Below are positions 1 through 64,000 of a stretch of DNA of 64,000 nt, in pieces; position 1 is the first letter of the stretch, and each line of letters starts with the position of its first letter. The position numbers and the translations under genes are program-made. The stretch covers positions 3,194,576-3,258,575 of the forward strand of contig OX639991.1 of the NCBI GenBank assembly GCA_951828585.1, in the 5' to 3' direction. Origin of the DNA: Longimicrobiales bacterium. GTDB taxonomy: Bacteria; Gemmatimonadota; Gemmatimonadetes; Longimicrobiales; Gaopeijiaceae. The notes beneath the pieces were generated by a model that saw only the letters and a program-made list of their open reading frames with translations, was not told the origin of the DNA and ran no database searches.

Positions 1-720
1 GCGCCGAGCATGATCTACGCGTACGCGGCGATCATGGAGGGTTTGCCCTACGCCAACGGAGCCCCGAACCTCTCGGCGGACGTCCCCGCGCTGGAGGCGC
101 TGGCCCGGGAACGCGGCGTTCCCATCGCCGGCAAGGACTTCAAGACCGGCCAGACGCTCATGAAAACCATCCTCGCCCCTGGGCTGAAGGCACGGATGCT
201 CGGAGTCAGCGGCTGGTTCAGCACCAACATCCTGGGCAACCGCGACGGCGAGGTCCTCGACGACCCCGAGTCCTTCAAGACCAAGGAGGAGTCCAAGCTG
301 GGCGTCCTGGAATACATCCTGCAGCCGAAGATGTACCCCGAACTCTACGGTGACATCTACCACAAGGTGCGGATCAACTACTATCCCCCGCGCGGCGACG
401 ACAAGGAGGGGTGGGACAACCTCGACATCTTCGGGTGGCTGGGTTATCCCATGCAGATCAAGGTCGACTTCCTGTGCCGCGACTCAATCCTGGCCGCGCC
501 CATCGTCCTCGACCTGGCGCTCTTCCTGGATCTGGCGGGCCGCGCCGGAATGGGCGGGATCCAGGAGTGGCTGTCCTTCTACTTCAAGAGCCCGCATACC
601 CCCGAGGGACTCTACCCCGAGCACGACCTGTTCATCCAACACAAGAAGCTGAAGAACACATTGCGCTGGCTCGCGGGCGAGGAGCAGATCACCCACCTGG
701 GCCGGGAGTACTACGCATAG
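1..720 (+). CDS. ino1: Inositol-3-phosphate synthase, 3' part (gene starts before the window)
   Basis: The reading frame is open from base 1, so this is the C-terminal ~239 residues of a longer protein. Family knowledge: the enzyme converts glucose 6-phosphate to 1D-myo-inositol 3-phosphate with NAD, the first step to inositol phospholipids and inositol solutes. Visible family landmarks are GKDFKTGQT, the SNIL-like stretch STNILGNRDGEVLDDP, KVRINYYPPRGD and the final block with ASI-like DSILAAPIVLDLALFLDLA. The lysines of the active-site region lie in the GKDFKTGQT stretch. The ending EYYA then TAG is typical. An ATG at 10 is internal to the domain and is not taken as the start. tmk follows closely. 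Confidence 0.9.
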   Translation, partial: APSMIYAYAAIMEGLPYANGAPNLSADVPALEALARERGVPIAGKDFKTGQTLMKTILAPGLKARMLGVSGWFSTNILGNRDGEVLDDPESFKTKEESKLGVLEYILQPKMYPELYGDIYHKVRINYYPPRGDDKEGWDNLDIFGWLGYPMQIKVDFLCRDSILAAPIVLDLALFLDLAGRAGMGGIQEWLSFYFKSPHTPEGLYPEHDLFIQHKKLKNTLRWLAGEEQITHLGREYYA

Positions 721-737
721 CGGGCGCGGCCAATGCC

Positions 738-1385
738 GTGAGCCGGGGCAGGTTCATCGTGGTCGAGGGGGCCGAAGGCGTCGGAAAGTCGACCCAGGTG
801 CGCCGGCTGGCCGCGTTCCTTGAGCGGTCGGGGCTGCCGGTCGTGCGCGGCCGCGAGCCGGGACAGACCAGCGTTGGCGAGGGCATTCGCGAACTCCTGC
901 TGCACGGGAGCCGCTCGCCGCTTCCGCCCCAGACCGAACTCCACCTCATCCTGGCGTCCCGGGCGGCGTACGTGGCCGAGATCGTGGAGCCCGCACTCGC
1001 GGCGGGTAAATGGGTGATTTCCGACAGGTTCGACCTGAGCACGTTCGCGTATCAGGGCTACGGCACGGGGATTGACGGCGAACGGATCGCCTCGATGAAC
1101 CATGACGTTACGTCAGGGTTGACCCCCGATCTGTACCTGGTTCTGGACCTGGCCGTGGAGGAAGCCATGGCCCGGCGGGCGGGCGAAGAGAGGAGCTGGG
1201 ATCGCTTCGAGTCGGCGGGACTCGCCTTTCTTCGCAGGGTGCGGCGCGGGTATCTTGAGTTGACCGGATCCCGGGAGAACGCGGTTCTGGTGCCCGCGGC
1301 TGGAACGCCCGGAGAGGTCGAGGAGCGGGTCCGCGGCGAAATCGTGGGCGCGTTCCCGGAAACATTCCGCGACGGCGCGGTCTAG
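738..1385 (+). CDS. tmk: Thymidylate kinase
   Basis: Phosphorylates dTMP to dTDP with ATP in dTTP synthesis. The predicted product is 215 aa, the usual family length. The P-loop EGAEGVGKST is at residues 10-19, REPG lies near residue 39, and the DR motif ISDRFDLSTFAYQG sits near residue 94, followed by a lid-like segment RAGEERSWDRFE. The GTG at 738 is chosen because it gives the normal distance to the P-loop. The frame is open further upstream, but that part overlaps the inositol synthase gene and has no family similarity. The gene begins 17 bases after the preceding stop and probably shares its transcript. Confidence 0.92.
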   Translation: MSRGRFIVVEGAEGVGKSTQVRRLAAFLERSGLPVVRGREPGQTSVGEGIRELLLHGSRSPLPPQTELHLILASRAAYVAEIVEPALAAGKWVISDRFDLSTFAYQGYGTGIDGERIASMNHDVTSGLTPDLYLVLDLAVEEAMARRAGEERSWDRFESAGLAFLRRVRRGYLELTGSRENAVLVPAAGTPGEVEERVRGEIVGAFPETFRDGAV

Positions 1386-1432
1386 CAGGACAACGAGGCC
1401 GGCGCGTCCAGGTGAACGGCGATGGAGATTCC

Positions 1433-3094
1433 ATGAGCAAAGGGAAGGCAGTGGCGGTGCCCGCGTTGATCGCCGTCGTGGCGGTTGCGAGCGGGGGATG
1501 GTTCCTTCAGCGAGACGTCGGCCTGGGCGCCAACCTCTACGTGCAGGCAAGGGTGCTGGAAGAGGTGATGAACCGTATCGAGCGCCACTTCGTGGACGAG
1601 ATCGACATGGAGGAGCTGTACGACGCCGCCCTCGAGAGTGTGGTTGAGGCGCTGGACGACCCCAACTCCGCACTGTTGCAGGCGCCGGACTGGGAAGACA
1701 TGCAGATCCGCACGCGGGGCGAGTACGGCGGCGTGGGACTCGAAGTCTTCAAGCAGGACAGTTTCGTCACCATCGTGGCCCCGGTTCCGGGCACGCCGGG
1801 GTCGAGGGCGGGACTTCGGCCCGGGGATCGCATCGTCGAGGTCGAGGACCAGTCGGTCGTGGGATGGAGCACCGACGGGGTCGCGGAGATCCTGAGGGGG
1901 GAACCCGGGACGAGCGTGCGGATGGGGGTGCGGCGCCATGGGGTGGAGCGGGTGATTCCCTTCGAGCTCACCCGCGCGGTGATCCAGCTGAGCGCGGTGC
2001 CCTTCGCGGTGCTGCTGGAGGGGGCGGTGGGATACGTGCCGGTCGAGATCTTCAACGGGACGACAACCTCGGAGGTCAGGGCCAAGGTCGACTCGCTGGT
2101 GGGCGAAGGAATGGAGTCGCTCATTCTCGACCTTCGCCGCAACCGGGGCGGACTCCTCCTCGAAGGGGTGGGTCTGTCCGACATGTTCCTGGACGCCGGC
2201 TCATCCATCGTCGAAGTGCGCGGACGCGCCTCGCCGATCGAGCACTACCGCGCCGGGGCCGACCAGGAACACTCCGCGATGCCGGTGGTCGTTCTGGTCG
2301 GCTACAGGAGCGCGTCGGCTTCCGAAATCGTCGCGGGGGCGCTGCAGGATCATGACAGGGCCCTCCTCATCGGTGCCCCGACCTTCGGCAAGGGGTCCGT
2401 GCAATCTCTCTTCCCGGTCACGGGGGGACGTGTGCTCAAACTCACTACGGCGCGGTGGTTCACACCTTCGGGCCGTTCCATCCAGAAGGATCCGGAGGAG
2501 CAGCTGGTGACCACCGAAAACGGGGTCATCACCCTGAGGGGAGAAGTGGTCCAGTACCCCGACCTGGTGGACCGGCCCCGCTTTGCCTCGGCAGAGGGAC
2601 GGGTCCTGCACGGTGGAGGCGGCATCGTTCCGGACCTGTGGGTTCTTCCGGACACCCTCACCGCCGAGGAGGACGAGGCGGTGAGGAAGCTCGTTGCGTT
2701 CGAAGGCCAGTACATGCTGGCCAGTCGGAACTGGGCCGTGCGCTATCTTCAGGAACATCCCGCGCTGGAGCCTGGCTTCGTCATCACGGATGCGGATCTC
2801 GCCGATTTCCACGGGTTGCTGGCCGAGCGCGAGGTGGAGATGACATTCGAGGAACTGCTCCGGGCACGCCGTATGGTGGAGTACCATCTGGGAAGCGAGG
2901 TGGCGCTGCAGGCGTGGGAGGAGCGTGGCCTGTTCGAGCGCAACGCCGCTCTCGACACCGAGCTGCAGAAGGCGCTCGAGCTGCTGCTCGCGGCCCGCAG
3001 CCCACAGGACCTCTTCAGGCTGGCCGGTGCTTCGGCCGAAAGTGCGGCGCGTGTGGGGGACGGGGTCGGCGGCCCGGATCGCTCTCCTCGCTGA
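1433..3094 (+). CDS. S41 family C-terminal processing peptidase (CtpA-like)
   Basis: About 553 aa. An N-terminal hydrophobic segment (residues ~8-24, VPALIAVVAVASGGWFL) acts as signal or anchor, so the protease domain is outside the cytoplasmic membrane. A PDZ domain lies near residues 90-170 (GVGLEV...PGSRAGLRPGDRIVEV). The catalytic Ser-Lys dyad is visible: SASASE near residue 295 and FGKGSVQ near residue 320. Such proteases cleave C-terminal tails of envelope proteins. The ATG at 1433 has GGAG about 7 bases upstream; an in-frame GTG at 1412 is an alternative. A long helical C-terminal extension follows the protease core (residues ~420-553), longer than in minimal CtpA proteins. Confidence 0.9.
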   Translation: MSKGKAVAVPALIAVVAVASGGWFLQRDVGLGANLYVQARVLEEVMNRIERHFVDEIDMEELYDAALESVVEALDDPNSALLQAPDWEDMQIRTRGEYGGVGLEVFKQDSFVTIVAPVPGTPGSRAGLRPGDRIVEVEDQSVVGWSTDGVAEILRGEPGTSVRMGVRRHGVERVIPFELTRAVIQLSAVPFAVLLEGAVGYVPVEIFNGTTTSEVRAKVDSLVGEGMESLILDLRRNRGGLLLEGVGLSDMFLDAGSSIVEVRGRASPIEHYRAGADQEHSAMPVVVLVGYRSASASEIVAGALQDHDRALLIGAPTFGKGSVQSLFPVTGGRVLKLTTARWFTPSGRSIQKDPEEQLVTTENGVITLRGEVVQYPDLVDRPRFASAEGRVLHGGGGIVPDLWVLPDTLTAEEDEAVRKLVAFEGQYMLASRNWAVRYLQEHPALEPGFVITDADLADFHGLLAEREVEMTFEELLRARRMVEYHLGSEVALQAWEERGLFERNAALDTELQKALELLLAARSPQDLFRLAGASAESAARVGDGVGGPDRSPR

Positions 3095-3220
3095 GCGGTC
3101 CCGGCAAAGTGTTCCCGTTCCGCCATGGCGGCGCCCGCCGGGGTCCCCCACCATGCGAACCCGGTGGGCTGATCGTGGCGTCGGAGGCTCGCTGGGGCGG
3201 CCGGTAGCCGCGGCGCGCCC

Positions 3221-4234
3221 ATGTCTCGCATGGAACCCGGCAGACCGGCGCTGGAGGTGCGGTTCGCCCGCGGGCACGTCGTCGAGTCGAGACACCGGGT
3301 CCACGTTGTAGTCGCTGAGGGGTCCGGAGGGCTCATCGGCAGCTGGGGCGACGGGGCGTGGGTCACGGTACTCCGGTCGGTGGCCAAGCCCTTCCAGGCT
3401 CTGCCGCTGGTCGCCGACGGCGCCGCGCAACGCTTTGGCTTTTCGGGGGAGGAGATTGCTCTTTGCTGTGGATCGCACAATTCGGAGGAAGTCCACATGG
3501 AAGCGGCGTCCTCCATCCTCGCGAAGGCGGGCGTTCCCGCGGAGCTCCTCGTCTGCGGCGCGCACGCACCGCTCCTTGCGGCTCGCCGCGACGAGCTGTC
3601 GGCCGCCGGAACCCCCTGGACGCCCCTCATGTGCAACTGTTCGGGCAAGCACGCCGGCATGCTCGCGCTCGCGGCCTTCCACGACTGGCCGCTGCAGGGC
3701 TACCAACGGGCGGACCATCCGCTGCAAACCCGGATGGGCCGCGAAGTGGCGAACTGGACCGGGGTGGCGCCCGCCGAGATGGTTTGGGAGACCGACGGGT
3801 GCGGTGTCCCGACCTTCGCGATACCGCTGGCAAGTCTGGCCCTCGGCGTGGCCCGCCTGGCCGTGGCCGCCCGCGACGAAGGCCCGCCGCGACGGATCGT
3901 GGAGGCCATGACGCGCCACCCCTTCATGGTGGCGGGTACGGGACGGCTGTGCACCCGGCTCATGGAGGAGGAAGGGGGCCGGGTTTTCGCCAAGGTGGGC
4001 GCGGAGGGCGTCTATGTGGCCGGCGATCCGGAACGCGGACTGGGTGTGGCGCTCAAGGTGGAGGACGGGGCCTGGCGCGCCGCCCCGCCTGCGCTGATGG
4101 AGGTGCTGGACCGGGCCGGAGTCCTGTCTCCCGAAGCGAAACGCGCCTTGCGGGACTTCGCCGAACCGGTCCTGCGCAATACGCTGAGCGACGAGGTGGG
4201 GCGGGTGTCGGTGGGGGAGGCGCGGTGTTCATAG
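3221..4234 (+). CDS. L-asparaginase II family protein
   Basis: 337 aa, matching the thermolabile asparaginase II family (Pfam Asparaginase_II), which is unrelated to the classic AnsA/AnsB fold. Supporting blocks are VESRHRVHVVV, RSVAKPFQALPL, CCGSHNSEEVH, CSGKHAGMLAL, ETDGCGVPTFA and HPFMVAGTGR. It should hydrolyse L-asparagine to aspartate and ammonia, although many members are assigned by homology only. The start could be the ATG at 3221 or the ATG three codons later. The gene overlaps the downstream obgE by 10 bases, suggesting translational coupling. Confidence 0.85.
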   Translation: MSRMEPGRPALEVRFARGHVVESRHRVHVVVAEGSGGLIGSWGDGAWVTVLRSVAKPFQALPLVADGAAQRFGFSGEEIALCCGSHNSEEVHMEAASSILAKAGVPAELLVCGAHAPLLAARRDELSAAGTPWTPLMCNCSGKHAGMLALAAFHDWPLQGYQRADHPLQTRMGREVANWTGVAPAEMVWETDGCGVPTFAIPLASLALGVARLAVAARDEGPPRRIVEAMTRHPFMVAGTGRLCTRLMEEEGGRVFAKVGAEGVYVAGDPERGLGVALKVEDGAWRAAPPALMEVLDRAGVLSPEAKRALRDFAEPVLRNTLSDEVGRVSVGEARCS

Positions 4235-5238
4235 ACTCTGTCCGCATCGAGGTGGAGGGCGGACGGGGCGGTTCGGGAGCGGAGGCGTTCCGTCGCGAGA
4301 AGGGCGTGCCGCGCGGCGGGCCCGCGGGGGGGGACGGGGGGAAGGGGGGCGACGTGATCCTGGTGGGCGACGCCGGGCTGACCACCCTCAGCGACTACCG
4401 GTACAGGCGGCACCATCGGGCGGAGCGCGGCCGGCACGGCGGGGGCTCGAACCGGACGGGCCGCGGCGGCCGCGATCTGGAGTTGCGGGTGCCACCCGGC
4501 ACGATCGCGGTGGACGACGACAACGGCGAGGTGCTGGGTGAGCTGCTCGCCGCGCCGGAGCGGTTGGTGGTGGCGCGGGGGGGCCGGGGGGGCCGGGGGA
4601 ACGCCCGCTTCGCGTCGGCGACGCATCAGGCGCCGCGCCGCTGGGAGCCGGGCGAAGAGGGACAGCATCGGCAGGTGCGCCTGGAACTCAAGCTCATCGC
4701 CGATATCGGACTGGTCGGGGAGCCCAACGCAGGCAAGTCCACGCTCCTTTCCCGCATCAGCCGGGCGCGCCCGAAGATCGCGGACTACCCCTTCACGACG
4801 CTCACGCCGAATCTCGGCGTGGTGGAGTTGCCCGACTTCCGGTCCTTCGTGGTGGCCGACATCCCCGGGATCATCGAGGGAGCCCACGACGGCAAGGGCC
4901 TCGGCCACCGCTTTCTGCGCCATATCGAACGGACGCGGGCGCTGGCGATCCTGCTTCCGGTGGACGACGAGGACCCGGCCGCGGTGCTGGCCGGCCTGCG
5001 CGACGAGCTGGCGCAGTACTCCGCGCGGCTGGCCGAACTGCCCTTCGCGGTGGTCTTCTCCAAGATGGACCTGCACCCTCCGGAGGCCGGGGAGCCGGCG
5101 GTGGAGGCGCCCGCGGCGTGGGGGACCTACCGCCTCAGCGCGGTCACGGGGAAGGGGCTGGACGCCTTCCTCGAGGGCTGCTGGCGTCAGCTGCGGGCGG
5201 CGCGGCGGGACGAAGAGAGCGCGGAGGACCCATGGTAG
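4225..5238 (+). CDS. obgE: Obg family GTPase
   Basis: 337 aa ribosome-associated GTPase of the Obg family, involved in 50S maturation and stress control. The N-terminal glycine-rich Obg fold runs over residues 1-158 (VEGGRGGSGAEAFRREKG, GGRGGRGN), followed by a G domain with P-loop GEPNAGKST, DIPGIIEGAHDGKGLG (switch II) and the base-specificity motif FSKMD. There is no C-terminal OCT domain, so it is the short form. The GTG at 4225 is chosen because the Obg fold begins immediately (V-F-I-D-S-V). It overlaps the asparaginase stop by 10 bases and dprA by 7. Confidence 0.95.
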   Translation: MFIDSVRIEVEGGRGGSGAEAFRREKGVPRGGPAGGDGGKGGDVILVGDAGLTTLSDYRYRRHHRAERGRHGGGSNRTGRGGRDLELRVPPGTIAVDDDNGEVLGELLAAPERLVVARGGRGGRGNARFASATHQAPRRWEPGEEGQHRQVRLELKLIADIGLVGEPNAGKSTLLSRISRARPKIADYPFTTLTPNLGVVELPDFRSFVVADIPGIIEGAHDGKGLGHRFLRHIERTRALAILLPVDDEDPAAVLAGLRDELAQYSARLAELPFAVVFSKMDLHPPEAGEPAVEAPAAWGTYRLSAVTGKGLDAFLEGCWRQLRAARRDEESAEDPW

Positions 5239-6362
5239 CTCCGGGAGGTTTCGCCGGCCGGAACCGGCGCGTGCGGGGTGTCGCCCCGGAAACCGCGGCG
5301 GATGCGGCTGCCGCCCTGACCCTGCGCGCGCTTCCCGGCGTGGGCACCGTGCGGTTCCGCGAACTGGTCGATCGTTTCGGCAGCGCCCGCGCGGCGCTGG
5401 GGGCGAATTCCGCGGCCTTCGCCGATGTGGCGGGACAGCGGGCCGGAGAGAGACGCCGGCGCGGGTTGCCTGCCCGCCATGCCCTGAAGATGATCGAGCG
5501 GTGTGCCGGCGAGGGCATCGAGCTGCTGGTCTACGGCACCACCGGGTATCCGCCCGCGCTCGGAGACCTGAATGCACCCCCTTCCTTGCTCTACGCGCTG
5601 GGAAGGACGGACTTTCTGCAGGAACCCGTCGTCGCGGTCGTCGGGTCGCGGCGGGCGACCGCGTACGGCCGCCGTATCGCGCGGCAGCTGGGAGCGAGCC
5701 TGGCCGGACAAGGTCGCTGCGTGGTGTCGGGAATGGCCATGGGCGTTGACGCGGCGGCCCATCGCGGCGCGCTTCCCGGGCCCACGGCCGCGGTGCTGGG
5801 CTCGGGGGTGGATGTTGCGTCGCCGCCCCGCAACGCGGCGCTCCACCGCGAGATCCGCCAGAACGGCGTCGTCGTCTCGGAGTACGCCCCCGGGGTGCAG
5901 GCGGAGCCCCACCATTTCCCGGTGCGCAACCGCATCATCGCAGCCCTTGCCAGCGATGTCGTGATCGTGGAGGCGTCGCGGCGGAGCGGTGCGCTCATCA
6001 CGGCAGGGCTCGCCCTCGACCTGGGACGCGAGGTGCACGCCGTGCCTGGCCCCATCGACCGTCCCACCAGCGAGGGCACGAACCGCCTCATCGCGGACGG
6101 CGCGGGCGTGGTCGTCGACGCGGGGCTGCACGACACCGTCGAGCATGGTGCGCGGCAACCGGATGAGCCGGAGCTGCGTGAACTCCTTGCCGCCATGCCG
6201 GCGGCGCCGGTCACCGTGGAGGAGGTCGCCCTGGCCGCGGACCGCCCGGTGGAGGAGGTGGCGACCTCGTTGACCGTGCTCGAAGTCCGCGGCTACCTGA
6301 CCCCGACGCGGGACGGGCGGGTCATGAAGACGCCGGGCCGAGCGGGGATGGCGGTTTGGTGA
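5232..6362 (+). CDS. dprA: DNA-processing protein DprA (Smf)
   Basis: 376 aa. DprA binds incoming single-stranded DNA and loads RecA during natural transformation. An N-terminal helix-hairpin-helix-like part (TLRALPGVGTVRFRELVDRFGS) is followed by the Rossmann-like DprA domain with VVGSRRATAYGRRIA, SGMAMGVDAAAHRGAL, VLGSGVDV, FPVRNRIIAALA and EASRRSGALITAGLALDLGREVHAVPG, and a C-terminal winged-helix segment (residues ~315-370). The ATG at 5232 overlaps the obgE stop. Presence of dprA alone does not show that the organism is competent. Confidence 0.93.
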   Translation: MVAPGGFAGRNRRVRGVAPETAADAAAALTLRALPGVGTVRFRELVDRFGSARAALGANSAAFADVAGQRAGERRRRGLPARHALKMIERCAGEGIELLVYGTTGYPPALGDLNAPPSLLYALGRTDFLQEPVVAVVGSRRATAYGRRIARQLGASLAGQGRCVVSGMAMGVDAAAHRGALPGPTAAVLGSGVDVASPPRNAALHREIRQNGVVVSEYAPGVQAEPHHFPVRNRIIAALASDVVIVEASRRSGALITAGLALDLGREVHAVPGPIDRPTSEGTNRLIADGAGVVVDAGLHDTVEHGARQPDEPELRELLAAMPAAPVTVEEVALAADRPVEEVATSLTVLEVRGYLTPTRDGRVMKTPGRAGMAVW

Positions 6363-7603
6363 TGGCGTCTCCCTCATCGCGCCGGATCACGAACGTGTAC
6401 GTTCACGCTCCGTTCTGCGCGCGCCGCTGCTGCTACTGCGACTTCGCGGTGGAGGTGGACCGCAGTCCCGCGGGCTCCCGCTGGCTCGCGGTGATCGGCG
6501 CGGAGCTGGACACGTTGCGCGCGTCGGGAGAAGCGCCGCTGGCCCCGTCGCTCGACACGCTGTACGTGGGCGGTGGCACCCCCTCGCTCCTGGAGCCTCG
6601 CTTCATCGCCGGGCTGGCCGAGGTGATCGAACCGCGCCGGTTGGCGAACCCGGTGCTGGAGTGGACCGTCGAGGCGAATCCCGAATCGTTCAGCCAAGGG
6701 GTGGCGGGGGTGTGGGCGGCCGGGGGAGTGAACCGGATCTCGTTCGGTGTGCAGAGCTTCGACCCGGATGCGCTCAGGTGGATGGGACGGCTGCATTCCG
6801 CCGCCGACGCCGGAGTGGCCGTGGAACGGGCACGGGCGGCCGGGGTGGCCAACCTGTCGGTCGACCTCATCTTCGGACTGCCGGACAACGTGCCCCGCTC
6901 GTGGGAGGAGGACGTGACCCGCGCCCTCGATCTGGAGGTGCCACACATCTCCATGTACGGCCTCACGGTGGAGAAGGGGACGCCGCTGCACCGCGCCGTC
7001 GGCCAGGGCCGCGCCCCGATGCCCGCCGACGAACGCTACCGGGAAGAATACCTGTACGCGGCCGAGACGCTGGCGCGGGCGGGGTACCGCCACTACGAGG
7101 TTTCGAACTTCGCCCTTCCCGGATTCGCTTCGCGTCACAACCGCGCGTGCTGGGAGGGCGCGCCGTACCTCGGTCTCGGAAACGGCGCACACAGCTATCA
7201 CGGAGGGCGGCGCTGGTGGAACGAGCGTGACTGGGCCGTGTACACCGAGGGGATCATGAGATCGGGCCGGGCCCGCGCGGGCGACGAGGCGCCGAGCGCG
7301 GAGCAGTCCCGGCTGGAGGCCCTGTGGCTGGCCCTGCGCACGGCGGATGGGCTGCAGGAGGAGCAGCTGGGAGCAGTGGCCCGGCCGGTTCTCCGGCGCT
7401 GGGAGGCCGCGGGCCGGGCCCTGCGATCCGCCGGACGCACCCATCTCACACCTCGCGGATGGCTCCTTCTGGACGAACTGACCGTCGAACTGGAATCGGC
7501 CCTTGAAGACCCTGATACGCGGAGCTGCGGTTCACGCAGTAGTCCGGTTTCTCCGGACGGCTGCGCCGTGCGTGCGCCGCTACCCGTCCACGGGGGTGCT
7601 TGA
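6362..7603 (+). CDS. hemW: Radical SAM protein HemW (coproporphyrinogen oxidase-like)
   Basis: About 413 aa. The radical-SAM cluster motif CARRCCYCDF (CxxxCxxC) is near residue 18. The third Cys is followed by D-F rather than x-C, which is the HemW signature and separates it from the true oxygen-independent coproporphyrinogen oxidase HemN. HemW acts as a haem chaperone. Other blocks are YVGGGTPSLL, EANPES, RISFGVQSFD, NLSVDLIFGLPDN and HYEVSNFALPGFASRHNRACWEG. TTG, GTG and ATG codons occur in a row at 6356-6364; the ATG (6362) overlaps the dprA stop by one base and is taken as the start. Confidence 0.88.
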   Translation: MASPSSRRITNVYVHAPFCARRCCYCDFAVEVDRSPAGSRWLAVIGAELDTLRASGEAPLAPSLDTLYVGGGTPSLLEPRFIAGLAEVIEPRRLANPVLEWTVEANPESFSQGVAGVWAAGGVNRISFGVQSFDPDALRWMGRLHSAADAGVAVERARAAGVANLSVDLIFGLPDNVPRSWEEDVTRALDLEVPHISMYGLTVEKGTPLHRAVGQGRAPMPADERYREEYLYAAETLARAGYRHYEVSNFALPGFASRHNRACWEGAPYLGLGNGAHSYHGGRRWWNERDWAVYTEGIMRSGRARAGDEAPSAEQSRLEALWLALRTADGLQEEQLGAVARPVLRRWEAAGRALRSAGRTHLTPRGWLLLDELTVELESALEDPDTRSCGSRSSPVSPDGCAVRAPLPVHGGA

Positions 7604-7636
7604 CGTGATGGCGTGGAATGGGATTTTCAACGTGTG

Positions 7637-8695
7637 ATGGCTTTGCAAAGGCGTACAAAGGGCAGTCCGCTCACCCGGCGCGAGCGCGGGGTGCTTGAGG
7701 CGGTCGTGCGCACCTACGTGGAGACGGCCGAGCCAGCGGGCAGCCGCACGCTGGCCAGGAGGTACAACTTCGGCGTATCGGCGGCCACGATCCGCAACAC
7801 CATGGCGGACCTCGAGGACGAAGGCTACCTGTCGCATCCCCACACCTCCGCCGGCCGGGTCCCCACCGATTTGGCCTACCGCTTCTTCGTGGACAAGGTC
7901 GTGCAGCCCGAGTCGCTGACCGAGGTCGAGAAATCGCTGATCGAACGGGAGCTCACGGCGGGAGACTCGACGCTGGAGCGAATCCTCCGCAGCGCCACGC
8001 GCGCGCTGGGAATCCTGGTCAACGAGCTGGGCGTCGGTTCCGTACCCCGGCTCGACGCCGCGTGCCTGGAGAAAATCGACCTGATCCGGGTATCGTCCAG
8101 CAAGGTGCTCATGATCGTCACCGTGCGAAGCGGGATGGTGCGCACCGTCTACGTGGACCTGCCGGGCGATGTGCCCGTAGATGTCCTCAACGGGCTGCAG
8201 CGCGTACTTAGCGAACGCCTTGCCGGCCTGACCTTCGTGGAGATCCGGCGTTCCTTCGGGGAACGTCTGAGGGATGCCGTGGAGGACCCCGCGGCCCGCG
8301 ACATCCTGAACATTTTCGTGGAGTCGAGCGACGAGTTCTTCGGGCCTGGCCCGGCGCCGCGGGACCGGGTGGTGCTCGGTCAGACCTCGGCGATCGCCGA
8401 ACAGCCAGAGTTCGCGAGCAGTGAGCGGCTGAAGGACCTCATCGCGCTGACCGAGCAGAAGGAACTGCTCGCCAGAGTTCTGGGGAAACGAGTCGCGGGG
8501 GGTGGCCCGTATGTTACCATAGGTGGGGAACATGCACCGGAACTCGCCGGGTTCACGCTCGTCACCTCCGGGTATCGGCTCGGCGGCCTCCGAGGTGTCG
8601 TGGGCGTCATCGGGCCGACGCGGATGCCCTACGAGAAGGTGATCGCGATCGTGGACTACACCTCCTCACTCGTGACAAGAATGCTGGAGCCCTGA
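7637..8695 (+). CDS. hrcA: Heat-inducible transcription repressor HrcA
   Basis: About 352 aa from the ATG at 7637 (an in-frame GTG at 7613 would add 8 residues). HrcA represses chaperone operons by binding CIRCE elements and is tuned by GroEL. The N-terminal winged helix is clear: LTRRERGVLEAVVRTYVETAEPAGSRTLA, then SAATIRNTMADLEDEGYLSHPHTSAGRVPT. The C-terminal HrcA domain ends with GGLRGVVGVIGPTRMPYEKVIAIVDY. dnaJ follows 8 bases after the stop. grpE and dnaK, which often separate the two genes, are absent here, and I see no CIRCE repeat upstream. Confidence 0.93.
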   Translation: MALQRRTKGSPLTRRERGVLEAVVRTYVETAEPAGSRTLARRYNFGVSAATIRNTMADLEDEGYLSHPHTSAGRVPTDLAYRFFVDKVVQPESLTEVEKSLIERELTAGDSTLERILRSATRALGILVNELGVGSVPRLDAACLEKIDLIRVSSSKVLMIVTVRSGMVRTVYVDLPGDVPVDVLNGLQRVLSERLAGLTFVEIRRSFGERLRDAVEDPAARDILNIFVESSDEFFGPGPAPRDRVVLGQTSAIAEQPEFASSERLKDLIALTEQKELLARVLGKRVAGGGPYVTIGGEHAPELAGFTLVTSGYRLGGLRGVVGVIGPTRMPYEKVIAIVDYTSSLVTRMLEP

Positions 8696-8703
8696 ACGCA
8701 TAG

Positions 8704-9846
8704 ATGGCCGACTACTACGAACTGCTCCGGGTCCCTCGCGACGCGGGCCAGGAAGACATTAAGAAGGCGTACCGCAAGGTAGCGCTCGAATTCCATCCGG
8801 ATCGAAACGACGGGTCCAGCGAGTCCGAGGAACGCTTCAAGGAGGTAACGGAGGCGTACGAAGTCCTGAGGGATCCGGCCAAGCGGGCCCGCTACGACCG
8901 CTACGGCAAGGAGGGGCTGCGGGGTCCGGGCGGTGTCGGAGGCGGCTTCGATTTTTCCGACGCGCTGGAGGTCTTCATGCGCGACTTCGGCGGCTTCGGG
9001 GGATTCGAGAGCCTGTTCGGTGGACGGCGCGGGGGCAACCGCCCCATGCGTGGCAAGTCGTTGCGTCTGAAGCTCCCTCTCACCCTTCGAGATGTCCGCA
9101 CGGGCGTATTGAAGAAAGTGCGTGTGGCGGTTCTGGAGTCCTGCGACTCCTGCAGGGGAACCGGCGTGAAGGATGGCGCTCGCCCGCTGCCGTGCGCGAC
9201 CTGCCAGGGGTCCGGCGAGGAGCGCCGTGTCGAACGCTCCGTATTCGGGCAGTTCGTAAGCGTGGCGCCGTGCCGCAGCTGTCGTGGGGAGGGGACGGTC
9301 ATTACCGATCACTGCCAGGGCTGCCACGGCGAGGGCCGCGTCCGGGTCGACCGCCGGATCCAGGTGAACGTCCCGGCGGGCGTGTCGTCGGAGAACTACA
9401 TCACGTTGAGGGGCGAGGGCAACGTGGGTCCCCGCGGCGGCCCCCGCGGCGATATCATCGTGCTGCTCGAAGTGGCCGAGGACGACCGCTTCACGCGGGA
9501 CGGCATCGACCTGATCGTGGAAACCCCGATCACCTTCAGCCAGGCCGCGCTGGGAGCCGACCTGTCGGTGCCTACAGTGGACGGCGGCACCACCGAGGTC
9601 GAGGTCCCGGCGGGCGTACAGAGCGGCGAGGTCATCCGGATCCGGGACGAGGGCCTGCCCGAACTCAACGGCCGCCGCCATGGCGACCTCCTCGTACGCC
9701 TTGCGGTGTGGGTGCCGGATCGCCTCGACGCGGAACAGGCGCGGCTCATTCGCAAGCTGCGCGAGGTGGAGGATCCCGCTCCAGGGAAGATCGACCGGGA
9801 CAGGCGAAGGGGCTTCTGGTACCGGGTGAAGGAAGCGCTGGGGTAG
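8704..9846 (+). CDS. dnaJ: Chaperone protein DnaJ
   Basis: 380 aa type I (class A) J-protein. The J domain (residues 1-70) carries the HPD motif in EFHPDRND, followed by a Gly/Phe-rich linker ([12 protein letters not shown]). A zinc-finger domain has four CxxCxGxG repeats ([32 protein letters not shown]), and the C-terminal substrate-binding domains complete it. It delivers unfolded proteins to DnaK and stimulates its ATPase. It is probably co-transcribed with hrcA, so the repressor and the co-chaperone form a stress-response unit here. Confidence 0.96.
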
Positions 9847-9871
9847 GATCCCCCGGGACCTTCCAGGACAA

Positions 9872-10264
9872 TCAGGGAGCGGTGAGGCGGCGCGCTCCCT
9901 CGGCCTTGATCGCCCATCGGCACAGCTCGACCCGGGACGTGGTGTCTACTTCCCTTGCCAGCGTCGACAGGCTTTGCCACAGAGCAAACGCGAGACCGGA
10001 AACGTCGGGTGCGTCCTCTGGAGCCATCAAGACGACCCAGCTTTCGACCGGCACGCCGACCCGACCGGCGTCGAGGGGGTCCAGCTCCACTTCCAGGAGC
10101 CGCAGGCGCTCGCTCGACTGTTCAACCACCCGTCTGAGACTATTCGGGTGCAGCGCAATCGCGGGACGGTGCCGGAGGAGTTCCGCTCTGAGTTTGCGTG
10201 CCGGCAGGACACCCGGTCCGCACCGCCGCAGAATGTCCACCACGCACTCGGTCAAACGCACCAT
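9872..10264 (-). CDS. Hypothetical protein, possible winged-helix fold
   Basis: About 130 aa, convergent with dnaJ (25-base gap). I do not recognise the family. The N-terminal half (LTECVVDILRRCGPGVLPARKLRAELLR...IALHPNSLRRVVEQSSERLRLLEVEL) has the spacing of a winged-helix domain. A C-terminal part (PVESWVVLMAPEDAP...ALWQSLSTLAREVDTTSRVELCRWAIKAEGARR) looks helical. The ATG at 10264 is preceded by GGAG six bases upstream, which supports a real start. The frame is open further upstream, but that extension has the arginine/serine-rich look of shadow ORFs. Confidence 0.6.
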   Translation of the reverse strand: MVRLTECVVDILRRCGPGVLPARKLRAELLRHRPAIALHPNSLRRVVEQSSERLRLLEVELDPLDAGRVGVPVESWVVLMAPEDAPDVSGLAFALWQSLSTLAREVDTTSRVELCRWAIKAEGARRLTAP

Positions 10265-10532
10265 GATCGCTCCGGCTTCCTTCGCTGGTGAGATGTGTGG
10301 CACTACTCTACCCGCGCACCGCGGCCTTGGATATGGTTGGATGGGACATTCTCGCTGATGCGTGGGCAGGGCGGGTGACACGACGGTGATCCGCGCCGGA
10401 CGATCGTTGCCCATATTCGAGTGCGCCGGATATAGTGCGCCGGATCCGGTGATCGCCGGCGCCTCCGCATCCACAGGGACCATGGGCTGCCCGGCGCGTA
10501 CCGCGGGCAGCCGCTGACGGACGGAGGACAAG
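10265..10532. other. Intergenic region between divergent genes
   Basis: This 268-base region separates the minus-strand hypothetical gene from the plus-strand yqeY and must hold promoters for both. An AT-richer stretch around 10370-10445 contains two copies of a short 'gcgccgga' element (ATTCGAGTGCGCCGGATATAG and the following GCGCCGGATC). I cannot assign a confident -35/-10 pair or an RNA gene in it. Confidence 0.35.
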
Positions 10533-10976
10533 ATGAAGGCTTCGCTCAAGGACACGTTGCGGTCGGACCTCAACGATTCCAGGCGGGGAAGGGACCGGGA
10601 GCTCACCCTGGTGCTGTCCACCGCACTGGCCGAAGTCCGCAACCGGGAGATCGAAACGGGTGCGGACCTGGATGACGAGGGGGTCCGGGGCGTGTTGGCG
10701 CGGGCGGTCAAGCAGCGTCTGGATGCCGCCGCCCAGATGAGGGACGGGGGCCGCCCCGAACTCGCAACGAGGGAAGAGGAGCAGGCGAAGATGCTGCGCG
10801 CCTACCTCCCCGCGGAACTCGATGCGGAACGGGTGCGCGAGATCGTACGGGAACTCATTGCGGACGGGGCTGGTCAAATGGGTGCGGTCATGTCCGGGCT
10901 GATGCCGAAGATTCGCGGACGCTTCGACGGCAAGGCCGCTTCGGCAATCGTCCGGGAGGAGCTGGCCGGCCGGTGA
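10533..10976 (+). CDS. yqeY: GatB/YqeY domain protein
   Basis: 147 aa stand-alone YqeY protein, the same fold as the tail of the GatB amidotransferase subunit. Landmarks are LRSDLNDSRRGRDRELTLVLSTALAEVRNREIETG, EEEQAKMLRAYLPAELDAERVREIV and GAVMSGLMPKIRGRFDGKAASAIVREEL. Its precise role is unproven; a link to tRNA-dependent amidation or tRNA binding is inferred from the GatB tail. The ATG at 10533 has an upstream GGAGGA. mutS2 follows 14 bases later. Confidence 0.9.
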   Translation: MKASLKDTLRSDLNDSRRGRDRELTLVLSTALAEVRNREIETGADLDDEGVRGVLARAVKQRLDAAAQMRDGGRPELATREEEQAKMLRAYLPAELDAERVREIVRELIADGAGQMGAVMSGLMPKIRGRFDGKAASAIVREELAGR

Positions 10977-10990
10977 GGGGCAGGTAGAAG

Positions 10991-13369
10991 GTGTCCAGAA
11001 GCGCCCTCCGGGTCCTCGACTTCGGGATGGTGCTGGAGTACGTCGCCGGCTTTGCCGCGACCCGGGGAGGGAGGGAGGCGGTGTTCGCCCTCCGGCCTTC
11101 GTCGGAGCCCGACAGAGTGCGTGGCCGGCTTGCGGCGGTGGACGAGATGCGGCGGTTCCTTTCGACTCGTGACGACTGGGTGTTCCCGAGCGTTCCGGAG
11201 ACCGGAACCGCGATCGGCCGCTTGGGCGTGGACGGGTCGGTCCTGGCGCCGGCGGAGTTGGCCGCGCTGAGCGGCCTGCTGCGGGCCGGCGCCGCGCTGC
11301 GGGGTCGGCTTGCCGGCGGGGCCAGAGACCTGCCGACGCTACGGGCGCTCGAGGACCGCCTTCTCGCCGTGCCGCAGCTCGAGACCGCGATCCGCCGCAC
11401 CGTCGAGCCGGAGGGCGCTGTCCTGGACACCGCGAGCAGGGACCTGGCCCGCATTCGTGGCCAGCTGACCGGCGCCCACAACCGCGTCGTGGCCCACCTG
11501 GAGAAGTTGCTGGAGGGGTTGACGGAACCGCACCGGGTCGCGGGGGCATCCGTCACCATTCGCGAGGGGCGCTACGTGATCCCGCTGCGCCGGGAGGGTC
11601 GCCGTTCGGTGGGCGGGTATGTTCACGACGAGTCGTCCTCCGGGGCCACCCTCTTCGTGGAACCGCCGTCGGCCATCGAGATGATGAACGGGGTGCGCGC
11701 GCTCGAGCGCGCTGAGGCGCGGGAGGTTCAACGGGTGCTGCGCGAACTGAGCGACCGTTGCCGTCCCTTCGCCGAAGCCATGGAGGACTCGCTGGCGGCG
11801 CTGACCGAGATGGACTTCCGGGTGGCGCTGTCACGCGCGGCGAACAGCTGGGACGGGAGCCTTCCCGAGATCGGCGACGGGCCGCTCTGCATCCGGGGCG
11901 GGCGACACCCGCTGCTGGTGGCCGCGGGGTCCGGGGCGGTTCCCTTCGATCTCGACCTCTGTGCCGACGAGGGGGTGGTGGTCGTGACCGGTCCGAACAC
12001 CGGCGGCAAGACGGTCTTCCTGCGCTCGGTCGGGCTGGTGTCGGCGCTGGCCCAGTCGGGGGTGATTCCGCCGGCGGGGCCCGGGACCCGGTTGCCGGTC
12101 TTCGATTCCTTCCTGGCCGAGTCGGGTGACGGACAGTCCATCGCCGACAGCCTGTCGACCTTCTCCGCCCACCTCCGGGGTCTGGCCGCGATATTGGAAG
12201 AGGCGGGTCCCCGTTCTCTCGTACTCATCGACGAACCCGGCGCGGGCACCGATCCGGGGGAAGGCGAGGCCCTGGCGCGCGCCCTGGTGGAGACGCTCGC
12301 CGAACGGGGATGCACCGCCGTGGTGACCTCGCACCTGGGCGGGCTCAAGCGTCTCGCCGCGCCCGAGAACCGCATCGTGAACGCCTCGCTGAACTTCGAC
12401 GGCGAACGCCTCCGGCCCACCTACCGTTTCAGCAAGGGTCGACCCGGTCGCAGCTACGGCCTCGCGATCGCGCGCGGCCTGGGCTTCCCGGACGAGTTGC
12501 TGGACCGCGCCGACGCCTACCGCGATACGGCCGATGCCCGCCTGGACGACCTCCTGGAGACCCTTGAGCGCAAGGAACGCCGGGTGTCGCGGATGCTGGC
12601 CGAGCTGGAGGCCGAGAGGGAGCGTACGGCTGCCTTGCGCTCGGAGATGGAGACGCGCGAGGAACAGCTGCGCCGGGCCGAGAGGGAGTCCAGCTCGAAG
12701 GCCCGGACCGAAGCCCGCCGCATGCTCCTGCGGGCCCGCGCGGAAGTCGACGAGGCGATCACCGGCCTGGAGGAGAGGGTGCGCGAGGGGGACGCGCTTC
12801 GCGAAGCCTCCCGCAAGGCGCGCCGAATGGTGGAGGACGCGGCGCGGTCGCTGGAGGAGCCGGCCGCGCCACGACGGCGCGGGAGTACGGCCCCCGAACT
12901 GACCCTGAAGGAGGGCGCGAAGGTCCGCATGGTGGACTCGGGCGCCCGCGGAACGGTGGTGGGCCTGGACGGAAGGCGTGTGGTCGTGAATGTGGGGGGG
13001 GTGAGGTTGCGGGTGGGGCGGGAGTGGCTGGCGCCGGATGGCGACGGGGAAGATCAAACGCGGCGGGGCGCGGGCAGGGCCGCGCGCGGAAACCGACCGT
13101 CACAGTGGACCGCTCTGGATGACGAGGCGACCACCGAGGTCGACCTGCGTGGACAGCGCGCCGACGAGGCGGAGGTTGCCCTCTCCCGCGCCCTGGACGC
13201 GGCCACCGTGGCCGACCTGCGGGAACTGAGGGTCATTCACGGCAAGGGGACGGGAGCCCTGCGCGAGCGGGTGGCCATGGTGCTCGGGCGCGACGCCCGC
13301 GTGGAGCGCTTCCGCGCCGGCAAGTCCGGCGAAGGCGGCTTCGGGGTGACCGTGGCGAGGATACGGTAG
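10991..13369 (+). CDS. mutS2: Endonuclease MutS2
   Basis: 792 aa, full length for MutS2. A MutS core domain lies over residues ~1-320. The ATPase has Walker A GPNTGGKT near residue 335, the SLSTFSAHL signature and Walker B LVLIDEPGAGTDPGEG. A long coiled coil (residues ~515-640, rich in Glu/Arg) follows, and the C-terminal Smr nuclease domain carries VDLRGQRADEA and VIHGKGTGALRERV. MutS2 lacks the mismatch-recognition domain and is linked to suppression of recombination and rescue of collided ribosomes. The start is GTG at 10991. dnaG begins two bases after the stop. Confidence 0.95.
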   Translation: MSRSALRVLDFGMVLEYVAGFAATRGGREAVFALRPSSEPDRVRGRLAAVDEMRRFLSTRDDWVFPSVPETGTAIGRLGVDGSVLAPAELAALSGLLRAGAALRGRLAGGARDLPTLRALEDRLLAVPQLETAIRRTVEPEGAVLDTASRDLARIRGQLTGAHNRVVAHLEKLLEGLTEPHRVAGASVTIREGRYVIPLRREGRRSVGGYVHDESSSGATLFVEPPSAIEMMNGVRALERAEAREVQRVLRELSDRCRPFAEAMEDSLAALTEMDFRVALSRAANSWDGSLPEIGDGPLCIRGGRHPLLVAAGSGAVPFDLDLCADEGVVVVTGPNTGGKTVFLRSVGLVSALAQSGVIPPAGPGTRLPVFDSFLAESGDGQSIADSLSTFSAHLRGLAAILEEAGPRSLVLIDEPGAGTDPGEGEALARALVETLAERGCTAVVTSHLGGLKRLAAPENRIVNASLNFDGERLRPTYRFSKGRPGRSYGLAIARGLGFPDELLDRADAYRDTADARLDDLLETLERKERRVSRMLAELEAERERTAALRSEMETREEQLRRAERESSSKARTEARRMLLRARAEVDEAITGLEERVREGDALREASRKARRMVEDAARSLEEPAAPRRRGSTAPELTLKEGAKVRMVDSGARGTVVGLDGRRVVVNVGGVRLRVGREWLAPDGDGEDQTRRGAGRAARGNRPSQWTALDDEATTEVDLRGQRADEAEVALSRALDAATVADLRELRVIHGKGTGALRERVAMVLGRDARVERFRAGKSGEGGFGVTVARIR

Positions 13370-13371
13370 GA

Positions 13372-15186
13372 ATGATTCCGGACGACGTCGTCGAGGAGGT
13401 TCGCGCCCGGGCCGACATCGTAGGGGTCATCGGCGAGTTCGTCCAGCTCAAGAAGGCCGGGAAGGAGTTCCGGGGGCTGAGCCCCTTCAAGAAGGAGAAG
13501 ACGCCTTCCTTCTACGTGATTCCCGCCAAGGCGTTCTTCCACGATTTCTCTTCGGGCGAATCGGGCGATGTCTTCTCGTTCCTGATGAAGCACCAGGGGA
13601 TGAGCTTCGTCGATGCGGTCAAGTACGTGGGGGCGCGCAGCGGCGTGGATGTGCGCGAGGTCAGGAGGGGGCGGGGCCGGGACGATCCCTGGCGCCCCTA
13701 CTACGAGGCGTCCGCGCACGCCAACGCCTTCTTCCAGGAACGCCTGTGGGAGTGGGAGGGCGGGGAGGGCGCGAGGAGCTACCTGGATGGCCGCGGGATC
13801 GACCGGGAGGCGGGGGAGCGTTTCGGGCTGGGGTTCGCACCCGACGACTGGAGCGCGCTGCGAGAGGCGGCGTCGGTCCACGGTCTGGACGAAGGCATCC
13901 TCCTCGAGCTGGGGCTCCTGAAGAAGAGCGAGCAGGGCAGGGACCCCTATGACGCATTCCGCAACCGCATCGTATTCCCGATCGAGTCGGTCACAGGGCG
14001 CGTGCTGGCCTTCGGCGGCCGGCTCCTGGGCAAGGAGGGCAAGGGCGCGCCCAAGTACCTCAATTCGCCCGAGAGCCCGATCTTCCACAAGGGCGAGGTC
14101 CTTTACGGCCTGAGCTGGGCCCGCAACCACATCCGCCGCGACGCCTCGGTGATGGTGGTCGAGGGCTTCATGGATGTGGTTTCGCTGGCGGCGGTCGGCA
14201 TCCGCAACGTGGCGGCGCCGCTGGGCACCTCCCTGACCGAATCGCACGCCCGTCTCCTGAAACGCTACACGACCCAGGTGCGGATTCTCTTCGATAGCGA
14301 TCCCGCCGGACTGCGCGCCACCTTCCGCGCCGCCGACACGCTGCTGGGACAGGGACTGCACGCGTCCGTGGTTACGCTTCCCGACGGCGAGGATCCCGAT
14401 TCGATCGCACGTGCCGGCGGAGCGGAGGCGGTACGCGGCTTCGTGGCCCAGGCCGTCGACGTGCTGGACCGCAAGATCGCGATCCTGGACGAGCGTGGTT
14501 ACTTCGACTCGATCGAGAAGACGCGCCGGGCCCTGGATCGGCTGCTGCCGACTTTGCGGGCGGCGCGGAACAAGCAGTTGCGGGACATCTACGTGACGCG
14601 AGTGGCCGAGCTCACGGGGGTGCAAAGGAAGACGCTTCTGGGAGAGTTGCAACAACGGCCACTGCACGCCGTCCGACCACGCCCCGCCACCTCGAGGCGG
14701 CGACCGTCTCCCCGCGTTCACGGTCTGGGAGCGGAGCGTACGCTGTTGCTCCTGCTCATCAAGGACCGCGACTGGATCGAAAAGGCGGGGGAACGCATCG
14801 GCCCGTCCGACTTGGAGGACGGGGCCAACCGTGTAATCTTCGAAGCACTGATCACCGACCCGGAACTCGAAGCGCTTCCGGACGACACCATGGCCCAAGC
14901 GGTTCAACGCTACGAGAAGCTCATGGCCGATCCAGAGACGCTTGCGTCCCCGGAACAGGTCTTTGCCGACACGGTGGCGAAGATCGAGGGCAACGGATTC
15001 GACCGACGGCTCGAGGCGATCGAGGAGGAGATCCGGCGGGCCGGAACCGAGGAACAGTTCAGGCTGGTCCGGGATAAGGAACGGTTGATGAAGGAGAGGC
15101 GGGCCCTGCCCATCGATTGGCGCAGGCCCACCAGGAAGCTGCTGGCATTCGGAAGAACCCAACAGGGGGGAGAAGACAGAAAGTGA
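13372..15186 (+). CDS. dnaG: DNA primase DnaG with a degenerate zinc-binding domain
   Basis: 604 aa primase that makes RNA primers at the replication fork. The N-terminal domain keeps the family frame (EFVQLKKAGKEFRGLSPFKKEKTPSFYV), but the four zinc ligands of the usual CPFH and CFGC pairs are replaced by S37, K40, D58 and S61. The TOPRIM core is intact: MVVEGFMDVVSL near residue 263 and FDSDPAGLRA near residue 308 supply the metal-binding acids. A C-terminal helicase-binding region follows. Loss of the zinc ligands is also known in some alphaproteobacterial primases, so the enzyme is probably active. The gene starts with ATG and overlaps the next gene by 4 bases (GTGA). Confidence 0.94.
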   Translation: MIPDDVVEEVRARADIVGVIGEFVQLKKAGKEFRGLSPFKKEKTPSFYVIPAKAFFHDFSSGESGDVFSFLMKHQGMSFVDAVKYVGARSGVDVREVRRGRGRDDPWRPYYEASAHANAFFQERLWEWEGGEGARSYLDGRGIDREAGERFGLGFAPDDWSALREAASVHGLDEGILLELGLLKKSEQGRDPYDAFRNRIVFPIESVTGRVLAFGGRLLGKEGKGAPKYLNSPESPIFHKGEVLYGLSWARNHIRRDASVMVVEGFMDVVSLAAVGIRNVAAPLGTSLTESHARLLKRYTTQVRILFDSDPAGLRATFRAADTLLGQGLHASVVTLPDGEDPDSIARAGGAEAVRGFVAQAVDVLDRKIAILDERGYFDSIEKTRRALDRLLPTLRAARNKQLRDIYVTRVAELTGVQRKTLLGELQQRPLHAVRPRPATSRRRPSPRVHGLGAERTLLLLLIKDRDWIEKAGERIGPSDLEDGANRVIFEALITDPELEALPDDTMAQAVQRYEKLMADPETLASPEQVFADTVAKIEGNGFDRRLEAIEEEIRRAGTEEQFRLVRDKERLMKERRALPIDWRRPTRKLLAFGRTQQGGEDRK

Positions 15187-15953
15187 CGCTCGACAATGGC
15201 CCCATCTCCAGCCGGCTGCTGGAGCTCCAGACCATGGACAAAAGAATCCGGGAGACCCGGGACCGAATCGAATCCTACGATCCGTTGCTGGAGGAGGTCG
15301 AAGCACCGGCCGTTCGCCTGGCCGAGGATGTCGGCGTGACCGAAAAGCGGGTGCGCGACCTGCGGCTCGAGGAGCGGCGTCTGCGGCTCGCGGCCGAGGA
15401 GAAGCAGGCCCGCGTCCACCGGTTGGAGGACAGGCTGAATCTGGTACGAACCGTTCGCGAGGAGGCCGCGGTGCAGGCCGAACTGGGGCTGGTGCGACGA
15501 GCCCTGGACCAGGAGGAACAGGAGGTGGTCAACCTCCTGGACCAGATCTCCAGGTTCGAGGAACGCCTCGAAGACCAGCAGTCGGAGATGGAGGAGGCGC
15601 GATCCGCCGTGGGCCCCCGCCGGGACGAACTGCTGGCCGAGCGGGAGCTGGCCCGGGCGGAGGTCAACTCGCTGAAGGCGCGGCGAGAGGAGTTCGCGGC
15701 CGCCATCGACCCGAGGTATCTGCGTGCTTACGACCATCTGGCGCAGGGAGGACGCCGGGTGGCGGTTACTGCCATGACCGAGGACGGGGCGTGCGGCGCT
15801 TGCTTTTCGGTGATTCCCCTCCAATTGCAGAACGAGGTCCGCACCCGGGCGCCGCTGATCCGGTGTGAGGCGTGCGGCGTCATCGTGACCTCGCCGGTGG
15901 CGCCTGCCGAGTCCGAGTCCCCGTCGCTACGAAGGGCCGACGCGCCCGCGTGA
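15183..15953 (+). CDS. Coiled-coil C4-type zinc-ribbon protein
   Basis: About 256 aa. Residues ~5-190 form an almost continuous charged coiled coil (LLELQTMDKRIRETRDRIESYD...EERLEDQQSEMEEARS). The C-terminus has two CxxC pairs (CGACFS and CEACGV) that would bind one zinc. This is the arrangement of the widespread C4-type zinc-ribbon family (Pfam zf-RING_7). Its molecular role is not established; a nucleic-acid-binding or scaffold function is a guess. The GTG at 15183 overlaps the dnaG stop, and recJ follows 22 bases after, so it sits between two DNA replication/repair genes. Confidence 0.85.
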   Translation: MTLDNGPISSRLLELQTMDKRIRETRDRIESYDPLLEEVEAPAVRLAEDVGVTEKRVRDLRLEERRLRLAAEEKQARVHRLEDRLNLVRTVREEAAVQAELGLVRRALDQEEQEVVNLLDQISRFEERLEDQQSEMEEARSAVGPRRDELLAERELARAEVNSLKARREEFAAAIDPRYLRAYDHLAQGGRRVAVTAMTEDGACGACFSVIPLQLQNEVRTRAPLIRCEACGVIVTSPVAPAESESPSLRRADAPA

Positions 15954-15975
15954 CGCGCAGCCGAATCCCGGCCGG

Positions 15976-17724
15976 GTGAATTCGGCGACCGCCGCCAACG
16001 ATGCCGCGTTCGTCGCGCGGCCCGTCTGGAAGCTCCGTCCTCCCCCCGATCCCGGCACGGTCCGCGACCTTGAGCGCAACCTGAAGCTGCCCCCCCCCCT
16101 GTGCCGGCTGCTCGCCGTACGGGGACGCGCCTCGCCCGCGCGGGCCAAGGCCTTTCTGCGCCCTCTCCTCACGTCGCTGCACGATCCCGCCCTCCTGCGG
16201 GGCGCCGACGCGGCCGCACGCAGAATTGCCCAGGCGATCGAACGGGACGAAATGGTGGTCGTTCACGGCGACTACGACGTGGACGGCATCTCGGGGGCGG
16301 TGCTCCTCGCCCATTGGATCCGCGCGCTCGGAGGCAGCGCCGAGCCGATCGTCCCGGACAGATCCCGGCACGGCTACGACCTGTCCCGCCCGGGTGTCGA
16401 ACGCGCCGCCGCCCGGGACGCGTCCGTACTGGTCACCGTGGATTGCGGCACCACGGCGCTGGAACCGGTGCGTCTTGCCGTTGACGCGGGGATGGACGTC
16501 ATCGTCACCGATCATCACACGCCCGGCCCGAGCCTTCCGGATGCGCTGGCGATCGTCAACCCCAACCATCCGGAGTGCTCCTACCCCAACAAGGACCTGT
16601 GCGGCGCGGGGGTCGCCTTCAAGGTCGGCCAGCTCGTGGCGCGCCGCCTGGGACGGCCCGCCGATGAAGCTTGGGATTACCTCGACCTGGTGGCCATGGC
16701 GACGATTGCCGATCTGATGAAGCTGCGGGGAGAGAACCGGATCCTGACGCGCTACGGGCTGCGGGTGCTCTCGCGGACGGAGCGGACGGGTCTGGTGGCG
16801 CTGATGAGGATCGCCGACCTGGCCCCGGGGGATCCGGTGGAAGCCGACGCGGTGGCCTTCCGGATCGGCCCGCGGATCAACGCGGCGGGGCGGGTTGGCG
16901 ACGCGGGGAAGGCGCTCCGGCTGCTTCTCACCGGAGATTCCGGCGAGGCTGGCGGTCTGGCGGAGGTGTTGGAACGCAACAACAGGGAGCGCCGCGAGCT
17001 GGAACGCCGGACCGCCGAGGAGGCGCTGGCTGCGCTCAGGGAGGTCTACGACCCGGTGCGGGACCGGGCGGTCGTGGTTGCGGGAGAAGGATGGCACCCG
17101 GGGGTGATCGGGATCGTGGCGTCGCGGGTGGTGGAGCGCATCCACCGGCCGACGGTGGTGATCGCCCTGGACGGGGAGGTGGGGCGGGGGAGCGCGCGAT
17201 CGATTCCGCCATTCGACCTCCACGGCGCCATCTCGGCCTGCGCGGAGCACCTGGAACGTTTCGGGGGCCATCACCAGGCGGCCGGAATGGACATCCGCCG
17301 CGACCGGGTCGCCGCCTTCCGCGAAGCGTTCCAGGCGGTGGCACGCCACCGCCTGGGGAGCGCGGAGCCGCGGCCGGTGTTGCACGTGGATGCCGAGATC
17401 GGCCTCGCCGAAGTCGACCTCGATCTGAGCCGCTACATGCGCTACGCGGGCCCCTTCGGCCGCGGCAACCCGGAACCCGTGTTCATGGCGCGGCGCGTCC
17501 GCTTCGCCCAGCCACCGCGCGTGCTCAAGGGGGCGCACCTCAAGTTCCGCATGATCCAGAACGGCGCCGGGCTGGGGGCGATCGGCTTCCGCCTCGTCGA
17601 ACGCGTGTCCCTGGAGGGGATTGCCAACCGCCCGGTGGATGTGGCCTTCACGCTCCTGGAGAATACCTTCAGAGGCGTGACCAGGGTCGAGGCGAGGGTT
17701 GTGGACATCCGGCCGGCCGAATGA
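15976..17724 (+). CDS. recJ: Single-stranded-DNA-specific exonuclease RecJ
   Basis: 582 aa 5'-3' single-strand exonuclease of the DHH superfamily, used in recombination and repair. The DHH motifs are visible: HGDYDVDGISGAV (motif I) near residue 95, VTVDCGTTA (II) and VTDHHTPG (III), then NPNHPECSYPNKDLCGAGVAFKV. The DHHA1 part contains GEGWHPGVIGIVASRVVER and GGHHQAAGM, and an OB-like C-terminus follows. The start is GTG at 15976; no better upstream start is apparent, because the frame before it is the intergenic end of the zinc-ribbon gene. Confidence 0.95.
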   Translation: MNSATAANDAAFVARPVWKLRPPPDPGTVRDLERNLKLPPPLCRLLAVRGRASPARAKAFLRPLLTSLHDPALLRGADAAARRIAQAIERDEMVVVHGDYDVDGISGAVLLAHWIRALGGSAEPIVPDRSRHGYDLSRPGVERAAARDASVLVTVDCGTTALEPVRLAVDAGMDVIVTDHHTPGPSLPDALAIVNPNHPECSYPNKDLCGAGVAFKVGQLVARRLGRPADEAWDYLDLVAMATIADLMKLRGENRILTRYGLRVLSRTERTGLVALMRIADLAPGDPVEADAVAFRIGPRINAAGRVGDAGKALRLLLTGDSGEAGGLAEVLERNNRERRELERRTAEEALAALREVYDPVRDRAVVVAGEGWHPGVIGIVASRVVERIHRPTVVIALDGEVGRGSARSIPPFDLHGAISACAEHLERFGGHHQAAGMDIRRDRVAAFREAFQAVARHRLGSAEPRPVLHVDAEIGLAEVDLDLSRYMRYAGPFGRGNPEPVFMARRVRFAQPPRVLKGAHLKFRMIQNGAGLGAIGFRLVERVSLEGIANRPVDVAFTLLENTFRGVTRVEARVVDIRPAE

Positions 17725-17801
17725 CCCCGGTCCGGCGACGATGAACGGGCCGATCGCCGGTCTCCCGACCTCGACCCAAGCCGACGGGCGCGGAGGAGCG
17801 T

Positions 17802-18374
17802 TTGCGAATCATTGCCGGCAGGTGGAAGAGCCGCAGACTGGCTCCGGTGCGTGGCCGGGGCGTGCGTCCCACGACCGACCGCGTGCGCGAGGCCTGGATG
17901 TCGATCCTGGGACAGAGGATCGGGGACGCCGACGTCGCCGACCTCTTCGCGGGATCGGGGGCGCTCGGGCTCGAAGCGCTGAGCCGGGGCGCGGCCCACG
18001 TCACCTTCGTCGAACGGAGCCGCCGCGCGATCGGAGTGCTGGAGCGCAACATCCGCTCCCTCGACGCGGACGGCGTCACCACCGTGGTTCGCGGTGACGC
18101 CCTTGCCCACCTGCACAGGCTCGACCCGAACCGCTTTGATCTCGCCCTGGCCGATCCCCCGTACGGAAGAGGCCACGCCCACCGCCTCGTCACCCTTTAC
18201 GCGCGCCGGCCCTTCGCACGCGAACTGTGGGTCGAGCACCGCTCGGACGAGGCGCTTCCCGCGGATGTCCCCGTGCGGCAGCGCCGATACGGCGATACCG
18301 TGCTGACTGCGATCGCGCTCCCCCCCGTGGCAAACCGGCGCGCAACCGGCCCCCGGAAGGAGATGGACCCATGA
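17802..18374 (+). CDS. rsmD: 16S rRNA (guanine(966)-N(2))-methyltransferase RsmD
   Basis: 190 aa SAM-dependent methyltransferase that modifies G966 of 16S rRNA. It begins with the typical MRIIAGRWKSRRL, then RPTTDRVREAWMSIL, the SAM-binding LFAGSGALGLEALSRGA and the catalytic DPPYGRG motif. The start is TTG at 17802, giving exactly the family N-terminus. The 77-base gap after recJ contains no clear promoter. The stop overlaps the coaD start by ATGA, the common rsmD-coaD pairing. Confidence 0.92.
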   Translation: MRIIAGRWKSRRLAPVRGRGVRPTTDRVREAWMSILGQRIGDADVADLFAGSGALGLEALSRGAAHVTFVERSRRAIGVLERNIRSLDADGVTTVVRGDALAHLHRLDPNRFDLALADPPYGRGHAHRLVTLYARRPFARELWVEHRSDEALPADVPVRQRRYGDTVLTAIALPPVANRRATGPRKEMDP

Positions 18375-18928
18375 AGAAATGTGATTTCCGCCAGTCCGGG
18401 CGGGATTCCTCCGAAGAGGAGGCCAGGGCCTCGAAGGCCAGCCGTCCCATCATCGCGGTGTATCCCGGATCCTTCGACCCCGTCACCCTGGGCCACGAGG
18501 ACATCGTCCGGCGCACGCTGCGCTTCTGCGACCATCTGGTCGTGGGAGTGGCCGAGACCGCCACACAGGCGAAGGGGAGTCTGTTCCCCGTCGCGGAGCG
18601 GCTGGAGATGATCCGGGCGGTCTTCGGGAGCGAGCCCCGGGTCGATTGCGTGTCCTTCTCGGGGCTCCTGGTCGACTTTGCCCGCGATGAGGGCGCGCGC
18701 TTCATCATCCGGGGGCTCAGGGCAGTGTCGGACTTCGACTACGAGTTCCAGATGGCGCAGATGAACCGCGAACTCTGGGACGAGGTGGAGACGATCTTCC
18801 TGACGCCCGATGTGCACTACTCCTTCCTGTCCGCCACGCTGGTCAGGGAGGTGGCGGGTCTGGGAGGCGATGTCAGCACCTTCGTGTCGCCACTTGTGCT
18901 GGAACGGTTGCGGCGGCGCTTTTCGTGA
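18371..18928 (+). CDS. coaD: Phosphopantetheine adenylyltransferase
   Basis: 185 aa enzyme for the penultimate step of coenzyme A synthesis, transferring AMP from ATP to 4'-phosphopantetheine. The nucleotidyltransferase signature is YPGSFDPVTLGHEDIVRR (TxGH in the form TLGH), then IIRGLRAVSDFDYEFQMAQMNREL and the ISSTxVR-like YSFLSATLVREVA. About 24 charged residues (MKKCDFRQSGRDSSEEEARA...) precede the fold, an unusual extension because CoaD normally starts right at the PGSFDP strand. No internal start removes it. It overlaps rsmD (ATGA) and the next gene (GTGA). Confidence 0.93.
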   Translation: MKKCDFRQSGRDSSEEEARASKASRPIIAVYPGSFDPVTLGHEDIVRRTLRFCDHLVVGVAETATQAKGSLFPVAERLEMIRAVFGSEPRVDCVSFSGLLVDFARDEGARFIIRGLRAVSDFDYEFQMAQMNRELWDEVETIFLTPDVHYSFLSATLVREVAGLGGDVSTFVSPLVLERLRRRFS

Positions 18929-19788
18929 CGTTCACCGAGCGCCTGGAAGTCCGGGCGCGACGTCTCGGGTGCAGGATCGCCTTCCCGGAGGGGGACGATG
19001 CCCGCGTGGCCGAGGCGGTGGGCGCGTTGCGGCGCCGCGAGGTGGTCGACCCGGTGGTGGTGGAGGGGGGGAGCGACGCTCTGCGCCGGGCGGTGGCGAT
19101 GCTCACCGGGGGGGCCGTGGACGGCGTTGTCGCGGGCGCGGCGCATGCCAGCGCCGATGTGATGCGGGCGGGGCTGAAGGGGGTGGGACTGAGGCCGGGC
19201 GTGCGCACGTTGTCGTCGTCGTTCTTCATGGAGGTGGGCGACTTCAGGGGCGGGGGATCCGAGGTGCTGAGCTTTACCGATGCGGGCGTGGTCCCCGATC
19301 CCGGCCCGCGTGCCCTCGTCGAGATCGCGGGCGAGGCGGTGCGTCTCCGGCGGCAGGTGGTGGGGGACGAGCCGCGCGTCGCCTTCCTGTCGTATTCGAC
19401 GCTGGGGAGCGCGGGGGGACGAACGGTCGAACGGGTCCGCCAGGCCGTGGAACGCTTCCGCGAGTCGTTTCCGGAGGTGCCGGCGGACGGCGAACTCCAG
19501 GCGGACGCCGCGCTGATTCGCGCGGTCGCCCGGGCCAAGGCGCCGGGATCCCCGTCCGGGGGGAGGGCCAACGTCCTCGTCTTCCCGTCCTTGGACGCGG
19601 GCAACATCGCGTACAAGCTGGTGGAGAGGCTGGCCGGGGCGACGGCTCTCGGCCCCATCCTGCAGGGGCTGAGGTTGCCGCTGAACGACCTGTCGCGGGG
19701 GGCGTCGGTGTCGGACATCGTGCGTGTGGCGGCGATTACGGCGCTGATGGCTAATGGGGGTCGCCGCCGGACTGCCCGGGACTCGTAA
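18925..19788 (+). CDS. Phosphate acetyl/butyryltransferase family protein
   Basis: 287 aa member of the PTA_PTB fold, which interconverts acetyl-CoA and acetyl phosphate. Supporting blocks are FPEGDDARVAEAV, GAAHASADVMRAGLK, SSSFFMEV, FTDAGVVPDPGPRALVEIA, ARVAFLSYST-like PRVAFLSYSTLGSA, ELQADAALI, LVFPSLDAGNIAYKLVERLAGATALGPILQGLRLP and NDLSRGASVSDIV. It is shorter than typical Pta (~325 aa) because the first helix-rich segment is reduced. Location beside coaD hints at a CoA/acyl-CoA role. No acetate kinase is nearby, so acetyl versus another acyl substrate cannot be decided. Confidence 0.85.
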   Translation: MTFTERLEVRARRLGCRIAFPEGDDARVAEAVGALRRREVVDPVVVEGGSDALRRAVAMLTGGAVDGVVAGAAHASADVMRAGLKGVGLRPGVRTLSSSFFMEVGDFRGGGSEVLSFTDAGVVPDPGPRALVEIAGEAVRLRRQVVGDEPRVAFLSYSTLGSAGGRTVERVRQAVERFRESFPEVPADGELQADAALIRAVARAKAPGSPSGGRANVLVFPSLDAGNIAYKLVERLAGATALGPILQGLRLPLNDLSRGASVSDIVRVAAITALMANGGRRRTARDS

Positions 19789-19935
19789 GGACCCCGCTGA
19801 GCCGCCTCGCCCCGGACCCTCCATTGCAAGTTCTTGGGGTCGAGACCCGTCAGTATAGGTAGAGGCGGCGATGTCGAGCGGGCTTGGTCCGCTGTCGGCC
19901 GCGATACCGTCCAACCGAGGAAAGCGGAGGAATCC

Positions 19936-20535
19936 GTGAAGGAACGTGCGACTCGCTGGAAGGATGAGTGGAACGATCTCCCGGAAGGAATGCGCCGCTT
20001 CGCGACCCGCATCGGGCCGACGGACGAGCACGTCCTGCTGCTCGGCCCGCCCGGTTCCGGGAAAGGGTATCTCGCCCGGATTCTCCATGAACTGAGTCCG
20101 AGGGCAGGGGGACCGTTGGTGACACGGAACTGTGGAGTCTTCACCGAGACTCCGGCCGAAGCGCAGCTGTTCGGACATATCAAGGGCGCCTACACCGGCG
20201 CGACCGACTCGAAGCCCGGAGTGGTCGCGGCCGCGGCGGGCGGCACCCTCTTTCTGGACGAGTGCGGCGTGCTCACGCATGCGATCCAGGCGATGTTCCT
20301 CATCTTTCTGGAGACGGGAGTGTTCAGCCGCCTGGGATCGCAGACCGTTCACAAGGCCGATATCCGTATCATTGCCGCGACGAACCGGGACCTGGGGGCG
20401 GCGATCGCGGAGGGAAAGTTCCGTGAGGACCTGGTGGCCCGTATTCCGTTCTACTACGAAGTGCCTCCGCTCCGCGAGCGAAGGCGGGAGATCGCAGGTA
20501 TCGTAGACTGCCACTTCCGGGCGAACGGCAGGTAG
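19936..20535 (+). CDS. Truncated sigma-54-interaction AAA domain protein
   Basis: About 199 aa from the GTG at 19936, which has GGAGG five bases upstream (the frame is open back to 19834). It contains most of the AAA+ core of bacterial enhancer-binding proteins: Walker A GPPGSGKG, the sigma-54-contacting loop GAYTGA, Walker B GGTLFLDECG, sensor I AATNRDL and RREDL-like FREDLVARI with PPLRERRREI. It stops soon afterwards, so the lid remainder and the C-terminal DNA-binding helix-turn-helix are missing, and no receiver or sensor domain precedes it. It may be a decayed activator or a stand-alone AAA regulator. No continuation is seen in other frames downstream. Confidence 0.75.
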   Translation: MKERATRWKDEWNDLPEGMRRFATRIGPTDEHVLLLGPPGSGKGYLARILHELSPRAGGPLVTRNCGVFTETPAEAQLFGHIKGAYTGATDSKPGVVAAAAGGTLFLDECGVLTHAIQAMFLIFLETGVFSRLGSQTVHKADIRIIAATNRDLGAAIAEGKFREDLVARIPFYYEVPPLRERRREIAGIVDCHFRANGR

Positions 20536-20604
20536 GGAGCATCACCCGGGGTCGGTTGAAAGGCGCGACATGTCTGTCACCGACCCCTTGGGTGCTGTGG
20601 GGCG

Positions 20605-20871
20605 GTGACGCGACGACGCGAGCACGACGGTCGGCTGTGGGTCTGCTCTTGGCCGACGGAAGCGGACTCCATGTACCGGGCCCACGTGTACGACGCGGAT
20701 GGCGTGTTTCTCCATGAGGCCGAGTGGCCGAGGGGGATCGCGATCTGGCATGGCGGATTGAGCGGCGACGTGGCTGTCGGCGTGCGGAAAGTGGAATTCG
20801 ATGTGGACCAGGTGGTGCGACTCAGTTTCCTACCCCAGCCCGCCCCAGATCCGCCCAGGCTGGCGGGATGA
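20605..20871 (+). pseudogene. Probable 3' remnant of a secreted beta-propeller gene
   Basis: An 88-codon frame from a GTG at 20605. The segment DGRLWVCSWPTEADSMYRAHVYDADGVFLHEAEWPRG followed by VRKVEFDVDQVVRLSFL looks like the final blade and closing strand of a 6-bladed beta-propeller protein, a family with another member at 38595-39671. No signal peptide or earlier blades are found upstream, so it is most likely a left-over 3' end. It could instead be a short hypothetical gene. The assignment rests on pattern recognition only. Confidence 0.4.
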
Positions 20872-20993
20872 GCACGGTCTTGTCCGCGGACTGCCGGCCC
20901 ACGCCTGCGCGAAACCGCCCGCTTCCGTATTTTTCTGTTTCGCCAATCCCCGACCCGCAGTCACCCCAACCCACCTCACCCGAAAGAGCCTCC

Positions 20994-21323
20994 ATGTCCT
21001 TCAGAGAACGAACCATTGGGCGCGTCACCGTCTACGACGTCGACGGGCAGCTGATCGTCGGGAACCGCCACGAACTGAAACGCATGGTGCTTGACGCCCT
21101 CGAAGCTGGGGGACGCCGCTTCGTGATCGACTTCTCGCGCACCGGCTACATCGACTCGTCGGGGCTGGGTGTCCTCATAAGCCTCTCGAAGGAGGTTCGG
21201 GCGCAGGGCGGGGACTTGAGGCTGGCCTCGCTCAACGGCGACCTGCAACGACTCTTCGAGCTGACCAGGCTCGACACCTTCTTCCGGATCTGCGACGGCC
21301 TGGAGGAAGCGCTGAAGGAGTAG
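20994..21323 (+). CDS. STAS-domain anti-sigma factor antagonist (RsbV/SpoIIAA-like)
   Basis: 109 aa single STAS domain. In this family the antagonist sequesters an anti-sigma kinase when dephosphorylated, freeing a sigma factor. The phosphorylatable serine lies in YIDSSGLGVLISL (residues ~46-58). Flanking blocks TVYDVDGQLIVGNRHELKRMV and GGDLRLASLNGDLQRLFELTRLDTFFRI are typical. The ATG at 20994 is used; upstream sequence in frame shows no family similarity. The stop is 5 bases before the GTG of the fused kinase/phosphatase, so the pair is an operon. Confidence 0.92.
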   Translation: MSFRERTIGRVTVYDVDGQLIVGNRHELKRMVLDALEAGGRRFVIDFSRTGYIDSSGLGVLISLSKEVRAQGGDLRLASLNGDLQRLFELTRLDTFFRICDGLEEALKE

Positions 21324-21328
21324 GGGGC

Positions 21329-22648
21329 GTGACCAGGAGGACGGGCCCGCCGACTTCCCCGCCGGGTGGCCCGTTGACGGACCCGGCCCGCGAACCCTCG
21401 CTCGACGCCCCCGGCACCGTGGTCTTCCACCTCCCCAACGACATCGGCGCCATCGAGGATGCGGTGGACCACGCGGTCGAATGCTGCGCGCCCGCCGGGC
21501 TCGACAGGGACCGCCTCCTCTTCCACTTCCGGGTGGGACTCACCGAGGCGATCTCCAACGCGATTCTGTTCGGCAACGTGAACGACCCCGAAGAGCGCGT
21601 CAGGATCGAACTGCGGGTACGGCCCGGCGAGGTGCGGGTGTGCGTGAGCGACGAGGGTCGCGGCTTCGATCCCGGTGCGGTCCCCGATCCGCGGCTGCCC
21701 GAGAACATCGGCAAGGACAGCGGACGGGGCATCTTCCTGATGCGGGCGCTCATGGACGAAGTGCGCTTCAGCGACGCGGGCAACGAGGTCACCCTCGTCC
21801 TGCGGGACGCTCCCGGCACCGCGGCCTCCGTTCCACCGCCGTTCCCGGATGGGTCTGCCGGCGAGACGGCTGCCCCGGCAACGCCCGGAGCGGGGCGGCG
21901 AACCCGCGAGGGACGGGCACTCGACAGCCTGTCGCACGAGATGAAGCTCGCCCACGACCTGCAGATGAAGCTTCTTCCCCCGATCCCGCGCGTCCGGGGG
22001 GTGGAGGCGGCCGCGCGGGTCGTGCCCGCCGAGTCGGTGGGCGGCGACTTCTACCAGGTGCTGCAGCTGTCGGGCGGCCGGACGGGGGTCATGATCGGCG
22101 ATGTCTCCGGGCACGGCTTCCCTGCGGCGCTGATCATGGCGCTGGTCATGAGCGCGGCTGCGATCTCCGCGCAGCAGGGCGGGGCCCCCGGGACCGTGCT
22201 GGAACACCTGGACCAGGCGATCGGGGACGAGCTGGAGTCCACCGAGATGTACCTCTCGCTCTTCTACTGCGTGCTGTCGCCCGGCGTACCCGAAGTGGCG
22301 TACGCGAACGCCGGCCACCCGCACGCCTTCATCGTGGAACCCGGGGGGACCGCGCGGAGACTCCTGGCCACCGACCCGCCGATGGGGATCGGGGGGGCGC
22401 CCTTCCGCGAGGCACGGGCGAAGTGGGCGCCGGGTGAGGACATTCTGCTTCTCTTCACCGACGGGCTCTCCGACACGGTGGCCCGGCGTGGGCGAAAGAG
22501 CGGCGAAGACCTGGTGCTGAAGACGGTCGCGCGCAATCACCGGGAGCCGGCCGTCGAGATCCTGGACCGCCTCTTCGAGATCTCCGCGCAGTCGGTGCCG
22601 CTCATTCCGGCCGACGATCGCACGGCGGTCGTGGTGCGCGCGGAGTGA
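21329..22648 (+). CDS. Fused anti-sigma serine kinase and PP2C-type phosphatase (RsbW-RsbU fusion)
   Basis: 439 aa. Residues ~30-170 form an RsbW-like GHKL ATPase: N box TEAISNAILFGN, G1 DEGRGFDPG and G2 SGRGIFLMRALMDEV. After a linker, residues ~205-435 form a SpoIIE/RsbU-type PP2C phosphatase with SVGGDFYQV, MIGDVSGHGFPAAL, YANAGHPHAF, LLLFTDGLSD and PADDRTAVVV supplying the metal-binding acids. The kinase and phosphatase of a partner switch are thus on one chain beside their likely STAS substrate. No sigma factor gene adjoins. The start is GTG at 21329 with a GGAG/GGGGG stretch upstream. Confidence 0.88.
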   Translation: MTRRTGPPTSPPGGPLTDPAREPSLDAPGTVVFHLPNDIGAIEDAVDHAVECCAPAGLDRDRLLFHFRVGLTEAISNAILFGNVNDPEERVRIELRVRPGEVRVCVSDEGRGFDPGAVPDPRLPENIGKDSGRGIFLMRALMDEVRFSDAGNEVTLVLRDAPGTAASVPPPFPDGSAGETAAPATPGAGRRTREGRALDSLSHEMKLAHDLQMKLLPPIPRVRGVEAAARVVPAESVGGDFYQVLQLSGGRTGVMIGDVSGHGFPAALIMALVMSAAAISAQQGGAPGTVLEHLDQAIGDELESTEMYLSLFYCVLSPGVPEVAYANAGHPHAFIVEPGGTARRLLATDPPMGIGGAPFREARAKWAPGEDILLLFTDGLSDTVARRGRKSGEDLVLKTVARNHREPAVEILDRLFEISAQSVPLIPADDRTAVVVRAE

Positions 22649-23475
22649 CCGTGCAGCCGCGCCGCCGCCCCAAGCGCTCGCTGGGGCAGAACTTCCTGGT
22701 GGATCCGAATCTTCAGCGCAAGATCGCGGGGGCGGTACGGGCGGAGGAGGGCGACCCGGTACTGGAAATCGGACCGGGGCGCGGCGCGCTGACCGCGCAC
22801 CTGGTCGACCGGGGGGTGCGGCTCACCGCCGTGGAGCTGGACGACGAACTGGCGGCCGAACTGGCGTCCCGCTGCGAGGATGAGCCCCGGGTCAGGGTGG
22901 TGCACGGCGATATCCTGTCGCTGGATCCCGCAACCCTGGGCGGTGAATGGGCGCGTACGACGGTGGTGGGCAACATCCCGTACAACATCACCACCCCCAT
23001 CATCTTCCGCCTGTTGCGGCTGCCATACCCGCGCGACATCGTGCTGACCGTGCAGGCGGAGGTGGCCGGGCGGATCCTCGCCGCGCCCGGGACGCGTACC
23101 TACGGCGCCCTCACCGTGGGCGTGGGACTGCACGCGCGCCCGGCGCGGATCTGCAAGGTGCCGCGCTCCGCCTTCCGACCGGTTCCCCGCGTGGACTCCG
23201 TGGCTGTCCGCATCACGCCGCGTTCCCCCCCTCGGCTCACGTGCACCGCCGCCACGCGCGTCCGTACCCTGACGAGGGCGGCCTTCATGTGGCGCCGCAA
23301 GCAGTTGGGGACCATCCTGGCGCGGCACCCCGACCTGCGCTGCCCGCGCGACCGGATCGAATCCGTGCTGGCGGACCTTGGATTGTCGCCAACGCTTCGC
23401 CCCGAGCGGCTGTCGCCGGAGGACTTCATCAAGCTCGCCGCGGCCTTGCTCCCGAAGGACGGCCCGGCACCCTGA
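22645..23475 (+). CDS. rsmA: 16S rRNA dimethyladenosine transferase
   Basis: 276 aa KsgA/RsmA, which dimethylates A1518 and A1519 of 16S rRNA late in 30S assembly. Motifs: KRSLGQNFLVDPNLQRKI, SAM-binding LEIGPGRGALTAHL, VELDDELA, VVHGDILSLD, the catalytic NIPYNITTPI and FRPVPRVDSVAVRI. The start is either GTG 22645 (overlapping the preceding stop as GTGA) or GTG 22651. The final part LSPTLRPERLSPEDFIKLA is the family C-terminus. Confidence 0.95.
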   Translation: MTVQPRRRPKRSLGQNFLVDPNLQRKIAGAVRAEEGDPVLEIGPGRGALTAHLVDRGVRLTAVELDDELAAELASRCEDEPRVRVVHGDILSLDPATLGGEWARTTVVGNIPYNITTPIIFRLLRLPYPRDIVLTVQAEVAGRILAAPGTRTYGALTVGVGLHARPARICKVPRSAFRPVPRVDSVAVRITPRSPPRLTCTAATRVRTLTRAAFMWRRKQLGTILARHPDLRCPRDRIESVLADLGLSPTLRPERLSPEDFIKLAAALLPKDGPAP

Positions 23476-23522
23476 TCCCGCCTCGGACGGCGCGGACATG
23501 GCCCTCCAACGGCCCTTTTCGC

Positions 23523-23528
23523 TAACTT
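23523..23528 (+). promoter_or_regulatory. Possible -10 element for rex
   Basis: The hexamer TAACTT lies six bases upstream of the rex GTG. No Shine-Dalgarno sequence is visible between them, so a leaderless rex transcript starting at or near the GTG is possible. No good -35 match is found, so this is tentative. Confidence 0.25.
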
Positions 23529-23532
23529 CAGC

Positions 23533-23550
23533 TTGTGAACGAATTCACAA
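23533..23550. promoter_or_regulatory. Rex operator overlapping the rex start codon
   Basis: TTGTGAACGAATTCACAA is an 18-bp inverted repeat with 7-bp arms (TTGTGAA / TTCACAA). It matches the established Rex-box consensus TTGTGANNNNNNTCACAA exactly. It includes the GTG start codon of rex (23535-23537), so the first codons of rex are part of the operator. Rex bound here when NADH is low would block its own transcription or initiation. Confidence 0.85.
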
Positions 23551-24173
23551 GCCGAATCCCGGACGCGACGGTCCGTCGCCTTTCGCTCTACCTCCGGTTT
23601 CTGGAGGACTTCGAACGCCTGGGCGTGACCAGCGTGGCCAGCGTGGCGCTCGCCGAGCGCGGGGGAACCACGGCCGCCCAGGTGCGCAAGGATCTCTCCC
23701 ACCTGGGTTCGTACGGCAAACGCGGCCTGGGGTACTCCGTGGACGAGCTCACCGGGGTCCTCAGGGGCGTGCTCGGACTCGACTGCACCTGGCGCGTTGC
23801 GTTGTTGGGCGCGGGACGGATCGGTACCGCCCTCGTCGAATACGAGCCCTTCCGCCGGCGTGGCTTCCACATCACGACCGTGATCGACAACGACCCGTGC
23901 AAGGTGGGCACCAGACTCGGCAAGATCCGGATCCGGGGTCAGGATGAGCTTGAAGACGTGCTGCGCGAGGATCGGATCGATCTCGTGATCGTGGCGGTCC
24001 CCGCTCCCGTGGCACAGGGAATGGTGGACCGCGTGGTGGCGGCCGGGATCAAGGCCGTGCTCAACTACGCGCCGGTGCAGCTGCGCCTCCCCGCCGATGT
24101 CGCGCTGCGCAATGTGAGCATGCTGGTGGAGCTGGAAAGCCTGTCGTACGCGCTGGCCCGCCACCGACAATGA
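23535..24173 (+). CDS. rex: Redox-sensing transcriptional repressor Rex
   Basis: 212 aa NADH/NAD+ sensor. The N-terminal winged helix covers residues ~8-80 (IPDATVRRLSLYLRFLEDFERLGV...TTAAQVRKDLSHLGSYGKRGLGYSVDEL). The Rossmann domain has GAGRIGTAL near residue 95, the acidic strand end TVIDNDPCKVG and IVAVPAPVAQGMVDRVVAAGIKAVLNYAPV. Rex releases DNA when NADH rises and controls fermentation and respiration genes. The GTG at 23535 is the only start that gives the family N-terminus, and it lies within a consensus Rex operator, so autoregulation is likely. It overlaps the downstream exonuclease by ATGA. Confidence 0.94.
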   Translation: MNEFTSRIPDATVRRLSLYLRFLEDFERLGVTSVASVALAERGGTTAAQVRKDLSHLGSYGKRGLGYSVDELTGVLRGVLGLDCTWRVALLGAGRIGTALVEYEPFRRRGFHITTVIDNDPCKVGTRLGKIRIRGQDELEDVLREDRIDLVIVAVPAPVAQGMVDRVVAAGIKAVLNYAPVQLRLPADVALRNVSMLVELESLSYALARHRQ

Positions 24174-25021
24174 CCTCGCGGGGGGGCCGCCTCTCTCTCC
24201 TGCAGGGTGCCTGGGAGGTGCTGCAAGGTGGGCCGCTCGCCACCACCGAACTGGCGCGGCGCGTGCTGGGTCTGAACGGCCATCCGGGCGCGGCCTCCGC
24301 GGCCGTCTTCGCGCTGCTGGGCGGCGACGACCGCTTCGAGGTAGACGGCGAAGGCGTATGGAGTCTTCGCGGGGGCGCCCGCCGCCCCGGAGCGCTGTTG
24401 TCGCGGCTTTCGTACGCGGTCGTGGACGTGGAGACGACGGGTGGCCGCTACGAGGGCGGGCACCGCATGACCGAGGTGGCCGTGGCGGAGGTGCGGGGGG
24501 GTGCGGTCCACGACGTTTTCGAGACGCTGGTGCACCCGGGGCGCCGGGTTCCGCGCCGGACCGTTGAACTCACCGGGATAACCGACCGCATGCTCGCCGG
24601 GGCGCCCGCCTTCGACGAGGTCGCGGAGAAGGTGTTCCGGCGCATCGCCGGCCGGGTTTTCGTCGCCCACAACGTGAGCTTCGACTGGGGGTGGCTCAGG
24701 GCACAGCTCGGCGACGCGCTCGGCGACGTTCCCGAGGTAGAGCGGCTCTGTACGATAAGCCTGGCACGGCGCCTGGTGCCGGAGCTGCGCCGGCGCAACC
24801 TGGACGCGCTGTCGGAGTTCTTCGACATCCCCATTCACGGTCGGCACCGCGCCCGCGGCGACGCGCTCGCCACGGCGCGCGTGCTGCTGCGCCTGCTCGA
24901 CCGGGCGGAGTCGCTGGGAATCGGGGATCTGCGTTCCCTGAAGCGGTATCGGCCGCCGCGCGGGGCGCGCTACCAACGGGATCTCTTCGTGCAGGGCGGC
25001 GGGTTGGGGCGTCGTGGGTAA
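24170..25021 (+). CDS. DEDDh exonuclease with N-terminal winged-helix domain (DnaQ-like)
   Basis: 283 aa. Residues ~8-70 (LLQGAWEVLQGGPLATTELARRVLG...DDRFEVDGEGVWSLRGG) resemble a HARE-type winged helix. Residues ~80-245 form a DnaQ-like 3'-5' exonuclease: ExoI VVDVETTGG, ExoII VAHNVSFDWGWL and ExoIII HRARGDALATARV contain the DEDDh acids and histidine. This could be a proofreading-like epsilon subunit or a repair exonuclease. The C-terminal tail (LKRYRPPRGARYQRDLF) is basic. It overlaps rex by ATGA, so it may be under Rex control. A 140-base gap with a promoter follows. Confidence 0.82.
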   Translation: MTSRGGRLSLLQGAWEVLQGGPLATTELARRVLGLNGHPGAASAAVFALLGGDDRFEVDGEGVWSLRGGARRPGALLSRLSYAVVDVETTGGRYEGGHRMTEVAVAEVRGGAVHDVFETLVHPGRRVPRRTVELTGITDRMLAGAPAFDEVAEKVFRRIAGRVFVAHNVSFDWGWLRAQLGDALGDVPEVERLCTISLARRLVPELRRRNLDALSEFFDIPIHGRHRARGDALATARVLLRLLDRAESLGIGDLRSLKRYRPPRGARYQRDLFVQGGGLGRRG

Positions 25022-25078
25022 GACTCTAGTAAGACGCCGGCAGGTGCCGTGAAGGGGGGCCTCTTCGCACGGCGCGGG

Positions 25079-25107
25079 TTGGGGTGCCGCGAGTAGATTG
25101 GTATACT
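25079..25107 (+). promoter_or_regulatory. Putative sigma-70-type promoter of the thiolase operon
   Basis: A TTGGGG hexamer (25079-25084) is followed after 17 bases by TATACT (25102-25107), which is preceded by TGG, giving an extended -10. It lies 54 bases upstream of the thiolase GTG, in the only AT-richer part of this intergenic gap. Confidence 0.5.
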
Positions 25108-25161
25108 GTTGGGTGCCTTTTTCCCGTACGCAATCCACCCGAAACCCCTGAAAAACTCCCC

Positions 25162-26373
25162 GTGCCCGACCCTGCCCGCACACCCGTAATCCTCGACGGC
25201 GTCCGCACCCCCATCGGACGCTTCCTGGGCGGTCTCAGCCCCCTCTCCGGCCCCGAGTTGGGCGCGGTCGTGGTGCGCGAAGTCGTGTCGCGTGCCGGCA
25301 TCGATGTCGCCGAGGTCGACGAAGTGATCATGGGCAACGTGGTGTGCGCCGGCGCGGGACAGGCCCCCGCCCGCCAGGCCGCCGTGAACGGGGGCGTGCC
25401 GGCGAGCGTGCCCGCGGTGACGGTGAACAAGGTGTGCGGCTCGGGTCTCAAGGCGGTCATGCTGGCGGCCCAGGCGGTCAAGGCGGGCGACGCGCGTCTG
25501 GTGGTGGCGGGCGGTTTCGAGTCGATGTCGAATGTGCCGTACTACCTGCGGGGCATGCGGAGCGGGGTGAAGTTCGGGGACCGCACGGTTCAGGACGGGT
25601 TGGTCCACGACGGGCTCTGGTGCTCCTTCGGCGACTGCCACATGGGTGGGCACGCCGAGTACACCGCCGCGAAGGCCGGCGTCACGCGCGCAGAGGCCGA
25701 CGCATTCGCCTACGCATCCCACCGGAAGGCCGTCGCAGCCATCGACGAGGGCCGCTTCGGGCCGGAGATCGTGCCGGTCACGGTCGAGACCCGGCGCGGT
25801 GCATCGACGGTGGACACGGACGAAGGTCCCCGCCGGGACACCTCGTTGGAGGCGCTGGGCCGCCTGCGTCCCGCCTTCGCGCGTGACGCTCCCCCGGGGC
25901 TCGATGAACTGGTCGTGACCGCCGGCAACGCGCCGGGACTGAACGACGGGGCTTCGGCGCTGGTCGTGGCCAGCCAGGAATACGCCGTGGCGCACGGCCT
26001 GGCATTCCGGGCGGTCATCACTGGGTACGCTGCGGGGGGCACCGAGCCGCGTGACCTCTTCTTTGCGCCTGTCCAGGCCGTCCGCAACCTGATGCGGCGG
26101 GAAGGGACCCGGATTGGGGACTACGGACTGGTGGAGATGAACGAAGCGTTCGCGGTGCAGGCCATCGCGGACATGCGCGAGCTGAAGATGGATCCCGAGC
26201 GCGTGAACGTGCGGGGGGGTGCGGTGGCGCTGGGGCATCCCATCGGGGCGTCGGGCGCGCGGATCCTGGTTACCTTGCTGGGCGCGATGGCCGGGCGGGA
26301 CGTCGAGACCGGGATGGCCACCCTGTGTCTCGGCGGCGGCAACGCGGTCGCCCTTGCGGTACGCGCGAACTGA
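25162..26373 (+). CDS. Acetyl-CoA C-acetyltransferase (thiolase)
   Basis: About 403 aa thiolase II family enzyme, condensing or cleaving acyl-CoA units. Active-site residues are visible: the nucleophilic Cys in VNKVCGSGLKAVMLAA (near residue 91), NEAFAVQA, the His in GHPIGASGARILVTLLG and the second Cys in CLGGGNAVAL. The GTG at 25162 starts the family N-terminus (TPVILDGVRTPIGRF). The upstream open frame has no similarity. Together with the downstream hydroxyacyl-CoA and acyl-CoA dehydrogenases it forms a short-chain beta-oxidation or butyryl-CoA type set; no enoyl-CoA hydratase is in the window. Confidence 0.92.
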   Translation: MPDPARTPVILDGVRTPIGRFLGGLSPLSGPELGAVVVREVVSRAGIDVAEVDEVIMGNVVCAGAGQAPARQAAVNGGVPASVPAVTVNKVCGSGLKAVMLAAQAVKAGDARLVVAGGFESMSNVPYYLRGMRSGVKFGDRTVQDGLVHDGLWCSFGDCHMGGHAEYTAAKAGVTRAEADAFAYASHRKAVAAIDEGRFGPEIVPVTVETRRGASTVDTDEGPRRDTSLEALGRLRPAFARDAPPGLDELVVTAGNAPGLNDGASALVVASQEYAVAHGLAFRAVITGYAAGGTEPRDLFFAPVQAVRNLMRREGTRIGDYGLVEMNEAFAVQAIADMRELKMDPERVNVRGGAVALGHPIGASGARILVTLLGAMAGRDVETGMATLCLGGGNAVALAVRAN

Positions 26374-26388
26374 ACCGAGGATGGCGGA

Positions 26389-27015
26389 ATGATCCACACT
26401 CACACAACCACGGACCTCGCCCTCGCCGAGGCGGAGAAACCCGGAGCGGCACCTTTCGCACGCCTGTTGGCGGCGCACCGTCCCGTCGCGCTTCCGGTGG
26501 CGGTGCTCGTGTTCGCGGCCCTCACGGCGCTGGGGGCGCATATCGCAGTCCCCCTGGGCTTCACACCGGTTCCCATGACGCTGCAGACGCTTTTCGTTCT
26601 CCTCTCGGGCGTGCTGCTCGGACCGGTCGCGGGCGCGGCCTCGCAGCTCCTGTACCTGGGACTGGGTGTGGCCGGTGTCCCCGTCTTCGCGATGGGCGGA
26701 GCCGGCCTGCCCTGGCTGTTGAGCCCGACCGGCGGGTATCTGCTGGCCTTCCCGGCGGCGGCTGCGCTCGCGGGCTGGATCGCCGGGCGGGAGAAGCACC
26801 GGGTGCGGACGGCGGTCGCGCTCGTCGTGGCGACGGCGGTGATCTTCACCTCCGGGGCAAGCTGGCTGTCGGTGGTGACCGAACTGGGTGCGCGCGAAGT
26901 GTTCGCCTCCGGGGTACAGCCGTTCCTGCCGGGGGCGCTGATCAAGGCCGCCATCGTCTACGTCCTGGCCCGGCACCGATTCTCGTGGCGGTCCCCGGAG
27001 GGTCCACCAAGCTGA
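26389..27015 (+). CDS. bioY: Biotin transporter BioY
   Basis: 208 aa membrane protein, the substrate-binding S component of biotin ECF transporters. Several hydrophobic segments are present, with typical blocks VPLGFTPVPMTLQTLFVLLSGVLLGP, SQLLYLGLGVAGVPVFAMGGAGLPWLLSPTGGYLLAFPAAA and FLPGALIKAAIVYVLAR. No EcfA/EcfT genes adjoin, so it either works alone or shares a general ECF module. Placement between fatty-acid genes makes sense because acetyl-CoA carboxylase needs biotin. No BirA-type operator is evident. Confidence 0.9.
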   Translation: MIHTHTTTDLALAEAEKPGAAPFARLLAAHRPVALPVAVLVFAALTALGAHIAVPLGFTPVPMTLQTLFVLLSGVLLGPVAGAASQLLYLGLGVAGVPVFAMGGAGLPWLLSPTGGYLLAFPAAAALAGWIAGREKHRVRTAVALVVATAVIFTSGASWLSVVTELGAREVFASGVQPFLPGALIKAAIVYVLARHRFSWRSPEGPPS

Positions 27016-27890
27016 ATCCCGCCGTGCGGCTCCTTCCGGAGAGGAGCGAGGTCGTTCCCATCCTGATTCGGCTGGGCGGTTTCGCCGTTCTCCTCGTGGC
27101 GCTTCTCGTCGCGCTGTTCGGACTTACGGGGTCGCCCGAAAGCCTGGCCGCGCTGGGATCGCTCCAACTCGTGGCCGCGGTGGTGGCGAGCGCGATTGTG
27201 CTGCGCATGGACGGGAGGAGGCCGCTCTCGGCCATCGGGCTGCCGCGGCGGGGGGTGGGGCGGGGACTGCTGTGGGGCACGCTCCTCGGCGTCGCCTTCG
27301 TCCTGCCGGCCCTGGCCATCGCGGTCGGCGTGGGGGGGCTGCGGTACGGGCTGGAAGGAGGCACCGTCATCGAGTATGTCGCAACAGGAAGCTGGACCGT
27401 GCTGATCCTGCTCCCCGCGGCCGCGGGGGAGGAGATCGCCCTGCGGGGATACCCGCTGCGAGTGGTGCTGGACCGATGGGGCCGCTGGCCCGCCCTCGCG
27501 TTCACTTCGGCGACCTTTTCGCTCCTCCACGGAGCCAACCCGAATGTCGGGCGATTGGCGTTCCTGAACATCGCGCTGGCGGGCGTTCTTCTCGGACTGG
27601 TCTGCCTCAGGACGGGGGATCTGTGGTGGGCGACCGGCGTACACACCGGGTGGAATCTGGCGACCGGATTCCTGGCCGACCTGCCCGTCAGCGGCATTGA
27701 GCTGGTGGACGCTCCGCTGATCGATGTTTCGGGCGCGGGGACGGCGCTGGTTACCGGCGGGGACTTCGGACTGGAAGGGGGACTCGCCGCCACCGCCGCG
27801 CTGGTGCTGGCCATCCTGATCGTGGCGCGAACCCCGAATCGTGCCCTCACGTTGGCTGCTGGGACCAGACGAAACCGCAGAGGAGACTGA
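26985..27890 (+). CDS. CPBP family intramembrane glutamic endopeptidase
   Basis: About 301 aa, mostly membrane-embedded (7-8 hydrophobic segments). The CPBP (CAAX protease and bacteriocin-processing) motifs are visible: GEEIALRGY (EExxxR), then TSATFSLLHG and GVHTGWNLATGF with the metal/catalytic histidines. Substrates are unknown. The start is uncertain: GTG 26985 overlaps bioY by 31 bases, and GTG 27024 would avoid the overlap and still retain the first hydrophobic segment. The next gene follows immediately. Confidence 0.8.
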   Translation: MAVPGGSTKLNPAVRLLPERSEVVPILIRLGGFAVLLVALLVALFGLTGSPESLAALGSLQLVAAVVASAIVLRMDGRRPLSAIGLPRRGVGRGLLWGTLLGVAFVLPALAIAVGVGGLRYGLEGGTVIEYVATGSWTVLILLPAAAGEEIALRGYPLRVVLDRWGRWPALAFTSATFSLLHGANPNVGRLAFLNIALAGVLLGLVCLRTGDLWWATGVHTGWNLATGFLADLPVSGIELVDAPLIDVSGAGTALVTGGDFGLEGGLAATAALVLAILIVARTPNRALTLAAGTRRNRRGD

Positions 27891-28751
27891 ATGACAATCG
27901 AACGAGTGGCTGTCGTGGGCGCCGGCACCATGGGGAACGGCATTGCTCACGTGTGCGCGCTGGCCGGTCTGGAGGTGGTGCTGGTGGATTCCGACCAGGG
28001 CGCGCTCGACCGCGGGGTCGCCACCATCGGCAGCAACCTGGAGCGGCAGCGGTCGAAGGGGAGGATCAGCGCGGCGGAGCGGAGCGGGGCCTTGGACCGC
28101 ATCGAATCCGCAACTGCCCTGCAGCGCGTGAGCCAAGCCGGACTGGTGGTGGAAGCCGTCCCCGAAATCGCGGACCTCAAGTACGAGATCTTCGATCAGC
28201 TGGACCGGTTCGCGCCGCACGACGCCATCCTCGCCTCGAACACCTCGTCGATCTCGATCACGGCGATCGCGTCCCGCACGCAGCGTCCCGGGCAGGTCAT
28301 CGGGATGCACTTCATGAACCCCGTCCCGGTCATGAAGCTGGTCGAGGTCATCCGCGGACTGCGCACCGGCGACGCCACCACGGAGACGGTGATGGCGCTC
28401 TCGCGGACCCTCGGCAAGGTCCCCGTGGAGGTGCGTGACTTCCCCGGCTTCGTCTCCAACCGGATCCTGGCTCCGATGATCAACGAGGCCATCTTCACGC
28501 TAATGGAGGGGGTGGCGGAGGCGGAGGCCATCGACACGGTCATGAAGCTGGGCATGAACCACCCCATGGGGCCGCTGGCCCTGGCCGATCTGATCGGTCT
28601 CGATACCTGCTTGAACATCCTGGAGGTGCTTCACAGGGAGCTGGGCGACGACCGCTACCGCCCCTGTCCGCTGCTGCGCCAATACGTGGCGGCGGGGTGG
28701 CTGGGGCGCAAGACGGGGCGAGGCTTCCACGATTACGACGGAGGTCGCTGA
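27891..28751 (+). CDS. 3-hydroxybutyryl-CoA dehydrogenase
   Basis: 286 aa NAD(P)-dependent 3-hydroxyacyl-CoA dehydrogenase. The N-terminal Rossmann motif is VAVVGAGTMGNGIAHVCALAG with the acidic strand end VVLVDSD. SNTSSISITAIAS and the catalytic HFMNPVPVMKLVEVI follow, and FVSNRILAPMINEAIFTLMEGVA and MKLGMNHPMGPLALADLIGLD form the C-terminal dimerisation domain. The length equals single-domain Hbd, not the multifunctional FadB. Spacing to the acyl-CoA dehydrogenase is two bases. Confidence 0.93.
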   Translation: MTIERVAVVGAGTMGNGIAHVCALAGLEVVLVDSDQGALDRGVATIGSNLERQRSKGRISAAERSGALDRIESATALQRVSQAGLVVEAVPEIADLKYEIFDQLDRFAPHDAILASNTSSISITAIASRTQRPGQVIGMHFMNPVPVMKLVEVIRGLRTGDATTETVMALSRTLGKVPVEVRDFPGFVSNRILAPMINEAIFTLMEGVAEAEAIDTVMKLGMNHPMGPLALADLIGLDTCLNILEVLHRELGDDRYRPCPLLRQYVAAGWLGRKTGRGFHDYDGGR

Positions 28752-28753
28752 CC

Positions 28754-29917
28754 GTGCTCACCGCCGAACAGCGCGAAATCCGCGACCTGGCGCGCGACTT
28801 CGTCGAGGGCGAGATCGCGCCGCGTGCGGCCGCGTGGGACCGGGACCGGGCTTTCGCGCCGCAGGTGCTGGCCAATCTCGCTGAACTGGGTTTCCTGGGA
28901 ATGCTCACGCCCCCGGAGTACGGAGGGCTGGGTTTCGACGCCCCCACCTACCTGGTCGCGCTGGAGGAGATTGCCCGCGGAGATGCCGCCCTCGCCCTGA
29001 CCGTAGCCATCCAGAACGGGCCCGTCCCCCACATCCTCCTGGCGCACGGCAGCGAGGCGCAGAAGTCCCGATGGCTCCCCGCGCTTGCCTCGGGGGAGAA
29101 GATCGCCGGGTTCGCCCTTTCCGAAGCGGAGGCCGGGAGCGACCCGTCGGGGATGAGCACGCGGGCGTGCGCGGAGGAAGGGGAAGGGGTCTGGACGATC
29201 TCGGGGTCGAAGAAGTGGGTCACCAACGGTTCCCGGGCCGATATGGTCATCGTCTTCGCGCGGACCGGATCGGCCGGGTCGCGGCCCCCGATCGGGGCAT
29301 TCCTGGTCGACACGGATGCCCGGGGATACCGGGTGGGAAAGCGGGAGAAGACCATGGGTCTGCGCGCCTCGGAGACGGTTGCGGTGGACCTCGAGGGGGT
29401 CCGGGTGGGTACCGAAAGGCTGGTGGGAGATCCGGGGCGGGGACTCGGCTACGCCCTGGGCGCCCTGGACCTGGGACGGCTGGGAATCGGGGCGCAGGCG
29501 GTCGGGATTGCGCAGGCCGCGATGGAACACGCCGCCAGGTACGCGCGTGAGCGCCGCCAGTTCGGCCGTCCCATCGCGGACTTCGGGGCCATCCGCAGCA
29601 ACCTCGCGATCATGGCCACGAGGATCGCCGCCTCCCGGGCGCTGGCCATGGAGGGAGCGGCGGCGTGGGAGGCGCGGGGCTCGGAGGACCGGGAGGGGCT
29701 CCCGGTCACGGCGCGCTCGGCGATGGCCAAGCTACTGGCCAGCGAGACGGCCATGTGGGTCACCGAAGAGGCGGTTCGCATCTTCGGCGGTTATGGTTTC
29801 ATGCGAGAATTCCCGGTCGAGAGACTCATGCGGGACGCCAAGGGCACCGAGATCTACGAAGGGACCAGTGAAATCCTGAGGTTGGTGATCGGCCGCGCGG
29901 TCACGCGGTCGCCGTGA
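28754..29917 (+). CDS. Acyl-CoA dehydrogenase (short-chain/butyryl type)
   Basis: 387 aa FAD-dependent dehydrogenase. Family blocks: [80 protein letters not shown] and [43 protein letters not shown]. The catalytic base is the Glu of IYEGTSE, the short-chain position. The GTG at 28754 begins the domain ([16 protein letters not shown]). With the upstream thiolase and dehydrogenase it suggests C4 acyl-CoA metabolism; direction is not decided, and no etfAB is present in the window. Confidence 0.93.
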
Positions 29918-29988
29918 GTCCCCCGGGGGGATTCGCACCGGCCGGCCGGACAGGCGCGGGAGCTACGAGAGAAGAGACGGGACGCCCG

Positions 29989-31242
29989 ATGCAACACCTC
30001 GAAAGGAAGGACGAGCGGGTCTACCGCGCGGTGCTGGGAGAAGAATCCCGGCAGCGGAACCAGCTCGAGATGATTGCGAGCGAGAACTTCGTTTCCCCCG
30101 CGGTGCGGGAAGCCCTCGGCACGGTGTTCACCCACAAGTACGCGGAGGGATTGCCCGGGAGGCGCTACTACGGAGGTTGCGAGTTTGCCGACCAGGTCGA
30201 GGAGTTGGCCCGCACCCGGGCCACGGAGCTCTTCGGCGCGGACCACGCGAACGTCCAGCCCCACTCAGGGGCGCAGGCCAACATGGCCGGCTACTTCGCC
30301 TTCCTCGAGCCCGGCGACCGCATTCTCGGCATGAATCTGAGCCACGGCGGCCACCTCACTCACGGCTCCCCCGTCAACTTCAGCGGGCGCTTCTTCGACG
30401 TTGCCGCGTACGGGGTGCGCGAGTCGGACGGGCGGATCGACTACGACGCGGTGCGCGAGACCGCCCTCCGAACGCGCCCGAAGATGATCGTGACGGGGGC
30501 GTCCGCGTATCCCCGCACCATCGACTTCGAGGCCTTCGGCGCAATCGCCAGGGAGGTCGGCGCGGTTCACATGTGCGATCTGGCGCACATTGCGGGACTC
30601 GTCGCGGGCGGCCACCACCCCAGTCCCGTCCCCCACGCCGACGTGGTCACCACGACCACCCACAAGACCCTGCGCGGTCCCCGCGGGGGCCTGATCATGT
30701 GCCGCGAAGAGCACGCCAAAGCGATCGACCGCATGGTCTTCCCCTTCATCCAGGGAGGCCCCCTCGTCCACGTCATCGCCTCGAAGGCGGTCGCCCTGGG
30801 AGAGGCCCTCCTGCCGGGATTCGGGGAGTACGGACGACGGGTTGTGGAGAACGCCCGCGTGCTGGCCGACACGATCATGGAACGTGGCGTGCCTCTCGTG
30901 TCCGGGGGAACGGACAATCACCTCATCCTGGTCGATCTCCGGGACCGCGACCTCACGGGAAAGGACGCCGAGCAAGCGCTGGAGCGCGCCGGAATCACCG
31001 TCAACAAGAATACGGTCCCCGGCGAGACCCGGTCCCCGTTCGTGACTTCCGGGCTGCGCATCGGCACCCCCGCGATCACCACGCGCGGCATGGCCCCCCC
31101 GGAAATCCGCACGGTAGGCGGCTGGATCGCCGACATCCTCGAACGCCCGCGGGACGAAGCGGCCATCCGCGGGATCCGGCGAAAGGTGGGCGAAATGTGC
31201 GCCGCCTACCCGCTCTACGACGAACTGGCGCCCTCCACCTGA
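29989..31242 (+). CDS. glyA: Serine hydroxymethyltransferase
   Basis: 417 aa PLP enzyme converting serine and tetrahydrofolate to glycine and methylene-tetrahydrofolate. Motifs: [67 protein letters not shown], the PLP lysine in [14 protein letters not shown] and [21 protein letters not shown]. The ATG at 29989 is used; the frame opens at 29914, but its first 25 residues are not family-like. The 71-base gap from the acyl-CoA dehydrogenase holds no clear promoter. Confidence 0.96.
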
Positions 31243-31259
31243 CGGTGTGAAATTGCCTC

Positions 31260-31685
31260 ATGAGCACCTTTGACCACTTCGAAGCTCCGGCCGCCGTTCA
31301 GCTGAAGGACGTGCGGTTCCACCGTGATGCGTACGATTTCGTCCTGGATGCGCTCCACGGGGTGATTTCGGGGTTGAGCGAACGGCGCCACATCTCCGGT
31401 CAGGAATTGGCGGAAGGAGTGCGCGGACTGGCCATGGAGCGGTTCGGACCGATGGCGCGCACGGTTCTCGGGCACTGGGGCATCCACTCGACGGGTGATC
31501 TGGGCGAGATGGTCTTCGACCTGGTCGAGATGGGAATTCTTGTGAAGCACACCGGCGATCGCCCCGAGGATTTCGTGGATGTCTTCGACTTCGAGGAGGT
31601 CTTCGACCACGACTATCCGTGGACGGTCTATCCGTGGAGGGTGGCGACCGTATGCCCCTGGACGGTGGTCACAACGGCGGATTGA
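31260..31685 (+). CDS. Conserved hypothetical protein, Minf_1886 family
   Basis: 141 aa. The blocks HRDAYDFVLDALHGVISGLSERRHISGQELAEGVRGLAMERFGPMARTVLGHWGI and TGDLGEMVFDLVEMGILVKHTGDRPEDFVDVFDFEEVF match my recollection of the Minf_1886 family (also called Verruco/Plancto-restricted protein), small proteins of unknown function. The C-terminal 23 residues are odd: PWTV/PWRV motifs repeat three times (YPWTVYPWRVATVCPWTV), apparently from a short tandem duplication in the DNA at about 31614-31670. It lies 17 bases after glyA. Confidence 0.7.
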   Translation: MSTFDHFEAPAAVQLKDVRFHRDAYDFVLDALHGVISGLSERRHISGQELAEGVRGLAMERFGPMARTVLGHWGIHSTGDLGEMVFDLVEMGILVKHTGDRPEDFVDVFDFEEVFDHDYPWTVYPWRVATVCPWTVVTTAD

Positions 31686-31870
31686 GGGCTACGAAGGCGG
31701 TTTTCGGACGAAAATCTCGCCCATGTCTGGCAAACGGACGGGTTTTCTGGTAGCTTCCGCCCCCAAGCAACTTGCGGGGACCGATGGCGCGAAGCAGGGT
31801 CGCGGGACCGCAAACCACCCCTGGAAGCGGCCTTACGCGGGTCGTTGGATCGGCTAATGACGAGGGTTCG

Positions 31871-32074
31871 ATGAACACGGTGGATGACAACAGTTTTGCC
31901 AGCTGCAGGAAGTGCAACGACGGTGTCTTGCTTCCCATGTCCGACTATGGACGCGATGGAGCTCCGATCCGTTACAAGGCCTGGGTATGTTCGAACCCGG
32001 ACTGCGGGTTCAATATCCGTATCGACAACGGCGAGATCACCTTCGGGCGGTCGATCGGACAGAGCTACAAGTAG
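31871..32074 (+). CDS. Small zinc-ribbon-like hypothetical protein
   Basis: 67 aa. Two cysteine pairs (CRKC near residue 12 and CSNPDC near residue 41) could bind zinc. The remainder is polar and ends GEITFGRSIGQSYK. I do not recognise a named family. The ATG at 31871 has GAGGG seven bases upstream. It starts the run nnr-thiL-plsC-eno with a 3-base gap to nnr, so it is probably the first gene of that operon. Confidence 0.65.
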   Translation: MNTVDDNSFASCRKCNDGVLLPMSDYGRDGAPIRYKAWVCSNPDCGFNIRIDNGEITFGRSIGQSYK

Positions 32075-32077
32075 GCC

Positions 32078-33658
32078 GTGAACCCGGGCCGCCTGACAGG
32101 GCCGTTCGGGAAAACCGAGGTACGAGCGCCGACCGCCGATCAGGCGGCCCTCTTCGATCACACCGCGATCGTAGAGCGTGGAGTCCCCGAGGCGGCTCTC
32201 ATGGAGAACGCCGGCCAACGGGCGGCGCTCATCATCGAACACCTGTTCCCCGAGGGGCGGGTCGTTGCGCTGGTCGGTTCGGGGAACAACGGGGGCGACG
32301 CGCTCGTCTGCCTGAGGGCCTTGTCGGCGTGGGGACGTGATGTCCTTGCCGTAACCGTGGGCGGGCGCCCTCAATCCGACCCTGTCCTGCACGGCTGGGA
32401 GCTTTCCCGCACGGGATTCGATCATGAGCGGGCCGGCGCGGCCGAAGAGCTGGCGGGGGTCCTGGCGGGCGCGGGGGTGGTGGTCGACGGATTGCTGGGC
32501 ACCGGGATCCGGGGAGCGCCGCGCCGACCGCATGCGGCGGCCATCAGGCTGGCGAACGAAGCCGCGGGCGCTGTGGTCGCGCTTGACGCTCCGTCCGGCG
32601 TGGACGGCAACACCGGCGAGGTGCCCGGCGAGGCGGTCCGCGCGGACATCACCGTCTCCTTCGGGTGGCCAAAACTCGGGACGCTCCTGTACCCGGGGCG
32701 GGAATGGTGCGGAAGGGTCGTGGCCGTCGAGATCGGGTTTCCCCCGCCCGAAGCGGATGACTGGGCGCGTCTGGCCACACCGGGATGGGCGCGTGAGACC
32801 CTCCCCCGCCGACCTTCCGTGACGCACAAGTACGACGTGGGCGCCCTGGCCATCGTGGCCGGATCGGCCATGCCGGGTGCGGCGATCCTGTCCACCCGTG
32901 CTGCATTCCGTTGCGGGGTGGGACTGGTGCGGGTGTGCGCCTCCGGCCCGGCCGCGGAGGTGCTCGGCGAAGTTCCGGAGGCGCTCTTCGTGGACTCGTC
33001 CGACGAGGTCGCGCTGCGGAGTGCCGTGGAACGGAGCGACGCGCTGGCCATCGGGCCGGGACTGGGCACGGGAGCGACGGCGCGGCGCCAGCTGGAGGTT
33101 TCGCTGGAGGCGCGCGAATCACGGCCCGCGGTCATCGATGCCGATGCGCTGACCCTTCTGGCGCGGGGTGCACGGGGGGACCTCGGGGAGCGTCTCGGGG
33201 CGAATACCGTCGTCACGCCTCACCCCGGCGAGATGGCCGGCCTGACCGGGCGCGCCGTTGCGGACATCCAGCGCGACCGCGTGGCCACGGCCCGGGACTT
33301 CGCCGCTTCGAACGGTGTGGTGACGCTGCTCAAGGGCACGCCGTCGCTCGTGGCCGATCCGCAGGGGAGACTGCTGGTGAGCACGCAGGAAGGGGGATCG
33401 GACCTGGCGGTGGCGGGGATGGGGGACGTGCTGACCGGCACGATCGGTGCGTTCCTGGCCCAGGGGGTGAGGGCTTCGCACGCCGCGGGCCTTGCCCTTC
33501 ATGTGACAGGCCGCGCGGCGTCACATGACGGACTGGGGGCCGCGCTCATGCCCTCGGATGTGGTGGAAGCGATCCCCGCGGCCCTGAGCGAGGAGGGCCG
33601 CGGCGACGTCGGCCTGCCGTTCCCCTTTATCACATTCGACCAGCGGCGCCCCAGGTAG
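32078..33658 (+). CDS. nnr: Bifunctional NAD(P)H-hydrate epimerase/dehydratase
   Basis: 526 aa repair enzyme for hydrated NAD(P)H. The N-terminal YjeF_N epimerase domain (residues ~1-220) has MENAGQRAA, GSGNNGGDALVCLRALSAWG and the catalytic region VVALDAPSGVDGNTGE. The C-terminal ribokinase-like dehydratase (residues ~240-510) has KYDVGALAIVAGS, GPGLG, VTPHPGEMAGLTG, LKGTPSLV and the GGSDLAVAGMGDVLTGTIGAFLAQG nucleotide site. The start is GTG at 32078. Confidence 0.93.
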   Translation: MNPGRLTGPFGKTEVRAPTADQAALFDHTAIVERGVPEAALMENAGQRAALIIEHLFPEGRVVALVGSGNNGGDALVCLRALSAWGRDVLAVTVGGRPQSDPVLHGWELSRTGFDHERAGAAEELAGVLAGAGVVVDGLLGTGIRGAPRRPHAAAIRLANEAAGAVVALDAPSGVDGNTGEVPGEAVRADITVSFGWPKLGTLLYPGREWCGRVVAVEIGFPPPEADDWARLATPGWARETLPRRPSVTHKYDVGALAIVAGSAMPGAAILSTRAAFRCGVGLVRVCASGPAAEVLGEVPEALFVDSSDEVALRSAVERSDALAIGPGLGTGATARRQLEVSLEARESRPAVIDADALTLLARGARGDLGERLGANTVVTPHPGEMAGLTGRAVADIQRDRVATARDFAASNGVVTLLKGTPSLVADPQGRLLVSTQEGGSDLAVAGMGDVLTGTIGAFLAQGVRASHAAGLALHVTGRAASHDGLGAALMPSDVVEAIPAALSEEGRGDVGLPFPFITFDQRRPR

Positions 33659-33661
33659 CCC

Positions 33662-36913
<3,252 letters not shown>

Positions 36914-37013
36914 CCGGAGGACGGGGAGCGGCACCTGGACACTTCCCCCGGGAAGGCACCGGAGTTGCTTGGCGTGCTCTCACGGCCTCTCTGGGCCTCG
37001 ACTGTCGGCTCAG

Positions 37014-37046
37014 GGGCTGCTCCTCTGGAGCGGCCCTTGCTTTTTT
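37014..37046 (+). terminator. Intrinsic terminator closing the nnr-thiL-plsC-eno-ftsB unit
   Basis: GGGCTGCTCC and GGAGCGGCCC form a 10-bp stem (one G-U pair) around a 4-base-or-smaller loop, followed by TTGC and six T residues (37041-37046). It separates the housekeeping operon from the accessory island that follows. Confidence 0.85.
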
Positions 37047-37058
37047 GGGGAGTTGCCG

Positions 37059-37686
37059 ATGAGAACTCGAGTCTACGTCGACGGATTCAACCTGTATTAC
37101 GGCGCCCTCAAGGACACGCCGTTCAAGTGGCTCGACCCCGTGAAGCTAGCGTACCAACTGCTCCCGGCCGGCTACTGCGTCAGCAAACTGAAGTACTTCA
37201 CCGCCCGCGTGTCCGGAATCCCCGACGCCGGTGCACCAGCTCGGCAGCAGGCCTACCTGAGCGCTCTCGCAACCCTGCCCGGGGTCGAAGTTCTTTTCGG
37301 GAAGTTCCTCTCCAAGACCATTTGGCGTCCCTTGACCAACCTTCCGGTCGCGGGGCGGCGGATCGGTCGTCACCGAAGTCCATACGATGGAGGAGAAGGG
37401 ATCTGACGTAAACCTGGCCGCACATCTCCTCAACGATGCGTGGAAGAAGTCGTTCGACGCCGCTGTTGTCATCTCGAACGATACCGATCTCGTCACGCCG
37501 ATTCGAATGGTATCTGTCGAGCAGGGTAAGCCCGTGTTTGTGGTGTGCCCCGGTGGCAAGCGAATGGCTCCGCCATTGGCGGCAGTTGCAACTCATAGAC
37601 GGCATGTTCGGTCATCCATGCTTCGGGCCGCGCAGTTTCCGAAAAACATCCCAGGCATCTCGGTCTCGAAGCCCGCCACTTGGTGA
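37059..37686 (+). pseudogene. NYN (PIN-like) domain protein, frameshifted
   Basis: The gene starts at ATG 37059 with VYVDGFNLYYGALKD, the acidic N-terminal motif of NYN-domain RNases. It continues to about 37355 and then runs to an early stop at 37406. The rest of the domain (MEEKGSDVNLAAHLLNDAWKKSFDAAVVISNDTDLVTPIRM...VVCPGGKRMAPP...RAAQFPKNIPG) is intact in another frame up to 37686 and ends naturally in KPATW. One extra base in the GGGG run at 37352-37355 would explain the shift. NYN proteins are metal-dependent nucleases often found near mobile or toxin-like loci. It could be a true pseudogene or a homopolymer sequencing error. Confidence 0.8.
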
Positions 37687-37852
37687 GAGGGCTGCCATCC
37701 TGCCACAACGCCTGACGGCTGCGGAGGCCTCCACCCAGGCCTTCCCAACCCTGCCTCCACTACCCTTCGGGAGGTGGAGGGGAGATTGTCCATCGTTAGT
37801 GATAAGGCGATCTTACGGTCGGCGACCAGACTTCGCCGCAGGAGATCATGAC

Positions 37853-38521
37853 ATGAGAATTGGTACGACGTTTTCGACCCGCGGCCATGGTGGCGCCGGG
37901 ATGGCGTTTGCCGGATTGGCGGTGCTCACGGCCGCCTGCGCTTCGGGCGGCGGCGCCCATCCTCTGACCGGAGTGGAGGCCGAAGCTCTATTCGCAGGCC
38001 TCACTGGCGCATGGGACGTGGACGAATCAACCGGGACGCAGGCACCCAATTTTCAATTCACAGACCAGCCAGAAGTCCATCGGGACGTGACTGACCTGGG
38101 TCAGGCCCGCCAGATGGCGGAGCGTATGGCCGCTGAGGGACTTCAGAGGTTGATGGCGGACTTGGAGGACTTGAGGCCGATCCTGGAGGTATGGCTGGAT
38201 CGTCCGAACACGCTCATCCTGCGGGTGGACGAGGACGGGGTGGTTTACATGCCGACGCCCGGACGGAAAGTGGAGGTGCCGATGAGTGGCGAATGGATCA
38301 GCTGGCAAGACCCGGAAGGGGAGTCCGTCCGCGCGCGGGTGTACTGGGATGGCGACAGGCTTGCTCTCGAACACCGGGCCGGTTCAGGCGGACGGGTGCG
38401 GTCGGTTCTGGAAATCGTGGATGACCGGTTGCGGATCAGCCGCACTCTACGGCTCCCGCGCATGTCGGCACCCACGCGCCCGTATGTCCTGATGTACGAT
38501 CGGGACGAAGGGGGGGAGTAA
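37853..38521 (+). CDS. Putative lipoprotein, paralogue of the gene at 44066
   Basis: 222 aa. A lipoprotein signal is present (LAVLTAACASGG, Cys near residue 29), so the protein should be lipid-anchored in the envelope. The rest is predicted soluble, with GVEAEALFAGLTGAWDVDES, PNTLILRVDEDGVVYMPTPGRKVEVPMSG and EWISWQDPEGESVRARVYWDGDRLALEHR; this resembles a beta-rich lipocalin-like or calycin-like layout, but no family is recognised. A highly similar copy lies at 44066-44728 beyond the mobile elements. The ATG at 37853 has GGAG about 8 bases upstream. Confidence 0.72.
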   Translation: MRIGTTFSTRGHGGAGMAFAGLAVLTAACASGGGAHPLTGVEAEALFAGLTGAWDVDESTGTQAPNFQFTDQPEVHRDVTDLGQARQMAERMAAEGLQRLMADLEDLRPILEVWLDRPNTLILRVDEDGVVYMPTPGRKVEVPMSGEWISWQDPEGESVRARVYWDGDRLALEHRAGSGGRVRSVLEIVDDRLRISRTLRLPRMSAPTRPYVLMYDRDEGGE

Positions 38522-38594
38522 GGAGAGGGAGACCATGACGTGAGAACGGTGCCGACGTGCTCCAGCCGGGCGCGTGGTGCTGGCGGGGCGGCGG

Positions 38595-39671
38595 TTACAG
38601 GAATGGCGCCTGCGCCCCCGGCGGTGCTTCCCCGCACGGCTCGCCGCTCACGATTCGGAGCGGGTGCATCGACACTTTGTTGGTGCTTCCCCAGAACAAA
38701 TGAAACGTGCCGTCCTCTCTTTGCTCCTGGTCCTGCTGAAAAACCAGGACGCTGTCGCCCCTCACTCGCACGGGGATCCGAGACATGTCGTTCCGCCCGC
38801 CTTTCCGCAGGATCGCGTAGCATCCGGTCTCCGTGTTGATGATCGTGCCGCCGGTAACCCAATCGTTGCTGAGCAGCACGAGGTTGCCCCGGTCATCGAA
38901 TGACGGATGTAGGTTGCGCGACCACGGCGGGCAAGGCTTTCCGTCCATCCTGCATCCCCGGTCCTCGGTGAACTCGCTCGGAACGGATACCCGGTCCACC
39001 TCGCCGCTCGAGTGGTACACGAATACGGAGTCCGGGCCCTCCTCGTGGGTTAGCACGACGAAGGCCCGGTTCTCCGTACAGATGATCCGTGCGAAGATCA
39101 TCATTTCCGCGCGGGCGCGTAGCTCCGCGCGGGCGCGCCCCTCCTCCATCGAACGGATAACGCCGATTGATTCTCTGGCGACGGCATCCGGTCCTATCGC
39201 CTCCAACTCGTACCGGAGTACCCCGTTGGGAATCGGTACGGCAGGTTTGCCCCCAAGATCGCAGACCGCTTGACGCATGGGTGCTCGCGGGGTCCACGAC
39301 CCAACCGGGTTGGCGTCCGAGTCGTATGTGACGACTCGATGGAATCCGGAGATGTACAGACCACCATCCCTGGTCGGCGCCATTGATGCCTTGCCCTGTG
39401 AGAATTCGAACGGACCATCGCCGCGAGGCGTCGAGATCGTTCGCATCCACTCGCCGGTCTCGAGCGAGAAGACCATGATCCCATTCGGCTCCTCGGCATC
39501 GTGGACGTAGAGCAGGCTACGGTCCCAGTCGGCGATCAGATTCCCCGTCCTCATGGCTCGCCACTCGTCGTCGATGATCGTCCGTCCGCTCGAGTAGTCG
39601 ACTTCGAGAATCTGCTGGGCGCTGCCAACGGCGGGGGTAGCCAGAATGGCCAGGAGGAAGGCTCGAATCAT
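38595..39671 (-). CDS. Secreted hypothetical protein, beta-propeller-like
   Basis: 358 aa with an N-terminal signal peptide (MIRAFLLAILATPAVGSAQQ). The body has repeated strand-rich segments with DRSLLYVHDAEEPNGIMVFSLETGEWMRTI, TRDGGLYISGFHRVVTYDSDANPVGSW and DDRGNLVLLSNDWVTGG, consistent with a 6-bladed beta-propeller of the type common in secreted proteins of some phyla. No enzyme motif is seen. The ATG at 39671 lies 3 bases after the stop of the upstream gene, and a perfect palindrome sits at that junction. It is convergent with the lipoprotein gene at 37853. Confidence 0.72.
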   Translation of the reverse strand: MIRAFLLAILATPAVGSAQQILEVDYSSGRTIIDDEWRAMRTGNLIADWDRSLLYVHDAEEPNGIMVFSLETGEWMRTISTPRGDGPFEFSQGKASMAPTRDGGLYISGFHRVVTYDSDANPVGSWTPRAPMRQAVCDLGGKPAVPIPNGVLRYELEAIGPDAVARESIGVIRSMEEGRARAELRARAEMMIFARIICTENRAFVVLTHEEGPDSVFVYHSSGEVDRVSVPSEFTEDRGCRMDGKPCPPWSRNLHPSFDDRGNLVLLSNDWVTGGTIINTETGCYAILRKGGRNDMSRIPVRVRGDSVLVFQQDQEQREDGTFHLFWGSTNKVSMHPLRIVSGEPCGEAPPGAQAPFL

Positions 39672-39674
39672 GGT

Positions 39675-40028
39675 CTATACTATTACAGTAATAGTAACAC
39701 TGGTGACATCGTATCTGCGTACGCCGCAAGGACCATAAGAACACAGGACCCAACCCTCCTCGACCTCCAGCACGTAGCGGCCAACTACCATGATGCCTGT
39801 AGAGGTCGCAGTGATTTCCAGCGAAAGCGGGCAAGTGGCGGTACCCACGGCCTCGCCACCCCCTTCAATCGGATCGCTGATCTCGATGGTCAAGGACGGT
39901 GGGCAATACCCCATCTCCGTGCACTCCGTGGTCGGCACGACATCGGGTGGTGGGACGGCCGACGTGGCGGTGGGGGCCGCGACCACGAGCGCAAACGCGA
40001 CGAGAGTAAGTGCGAAGAATCGCTTCAT
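39675..40028 (-). CDS. Small secreted cysteine-containing hypothetical protein
   Basis: 117 aa with a clear signal peptide (MKRFFALTLVAFALVVAAPTATSA). The mature part has five cysteines (CTEMGYC, one in ATCPLSL, CSYGPC), which may form disulfides outside the cytoplasm. It ends TSVTITVIV. No family is recognised. The ATG at 40028 is supported by AGGAG eight bases upstream. It lies 3 bases before the secreted propeller gene, so the two form a unit; a shared envelope function is inferred only from this. Confidence 0.65.
   Translation of the reverse strand: MKRFFALTLVAFALVVAAPTATSAVPPPDVVPTTECTEMGYCPPSLTIEISDPIEGGGEAVGTATCPLSLEITATSTGIMVVGRYVLEVEEGWVLCSYGPCGVRRYDVTSVTITVIV
39678..39696. repeat. 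Perfect 19-bp AT-rich palindrome at the junction of two secreted-protein genes
   Basis: TACTATTACAGTAATAGTA is a perfect inverted repeat (9-bp arms, one central base). It covers the last codons of the 117-aa gene and ends 7 bases before the ATG of the propeller gene. It could be an operator for a dimeric regulator or an RNA hairpin controlling the second gene, which lacks a clear ribosome binding site. Its AT content contrasts with the surrounding GC-rich DNA. Confidence 0.7.
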
Positions 40029-40255
40029 CGGTCTATCTCCTTCTCTGCAAAAGGGTTCCCCTCGCCCCATTTGGGCGAAGCTTGGCCAAGGTAATGCCCC
40101 CATCCCCGAATCGCGCAACTCAGCGTTGTCCAATGAGAAATGATCATGAGCGGGGAGCCGGTTTCCAACGGGAAGTGAGTATCCATGTCGCAAGCCGGCG
40201 GGGCGAGTCGCAGCTCCAGTGCGAGCGGGTCCGGGGCAGAGGTATGAAGTAGCCA
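40029..40255. other. Intergenic region between the secreted-protein unit and the IS110 element
   Basis: This 227-base gap should hold the promoter of the minus-strand secreted-protein genes and one end of the IS110-family element. A 6-bp stem (TCGCCC/GGGCGA) lies near 40060-40080. I cannot fix the element end because this family lacks terminal inverted repeats. Confidence 0.3.
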
Positions 40256-41439
<1,184 letters not shown>

Positions 41440-42705
41440 ATGATCGTGACACTCAGCACCGAACGGATTCGCACCGTCGACGACATCCGCGCCTTCCTCG
41501 GCGGGAGCGAGGGGGCGGACATCGCCCCCCACGACCGTGAGGCGGCATACGCGTTCATTGAGCGGACGCTGGTCCGGTTCCGCTACCACTTCGGCCTGTC
41601 GAGGGCCGGGAAGGGCCTGGTCAGGAAGTACGCCGCCAAGGTCACCGGCTACTCGGACGCCCAGCTGACGCGGCTGATCAGGCAGCAGCGCCGCACGGGC
41701 CGCATCCGCGACCACCGGCTGCGCCCTCCTTCGCGTCCCTTCGCCACGGTCTACACGACCGCTGACGCGATACTGCTGGCGGAGGTGGACGAGGCCTTCG
41801 GCCAGCTCTCGGGACCGGCGACGAAGAGGATCCTGTGGCGCATGTACCATGTCTTCGGCGACAAGCGCTTCGAGCGCCTGGCGGGGATTTCGAACGGCCA
41901 CATCTACAACCTGCGTGCCCGCCGGGCGTACCGGCGTGCCCGGACCACGTACCGCGCGACGCGGGGCTCGTCGTCGCCGATCGGGCAGCGGCGCAGGCCC
42001 CGGCCGGAGGGCCGCCCGGGCTTCGTGCGGGTCGACACCGTGCACAGCGGCGACCGCGACGGCGAGAAGGGGGCCTACGTGATCAACATGGTCGACGAAG
42101 TGACGCAGTACCAACAACTTGCGTCGGTTCGGCGGATCACCGAGCAGTTCATGGTCCCCGTGCTCGAGGTGCTCGTCGGCGCGTTCCCCTTCCGCGTCCT
42201 GGCCTTCCATTCCGACAACGGGTCGGAGTACATCAACCACCGGGTCGCGGAGATGCTGAACAAGCTGCACGTCGAAGAGTTCACGAAGTCGCGGCCCCGG
42301 CGCTCGAACGACAACGCGCTGGTCGAGTCCAAGAACGGCAACGTCGTACGCCGGTGGCTGGGGCGCAGCCACATCCCGGAGTCTCTGGCACCGGATGCCG
42401 ACGCGTTCCTGCGCGACCATCTCTCGCCCTTTCTCAACCATCACCGCACCTGCCTCTTCGCGGTCGAGGTCGAGGATGCGAACGGGCACCGCCGCAGGAA
42501 GTACCCCCAGGAGCTGGTCATGACCCCGTACGAAAAGCTCGGATCGCTGCCCGGGGCCGACGGCTTTCTGAAGCCCGGCATCACCTTCGAGCAGATTGAC
42601 GCCGCGGCGCACGCCGTGGACAGCCTCAAGGCGGGCCAGGAGGTCCAGCGGGCCCGCAAGGCGCTCTTCCACCTCATCGCCAAGGCGCTGAACCCCGCAG
42701 CATGA
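41440..42705 (+). mobile_element. DDE integrase-core transposase
   Basis: About 421 aa. An N-terminal helix-turn-helix region (residues ~60-165) precedes an rve-type catalytic core: first Asp in FVRVDTVHSGDRDGEKG, second in LAFHSDNGSEYINHRV and Glu in SNDNALVESKNGNVVRRWLGR. The C-terminal part contains KYPQELVMTPYEKL. The insertion-sequence family is not certain; the domain order suggests an IS481/ISNCY-like transposase. Starts at GTG 41419, ATG 41440 or GTG 41446 are all possible; the last has GGGAG seven bases upstream. The reading frame is intact, so the element may be active. Confidence 0.85.
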
Positions 42706-42860
42706 CCGGCCCCGCCCGCCCCTCGGCTCGCTCCGCTCGCCTCGGGGCTGGCGGCCCTTGCGCCGCCCCCTCCCCCACCCCACCATCCCAACCTCCATCC
42801 ACCCCTCACCATCACACCCCCCAACCTCGGCCCCTCCCCCCCGGCTCGTTCATGATCATG

Positions 42861-42877
42861 TCCGGGTTGGAAAACAC
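42861..42877 (+). repeat. 17-bp repeat, copy 1 (possible insertion-element end)
   Basis: TCCGGGTTGGAAAACAC occurs here, 156 bases after the DDE transposase stop, and again at 53109-53125. The position after a transposase suggests the right end of that element, reading GTGTTTTCC inward, but no matching left end was found by eye. Confidence 0.4.
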
Positions 42878-42908
42878 TCTCTCTCTCTCACTCACTCGCT
42901 CTCTCTGA
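42874..42908 (+). repeat. CT-rich repeat, left copy of an inverted pair
   Basis: A stretch of CT/CA dinucleotide repeats (ACACTCTCTCTCTCTCACTC...). Its reverse complement closely matches 43868-43895 (ACACTCT, CTCTCACTCACTC and CTGA shared in order). The pair brackets the gene fragments between them. Confidence 0.5.
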
Positions 42909-43009
42909 ATCTCAGTATCTCAGTGTGTCCGGCTGGTGGTCGCTTGCCCCTCAACTCAAAGGCTCCGACGAGGCCGGAACGGAAACGCGGGGAAGGCGAG
43001 GACAGCCCG

Positions 43010-43275
43010 GACATCGTCACCCAGTACGACATGAACTGCCCCGAGGACGGCTGGATGCTCAAGATGGACTTCCTGGGCCTCAAGACGTTGACCGTCATCC
43101 ACGCGCGGTCCGGGCCGGGAAGGAGCGGCTCGGCAAGTTCCACCATCTGGGCACCGGCGCCGTCCACGAATCCGACGCCATGGACGATTTGCCCCTCGAC
43201 GCCCCCGAGGTCAACCGGATGCCCGCCAGCGGGGGGGACCTCGGGCGTCTTTCAGTTCGAGGGAGTCGAACCTAG
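43010..43275 (+). pseudogene. dnaE (DNA polymerase III alpha) gene fragment
   Basis: Translation from 43010 gives DIVTQYDMNCPEDGWMLKMDFLGLKTLTVI, a highly conserved block of the polymerase III alpha subunit. The continuation MDDLPLDAPEVNRMPASGGD is in the next frame, and VFQFEG returns to the first, so the piece has two frame changes and covers only about 90 of more than 1100 residues. It is a non-functional remnant, probably carried or left by transposition. Confidence 0.8.
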
Positions 43276-43382
43276 GCGCTCGACAAGCTCTGGGCCATGC
43301 CCTGCACGGAACAGGCGGGCCAGGTGATCGAAGCCATCATGCGTGCCAGTCTGGGAGGACGGCGAGCGAGGTGGAGCTGGCT

Positions 43383-43756
43383 CAGGCGGGCGCCACCGAT
43401 TCGGACTCGGCGGAGGCCGTGATCGCGGCCCAGGCGCAGCAGACCAACACCCCATGGCTCCGCGATGTCCTCACCTGCGAGCCAGCCGCGATGATCGAGC
43501 AGTGTCACGGTTCCCGTGTTCGTCATCAACGGCGAGAAAGACCTGCAGGTCCCCTACGAGGAGAACCTTGCGCGAGGCGGCGCTGCAGCGCGGCGGCAAC
43601 AACCGCTACGAGATCCACTCCTTTCCCGACCTCAACCACCTATTCCAGCACTCGGAGACGGGGGTGCCCAGCGAATACCAGACCATCGAGGAGACCTGGT
43701 CGGTCGAGGTGATGGAAGTGATCGCGGGGTGGATTCTGAAGACCGTTGTGGGATAG
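43383..43756 (+). pseudogene. Alpha/beta hydrolase 3' fragment, frameshifted
   Basis: Pieces in successive frames reconstruct the end of an alpha/beta hydrolase: QTNTPWLRDVLTCEPAAMIEQ, then VPVFVINGEKDLQVPYEENLA, then ALQRGGNNRYEIHSFPDLNHLFQHSETG and ETWSVEVMEVIAGWILKTVVG with a natural stop at 43756. NGEKDLQVP holds the acid-residue region, and the H of LNHLFQ would be the catalytic histidine; the nucleophile-bearing N-terminal half is missing. At least two frameshifts make it non-functional. Confidence 0.75.
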
Positions 43757-43867
43757 GGGCGACTCCCGGAAGGTGTGGCCTGGCGATCCCGGTGGCCGAG
43801 GACGACCGGGAGGCGGCTCTCGCCGCACGAACCGGGCGCGGTAGGATGGGAATCCGCGCTCAGTCGG

Positions 43868-43895
43868 TCAGTGAGAGTGAGTGAGAGAAGAGTGT
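43868..43895 (+). repeat. GA-rich repeat, right copy of an inverted pair
   Basis: TCAGTGAGAGTGAGTGAGAG followed by AAGAGTGT is close to the reverse complement of the CT-rich stretch at 42874-42908. See that entry; the two lie about 1 kb apart. Confidence 0.45.
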
Positions 43896-44065
43896 CGCAT
43901 TCACGCAGTAACCGATAACTTAACCTAAACCCCACGGCGGTCACTGGCGTGCCGGGTTGGTAGCTCGATTCGGTTCTCGACCTGTGGGGCCGCCGGGAAG
44001 GTGTGGCTGGAGCTGCACTTGGCGGACGGATAGCGGCCTGCAACCAGACTTCGGCGAAGGATGAC

Positions 44066-44728
44066 ATGAGAATTGGTACGACGTGTTCGAGCCGCGTCCG
44101 TGGTGGCGCCGGGATGGTCCTTGCCGGATTGGCGGTGCTCGCGGCCGCCTGTGCCTCGCGCGGCGGCGCCCCCACTCCTCTGACCGGGGCGGAAGCCGAA
44201 GCGTTCTTTGCGGGACTCAATGGCGTGTGGGAACTGGACGAATCAAGCTTTACGGGTCCGTTCAAGTTTCAACTCCAGAAGGACCAGACAGAAGTCCTCC
44301 AATTTGAGACCTTGGAAGAAGCCCGCCAGGTTTCGGAGCGTATGGCCCAGGAGAGCATTCAGAGGACAATAGCGGCTTTGAAGCCCATCATGGAGGTATG
44401 GCTGCAGGAGCCGAACACGCTCATCCTGCGGGTGGACGAGGAGAGAATGATCTACGTGCCGACACCCGGACGGAGCATGGAGATCCCGATGAGTGGCGAG
44501 TGGATCAGCTGGCAAGACCCGGAAGGGCAATCCGTCCGCGCGCGGGTGTCCTGGGATGGCGACAGGCTTGCTCTCGAGCGCCGGGTGGGCTCGCACGGGC
44601 AGGTGCGGTCGGTTCTGGATATCGTGGATGGCCGGCTGCGGATTAGCCGCGCTCTACGGGTCCCGCGCATGTCTACGCCGGCGCCCCGGTTTATCCTGAT
44701 GTACGACCGGGAACGAGGTGGTGAGTAG
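44066..44728 (+). CDS. Putative lipoprotein, paralogue of the gene at 37853
   Basis: 220 aa. The lipoprotein signal is LAVLAAACASRG. The protein is nearly collinear with the copy at 37853-38521: identical start MRIGTT, near-identical GGAGM..AGLAVL, then PNTLILRVDEE, YVPTPGRSMEIPMSGEWISWQDPEGQSVRARVSWDGDRLALERR and the final ILMYDRERGGE. The central part (residues ~60-110) is more divergent. The upstream 35 bases are also similar, so the duplication included the leader. Function is unknown. It is convergent with the SPFH gene, 16 bases apart. Confidence 0.72.
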   Translation: MRIGTTCSSRVRGGAGMVLAGLAVLAAACASRGGAPTPLTGAEAEAFFAGLNGVWELDESSFTGPFKFQLQKDQTEVLQFETLEEARQVSERMAQESIQRTIAALKPIMEVWLQEPNTLILRVDEERMIYVPTPGRSMEIPMSGEWISWQDPEGQSVRARVSWDGDRLALERRVGSHGQVRSVLDIVDGRLRISRALRVPRMSTPAPRFILMYDRERGGE

Positions 44729-44744
44729 GGACACAGGCGCCCTC

Positions 44745-45731
44745 TTAGTCTTCGTCCCCCTCCCCGGAGACATCCGCCCCTCCCGACTCCCCGCCGGTCG
44801 CGACCGCCAAACCCAGCGCCTTCTTCGCGCCCTCCAGAACCTGCTCCGCATCCCCCGACTCCAGCGCCGCCGTCACCTCGTCGGACCCCGCCCCCAGACT
44901 CTCGACGGCCGCCGCCGCCAGCGCCTGCGCATCATCCTTGCTGAGCTGACTGGGGAACCCGCCCCCCTTCACCCCCGTCGCCTTCTCCACGAAGGGGGCG
45001 AACAGATCGATCGGGATCGGGAACAGCGTGGTGGAGTTGTTCTCCGCGGCCACCTCGACCACGGTCTGCAGGAACCGCAGTTGCAGCGCCACCGGGTGCT
45101 GCGAGATGATCTGCGCGGCGTCCGACAGCTTCTGCGAAGCCTGGAACTCGCCCTCGGCCGCGATCACCTTGCCCCGCCTCTCGCGTTCCGCCTCCGCCTG
45201 CTTGGCCATCGCGCGCTTCATCTCCTTGGGCAGGTCGATGTCCTTGACCTCGACGGACGTCACCTCGATTCCCCACGGATCGGTCTCCAGGTCGATGATC
45301 CGCCGCACGATCTCGTTGATCCGCTCCCGCTGGGCCAGCAGTTCGTCGAGCTCCGACTGTCCAACTACGCTCCGCAGCGTGGTTTGCGCAATCTGGCTGG
45401 TAGCGAAGTAGTAGTCCTCCACCTCCACCACCGCCTTGGACGGATCCACGACCCGGAAGTAGACCACGGCGTTCACCGTACAGCTCACGTTGTCCTTGGT
45501 GATGGTGTCCTGGGGCGCGATGTCGAGGGCGATGATGCGCAGGTCCATCTTCTTCATGCGCTCGATGCCGTAGGGCACCAGGAAGACGATTCCAGGACCC
45601 TTGGCGCGGGTCAGCTTCCCGAGGCGGAAGACCACGCCGCGTTCATACTCCCAAAGGATGCGAAGCGAGCTGAGCAGTCCGAGCACAGCGGCGCCCGTGA
45701 TGGCGGGGATAAGGAAGAAGCCGAAATCCAT
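44745..45731 (-). CDS. SPFH/Band 7 (stomatin-like) membrane protein
   Basis: 328 aa. An N-terminal membrane segment ([19 protein letters not shown]) is followed by the SPFH domain, residues ~25-250: [38 protein letters not shown]-like [46 protein letters not shown], and [51 protein letters not shown] low-complexity acidic tail ends it. Such proteins form oligomeric membrane scaffolds, often with an NfeD partner, which is absent here. The ATG at 45731 has GGAGG seven bases upstream. Confidence 0.9.
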
Positions 45732-45902
45732 GCGATGTCCTCCATGGGGATGAGAGCGGTGTCTCGCAATAGGCGGTCGCCGCGAGTGGTTGACAAGGCC
45801 GGTGCTTGCCAAGCCCGCGGAAGCGGTCGACGCCTGCAGTGCAGACGCCTGCAGTGCAGTGCTTGACAAGGATGACGAGGTCTTGGAGCTTTCCTGCTCT
45901 TC

Positions 45903-45976
45903 GCCGGAGTAGCTCAGTTGGTCAGAGCAGCGGAATCATAATCCGCGTGTCGGGGGTTCAAGTCCCTCCTCCGGCA
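45903..45976 (+). tRNA. tRNA-Met (anticodon CAT)
   Basis: A full cloverleaf is present: acceptor GCCGGAG/CTCCGGC, D-stem GCTC/GAGC, anticodon stem GCGGA/TCCGC with loop ATCATAA (anticodon CAT at 45937-45939), T-arm GGGGG-TTCAAGT-CCCTC and discriminator A. CCA is not encoded. The overall sequence resembles elongator tRNA-Met; a lysidine-modified tRNA-Ile(CAT) cannot be fully excluded. Confidence 0.9.
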
Positions 45977-46074
45977 TTGGCGCCGCGGGGTTCCGCCACG
46001 GACCGGGCAGCCCGCGGCGGAGCCGCCGCACCCTTCGACCGGCGATGCGAGTTCCCGGCTGCCGGCTGAACGAC

Positions 46075-47853
46075 ATGCACCCAACGCCTGCGAGGAGGTC
46101 GCTCCACCGCCGCGTCGCGGTGGACACTCCCGAGCACGTCCGGCTCGACTATGTGCTCGCCGACATAGGGTCTCGCGCCGCGGCCCTGGCCATCGACCTC
46201 GGCGTGCTCGTCGTGGGGATGCTGTTGCTCGGTCTGGCGTCCTTCTACATCGGCCTCCTGGGCAGCTTCTTCGGGTCCGTGAGCGGTACCCTGCTTATCT
46301 TTGCCGTCTTCTTCGTCCAGTGGGGGTACTTCCTGCTCTTCGAGGCGCTCTGGGGCGGGCGTACGCCGGGCAAGCGGGCGATCGGGTTGCGGGTGGTTCA
46401 TGTGGGCGGCGAACCCCTGTCCTTCCAGGGCTCCGTGCTCCGCAATCTCATCCGGATTGTGGACCTGCAGCCAGGCATAAGCGGGATGGCGGGCGCGGTC
46501 TGCATCTGGACCAACAAGCGGGCCCAGCGGCTGGGCGACATGGTGGCCGGAACCATGGTGGTGCGCGACGCGGGCGGGGGAGAGCTTCTCGCCACCGATG
46601 CGCTGCCGCCGGGACGCGTGGGGCGCCCCCTTCTCTCGGTGGAGCAGTTCGAGTTGCTGGCAGGCTACATGGCCCGGCGCGAGGGATTGGAGCCGCTAGT
46701 GAGGCGCCGCGTGACCGAATCGGTCCTGGCGGCCCTCGGTTCGGCGGTCGACCTTGCGCCGCCGGCCACCGATGCCACCCCCGAACAGGCGCTGGCCCGG
46801 CTTCACGAGGAGGAGGCGCCCCGCCACGCCGCCCGCCGCGGGGGCGCCAGCCTTCAGGCCGCGACCATGGCCCGCGAACAGCGCGAGGAGTGGGCTGCGT
46901 ACTCGGGACTGGTGGAAAAGGGCCGAAAGCGGGGTCTGAAGAGCTTTACGGAGGGAGAGGCACGGCGGTTCGGACAGCTCTACCGTGGCATGGCGGCCGA
47001 CCTGGAGCGCGCCCGCACTTATGGAGCGTCGCCGGGGCTGCTGGGGACGGTGCAGCGCTGGGCCGGGGCGGGGCACAACCTTCTCTACCGCGCCCGGGGC
47101 CGGGTCGCGGTCTCGCTGGGGCATTGGGCGTGGGCCGGATTCCCTCGTTCGGTGCGCCGCTTCCACCGCCCGATCCTGTTGTCCGCTCTCCTCTTCTTCG
47201 GACCCATGGTGGCCACCTACGCCGCGGTCGACGGCCAGCCGCAACTGGCGCGGTCGCTCATGGGATCCGGAATGTTCACCCGGGCGGAGAACACGGTGAA
47301 GGACGACATCGACACGCCGTACCTGGGGCAGGAGATTGGCGCATCCGCGATGCCCCTCTTGTCCTCATCCGTGATCACCAACAACATCGGCGTGACCTTC
47401 ATGACCTTCGCGGGGGGCTTCCTGGCGGGCGCGGGCACCCTGTACATCCTGGTATTCAACGGCATCGTAATCGGCGCGGCCCTGGGGGCGTACGCCAACG
47501 AAGGAGTGTTCGGGGTGATTCTCGCCTTCGTCTTCTCGCACGGCTTCCTGGAACTCGGCGCCATCTGCATCGCGGGGGGCGCGGGATTCGGGTTGGGGTC
47601 GGCGCTGCTCATGCCGGGACGGCGCACCCGGGCGGAGGCGCTGCGGGAACGGGGCCGCACCTTCGTCTCCCTCCTGGCGGGCACCTCTCTCATGCTCGTA
47701 ATCGCGGGACTGATCGAAGGCTTCTACTCGCCTTCCACACTGCCCGCGGTGGCGAAGTTCACCTTCGGCAGCGCGACCGCGGTGCTCATGCTGCTGTATT
47801 TCGGGTTCGCCGGCAGGAAGTCCGACGCTCCTACAGCAGCCCCCGCTCCTTGA
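46075..47853 (+). CDS. RDD domain - SpoIIM-like fusion membrane protein
   Basis: About 592 aa. The N-terminal RDD domain (residues ~20-165; RLDYVLADIGSRAAALAIDLGV...GRTPGKRAIGLRVV...WTNKRAQRLGDMVAGTMVVRD) has transmembrane helices. A central soluble part follows (residues ~180-360), and a C-terminal SpoIIM/DUF95 domain has several helices and TNNIGVTFMTFAGGFLAGAGTLYILVFNGIVIGAALG and FVFSHGFLELGAICIAGGAGFGLG. RDD and SpoIIM proteins are normally separate genes of the MoxR/DUF58 locus; here they form one chain. The gene is convergent with DUF58 and overlaps it by 23 bases. Its role is unknown. Confidence 0.85.
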   Translation: MHPTPARRSLHRRVAVDTPEHVRLDYVLADIGSRAAALAIDLGVLVVGMLLLGLASFYIGLLGSFFGSVSGTLLIFAVFFVQWGYFLLFEALWGGRTPGKRAIGLRVVHVGGEPLSFQGSVLRNLIRIVDLQPGISGMAGAVCIWTNKRAQRLGDMVAGTMVVRDAGGGELLATDALPPGRVGRPLLSVEQFELLAGYMARREGLEPLVRRRVTESVLAALGSAVDLAPPATDATPEQALARLHEEEAPRHAARRGGASLQAATMAREQREEWAAYSGLVEKGRKRGLKSFTEGEARRFGQLYRGMAADLERARTYGASPGLLGTVQRWAGAGHNLLYRARGRVAVSLGHWAWAGFPRSVRRFHRPILLSALLFFGPMVATYAAVDGQPQLARSLMGSGMFTRAENTVKDDIDTPYLGQEIGASAMPLLSSSVITNNIGVTFMTFAGGFLAGAGTLYILVFNGIVIGAALGAYANEGVFGVILAFVFSHGFLELGAICIAGGAGFGLGSALLMPGRRTRAEALRERGRTFVSLLAGTSLMLVIAGLIEGFYSPSTLPAVAKFTFGSATAVLMLLYFGFAGRKSDAPTAAPAP

Positions 47854-49153
47854 TCTCCACGTACTTGTCCAGCGTGCGGACCAGGGTGTCGCCCGGAGGC
47901 GTGTCCACCACCAGAATCCCGGACTGGCGCATCACCTGCAGCGTCGTCGCGCGAGCCTGCACCAGCTCCTCGGCCGCGGCGCGATAGTAGCCGTCCTCCG
48001 GCTTCGCCACCGCCTGCGTGGCCGCCCCCTCCAGAGCCGGGTTGCGGATCGCGATCGCCAGCGGAAGGTGCGCGCGCCCGATCCGGCTCAGCGAACTCAC
48101 CAGCGCCCGCGACACCGACCCGTCGATCACGTCGCAGAATAGGATCACCAGCGAACGCTTGCGGAAGGTCCGGCCGAGCGTGGCGAGCGCCAGCGGGTAG
48201 TTGGGTTCGACCAGCCTTGTCTCCACACCCGCAAGCACCTTCGCCAGCGCGGGCGGATCGGCACGGCGAGGCGGCGACACGTGCCGGATCCGGTCGTCGA
48301 AGACCACCACCCCGATCCGGTCGCCGAAGTTCTGCGCCCGGCTGGCGAGCATCATGCACGCCCCGAGCGCGTAGTCGATCCGTTCGCGCAGCGGCGACAG
48401 CCGTTCCCGCATTTGCCGCCCCGCGTCGATCGCGAGCACGATGTTCTGGCTCCGTTCCGCCTCGTAGTTGCGCACCACGTACTTGCGCCGCTTCGCCGAC
48501 GCCTTCCAGTCGATGGCGCGGGGATCGTCGCCCTGGGCGTAGTCGCGCAGGCTCTCGAACTCGCGTCCCTCGCCCCACTGGCGGTTGCGGCGCTGCCCGG
48601 GGGTGCGCAGCGGGCGCCGGATGGCGTGGGCGCTGCGGTTGCGGAGCAGATCCCGCACTCCCGGCTGAACCTGCAGGGTGTCGGAGACCTCCACGCTGGA
48701 ACGGCGCCAGGCGAGTGCCCAGGGAGACAGGGTCCGCAGGTGCACGGTCCCGAGCGCGAGGAAGCCCCTGGTGCGCGGCATCACGCGATAGAGGCACTCC
48801 AGCGACGTACGCGCCGGAATCTCGACCTGGAGCCCGTCTTCCCACGGGTCCACGCCATCGGCGCCGCCGACGCGCCGCAGGCAGGGGTCGAGGTCGTCCG
48901 TCAACTTGACGGTCACGGCGCTCTCGGCGGGGTTCGTGACAGTCAGCGCCACGTCGGTCACGGCCGCCATCGCCGAGATCCTCGGCACCTCGCGTTCAGC
49001 CGAGGGCGCCCGCGTACGCCTCCCGTCGACGAACGCCAGCAGCAGGATCACGGCGTCGACCGCCAGCGCCAGCCCCACATCCACCAGCAACAGGAACGAG
49101 GCCAGCAGCAGCAGCCAGAGCGTGCGCGAGCTCGGGATCAGCGTGAGCCGCAC
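47831..49153 (-). CDS. DUF58 domain protein
   Basis: 440 aa. Two N-terminal transmembrane helices (residues ~10-45) and a beta-rich region precede the DUF58 signature GEGREFESLRDYAQGDDPRAIDWKASAKRRKYVVRNYEAER and a VWA-like fold (IVLAIDAGRQM, FGDRIGVVVFDD, LVILFCDVIDG). It is the usual partner of MoxR ATPases, thought to act in envelope protein or metal-cofactor assembly. It is the last gene of the minus-strand operon, and its ATG overlaps the stop of moxR by one base. Confidence 0.9.
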   Translation of the reverse strand: MRLTLIPSSRTLWLLLLASFLLLVDVGLALAVDAVILLLAFVDGRRTRAPSAEREVPRISAMAAVTDVALTVTNPAESAVTVKLTDDLDPCLRRVGGADGVDPWEDGLQVEIPARTSLECLYRVMPRTRGFLALGTVHLRTLSPWALAWRRSSVEVSDTLQVQPGVRDLLRNRSAHAIRRPLRTPGQRRNRQWGEGREFESLRDYAQGDDPRAIDWKASAKRRKYVVRNYEAERSQNIVLAIDAGRQMRERLSPLRERIDYALGACMMLASRAQNFGDRIGVVVFDDRIRHVSPPRRADPPALAKVLAGVETRLVEPNYPLALATLGRTFRKRSLVILFCDVIDGSVSRALVSSLSRIGRAHLPLAIAIRNPALEGAATQAVAKPEDGYYRAAAEELVQARATTLQVMRQSGILVVDTPPGDTLVRTLDKYVEIKERGLL

Positions 49154-50094
49154 TACCGCGGAGCCTCCAGCGTCTCCAACAGCGACTGCAGCTCATCATC
49201 CGACGAGCGGCCCTCGACCTCCGCCTCGGCGGTCAGCACCACCCGGTGCCTCAAAACCGGGAAGGACAGCGACTTCACGTCGTCGGGAGTCACGAAATCG
49301 CGCCCGCTCAGGTACGCCTCTGCGCGCGCGGCCTGGAAGAGCGCGACCCCGGCCCGCGGACTCGCCCCCAGCACGAAGGCGGCATCGTCGCGGGTGGCCC
49401 TCACGATGTCGGTCACGTAGCGCCGCACCCGCTCGTCCATGTGCACGCCGTTCACCGCGGCGCGCATCTCCAGCAGCTCCTCGCGGGTGGTGGGGTCGCC
49501 CATGGGGTAGGTGACCTCGTCGTCGGCCCTGAACCCGCCCTCGTGCCGGTCGAGGATCTCCCGTTCGGCCTCCTCCGGGGGATAGTCCACCACGATCTTC
49601 ATGAGAAACCGGTCGACCTGCGCCTCGGGAAGGGGGTAGGTGCCCTCGTACTCGACCGGGTTCTGGGTGGCGAAGACGGTGAAGGGGAGCGGCAGCGGCC
49701 GCGTCTTCCCGTCCACCGTCACCTGCCGCTCCTCCATCGCCTCCAAGAGCGCGGCCTGCGTCTTGGGCGGCGCGCGGTTGATCTCGTCGGCCAGCAGCAG
49801 ATCGGCGAAGACGGGCCCGGCCCGGTAGGTGAACCCGGTGTCGGCGAGGATGTTGACGCCGACCAGGTCCGTCGGCATCAGGTCGGGGGTGAACTGCACC
49901 CTGCCGAAGTCGAGCCCCAGCCCCCTGGCCAGCGCCCGTACCGCGAGCGTCTTGGCGGTCCCCGGAACGCCCTCGACCAGGGCGTGCCCGCGGGCGAGCA
50001 GGGTGATCATGAGCTGGCGCAGGACGGCCTGCTGGCCGAGGACGACGTTGTCGAGGTCGCCGAGGAGGCGCAGCGCGGCGTCGGGTGGTGTCAT
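49153..50094 (-). CDS. MoxR family AAA+ ATPase
   Basis: 313 aa MoxR-type chaperone-like ATPase. Walker A GVPGTAKT near residue 40, Walker [32 protein letters not shown], sensor [27 protein letters not shown] and a lid with [30 protein letters not shown] are all clear. It is expected to remodel partner proteins containing VWA or DUF58 domains. The gene order DUF4350-MoxR-DUF58 is conserved in many phyla. Confidence 0.95.
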
Positions 50095-50116
50095 GGGTGG
50101 TTCTCCTTATGGGGAT

Positions 50117-51364
50117 TCATCCGCGGCTCGCCAGGTATTCGTCGATGCCGGCGGCCATCGCGACGAGGTCGGGTGGATTGGCGCCGAGACCACTGCGGGC
50201 CCGGCCAAGCGGAGCGTTCGCGCCCGCGCCCACATCCAGCTTCCGCAGCAGGGCGTCGGCTTCGGCGGTGGTGTGGGGTGGGACATGTCGCGTGGTTCTC
50301 GCCAGCCGCGCCACGAGGAGGAGCGCGGCCGTGTTGTCGGCCCCCGCCTTGCGGTAGAGGTCTCCCAGCGCCGAGACGTGTTCCAGCGGGGACCGGCGCT
50401 CCAGGTCGGGTGGCGCCACGGCCGGGGAGGGCGCCCCGAAACGCAGCCCGAGGCAGGCGAGGATGAGGAAGCCGACCGCGACCAAGTGTAGCAGCGTTCG
50501 CCCACCCGGACTTCCCAGGAAGAAGTCCCTCAAGACCTCGGCCCGGGTTCGACCGCCACGGATCCCCTGGTGGAACTCGTCGAAGAACACCGTGTCGGCC
50601 TCGCTCGTGTAGGCCAGCGCCGCGCGAACGGCGAGCACGGCCAGGGGATGGTTGCCCGCACGCTCGTTGGAGATGGGACCGCCCTCGGAGAAGATCACCA
50701 CGCGTCCCTCCCCGAAGGCGAACTCGGCGGCGACGATCCACTCCCAGTCACTGGTTCCCGGATCCCCGGCGGTCAACAGACGCCTCACATCGTGGACACC
50801 GGTCGAATCGGGATAGTCTTCCCCGTCGATGCGCAGGCCGTGGACGAAGGAGCCGGGCGGGCCCAGTCCCGCCGTGAGCGCGTGTTCGCCCCACTCGGGC
50901 TCCTCCAGGGTCAGCTCTCGTACCTGGTCCGGCAGCGAGCGCATGCGGAAGCTGACCCCAAGCGAGTCCATGAGCGGCGACTCCCACCTCACGACTCCCT
51001 CAGGGCCATAGGAAGGAATGTACAGCAGCGTCCCGCCTTCCCGAAGCCTGTCCAGAAGCCCGCGGATCTCGCGCGGGCTCAGGAAGGCCGGGGGTTCGAG
51101 CAACGCGATGGTCCCGCGCACGGGATCCGCGTCCGCGAGCGGTGTCAAGCGAGGGGCCGTCGTGCGTCCCAGCCGCTCGATGCCTCGAGCCAGCGCCGCC
51201 GCCCCGTCCGGCGTGGTACGGAAGAAGCTGCGGCGAACGTCCTGGTTCGCCTGGCCCTGTGGGCGATACAGATATCCCACGCCAAGCGCGATGACCACGA
51301 GCACGATAATCCAGAAGAGCGGCCGTCCCGCCCATCCTCCGGTCCCGGTTGCGCGGCGGTTCAC
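50117..51364 (-). CDS. DUF4350 domain protein
   Basis: 415 aa with an N-terminal helix (LFWIIVLVVIALGVGYLY) and a second helix near residue 305 (LHLVAVGFLILACLGLRFG). The extracytoplasmic part between them carries the DUF4350 landmarks SFFRTTPDGAAALARGIERLGR, GTLLYIPSYGPEG, FGEGRVVIFSEGGPISNERAGNHPLAVLAVRAAL and VFFDEFHQGIRGG. The cytoplasmic tail is helical. Function is unknown; it is a constant member of the MoxR/DUF58 locus. It overlaps the DUF4129 gene by 4 bases. Confidence 0.85.
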   Translation of the reverse strand: MNRRATGTGGWAGRPLFWIIVLVVIALGVGYLYRPQGQANQDVRRSFFRTTPDGAAALARGIERLGRTTAPRLTPLADADPVRGTIALLEPPAFLSPREIRGLLDRLREGGTLLYIPSYGPEGVVRWESPLMDSLGVSFRMRSLPDQVRELTLEEPEWGEHALTAGLGPPGSFVHGLRIDGEDYPDSTGVHDVRRLLTAGDPGTSDWEWIVAAEFAFGEGRVVIFSEGGPISNERAGNHPLAVLAVRAALAYTSEADTVFFDEFHQGIRGGRTRAEVLRDFFLGSPGGRTLLHLVAVGFLILACLGLRFGAPSPAVAPPDLERRSPLEHVSALGDLYRKAGADNTAALLLVARLARTTRHVPPHTTAEADALLRKLDVGAGANAPLGRARSGLGANPPDLVAMAAGIDEYLASRG

Positions 51365-52122
51365 TGCGGATCGGCCTCCGTTCCCGGTCCCATGGTCGAG
51401 CCCGCCGCTGGCCGGGTCCCCGGCGAATCACCCCGATCCCGGCTTTCGCCCGCACCTTCCCCGTCCCCGTCCCCACCCTCCGCCTCCCCCCCCCCCGCCG
51501 AACAACCCGCCTCCCGCGCCAGCCTGGCCAGCCCCTCGTAGCCCGCCGCAGTCGGCCTCTCCTGCCCGAAGGAGAAGTCCTGGAAGGAATCGAGGAACCG
51601 CGACCCGGCCGCCACCGCGCCGCCGCCCCGCCCCATTTCCAGCGCGTAGTCGCCCGGCGTCTTCGAGTTGTGGAAGGAGAGCGCGCCCTGTCTGTCGAGG
51701 GTCAGGAGGAAGCCCTGGTAGAGCGCCGTCGCCGCGGGACGAAGCTCGCCCTGGCCGGCCCGGTCGGTTGCCAGCCTCAACCACTCCCGCGCCGTGACCG
51801 GCGTCTCAGTCGCCGCCTCGATCCGGTCGCCGTCGCCGCCCCGCAGCAATCCGGGCGCGTACCGGCGGGTCAGGAGCACCGCGACCAGCGCCACCGCGAC
51901 CACGACCAGCACCGTCACGATCTCGGCGAGGGGCCCCTGGTCCCCCAGTGTGTCCCGCAGCCAGTACCACAACTGCTGCGCCCTTTGCCAGACCCACGCC
52001 AACAACCTCGCCAGGGGGTCTTCCTGGAAGGTGGCGAATTCGGGTCCGGCCAGGATCTCGCGCAGGACCTCGGAAACCTCGCCCGCGTCAGGAAGCTGCT
52101 CCGCCCCCGGCTCCTGCCTCAC
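51361..52122 (-). CDS. DUF4129 domain protein
   Basis: 253 aa. One transmembrane helix (residues ~60-80, IVTVLVVVAVALVAVLL) is followed by the cytoplasmic DUF4129 domain (REWLRLATDRAGQGELRPAATALYQGFLLTLDRQGALSFHNSKTPGDYALEM). A low-complexity Gly/Glu/Asp-rich tail covers the last 45 residues. Function is unknown. It overlaps both neighbours by 4 bases, giving a tightly coupled operon. Confidence 0.82.
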   Translation of the reverse strand: MRQEPGAEQLPDAGEVSEVLREILAGPEFATFQEDPLARLLAWVWQRAQQLWYWLRDTLGDQGPLAEIVTVLVVVAVALVAVLLTRRYAPGLLRGGDGDRIEAATETPVTAREWLRLATDRAGQGELRPAATALYQGFLLTLDRQGALSFHNSKTPGDYALEMGRGGGAVAAGSRFLDSFQDFSFGQERPTAAGYEGLARLAREAGCSAGGGEAEGGDGDGEGAGESRDRGDSPGTRPAAGSTMGPGTEADPQ

Positions 52123-53024
52123 GGGGCGTCCATCGTGCCCGCGAGCGTCTCCAGGTCATAGGCTTCGCTGCGTACCCTGCGGTCGTGGAAGAGCATCATG
52201 ATGCTTCCGACCATGAAGGGTACGGTCAGGGGTCCGATCAGAAGGGTGGCCGTATTCATCAGCCACTGGGTCTCCGCATCGACCGTCCCCAGTGCTTCCG
52301 GCGACGTGAACATGTCCTGCATGCCGAAGAGGACCATTATCGCCACCGTGGGCGCCGTGCGGATGATCATCGCCACGACCATGATCCCGATCACCCGGAG
52401 CCAACCGCCCCGGCACAGGCCCAGCGAACGTTGCAGGGCGCCGATCACTCCCCGTCCCTCGATGACCACCGCCGGGAGAATCCCGAAGGTGGCGGCGAGC
52501 CAGAACATCGTGAGCGCCGCTCCCACGACGAACAGGCCGAGTCCGCCGATCAGGGTGAGCGCGATGCTCCCGGACAGGACGAAAGAGGCCATGACGGCAA
52601 AGGCCACCGCCATCAGCACTCCGGCCACCAATCCGAACAGGACGAAGGCCAGTATGCTCGCGCCGGCTGCGCGCGGAAGATGGCGAAGCGTTTCCCGATA
52701 CGACCGTCCCACCGACACCGGCCGCTCCTCGATCCGTTCCGCCATGGCCACCGCGACCGCCACCGTTCCCACCCAGGTCATCAGCCATGCGAACACAATC
52801 GCGACGAGCGCGACGCCCATCTCTCCCAACATGGCTGCGGGGTCCATTTCGGGGTCGGCGGCCAGCATGGTGGCATCCGCGCCCGTGACGAGCATCAGGA
52901 TGTAGCCCGGGACGGCCGCCAGGAGCGCGATCAGGTAGTAAAGGCCGAAATCGCCCCGGTAGAGCTGGAGCGCCCCGTCCACGACTTCACCGAAGCCGAG
53001 GGGCCTGAGGGGGATGGTCGACAT
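52119..53024 (-). CDS. Multi-pass membrane protein of the MoxR/DUF58 operon
   Basis: About 301 aa. The start MSTIPLRPLGFGEVVDGALQLYRGDFGLYYLIAL resembles the opening of glycerophosphodiesterase-type membrane domains found near DUF4129 genes. At least five or six hydrophobic segments follow, with the sequence IEGRGVIGALQRSLGLCRGGWLRVIGIMVVAMI between them. It is probably a membrane scaffold or stabiliser for the operon products; no enzymatic motif is seen. The ATG at 53024 is used because the open frame upstream is not membrane-like and lies in the intergenic region. It is the first gene of the operon. Confidence 0.8.
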   Translation of the reverse strand: MSTIPLRPLGFGEVVDGALQLYRGDFGLYYLIALLAAVPGYILMLVTGADATMLAADPEMDPAAMLGEMGVALVAIVFAWLMTWVGTVAVAVAMAERIEERPVSVGRSYRETLRHLPRAAGASILAFVLFGLVAGVLMAVAFAVMASFVLSGSIALTLIGGLGLFVVGAALTMFWLAATFGILPAVVIEGRGVIGALQRSLGLCRGGWLRVIGIMVVAMIIRTAPTVAIMVLFGMQDMFTSPEALGTVDAETQWLMNTATLLIGPLTVPFMVGSIMMLFHDRRVRSEAYDLETLAGTMDAP

Positions 53025-53108
53025 GCCGGGAAGGTAGCCAACAGTCGCATCGCCGCGCCAGATTAGTCTTGTCCAACGGCAAATGAGCTCCCCGAGTTCA
53101 GGCTTGTC

Positions 53109-53125
53109 TCCGGGTTGGAAAACAC
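53109..53125 (+). repeat. 17-bp repeat, copy 2
   Basis: TCCGGGTTGGAAAACAC is an exact second copy of 42861-42877. No transposase is near this copy, so it may be a solitary insertion-element end left after an excision or deletion, located in the intergenic region between the membrane-protein operon and the DUF1028 gene. Confidence 0.4.
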
Positions 53126-53178
53126 AGATTGCCCGTCGGCCGTGACGACACACTCTACAACCGCGGGAGAGGAGCCCC

Positions 53179-53952
53179 ATGATCCGTATTACCCGAGTCA
53201 CCGCATTTTCCCTGGTCCTGGCGGGAGTCGCCGCCGGGTCTGTCCACCATCCGACCCTCGCCCAGGAAACTCCGCCCTGGCCTCCAGTGGGCACCTTCTC
53301 GATCGTCGGCTACGACCCGGAGACGGGCGAAGTCGGAGTCGCCGTGCAGTCCCGCGTCTTCTCGGTGGGCAATGGGGTGATCTGGGGCGAAGCCGGGGTC
53401 GGTGTGGTGGCCACGCAGGCCATCGTGGACGTGAGCTACGGCCCGCAGGGGCTCCAGCTGCTGCGCGAGGGCTATTCCCCTGCCGACGTGGTGCGCGAGA
53501 TCCTCGCCCGCGACCCCGATCCCGACCCGGACAGGTGGACCCGGGAGGGACGCCAGTTCTCGATCATGAACGCGCGTGGCGAGGTGGCCACCCACACCGG
53601 TCCCCGTGCCAGCGACTGGGCGGGCCACCGCATCGGCGAGTATTGCTCGGCCCAGGGCAACATCCTGGCGGGCCCCGCCGTGGTCGACGACATGGTCGAG
53701 GCCTTCGAGTCCACCGACGGGCACCTCTCGCTCAGACTGCAGGCGGCGCTGGAGGCTGGACAGGCGGCTGGGGGCGACACCCGGGGCATGCAGTCGGCGG
53801 CCATGCTGATCGTGAAGGAGGGCGGGGGCGTCTGGCTCAACAACGACGTTGTGCTCCGGTTGCATGTGGACGACGATCCCGAGCCCATCGCTGAACTGCG
53901 GCGTCTGGTGGAGAAGGCGGCGGCGCAGCGGGAGCGGAGGCGGCGGCGCTGA
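53179..53952 (+). CDS. DUF1028 domain protein, secreted
   Basis: 257 aa. A signal peptide (ITRVTAFSLVLAGVAAGSVHHPTLA) precedes a DUF1028 domain: GTFSIVGYDPETGEVGVAVQSRVFSVGNGVIWGEAGVGVVATQA, then FSIMNARGEVATHTG, YCSAQGNILAGPAVVDDMV and VWLNNDVVLRLHVDDDPEPIAELRRL. The fold is of the Ntn-hydrolase type, but the activity is unproven. The ATG at 53179 has GGAG upstream. It is convergent with nfo, 37 bases apart. Confidence 0.88.
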   Translation: MIRITRVTAFSLVLAGVAAGSVHHPTLAQETPPWPPVGTFSIVGYDPETGEVGVAVQSRVFSVGNGVIWGEAGVGVVATQAIVDVSYGPQGLQLLREGYSPADVVREILARDPDPDPDRWTREGRQFSIMNARGEVATHTGPRASDWAGHRIGEYCSAQGNILAGPAVVDDMVEAFESTDGHLSLRLQAALEAGQAAGGDTRGMQSAAMLIVKEGGGVWLNNDVVLRLHVDDDPEPIAELRRLVEKAAAQRERRRRR

Positions 53953-53989
53953 CGTTCGCAAGGGGGCGCTCCTCCGCGTGGACGGAGCC

Positions 53990-54850
53990 TCAACGCAGCC
54001 TGAGCCCCCTCAGCACCACCAGGTTCTCCCTATCCGCGCTCACCCCGTCGTCGCCCTTCGGTGTCTCCAGCACCTTGGGCACCGCCCGGAACCGATCCGA
54101 GTTCATGAGACGGCGAAAGGGTTCGATCCCCAGCGTCCCCTTGCCGATGCTCTCGTGACGATCGAGGTGTGAGCCGAAGGCCGACTTCGCATCGTTGAGG
54201 TGGAAGAGCTCGATGCGATGAGTTCCGAAGGTGTCGTCGGCACGCAGCCACACGCCGTCGTAGTCGCCGCACAGGTCCATCCCCGCCACCCACGCGTGGC
54301 AGGTGTCGAAGCAGACGCCGACGCGGCCCCGGTGCGGTTCGGGGACCAGTTGAATGATCCGCGCCAGTTCCTCGAATGTCCCGCCGACCGAGGTCCCGGC
54401 TCCGGCGGTCAGTTCCAGCAGGACCCTTGGCCCGGCCGGCACCGCCTCGAGCGCCTCCGCAACCCCTGCCGCGTTCCGTTCGATTCCGCTCGCGCGGTCC
54501 CCGTCCGTGGCGTTGCCGGGGTGGGTCACCACCGCATTCAGACCCAGTATCGCGGCGCGCTCCAGCTCCCTCCCAAAGGAGTCCGCCGAGCGTCGCCACA
54601 GGGCGGGCTGGGGACTGGAGAGGTTGATCAGGTACGAGTCGTGGGCCGCCGTGTAGGCGATCTCGCGACCGGCCGCTTCCGCGCGAAACCGGGCGGCCGC
54701 GTCCTCGCCCAGGACGGGATCGGCCCACCGGTTGGGCTGTTTGGTGAAGATTTGAAAGACGACCGCATCGATTTCAGCTGCTCGACCCGGGGCGCGTTCC
54801 ACGCCGCCGGCTACCGATACGTGCGCCCCCAGTTCGTCAACGGTCGACAT
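53990..54850 (-). CDS. nfo: Endonuclease IV (AP endonuclease)
   Basis: 286 aa TIM-barrel, tri-zinc AP endonuclease that cuts DNA 5' to abasic sites in base-excision repair. Metal and family motifs: GAHVSVAGGVERAP, VVFQIFTKQPNRW, AAHDSYLINLSSP, VTHPGNA, LLELTAGAGTSVG, VGVCFDTCHAWVAG, FHLNDAKSAFGSHLDRHESIGKGTLG and VLETPKGD. The ATG at 54850 opens the fold. The gene is divergent from the S46 peptidase; the 255-base space holds an array of four TGTACA sites that may control it. Confidence 0.95.
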   Translation of the reverse strand: MSTVDELGAHVSVAGGVERAPGRAAEIDAVVFQIFTKQPNRWADPVLGEDAAARFRAEAAGREIAYTAAHDSYLINLSSPQPALWRRSADSFGRELERAAILGLNAVVTHPGNATDGDRASGIERNAAGVAEALEAVPAGPRVLLELTAGAGTSVGGTFEELARIIQLVPEPHRGRVGVCFDTCHAWVAGMDLCGDYDGVWLRADDTFGTHRIELFHLNDAKSAFGSHLDRHESIGKGTLGIEPFRRLMNSDRFRAVPKVLETPKGDDGVSADRENLVVLRGLRLR

Positions 54851-54948
54851 GGCGTCCCAACTTCCGCTTCCGCAGCCGGCTGGCAAGGGGACTCCGGCCC
54901 TCCTGGCAAGGGCTCCCCGGTCCCTCCAGGGTGGTGCGGATCCGATCT

Positions 54949-54990
54949 TGTACATGATATTGTACATAAATCTGTACATCTTCCTGTACA
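54949..54990. promoter_or_regulatory. Array of four TGTACA sites with exact 12-bp period
   Basis: The hexamer TGTACA, itself a palindrome, starts at 54949, 54961, 54973 and 54985, with AT-rich 6-base spacers. The array lies about 100 bases upstream of nfo and about 115 bases upstream of the peptidase gene, in the intergenic region they share. Known MerR-family B12 photoreceptor repressors (CarH, LitR) bind similar TACA-core direct repeats, though with an 11-bp period in the characterised cases. The identity of the binding protein here is inference. Confidence 0.75.
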
Positions 54991-55105
54991 GAATCCCCGA
55001 TCCGCCGTCCCTTGCCCACCCCCGCGCCCCGGTTCGACCTTTCCTCTCCCCGGCCGTAAGCGGGGGCACCACGCCAACCCGCCCACTACACGAGGACTCT
55101 GCCCG

Positions 55106-57427
55106 ATGCGCCTCTTCCAGACAACCGCGGCAGCCCGCGGACGAATCCACACATCGCTGGCAGCCCGCGGACAGAATCCTCCCGGCAAGACCCACACCCT
55201 GCTCGCCCTCGCCCTGGCCGCCGTCCTCGCGGCCTGCGCCACCGCCCCGCCCGCCCCCCCACCCCCCACCGACCGCGACGCTCCCCCTGCGAACGCGGAG
55301 CCCCCGGTCCGGACCGTGACCCCCGTCCCGGCCGCGGCCTCCGTCCCCCTCGCCACCCCCACCCCCCCGTCCACCTCCCCTTTCGACACCGTGCAGGCCG
55401 GCGCCTTCGACAACGGCAAGATGTGGACCTTCGACGCGCCGCCCACCGGGTACCTGCGGTCCACCTACAACTTCTCGCCCGACGAAGCGTGGTACGCCCG
55501 CGCCCGCCTCGGCGCCCTCAGGATCCCCAACTGCTCGGCCTCCCTGGTCTCGCCGCGCGGCCTGGTCCTCACCAACCACCACTGCGCGCGCGACTTCGTC
55601 ACGCAGGTGTCCACCGACGGCGAGAACCTCCTCGACGACGGCTTCTACGCGGCCACCCTGGCCGACGAACGCCCCCTCGAGGACTTCGAGGCCGACCAGC
55701 TCATCGAGATCGTGGACGTGACGGACGAGATCCGCGCGGCGGTCGACGCGGTGAGCGGCGCTCAGCCCCGGAGCGAGCTGCGCGACAGCCTCACCGAGGC
55801 CGTGGCCGAGCGCATTCAGGAAGAAAGGGGCGGCGAGGAGGCCGGGATCGAGGTCGAGGTGATCTCGCTGTACAACGGCGGCCTGTATTCGGCGTACATC
55901 TTCCGGCGCTACCCGCACGCCAGACTCGTCATGGCTCCAGAGCTGCAGCTCGGCTACTTCGGCGGCGATCCCGACAACTTCACCTATCCCCGCTACTCGC
56001 TGGACTTCGCATTCCTGCGCCTCTACGACGAGAACGGCCAGCCGCTTGAGACCGACGACCATTTCCGCTGGAGCGAGACCGGTGCCGCGGCCGGCGACCT
56101 CATCTTCATCATCGGGAATCCCGGAAGCACATCGCGCCTCCAGACCCTTGCCGAACTGGAGTTCCGCCGCGACGTGGAGATGCCGGCGCTGCTGGGCTTC
56201 CTCGACTCCCGGATCGAGGTCATCCGGAGGTACATGGCGGGACGCGAGGACGAGCCGGGGATCGACGAGGTGCGCAACTCGGTCTTCAGCCTCCTAAACG
56301 GGCAGAAGGCGTACACGGGGATGCTGCGGGGGCTGGAGGATCCGTATGTGCTCGCGCGCCGGGCAGCCGCCGAGGCCGACTTCCGCGACGCGCTGCAGGC
56401 CGATCCCGCGCTCGCGGAGGCCTACCTGCCACTCTTCGCCCAGATGGCCGAGCTGCAGTCCCGAAAGGCCGCCATGGCCGCCGAGTTCAACGCCTTCGCG
56501 GCCTTCGGCAACTCCGACTACGAGTCGTCCCTCATCCTGCGCACCCTGTCCACCTTCCAGTACCTCAACGCGCGGGCGCAGGGTGCCTCGCCGGAGGAAC
56601 TCGACGGGATCGCCGACGAACTGAGGGGCGTCACCAACCGGCCCCGCGAGCTCGACGAGGCGCTTCTGGCCGCCCGCTACCGGGACATGGTGGACGCATT
56701 CGGCGAGGACGACCCCTCGGTGCGCGCGCTCCTGGGCGGCCGAAGCGTGGAAGAGGCTGCCTCCGTGCTTATGACCACCTCGGCCATGGGCGATTCCGCG
56801 AACGCCGTTGACGCTGTCGTGGGGGGCATGCTGAACCCCGCTACCGAGCCGGCCTTCGCCTTCGTGCAGTCGCTCCTGGGGCGGTTCGGTCCCTATCAGA
56901 ACGTCATGTCCAGCGTGATCCCCGAAGAGGAGGCGATCGCCGCCGGCCTGGGCCGGGCGCGCTTCGAGGTCGACGGCACGCGCATTCCGCCGGACGCCAC
57001 CTTCTCGCTGCGCCTCGCTGACGGCGTGGTCACGGGGTACCCCTACAACGGAACTGTCGCCCCCACGCACACCACCTACTACGGCCTCTACGACCGGCAC
57101 TACTCCAACCCGGGCGCAGAAGAGTGGGCGCTTCCACAACGCTGGCTGAGCCCCTCGTCCGACTTCGATCTTTCCACGCCCCTCAACTTCGTGAGCACCG
57201 CCGACATCATCGGCGGGAACTCGGGTTCGCCGGTGGTCAACCGCGATCTGGAGGTCGTGGGCCTGGTCTTCGACGGCAACATCCAGAGCCTGCCGGGCGA
57301 CTACATCTACATGCCTGCGCTGAACCGGTCGGTCGCGGTGGACGCGCGCGGGATTATGGAGGCGCTGGAGGACATCTATGGAGCGGAGAGAATCGTTGAG
57401 GAGCTCACGGGCGGGCGCACTCGCTGA
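55106..57427 (+). CDS. S46 family dipeptidyl-peptidase, lipoprotein
   Basis: 773 aa. A lipoprotein signal is present (LLALALAAVLAACATAPP), then a long Pro/Thr-rich linker to residue ~95. The S46 serine protease follows: His in SPRGLVLTNHHCARDFV, Asp in YSLDFAFLRLYDENG and Ser in IIGGNSGSPVVNRDLEVVGLVFDGN. S46 enzymes release dipeptides from the N-terminus of peptides in the periplasm or at the surface, for amino-acid feeding. DPP7-like versus DPP11-like specificity is not settled by eye. The ATG at 55106 opens the signal peptide. Confidence 0.93.
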   Translation: MRLFQTTAAARGRIHTSLAARGQNPPGKTHTLLALALAAVLAACATAPPAPPPPTDRDAPPANAEPPVRTVTPVPAAASVPLATPTPPSTSPFDTVQAGAFDNGKMWTFDAPPTGYLRSTYNFSPDEAWYARARLGALRIPNCSASLVSPRGLVLTNHHCARDFVTQVSTDGENLLDDGFYAATLADERPLEDFEADQLIEIVDVTDEIRAAVDAVSGAQPRSELRDSLTEAVAERIQEERGGEEAGIEVEVISLYNGGLYSAYIFRRYPHARLVMAPELQLGYFGGDPDNFTYPRYSLDFAFLRLYDENGQPLETDDHFRWSETGAAAGDLIFIIGNPGSTSRLQTLAELEFRRDVEMPALLGFLDSRIEVIRRYMAGREDEPGIDEVRNSVFSLLNGQKAYTGMLRGLEDPYVLARRAAAEADFRDALQADPALAEAYLPLFAQMAELQSRKAAMAAEFNAFAAFGNSDYESSLILRTLSTFQYLNARAQGASPEELDGIADELRGVTNRPRELDEALLAARYRDMVDAFGEDDPSVRALLGGRSVEEAASVLMTTSAMGDSANAVDAVVGGMLNPATEPAFAFVQSLLGRFGPYQNVMSSVIPEEEAIAAGLGRARFEVDGTRIPPDATFSLRLADGVVTGYPYNGTVAPTHTTYYGLYDRHYSNPGAEEWALPQRWLSPSSDFDLSTPLNFVSTADIIGGNSGSPVVNRDLEVVGLVFDGNIQSLPGDYIYMPALNRSVAVDARGIMEALEDIYGAERIVEELTGGRTR

Positions 57428-57448
57428 AGTCCGGGGGGAATCCCTCCG

Positions 57449-58297
57449 GTGATCATTGGCCGACCCCGCCCGGGCCATCCGTTTCTGGCGGGCGCGCCGG
57501 TGCTGGCGGCGCACCGGGGTGGCGCGGGCCTGGCTCCGGAGAACACCATGACCGCGTTCCGGCAGGCCGTCGACGAGTGGGACGCCGACATGCTCGAGAT
57601 GGATGTGCGGCTGACCGCGGACGGGCAGGTCGTGGTCCTCCACGACGAGACTGTCGACCGCACCACCAATGGCACGGGGCCGATCCGCAACATGACCTGG
57701 GACGAGGTGCGGCGGCTCGATGCCGGCTACCGTTTCCGCGATGTGGCGGGGGAGTTTCCGTACCGGGCCCGGGGCGTGCGGATCCCGCTCTTCGACGAGG
57801 TGCTGGAAGAGCTGCCGCACATGCGCATGATGGTGGAACCCAAGGCGGCGGAGGCCGCCGGGCCCCTCGTCGAGGCGATCCGGGCGCGGGGAGCCGAGCA
57901 CCGGGTCCTGATCGGGGCTCTGTTCGAACGCACCCGCGAGAGCGCCCTGGGCTACGGGGGACCGTGGGGGGCGTCGCGCAGTCAGTTGATGCCCTTCTGG
58001 CTGCTGCACCGGATCCCCGGGATCGGCCGCCTGTACGTCCCGGCCGTTGATGCCTTCCAGGTGCCGGAGACGTCGGGGCGCTACCGGGTCGTGACGCCGG
58101 CGTTCGTGCGGGCCGCGCACCGGGCCAACATCCCCGTGCACGTGTGGACGGTGGACGACCCGGCCGACATGCGCCGGCTTCTGGAGTGGGGCGTCGACGG
58201 TATCCAGACCGACCGTCCGGACCTGCTGGCCGATGTGCTGACGGAGGTGGCGGGACGCGCGCCGGCCCCGGCCCGCGCAAAGGATGCAGGCCCATGA
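57449..58297 (+). CDS. Glycerophosphodiester phosphodiesterase
   Basis: 282 aa GDPD TIM barrel that hydrolyses glycerophosphodiesters to glycerol 3-phosphate and an alcohol. Catalytic blocks: LAAHRGGAGLAPENTMTAFRQAVD, DMLEMDVRLTADGQVVVLHDETVDRTTNGTG, IPLFDEVLEELP and the C-terminal VHVWTVDDPADMRRLLEWGVDGIQTDRPDLL. No signal peptide is evident, so it is probably cytoplasmic. The start is GTG at 57449. The stop overlaps tilS by ATGA. Confidence 0.92.
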   Translation: MIIGRPRPGHPFLAGAPVLAAHRGGAGLAPENTMTAFRQAVDEWDADMLEMDVRLTADGQVVVLHDETVDRTTNGTGPIRNMTWDEVRRLDAGYRFRDVAGEFPYRARGVRIPLFDEVLEELPHMRMMVEPKAAEAAGPLVEAIRARGAEHRVLIGALFERTRESALGYGGPWGASRSQLMPFWLLHRIPGIGRLYVPAVDAFQVPETSGRYRVVTPAFVRAAHRANIPVHVWTVDDPADMRRLLEWGVDGIQTDRPDLLADVLTEVAGRAPAPARAKDAGP

Positions 58298-59739
58298 GCG
58301 GCACGGGGGACGAGACCGGCCTGGCCACCCGTTTTCGCGACCACCTGACAGCGTCCGGTTGCCTGGATGGCGCGAAACAGGCCGTTGTCGCCGTTTCGGG
58401 CGGAATCGACTCGATGACGCTCCTTCACCTGCTGCGCTTCGGCCGCGCGGCCCCGTCCCTGGCGCTCCACGCCGCCCACCTGGACCACCGGATGCGCGCG
58501 GAGAGCGCCGCCGACGCCGCGTGGCTCGGCGAGGTATGCGCCGCGTGGGGGGTGGCATACCACCTCTGCGCGGCGGCCACCCCGGTTCGCACCGAGGCGG
58601 AGGGAAGGGAATTGCGCTACCGGTTCTTCGCGGAGGTGGCCGACGGGACCGGCACCGGCACGGTGATCCTCACCGGCCACACCGCAGACGACCAGGCCGA
58701 GACGGTGCTCTTCCGGATCGCGCGGGGGAGCGGGCCGCGCGGTCTGGGCGGAATCCACCCGGGCCGATCTCCGTCGCCCGTGCGCCCGCTGCTTCCCTTC
58801 CGGCGTGCCGAGGTGGAGGCGTACGCGGCCGCGCACGGTGTCCCCCACCGCGAAGACCCCACCAACCGGGACCCGCGCTGGACACGCAACCGACTCCGCC
58901 ACGAGATCCTCCCCGCGCTCGAGGCCGCGGTCCCCGGAGCGGCGGCGTCGCTCGTCGCGCTGGCCGCCACGAGCCGTCTCGAGTCGGCTGCCCTGGACCA
59001 GCTCCTCGACGACCGCATCGCGGCGCTGGCTTCCGCGCGGTCCCGGCCGGCGCTGGAACTGCCCTTCGATCGTGAAGCGCTGGCCGCGCTCCCGGAACCG
59101 ATCCTCACGGTTCTGCTCCGCCGCGTGGCCACACGACTCGGCGGATCCCCCGGACGCGGTGCAACGGCGTCGCTGCTGCGCTTCGTGCGCGAGGCTCCCA
59201 GCGGCCGGTGCGTCGAGCTGGCCGGAGGGGTCACGGTCGAGCACCATCTCGGCGTGCTCCGTTTCGGCGGGCCGGCGGACCGGCGCGCCGACACCCGGCC
59301 GCCGCCCGATCCGCGGCCGGTGGCCCCACCCGCCGCCGGTCCCCGGCTCACCCGCCCGACTCCCCATGTTCGCGTCGAGCCACCGAGCGGCGAAGGCGCC
59401 TTCACGCACGGCGCGTGCAGGGTCACCGTATCCTGGGGCTCGGGCGACAGGTCGGGGTCCCCTTTCGTTGCGCACTTCGCCCCCGGCAGCGTACGGTTCC
59501 CCCTCGACGTGCGTCCCTGGGCGCCGGGCGATCGGATGACCTTGCCGTACGGGAAGAAGAAGGTGAAGAAGATCCTTCTGGAGGCGCGGGTTCCGGCGGA
59601 CCGCCGAGAAGGGTGGCCGGTGGTTGCCGACGCCGACGGGTCCATCGTGTGGGTGCCGGGGTCCGCCCGGCCGTCCCCCGACCCCGGGTCGGCGCCGCAA
59701 CGGGAATCGCTCCGCCTGGAGGTCAGGATTCGATCATGA
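58294..59739 (+). CDS. tilS: tRNA(Ile)-lysidine synthase
   Basis: 481 aa enzyme that converts C34 of tRNA-Ile(CAT) to lysidine using ATP and lysine, so it reads AUA. The N-terminal PP-loop motif VAVSGGIDSMTLLHLL is near residue 31. Later blocks are AAHLDHRMR, GHTADDQAETVLFRIARG and PLLPFRRAEVEAYAAAHGVPHREDPTNRDPRWTRNRLRHEILPAL. The C-terminal TilS domain ends with VRPWAPGDRMTLPYGKKKVKKILLEARVP. tilS-hpt-ftsH is a widely conserved gene order. Confidence 0.93.
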   Translation: MSGTGDETGLATRFRDHLTASGCLDGAKQAVVAVSGGIDSMTLLHLLRFGRAAPSLALHAAHLDHRMRAESAADAAWLGEVCAAWGVAYHLCAAATPVRTEAEGRELRYRFFAEVADGTGTGTVILTGHTADDQAETVLFRIARGSGPRGLGGIHPGRSPSPVRPLLPFRRAEVEAYAAAHGVPHREDPTNRDPRWTRNRLRHEILPALEAAVPGAAASLVALAATSRLESAALDQLLDDRIAALASARSRPALELPFDREALAALPEPILTVLLRRVATRLGGSPGRGATASLLRFVREAPSGRCVELAGGVTVEHHLGVLRFGGPADRRADTRPPPDPRPVAPPAAGPRLTRPTPHVRVEPPSGEGAFTHGACRVTVSWGSGDRSGSPFVAHFAPGSVRFPLDVRPWAPGDRMTLPYGKKKVKKILLEARVPADRREGWPVVADADGSIVWVPGSARPSPDPGSAPQRESLRLEVRIRS

Positions 59740-59764
59740 ACCCTCGAGCAAAGGCTTGAACGAC

Positions 59765-60301
59765 ATGGACCACCCCCTGGTGGAGAACGGTCGTCTGCGG
59801 CGCATCGTATACTCGGCGGACGACATCCGCCGCCGCGTCGCCGAGCTGGGACGCGAGATCGGAGAAGCCTACAGCGCCGAGGACGATGTCCTGGTCCTCG
59901 GCATGCTCAAGGGATCCTTCGTCTTCGTCGCCGACCTGGTGCGGGAGATTCCCATCCCCATTCACGTCGACTTTCTCGTTGCCGGCAGCTACGGCAAGCG
60001 GATGACGAGCAGCGGCGAAGTCCGTCTCTTCTACAACCCCCGGACTTCGATTGCCGGACGCAACGTGATCCTCGTCGAGGACATCATCGACAGCGGCAAC
60101 ACGCTTCTCCGCGTTATCCCCCTGTTGCTTCAGGGCGAACCCGCGAGCCTCGAGATCTGTACGCTTCTCCACAAGCGCCTCATACGGCTCCCGAAGGACG
60201 CCCGCTGGGTCGGTTTCGAGGCCCCGGAGGAGTTCTTGGTGGGGTACGGGTTGGATTTTGGCGAGGATTTTCGGCACCTTCCTTATATTGGGGCCATGTA
60301 A
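59765..60301 (+). CDS. hpt: Hypoxanthine phosphoribosyltransferase
   Basis: 178 aa purine-salvage enzyme converting hypoxanthine or guanine with PRPP to IMP or GMP. Motifs: [28 protein letters not shown], the PRPP loop [19 protein letters not shown] and [20 protein letters not shown]. The ATG at 59765 is chosen because the family N-terminus follows directly. It lies between tilS and ftsH. Confidence 0.94.
60284..60289 (+). promoter_or_regulatory. Possible -10 element upstream of ftsH
   Basis: TATATT lies within the last codons of hpt, 42 bases before the ftsH ATG. No convincing -35 hexamer stands at 16-18 bases upstream, so ftsH may have its own weak promoter or rely on the tilS-hpt transcript. 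Confidence 0.25.
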
Positions 60302-60331
60302 TCCCGCCCCAGGAACGAGAAGAAGGCAGGC

Positions 60332-62323
60332 ATGTCCGACCAGAATCCAACGCCCGGCGAACCGCCGAAGAAGCTGAAACGGGTGTCCCGCACGGCATCT
60401 TTCTGGCTGTTGCTGGCGCTGACGTCGATGATCGCCTTCCAGTTCATGCGGGGTGGCGAGCGCTCGGTGGGCCGGATCAGCCCGTCGGAGCTGTACCGGC
60501 AGCTCGACAACGACAACATCCTCGAAGTCACCTTCTTCGGCGAATCGGAGGTCCGCGGGGAGTTCAAGAGCACGATCGAGATAGACGAGGCGAACGTGAA
60601 CGAGTTCGTCACCAACATCGTGCCCGGCGCGGCGCCGGACCTGGCCGAGCAGCTCAGGGCACAGGAGGTGGAGGTCGACGCCCGGCCCAAGCCGCCGGGC
60701 TGGCTGCCTATGGTCGGGACCTTCCTGCCGTGGCTCCTCATCATCGTCTTCTGGATCTGGATCCTGCGCTCCATGCAGGCGGGCGGGAACCGGGCCTTCC
60801 AGTTCGGGCGCTCGAAGGCGAGGCTCATCAGCCCCGACACGCCGCAGGTCACCTTCGCCGACGTGGCCGGCGCGGAGGAGGCCAAGGATGAACTCGAGGA
60901 GATCATCGAGTTCCTGAAGGATCCGCCGCGGTTCTCGCGGCTGGGTGGCCGTCTTCCGAAGGGGGTCCTCCTTGTCGGCCCGCCCGGCACCGGCAAGACA
61001 CTGCTGGCCCGCGCGGTCGCCGGCGAGGCGGCGCGCCCCTTCTTCCAGATGTCCGGCTCCGACTTCGTCGAGATGTTCGTGGGCGTTGGCGCGTCGCGGG
61101 TGCGCGACCTCTTCGAGCAGGGGAAGGCGCACGCCCCGTGCATCATCTTCGTGGACGAGATCGACGCCGTGGGGAGGCACCGGGGGGCCGGTCTGGGCGG
61201 CGGCCACGACGAGCGTGAGCAGACCCTCAACGCCCTGCTTGTGGAGATGGACGGCTTCGAGGCCAACGAAGGGGTCATCCTGCTGGCCGCGACGAACCGT
61301 CCCGACGTGCTCGATCCGGCGCTGCTGCGTCCCGGGCGCTTCGACCGCCAGGTCGTCGTGGACCTCCCCGATGTGAAGGGCAGGGAGGGGATCCTGCGGG
61401 TGCACGCAAGAAAGCTCCCGCTGGAGGAAGACGTGGAGCTGTCGCTGGTCGCGCGCGGCACCCCCGGGCTGAGCGGGGCCGACCTCTCCAACATCTGCAA
61501 CGAGGCCGCGCTCTTCGCCGCCCGCCGGGGGGTGGACCGGGTGGCCATGGAGGACTTCGAGCAGGCCAAGGACAAAGTCATGCTTGGCACCGAGCGGCGG
61601 AGCATGGTGCTCACCGACGCCGAGCGGAAGCTGACCGCGTACCACGAGGCGGGACATGTGGTGATCGGGGTGAAGGTCCCCGGCCTCGATCCCGTCCACA
61701 AGGTCACCATCGTGCCGCGCGGGCGGGCCATGGGGCTGACCGCCTCTCTGCCTGAGGAGGACCGCCACTCCTACACCCGCGACTGGATGGCCGGGCAGCT
61801 CGCGATGCTCTTCGGGGGACGCGTGGCGGAGGAGCTGGTGTTTGGCCCGGAAAAAGTCACGACGGGGGCGGGGAACGACATCGAGCGCGCCACGAGCATG
61901 GCCCGGCGCATGGTGACGCGTTTCGGCATGTCGGACCGGATCGGCCTCATGGCCGTGGGCGACTCCGACCAGGAGGTCTTCCTGGGCCGCGAACTGGTTC
62001 AGCGACGCGAGGTTTCGGAGTTCACGGCGCAGCAGGTGGACGAGGAGGTCAAGGTGCTCCTTGACGCTGCGCACTCGCGGGCGCGGGAGGTTCTGGAGGC
62101 GAACCGCAGCCTTCTGGATGACCTGGCCGAAGCGCTGTTGGAGCGGGAGACGCTCGACGGCGACGAGATCCAGCTCCTCCTGGACGGGAAGTCGCTGCCG
62201 CCCATGGCCGAGGAGTTCGAATCCGAGCAGCCGCAACTCCCTCTTCCGGGCGCCGAAGCCACGGTGGCTCCGAAACCGAAGCCGGGGTTGGGGAGCCCCG
62301 ACCCGCTGCCGTCACCCAGCTGA
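60332..62323 (+). CDS. ftsH: ATP-dependent zinc metalloprotease FtsH
   Basis: 663 aa membrane-anchored AAA+ protease for quality control and turnover of regulators. Two transmembrane helices are present ([17 protein letters not shown] and [22 protein letters not shown]). The AAA module has [51 protein letters not shown] and [14 protein letters not shown]. The zinc-protease motif is [10 protein letters not shown], with the third ligand further on. It is the third gene of the tilS-hpt-ftsH set. It is convergent with cdaA, 20 bases apart. Confidence 0.97.
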
Positions 62324-62343
62324 CCGGGACAGTCCGCGGCCGC

Positions 62344-63153
62344 CTACGCCGGCTCCAGCGGAGGCGTCGCGAGTCCTCCGGCCGCGGACCGGGGCAGCGA
62401 CGCCTCGAGCATCTCGCGGAGGCGTTCGCCGGTCACGCCGGACTCGATCCTGCCCCGATAGGCGATGGAGATCCGCGAGGTCTCCTCGCTGACCACGATC
62501 ACGATCGCGTCCGTCTCCTCGCTGAGGCCGATGGCAGCCCGGTGGCGCGTGCCGAGCGTGCGGTCACCGACCGGGTTCTGGGTCAGCGGAAGGATGGCGC
62601 CGGCGGCCTGTATGCTGTCCCCCACGATGATCACCGCACCGTCGTGGAGGGGGGAGTTGGTGGCGAATATCGTGCCGAGCAGCTCCGGCGAGAGTACGGC
62701 CTCGATGCTCCTTCCGGTCTGTGCGTATTCGCGCAATCCCGTCTCCCGCTGTACCGCCAGGATCGCGCCCACGCCCGATCTGGACAGCTGCTCCGCGCCG
62801 TCCACAAGCCGGTCCACGATCCTGGCCTCCCGGCTCGATCCCAGCATGCTCACCAGCCTGCTCTGCCCCAGCCGGGCGAGGGCCGCGCGCATCTCGGGCT
62901 GAAAGACCACCAGCGCCGCGATCGCCCCGTATTGGAAGAGCGCCTCGATCAGCCGGCGGATCAGGGAAAGGTCCAGAATGACCGATACGAGGTACAGCCC
63001 GGCCAGCAGGAGAACGCCCAGCAGCATCTGCATGGCCCGCGTTTCCCGAATGAGCAACAAGAGCCGGTAAACCAGGAGGAAGACGATGACGATTTCGACG
63101 AGGTCGTTCCACCCCGGCCTCAGAAACTGGAGCTGCTGCAGGAAGCCGTTCAT
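62344..63153 (-). CDS. cdaA: Diadenylate cyclase CdaA
   Basis: 269 aa c-di-AMP synthase. Three N-terminal membrane helices (residues ~15-85, VEIVIVFLLVYRLLLLI, MQMLLGVLLLAGLYLVSVIL) precede the DAC domain. The catalytic motifs are visible: NSPLHDGAVIIVGD (DGA) and GTRHRAAIGLSEETDAIVIVVSEETSRIS (RHR). c-di-AMP controls potassium, osmolyte balance and wall homeostasis. The usual CdaR and GlmM partners are not adjacent here. The ATG at 63153 is chosen; the longer frame reaches 63309 but has no family residues. Confidence 0.93.
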   Translation of the reverse strand: MNGFLQQLQFLRPGWNDLVEIVIVFLLVYRLLLLIRETRAMQMLLGVLLLAGLYLVSVILDLSLIRRLIEALFQYGAIAALVVFQPEMRAALARLGQSRLVSMLGSSREARIVDRLVDGAEQLSRSGVGAILAVQRETGLREYAQTGRSIEAVLSPELLGTIFATNSPLHDGAVIIVGDSIQAAGAILPLTQNPVGDRTLGTRHRAAIGLSEETDAIVIVVSEETSRISIAYRGRIESGVTGERLREMLEASLPRSAAGGLATPPLEPA

Positions 63154-63319
63154 GACTCCTGTACGATAACAGGAGCCGGAAGGATGCACCGCGCGGATCC
63201 CGCCCAGGTGGCGCCGGTTCGGCGGGAGCCACATATTGGCGTTGACGCTCGCGTTCCGGCCTCCTACATTGCGGTCGGGTTCCGTTTCCATCCACCGCAG
63301 TTCATTCACGGAGCAACCG

Positions 63320-63979
63320 TTGAACAGAAACTATGAGCTTCTGACGCTCTTCGCCGACGGCGGCCTCATGATGTATCCGCTCGTCATCTGCTCGCTGATC
63401 GGCCTTGGTGTCATCCTTGCGAAGTTCTGGGCCCTTTGGGTGGCGGGCCGACAGACCACTTCGGTGATCGAACAGGTGGAGGAAGCCGCCTCCGCGGGAC
63501 GTCTCGACGAGGCGGCCGCGATCGCCGCGTCGACCCCCGGACCCGCTGCCGCCATCCTGGTGGCCGGGCTCCGAAGAATGCGGAGCCTCAGGGTTCAGGA
63601 AGGTGAACTGGAGCAGGTCGTATCCACCACCGGCACGATCGAGCTCAGCTTCCTGGAGCGCGGGCTGGTGATCCTGGCCACGATCGCCAACGTCGCCCCG
63701 TTGATGGGCTTCCTGGGCACGGTGGCGGGGATGATACTCGCCTTCGATTCGATCGCGGACGCGGGTGACGTGGATCCCACTACGGTAGCCGGGGGGATCA
63801 AGGTGGCCCTCCTGACCACGGCGGCGGGGCTCACCATCGCGATCCCCATCAACATCGGGTACAATTTCTTCGTGAGCCGGATCGACAAGCTCATCGTGGA
63901 TATGGAGGAAAGCACGCAGAAGGTGCTGAACATCGCGTGGGACCTGGAGCGCGAGGGCAAGTTGCGGGTCGTGTCGTGA
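63320..63979 (+). CDS. MotA/TolQ/ExbB proton channel family protein
   Basis: About 219 aa from a TTG at 63320 with GGAG six bases upstream; upstream codons are not family-like. Three transmembrane helices are present: MMYPLVICSLIGLGVILAKFWALWV, LERGLVILATIANVAPLMGFLGTVAGMILAF and VALLTTAAGLTIAIPINIGYNFF. These are the two conserved pore-forming blocks of ExbB/TolQ channels that use proton flow to energise envelope processes. The next gene overlaps by GTGA and begins like ExbD/TolR, the usual partner. Confidence 0.9.
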   Translation: MNRNYELLTLFADGGLMMYPLVICSLIGLGVILAKFWALWVAGRQTTSVIEQVEEAASAGRLDEAAAIAASTPGPAAAILVAGLRRMRSLRVQEGELEQVVSTTGTIELSFLERGLVILATIANVAPLMGFLGTVAGMILAFDSIADAGDVDPTTVAGGIKVALLTTAAGLTIAIPINIGYNFFVSRIDKLIVDMEESTQKVLNIAWDLEREGKLRVVS

Positions 63980-64000
63980 GTATTCGCAGGGCGGGGGACT
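63976..64000 (+). CDS. ExbD/TolR-family protein, 5' end only
   Basis: A GTG at 63976 overlaps the stop of the ExbB-like gene and opens V-S-I-R-R-A-G-D before the window ends. Position and coupling suggest the ExbD/TolR partner; only eight residues are seen, so the call is from context. Confidence 0.5.

Follow-up and report, generated by a model that had tools for sequence, protein, structure and literature searches.

A conserved orphan array of four TGTACA palindromes beside nfo has the geometry of YefM-type antitoxin operators

In the window, that is, the whole stretch of 64,000 nucleotides from a Gemmatimonadota bacterium that was analysed, nfo and an S46 peptidase gene diverge from a 255-bp gap that contains four copies of the palindromic hexamer TGTACA, placed at an exact 12-bp period (Table 1). 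The array is real, conserved and orphan and, judged from the sequence, its geometry is that of YefM-type operators; its role as an operator is predicted. The reading that we favour, with a probability of about 0.4, is that a toxin-antitoxin complex of the Phd/YefM family would bind the array in trans, as an orphan YefM-type operator with four cores, and would gate nfo; the divergent S46 or GDPD gene may perhaps be controlled as well. We infer which protein binds, that its effect is repressive and not activating, and that stress is the signal.

Table 1. Features at and around the TGTACA array (positions in the window).
Feature	Position	Strand	Remarks
nfo, endonuclease IV-type AP endonuclease	53990..54850	-	ATG at 54850; AP_endonuc_2 E=6.6e-45
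Putative promoter-like block TTGCC...GGAAGTTGGG, directly before nfo	54858..54886	-	similar in close relatives
Complete array, four palindromic cores, 12-bp period	54949..54990	.	proposed orphan YefM-type operator
TGTACA core 1, nearest nfo	54949..54954	.	same in G007, TGTACG in G019
TGTACA core 2	54961..54966	.	same in G007 and G019
TGTACA core 3	54973..54978	.	same in G007 and G019
TGTACA core 4, nearest S46 gene	54985..54990	.	same in G007 and G019
Putative promoter-like block TTGCCC-N15-TTCGACCTTTCC, before S46 gene	55012..55044	+	immediately outside the array
S46 peptidase gene, divergent neighbour	55106..57427	+	ATG at 55106; Peptidase_S46 E=3.5e-166
GDPD-type phosphodiesterase gene	57449..58297	+	becomes divergent neighbour in G019

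The four start positions and the exact period given in the original prediction were recovered unchanged, and the domain matches in Table 1 bear out both neighbours that it had named, nfo and the S46 peptidase gene. The G+C content of the window is 68.6%, and the 42-bp array is 69% A+T. Nine copies of TGTACA occur in the window, where 1.47 would be expected; the five outside the array are singletons. When 100 Markov-shuffled windows were searched for evenly spaced copies of any palindromic hexamer (period 9-15 bp), none contained four, and the maximum of three was reached once; about 1e-12 fourfold TGTACA runs with a 12-bp period are expected in 4.47 Mb. The spacing had been called unlikely by chance, and it is confirmed that the array is not a product of chance. 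The genome scan proposed for such repeats found a single other TGTACA-N6-TGTACA run, of three copies (C1:678796), in a pstS-like coding frame, where it arises because tyrosine recurs every four residues. Many scattered TGTACA arrays had been named as an outcome that would speak against the regulatory reading, and this one intragenic run is all that was seen. The complete 4.47-Mb genome, scanned with up to three mismatches in three cores, held no other intergenic site, and a genome-wide regulon was rejected. An accident of coding or composition, as in pstS or in viral genes, would be a hardly credible origin of the array: although the pstS-like genes of the genus and most of the 47 viral runs of four TGTACA are four-residue coding repeats, the array lies in a divergent intergenic gap, its encoded peptide would differ between relatives and its spacers are free to vary. 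Four cores were found in 47 viral contigs, for the most part as coding repeats (VQxx and the like), and these contigs were rejected as a guide to the binder. One viral contig (L359:411-464; G+C 55%) carries five TGTACA copies with a 12-bp period where no convincing gene is seen, between primase-like and ParB-like genes; unlike most viral cases, this is no obvious coding repeat.

Among 118 relatives and a 395-genome sample of the phylum, three exact cores at 12 bp were found in only three genomes, all belonging to the genus of the window: the window genome itself (G000) and the array-bearing relatives G007 and G019. In G007, nfo is 87% identical and the four cores are intact; in G019, nfo is 86% identical and three cores are intact. 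Across the three species, 23 of the 24 hexamer columns are invariant against 4 of the 18 spacer columns (Fisher p=7.5e-7), and the G000/G007 pair alone gives p=0.0035 for the same comparison. In G019 the S46 gene is absent from the locus and the GDPD gene, normally downstream of S46, stands next to the array; nfo is kept there, and it is therefore the constant neighbour of the array. Since the hexamers were retained beside nfo while the spacers diverged and the S46 gene was lost in one relative, the array is under selection. The pattern is that of a protein-binding site under selection, the binding itself being putative. Conservation of the array in the same place in relatives, on which the original prediction had made its case depend, thus holds in G007 and G019 despite the diverged spacers, and the cooperatively bound regulator that it had proposed is the best reading of an array that is both non-random and conserved, as a predicted role. 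The array is absent from the other genomes of the genus, with the qualification that in G013, the sister of G019 in the nfo tree, the contig begins 145 bp before nfo. The reversed pattern ACATGT, in three copies at 12 bp, occurs in three members of the genus (G001, G004 and G020) and in no other sampled genome.

The array had been suggested to be a new operator architecture. This was too strong, as TGTACA at 12 bp is the operator of YefM/Axe antitoxins, in which the centres of the palindromes are 12 bp apart and other spacings impair cooperative binding (PMC7730913, PMC4803016, PMC3920265). Escherichia coli yefM-yoeB and Enterococcus axe-txe share with the array the palindromic TGTACA cores and the 12 bp from centre to centre, and the yefM operator of E. 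coli K-12, read directly, is TGTACA-ATGAAC-TGTACA, which matches the TGTACA-N6-TGTACA of the array letter for letter. The known operators comprise a long/short core pair and stand upstream of their toxin-antitoxin genes, whereas the array has four even cores and no yefM or yoeB gene adjoins it, its neighbours being nfo and the S46 (or GDPD) gene. The unusual part is four even copies without toxin-antitoxin genes. In 18 plasmid Phd/YefM antitoxin loci, drawn from several phyla and mostly yefM-yoeB, GTAC pairs are spaced at exactly 12 bp in 8/18 and at 13 bp in 2/18, and four GTAC cores are present in 2/18. Among yefM operators, those in the same genus and those on Deinococcus and Mycobacterium plasmids resemble the array in their paired GTAC cores but differ from it in the 13-bp spacing and the adjacent antitoxin gene. 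Several other Phd/YefM genes in the genus have pairs of CTAG or AGCT palindromes with a spacing of 12 or 13 bp; therefore, the layout is a habit of the family, and it is the TGTACA core that points to YefM. A yefM-yoeB locus on a Mycobacterium intracellulare plasmid (L366:140-220) carries four GTAC cores with a spacing of 13/11/13 bp.

The regulators first put forward as binders were CarH and LitR, so that the array would be an operator responsive to light and B12. CarH operators are 11-bp direct repeats of nnnnTnnACAn (PMC9304148), and LitR/PplR sites have the form T(G/A)TACA-N12-TGTA(C/T)A, for example TGTACA-N12-TGTACA, with an 18-bp spacing (PMC9758184). The array is likewise a tandem repeat with a TnnACA core, and TGTACA is contained in class II LitR sites (PMC9758184) and forms the half-sites of LitR, PplR and PmlR2 targets. 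The distances in the array, however, are 12, 24 and 36 bp, which correspond neither to the 11 bp of CarH nor to the 18 bp of LitR/PplR, and the genome has neither CarH nor any other MerR protein with a B12-binding domain. The search for such a protein returned two genes with MerR_1 matches, one TipA-type (TipAS domain) and one of 119 aa, both devoid of a B12 domain, and the sole B12-binding_2 match falls in a 1390-aa frame that is MetH-like, to judge by its length. The CarH/LitR assignment is thus not supported, and its probability is close to negligible.

In the array-less genome G003, the two promoter-like blocks stand almost back to back, and the array therefore sits in an insert. Both junctions of this insert are common to G000 and G007, so the state without toxin-antitoxin genes predates their split. 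A mobile element was ruled out, as no plasmid or phage matched the nfo-S46 gap. The insert, the YefM-type geometry and the 2-19 Phd/YefM-family genes per genome in the genus are consistent with a relic: a yefM-yoeB module once placed between nfo and the divergent gene may have been lost, leaving a functionless operator. This is improbable, because the cores outlived the spacers in species already sharing the arrangement without toxin-antitoxin genes, the hexamers being kept and the spacers changed also between G000 and G007. Moreover, no remnant coding sequence was seen, and there are four cores against the usual two.

A sigma-70 consensus scan gave no promoter and also missed the TTGCCC-N15 block on the S46 side, a block that several relatives also have in front of the S46 gene and G019 in front of GDPD. 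Neither promoter-like block is covered by the array, which is placed upstream of both, and this counts against the YefM-type model; the conserved S46-side block is 18 bp away, and core 1 is 98 bp from the ATG of nfo. A transcribed array could also form a long hairpin acting on RNA, and the G000 array with its flanks folds at -30.7 kcal/mol (z=-5.9). Such a role is very unlikely, however, given the position upstream of both blocks, the lack of an Rfam match, the loss of the pairing flanks in G019, and hexamers that are invariant rather than covarying.

For the YefM-type operator that we favour, the location between divergent promoters without toxin-antitoxin genes of its own implies that it would be bound in trans. 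One antitoxin dimer would occupy each TGTACA core, with neighbouring dimers touching through the 12-bp spacing, and a Phd/YefM-family antitoxin together with a YoeB/RelE-type toxin as co-repressor would coat the four cores and repress nfo; the divergent S46 or GDPD gene might be repressed as well. Because of the distances to the S46-side block and to the nfo start, repression would have to operate by spreading, bending or hindered upstream contacts; it would not cover a core promoter, and activation is the alternative. Under stress, proteases would remove the labile antitoxin, the array would empty and nfo would rise, and four cores would make the response steep. That a toxin-antitoxin repressor is in this way wired in trans to a base-excision repair gene, with stress-induced loss of the antitoxin switching on endonuclease IV, is a proposal that we regard as rather unlikely in its full form. 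The SavRS toxin-antitoxin complex of Staphylococcus aureus, which recognises paired palindromes at the promoter of its own genes and is a repressor of hla and efb as well (PMC5913840), may by analogy serve as a precedent for action in trans, although its core is ACTAGT and its targets are virulence genes, whereas the array has the core TGTACA and the neighbour nfo. The regulation of ordinary cell genes in trans by chromosomal toxin-antitoxin proteins is debated, with few clean cases. If the model is true, an antitoxin-type operator without its module before a DNA-repair gene would be a direct case in a little-studied phylum and would provide a simple link from antitoxin turnover to DNA repair. 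Should another protein be the binder, the array would still be a single-target, conserved putative operator of another nfo regulator.

The geometry is of the YefM type, but the gene content of the genome supplies no obvious binder. The sole yefM-type gene of the window genome is truncated at its 5' end; its product of 66 aa covers Pfam positions 31-73 of 74 and lacks the N-terminal part that holds the equivalent of E. coli YefM R10; the yoeB gene is intact. By contrast with G000, yefM is intact in the array-bearing G007 and G019. The 12 intact yefM genes that were fetched from the genus all encode arginines matching R10 and R31 of E. coli YefM, the DNA-contacting ones, and all 12 have upstream GTAC pairs at 13 bp rather than the 12 bp of the array. 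The truncation and the 13-bp operators of the genus are the main weakness of the YefM-type model. It also counts against the YefM-type model that G015 has yefM without the array, and that a TGTACA pair at 12 bp is missing upstream of every one of the 18 Phd/YefM-family genes found in the window genome. A search of the Phd/YefM-family members fetched from the three array genomes gave no antitoxin with its own TGTACA 12-bp operator; the nearest case is a phd-parE pair in which TGTACA copies are 18 bp apart (9-bp period). This pair (L320:2100-2702; G000 C1:3152099-3152701) is preceded by a 9-bp TGTA array, TGTACATAT TGTATACAT TGTACATAC TGTAGGCAT, and most of the orthologues that were fetched from the genus have retained repeats resembling TGTAnA with the 9-bp period. 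The truncated yefM stands immediately upstream of the intact yoeB (L321:1394-1863; G000 C1:1475393-1475862) and overlaps the end of an unrelated 193-aa ORF; the toxin gene is left here with an antitoxin gene that is deprived of its promoter and of the repressor (DNA-binding N-terminal) half.

The lack of an intact YefM in the window genome favours a different reading, in which the array would be a real operator of an unrelated dimeric repressor, a long-standing regulator of nfo in the genus with drifting half-sites, and the likeness to YefM would be convergence. This is possible, if doubtful. The frame TGT-N12-ACA upstream of nfo is also present in two other subclades: in G005, G008, G012 and G021 as TGTCAA-N6-TTGACA, in G002 and G016 as a 35-bp palindrome. 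In support of this reading, the frame has 6 matches where nearly every other spacing has 0-1 (6 for N7 as well), and no match upstream of nfo outside the genus. These 6 matches, however, amount to about two independent events, and the half-site sequences differ. Moreover, no candidate regulator gene was found, and none adjoins nfo, where most single-target regulators sit. The TGTCAA-N6-TTGACA dyads (L029, L030, L031 and L038) belong to another subclade, number one to three and lie at the nfo start codon or overlap it. The 35-bp imperfect palindrome upstream of nfo, TAATGTTAGCATGACATTATGTCGTGTCAACATTA in L024 and near-identical in L027, is A+T-rich in G+C-rich DNA.
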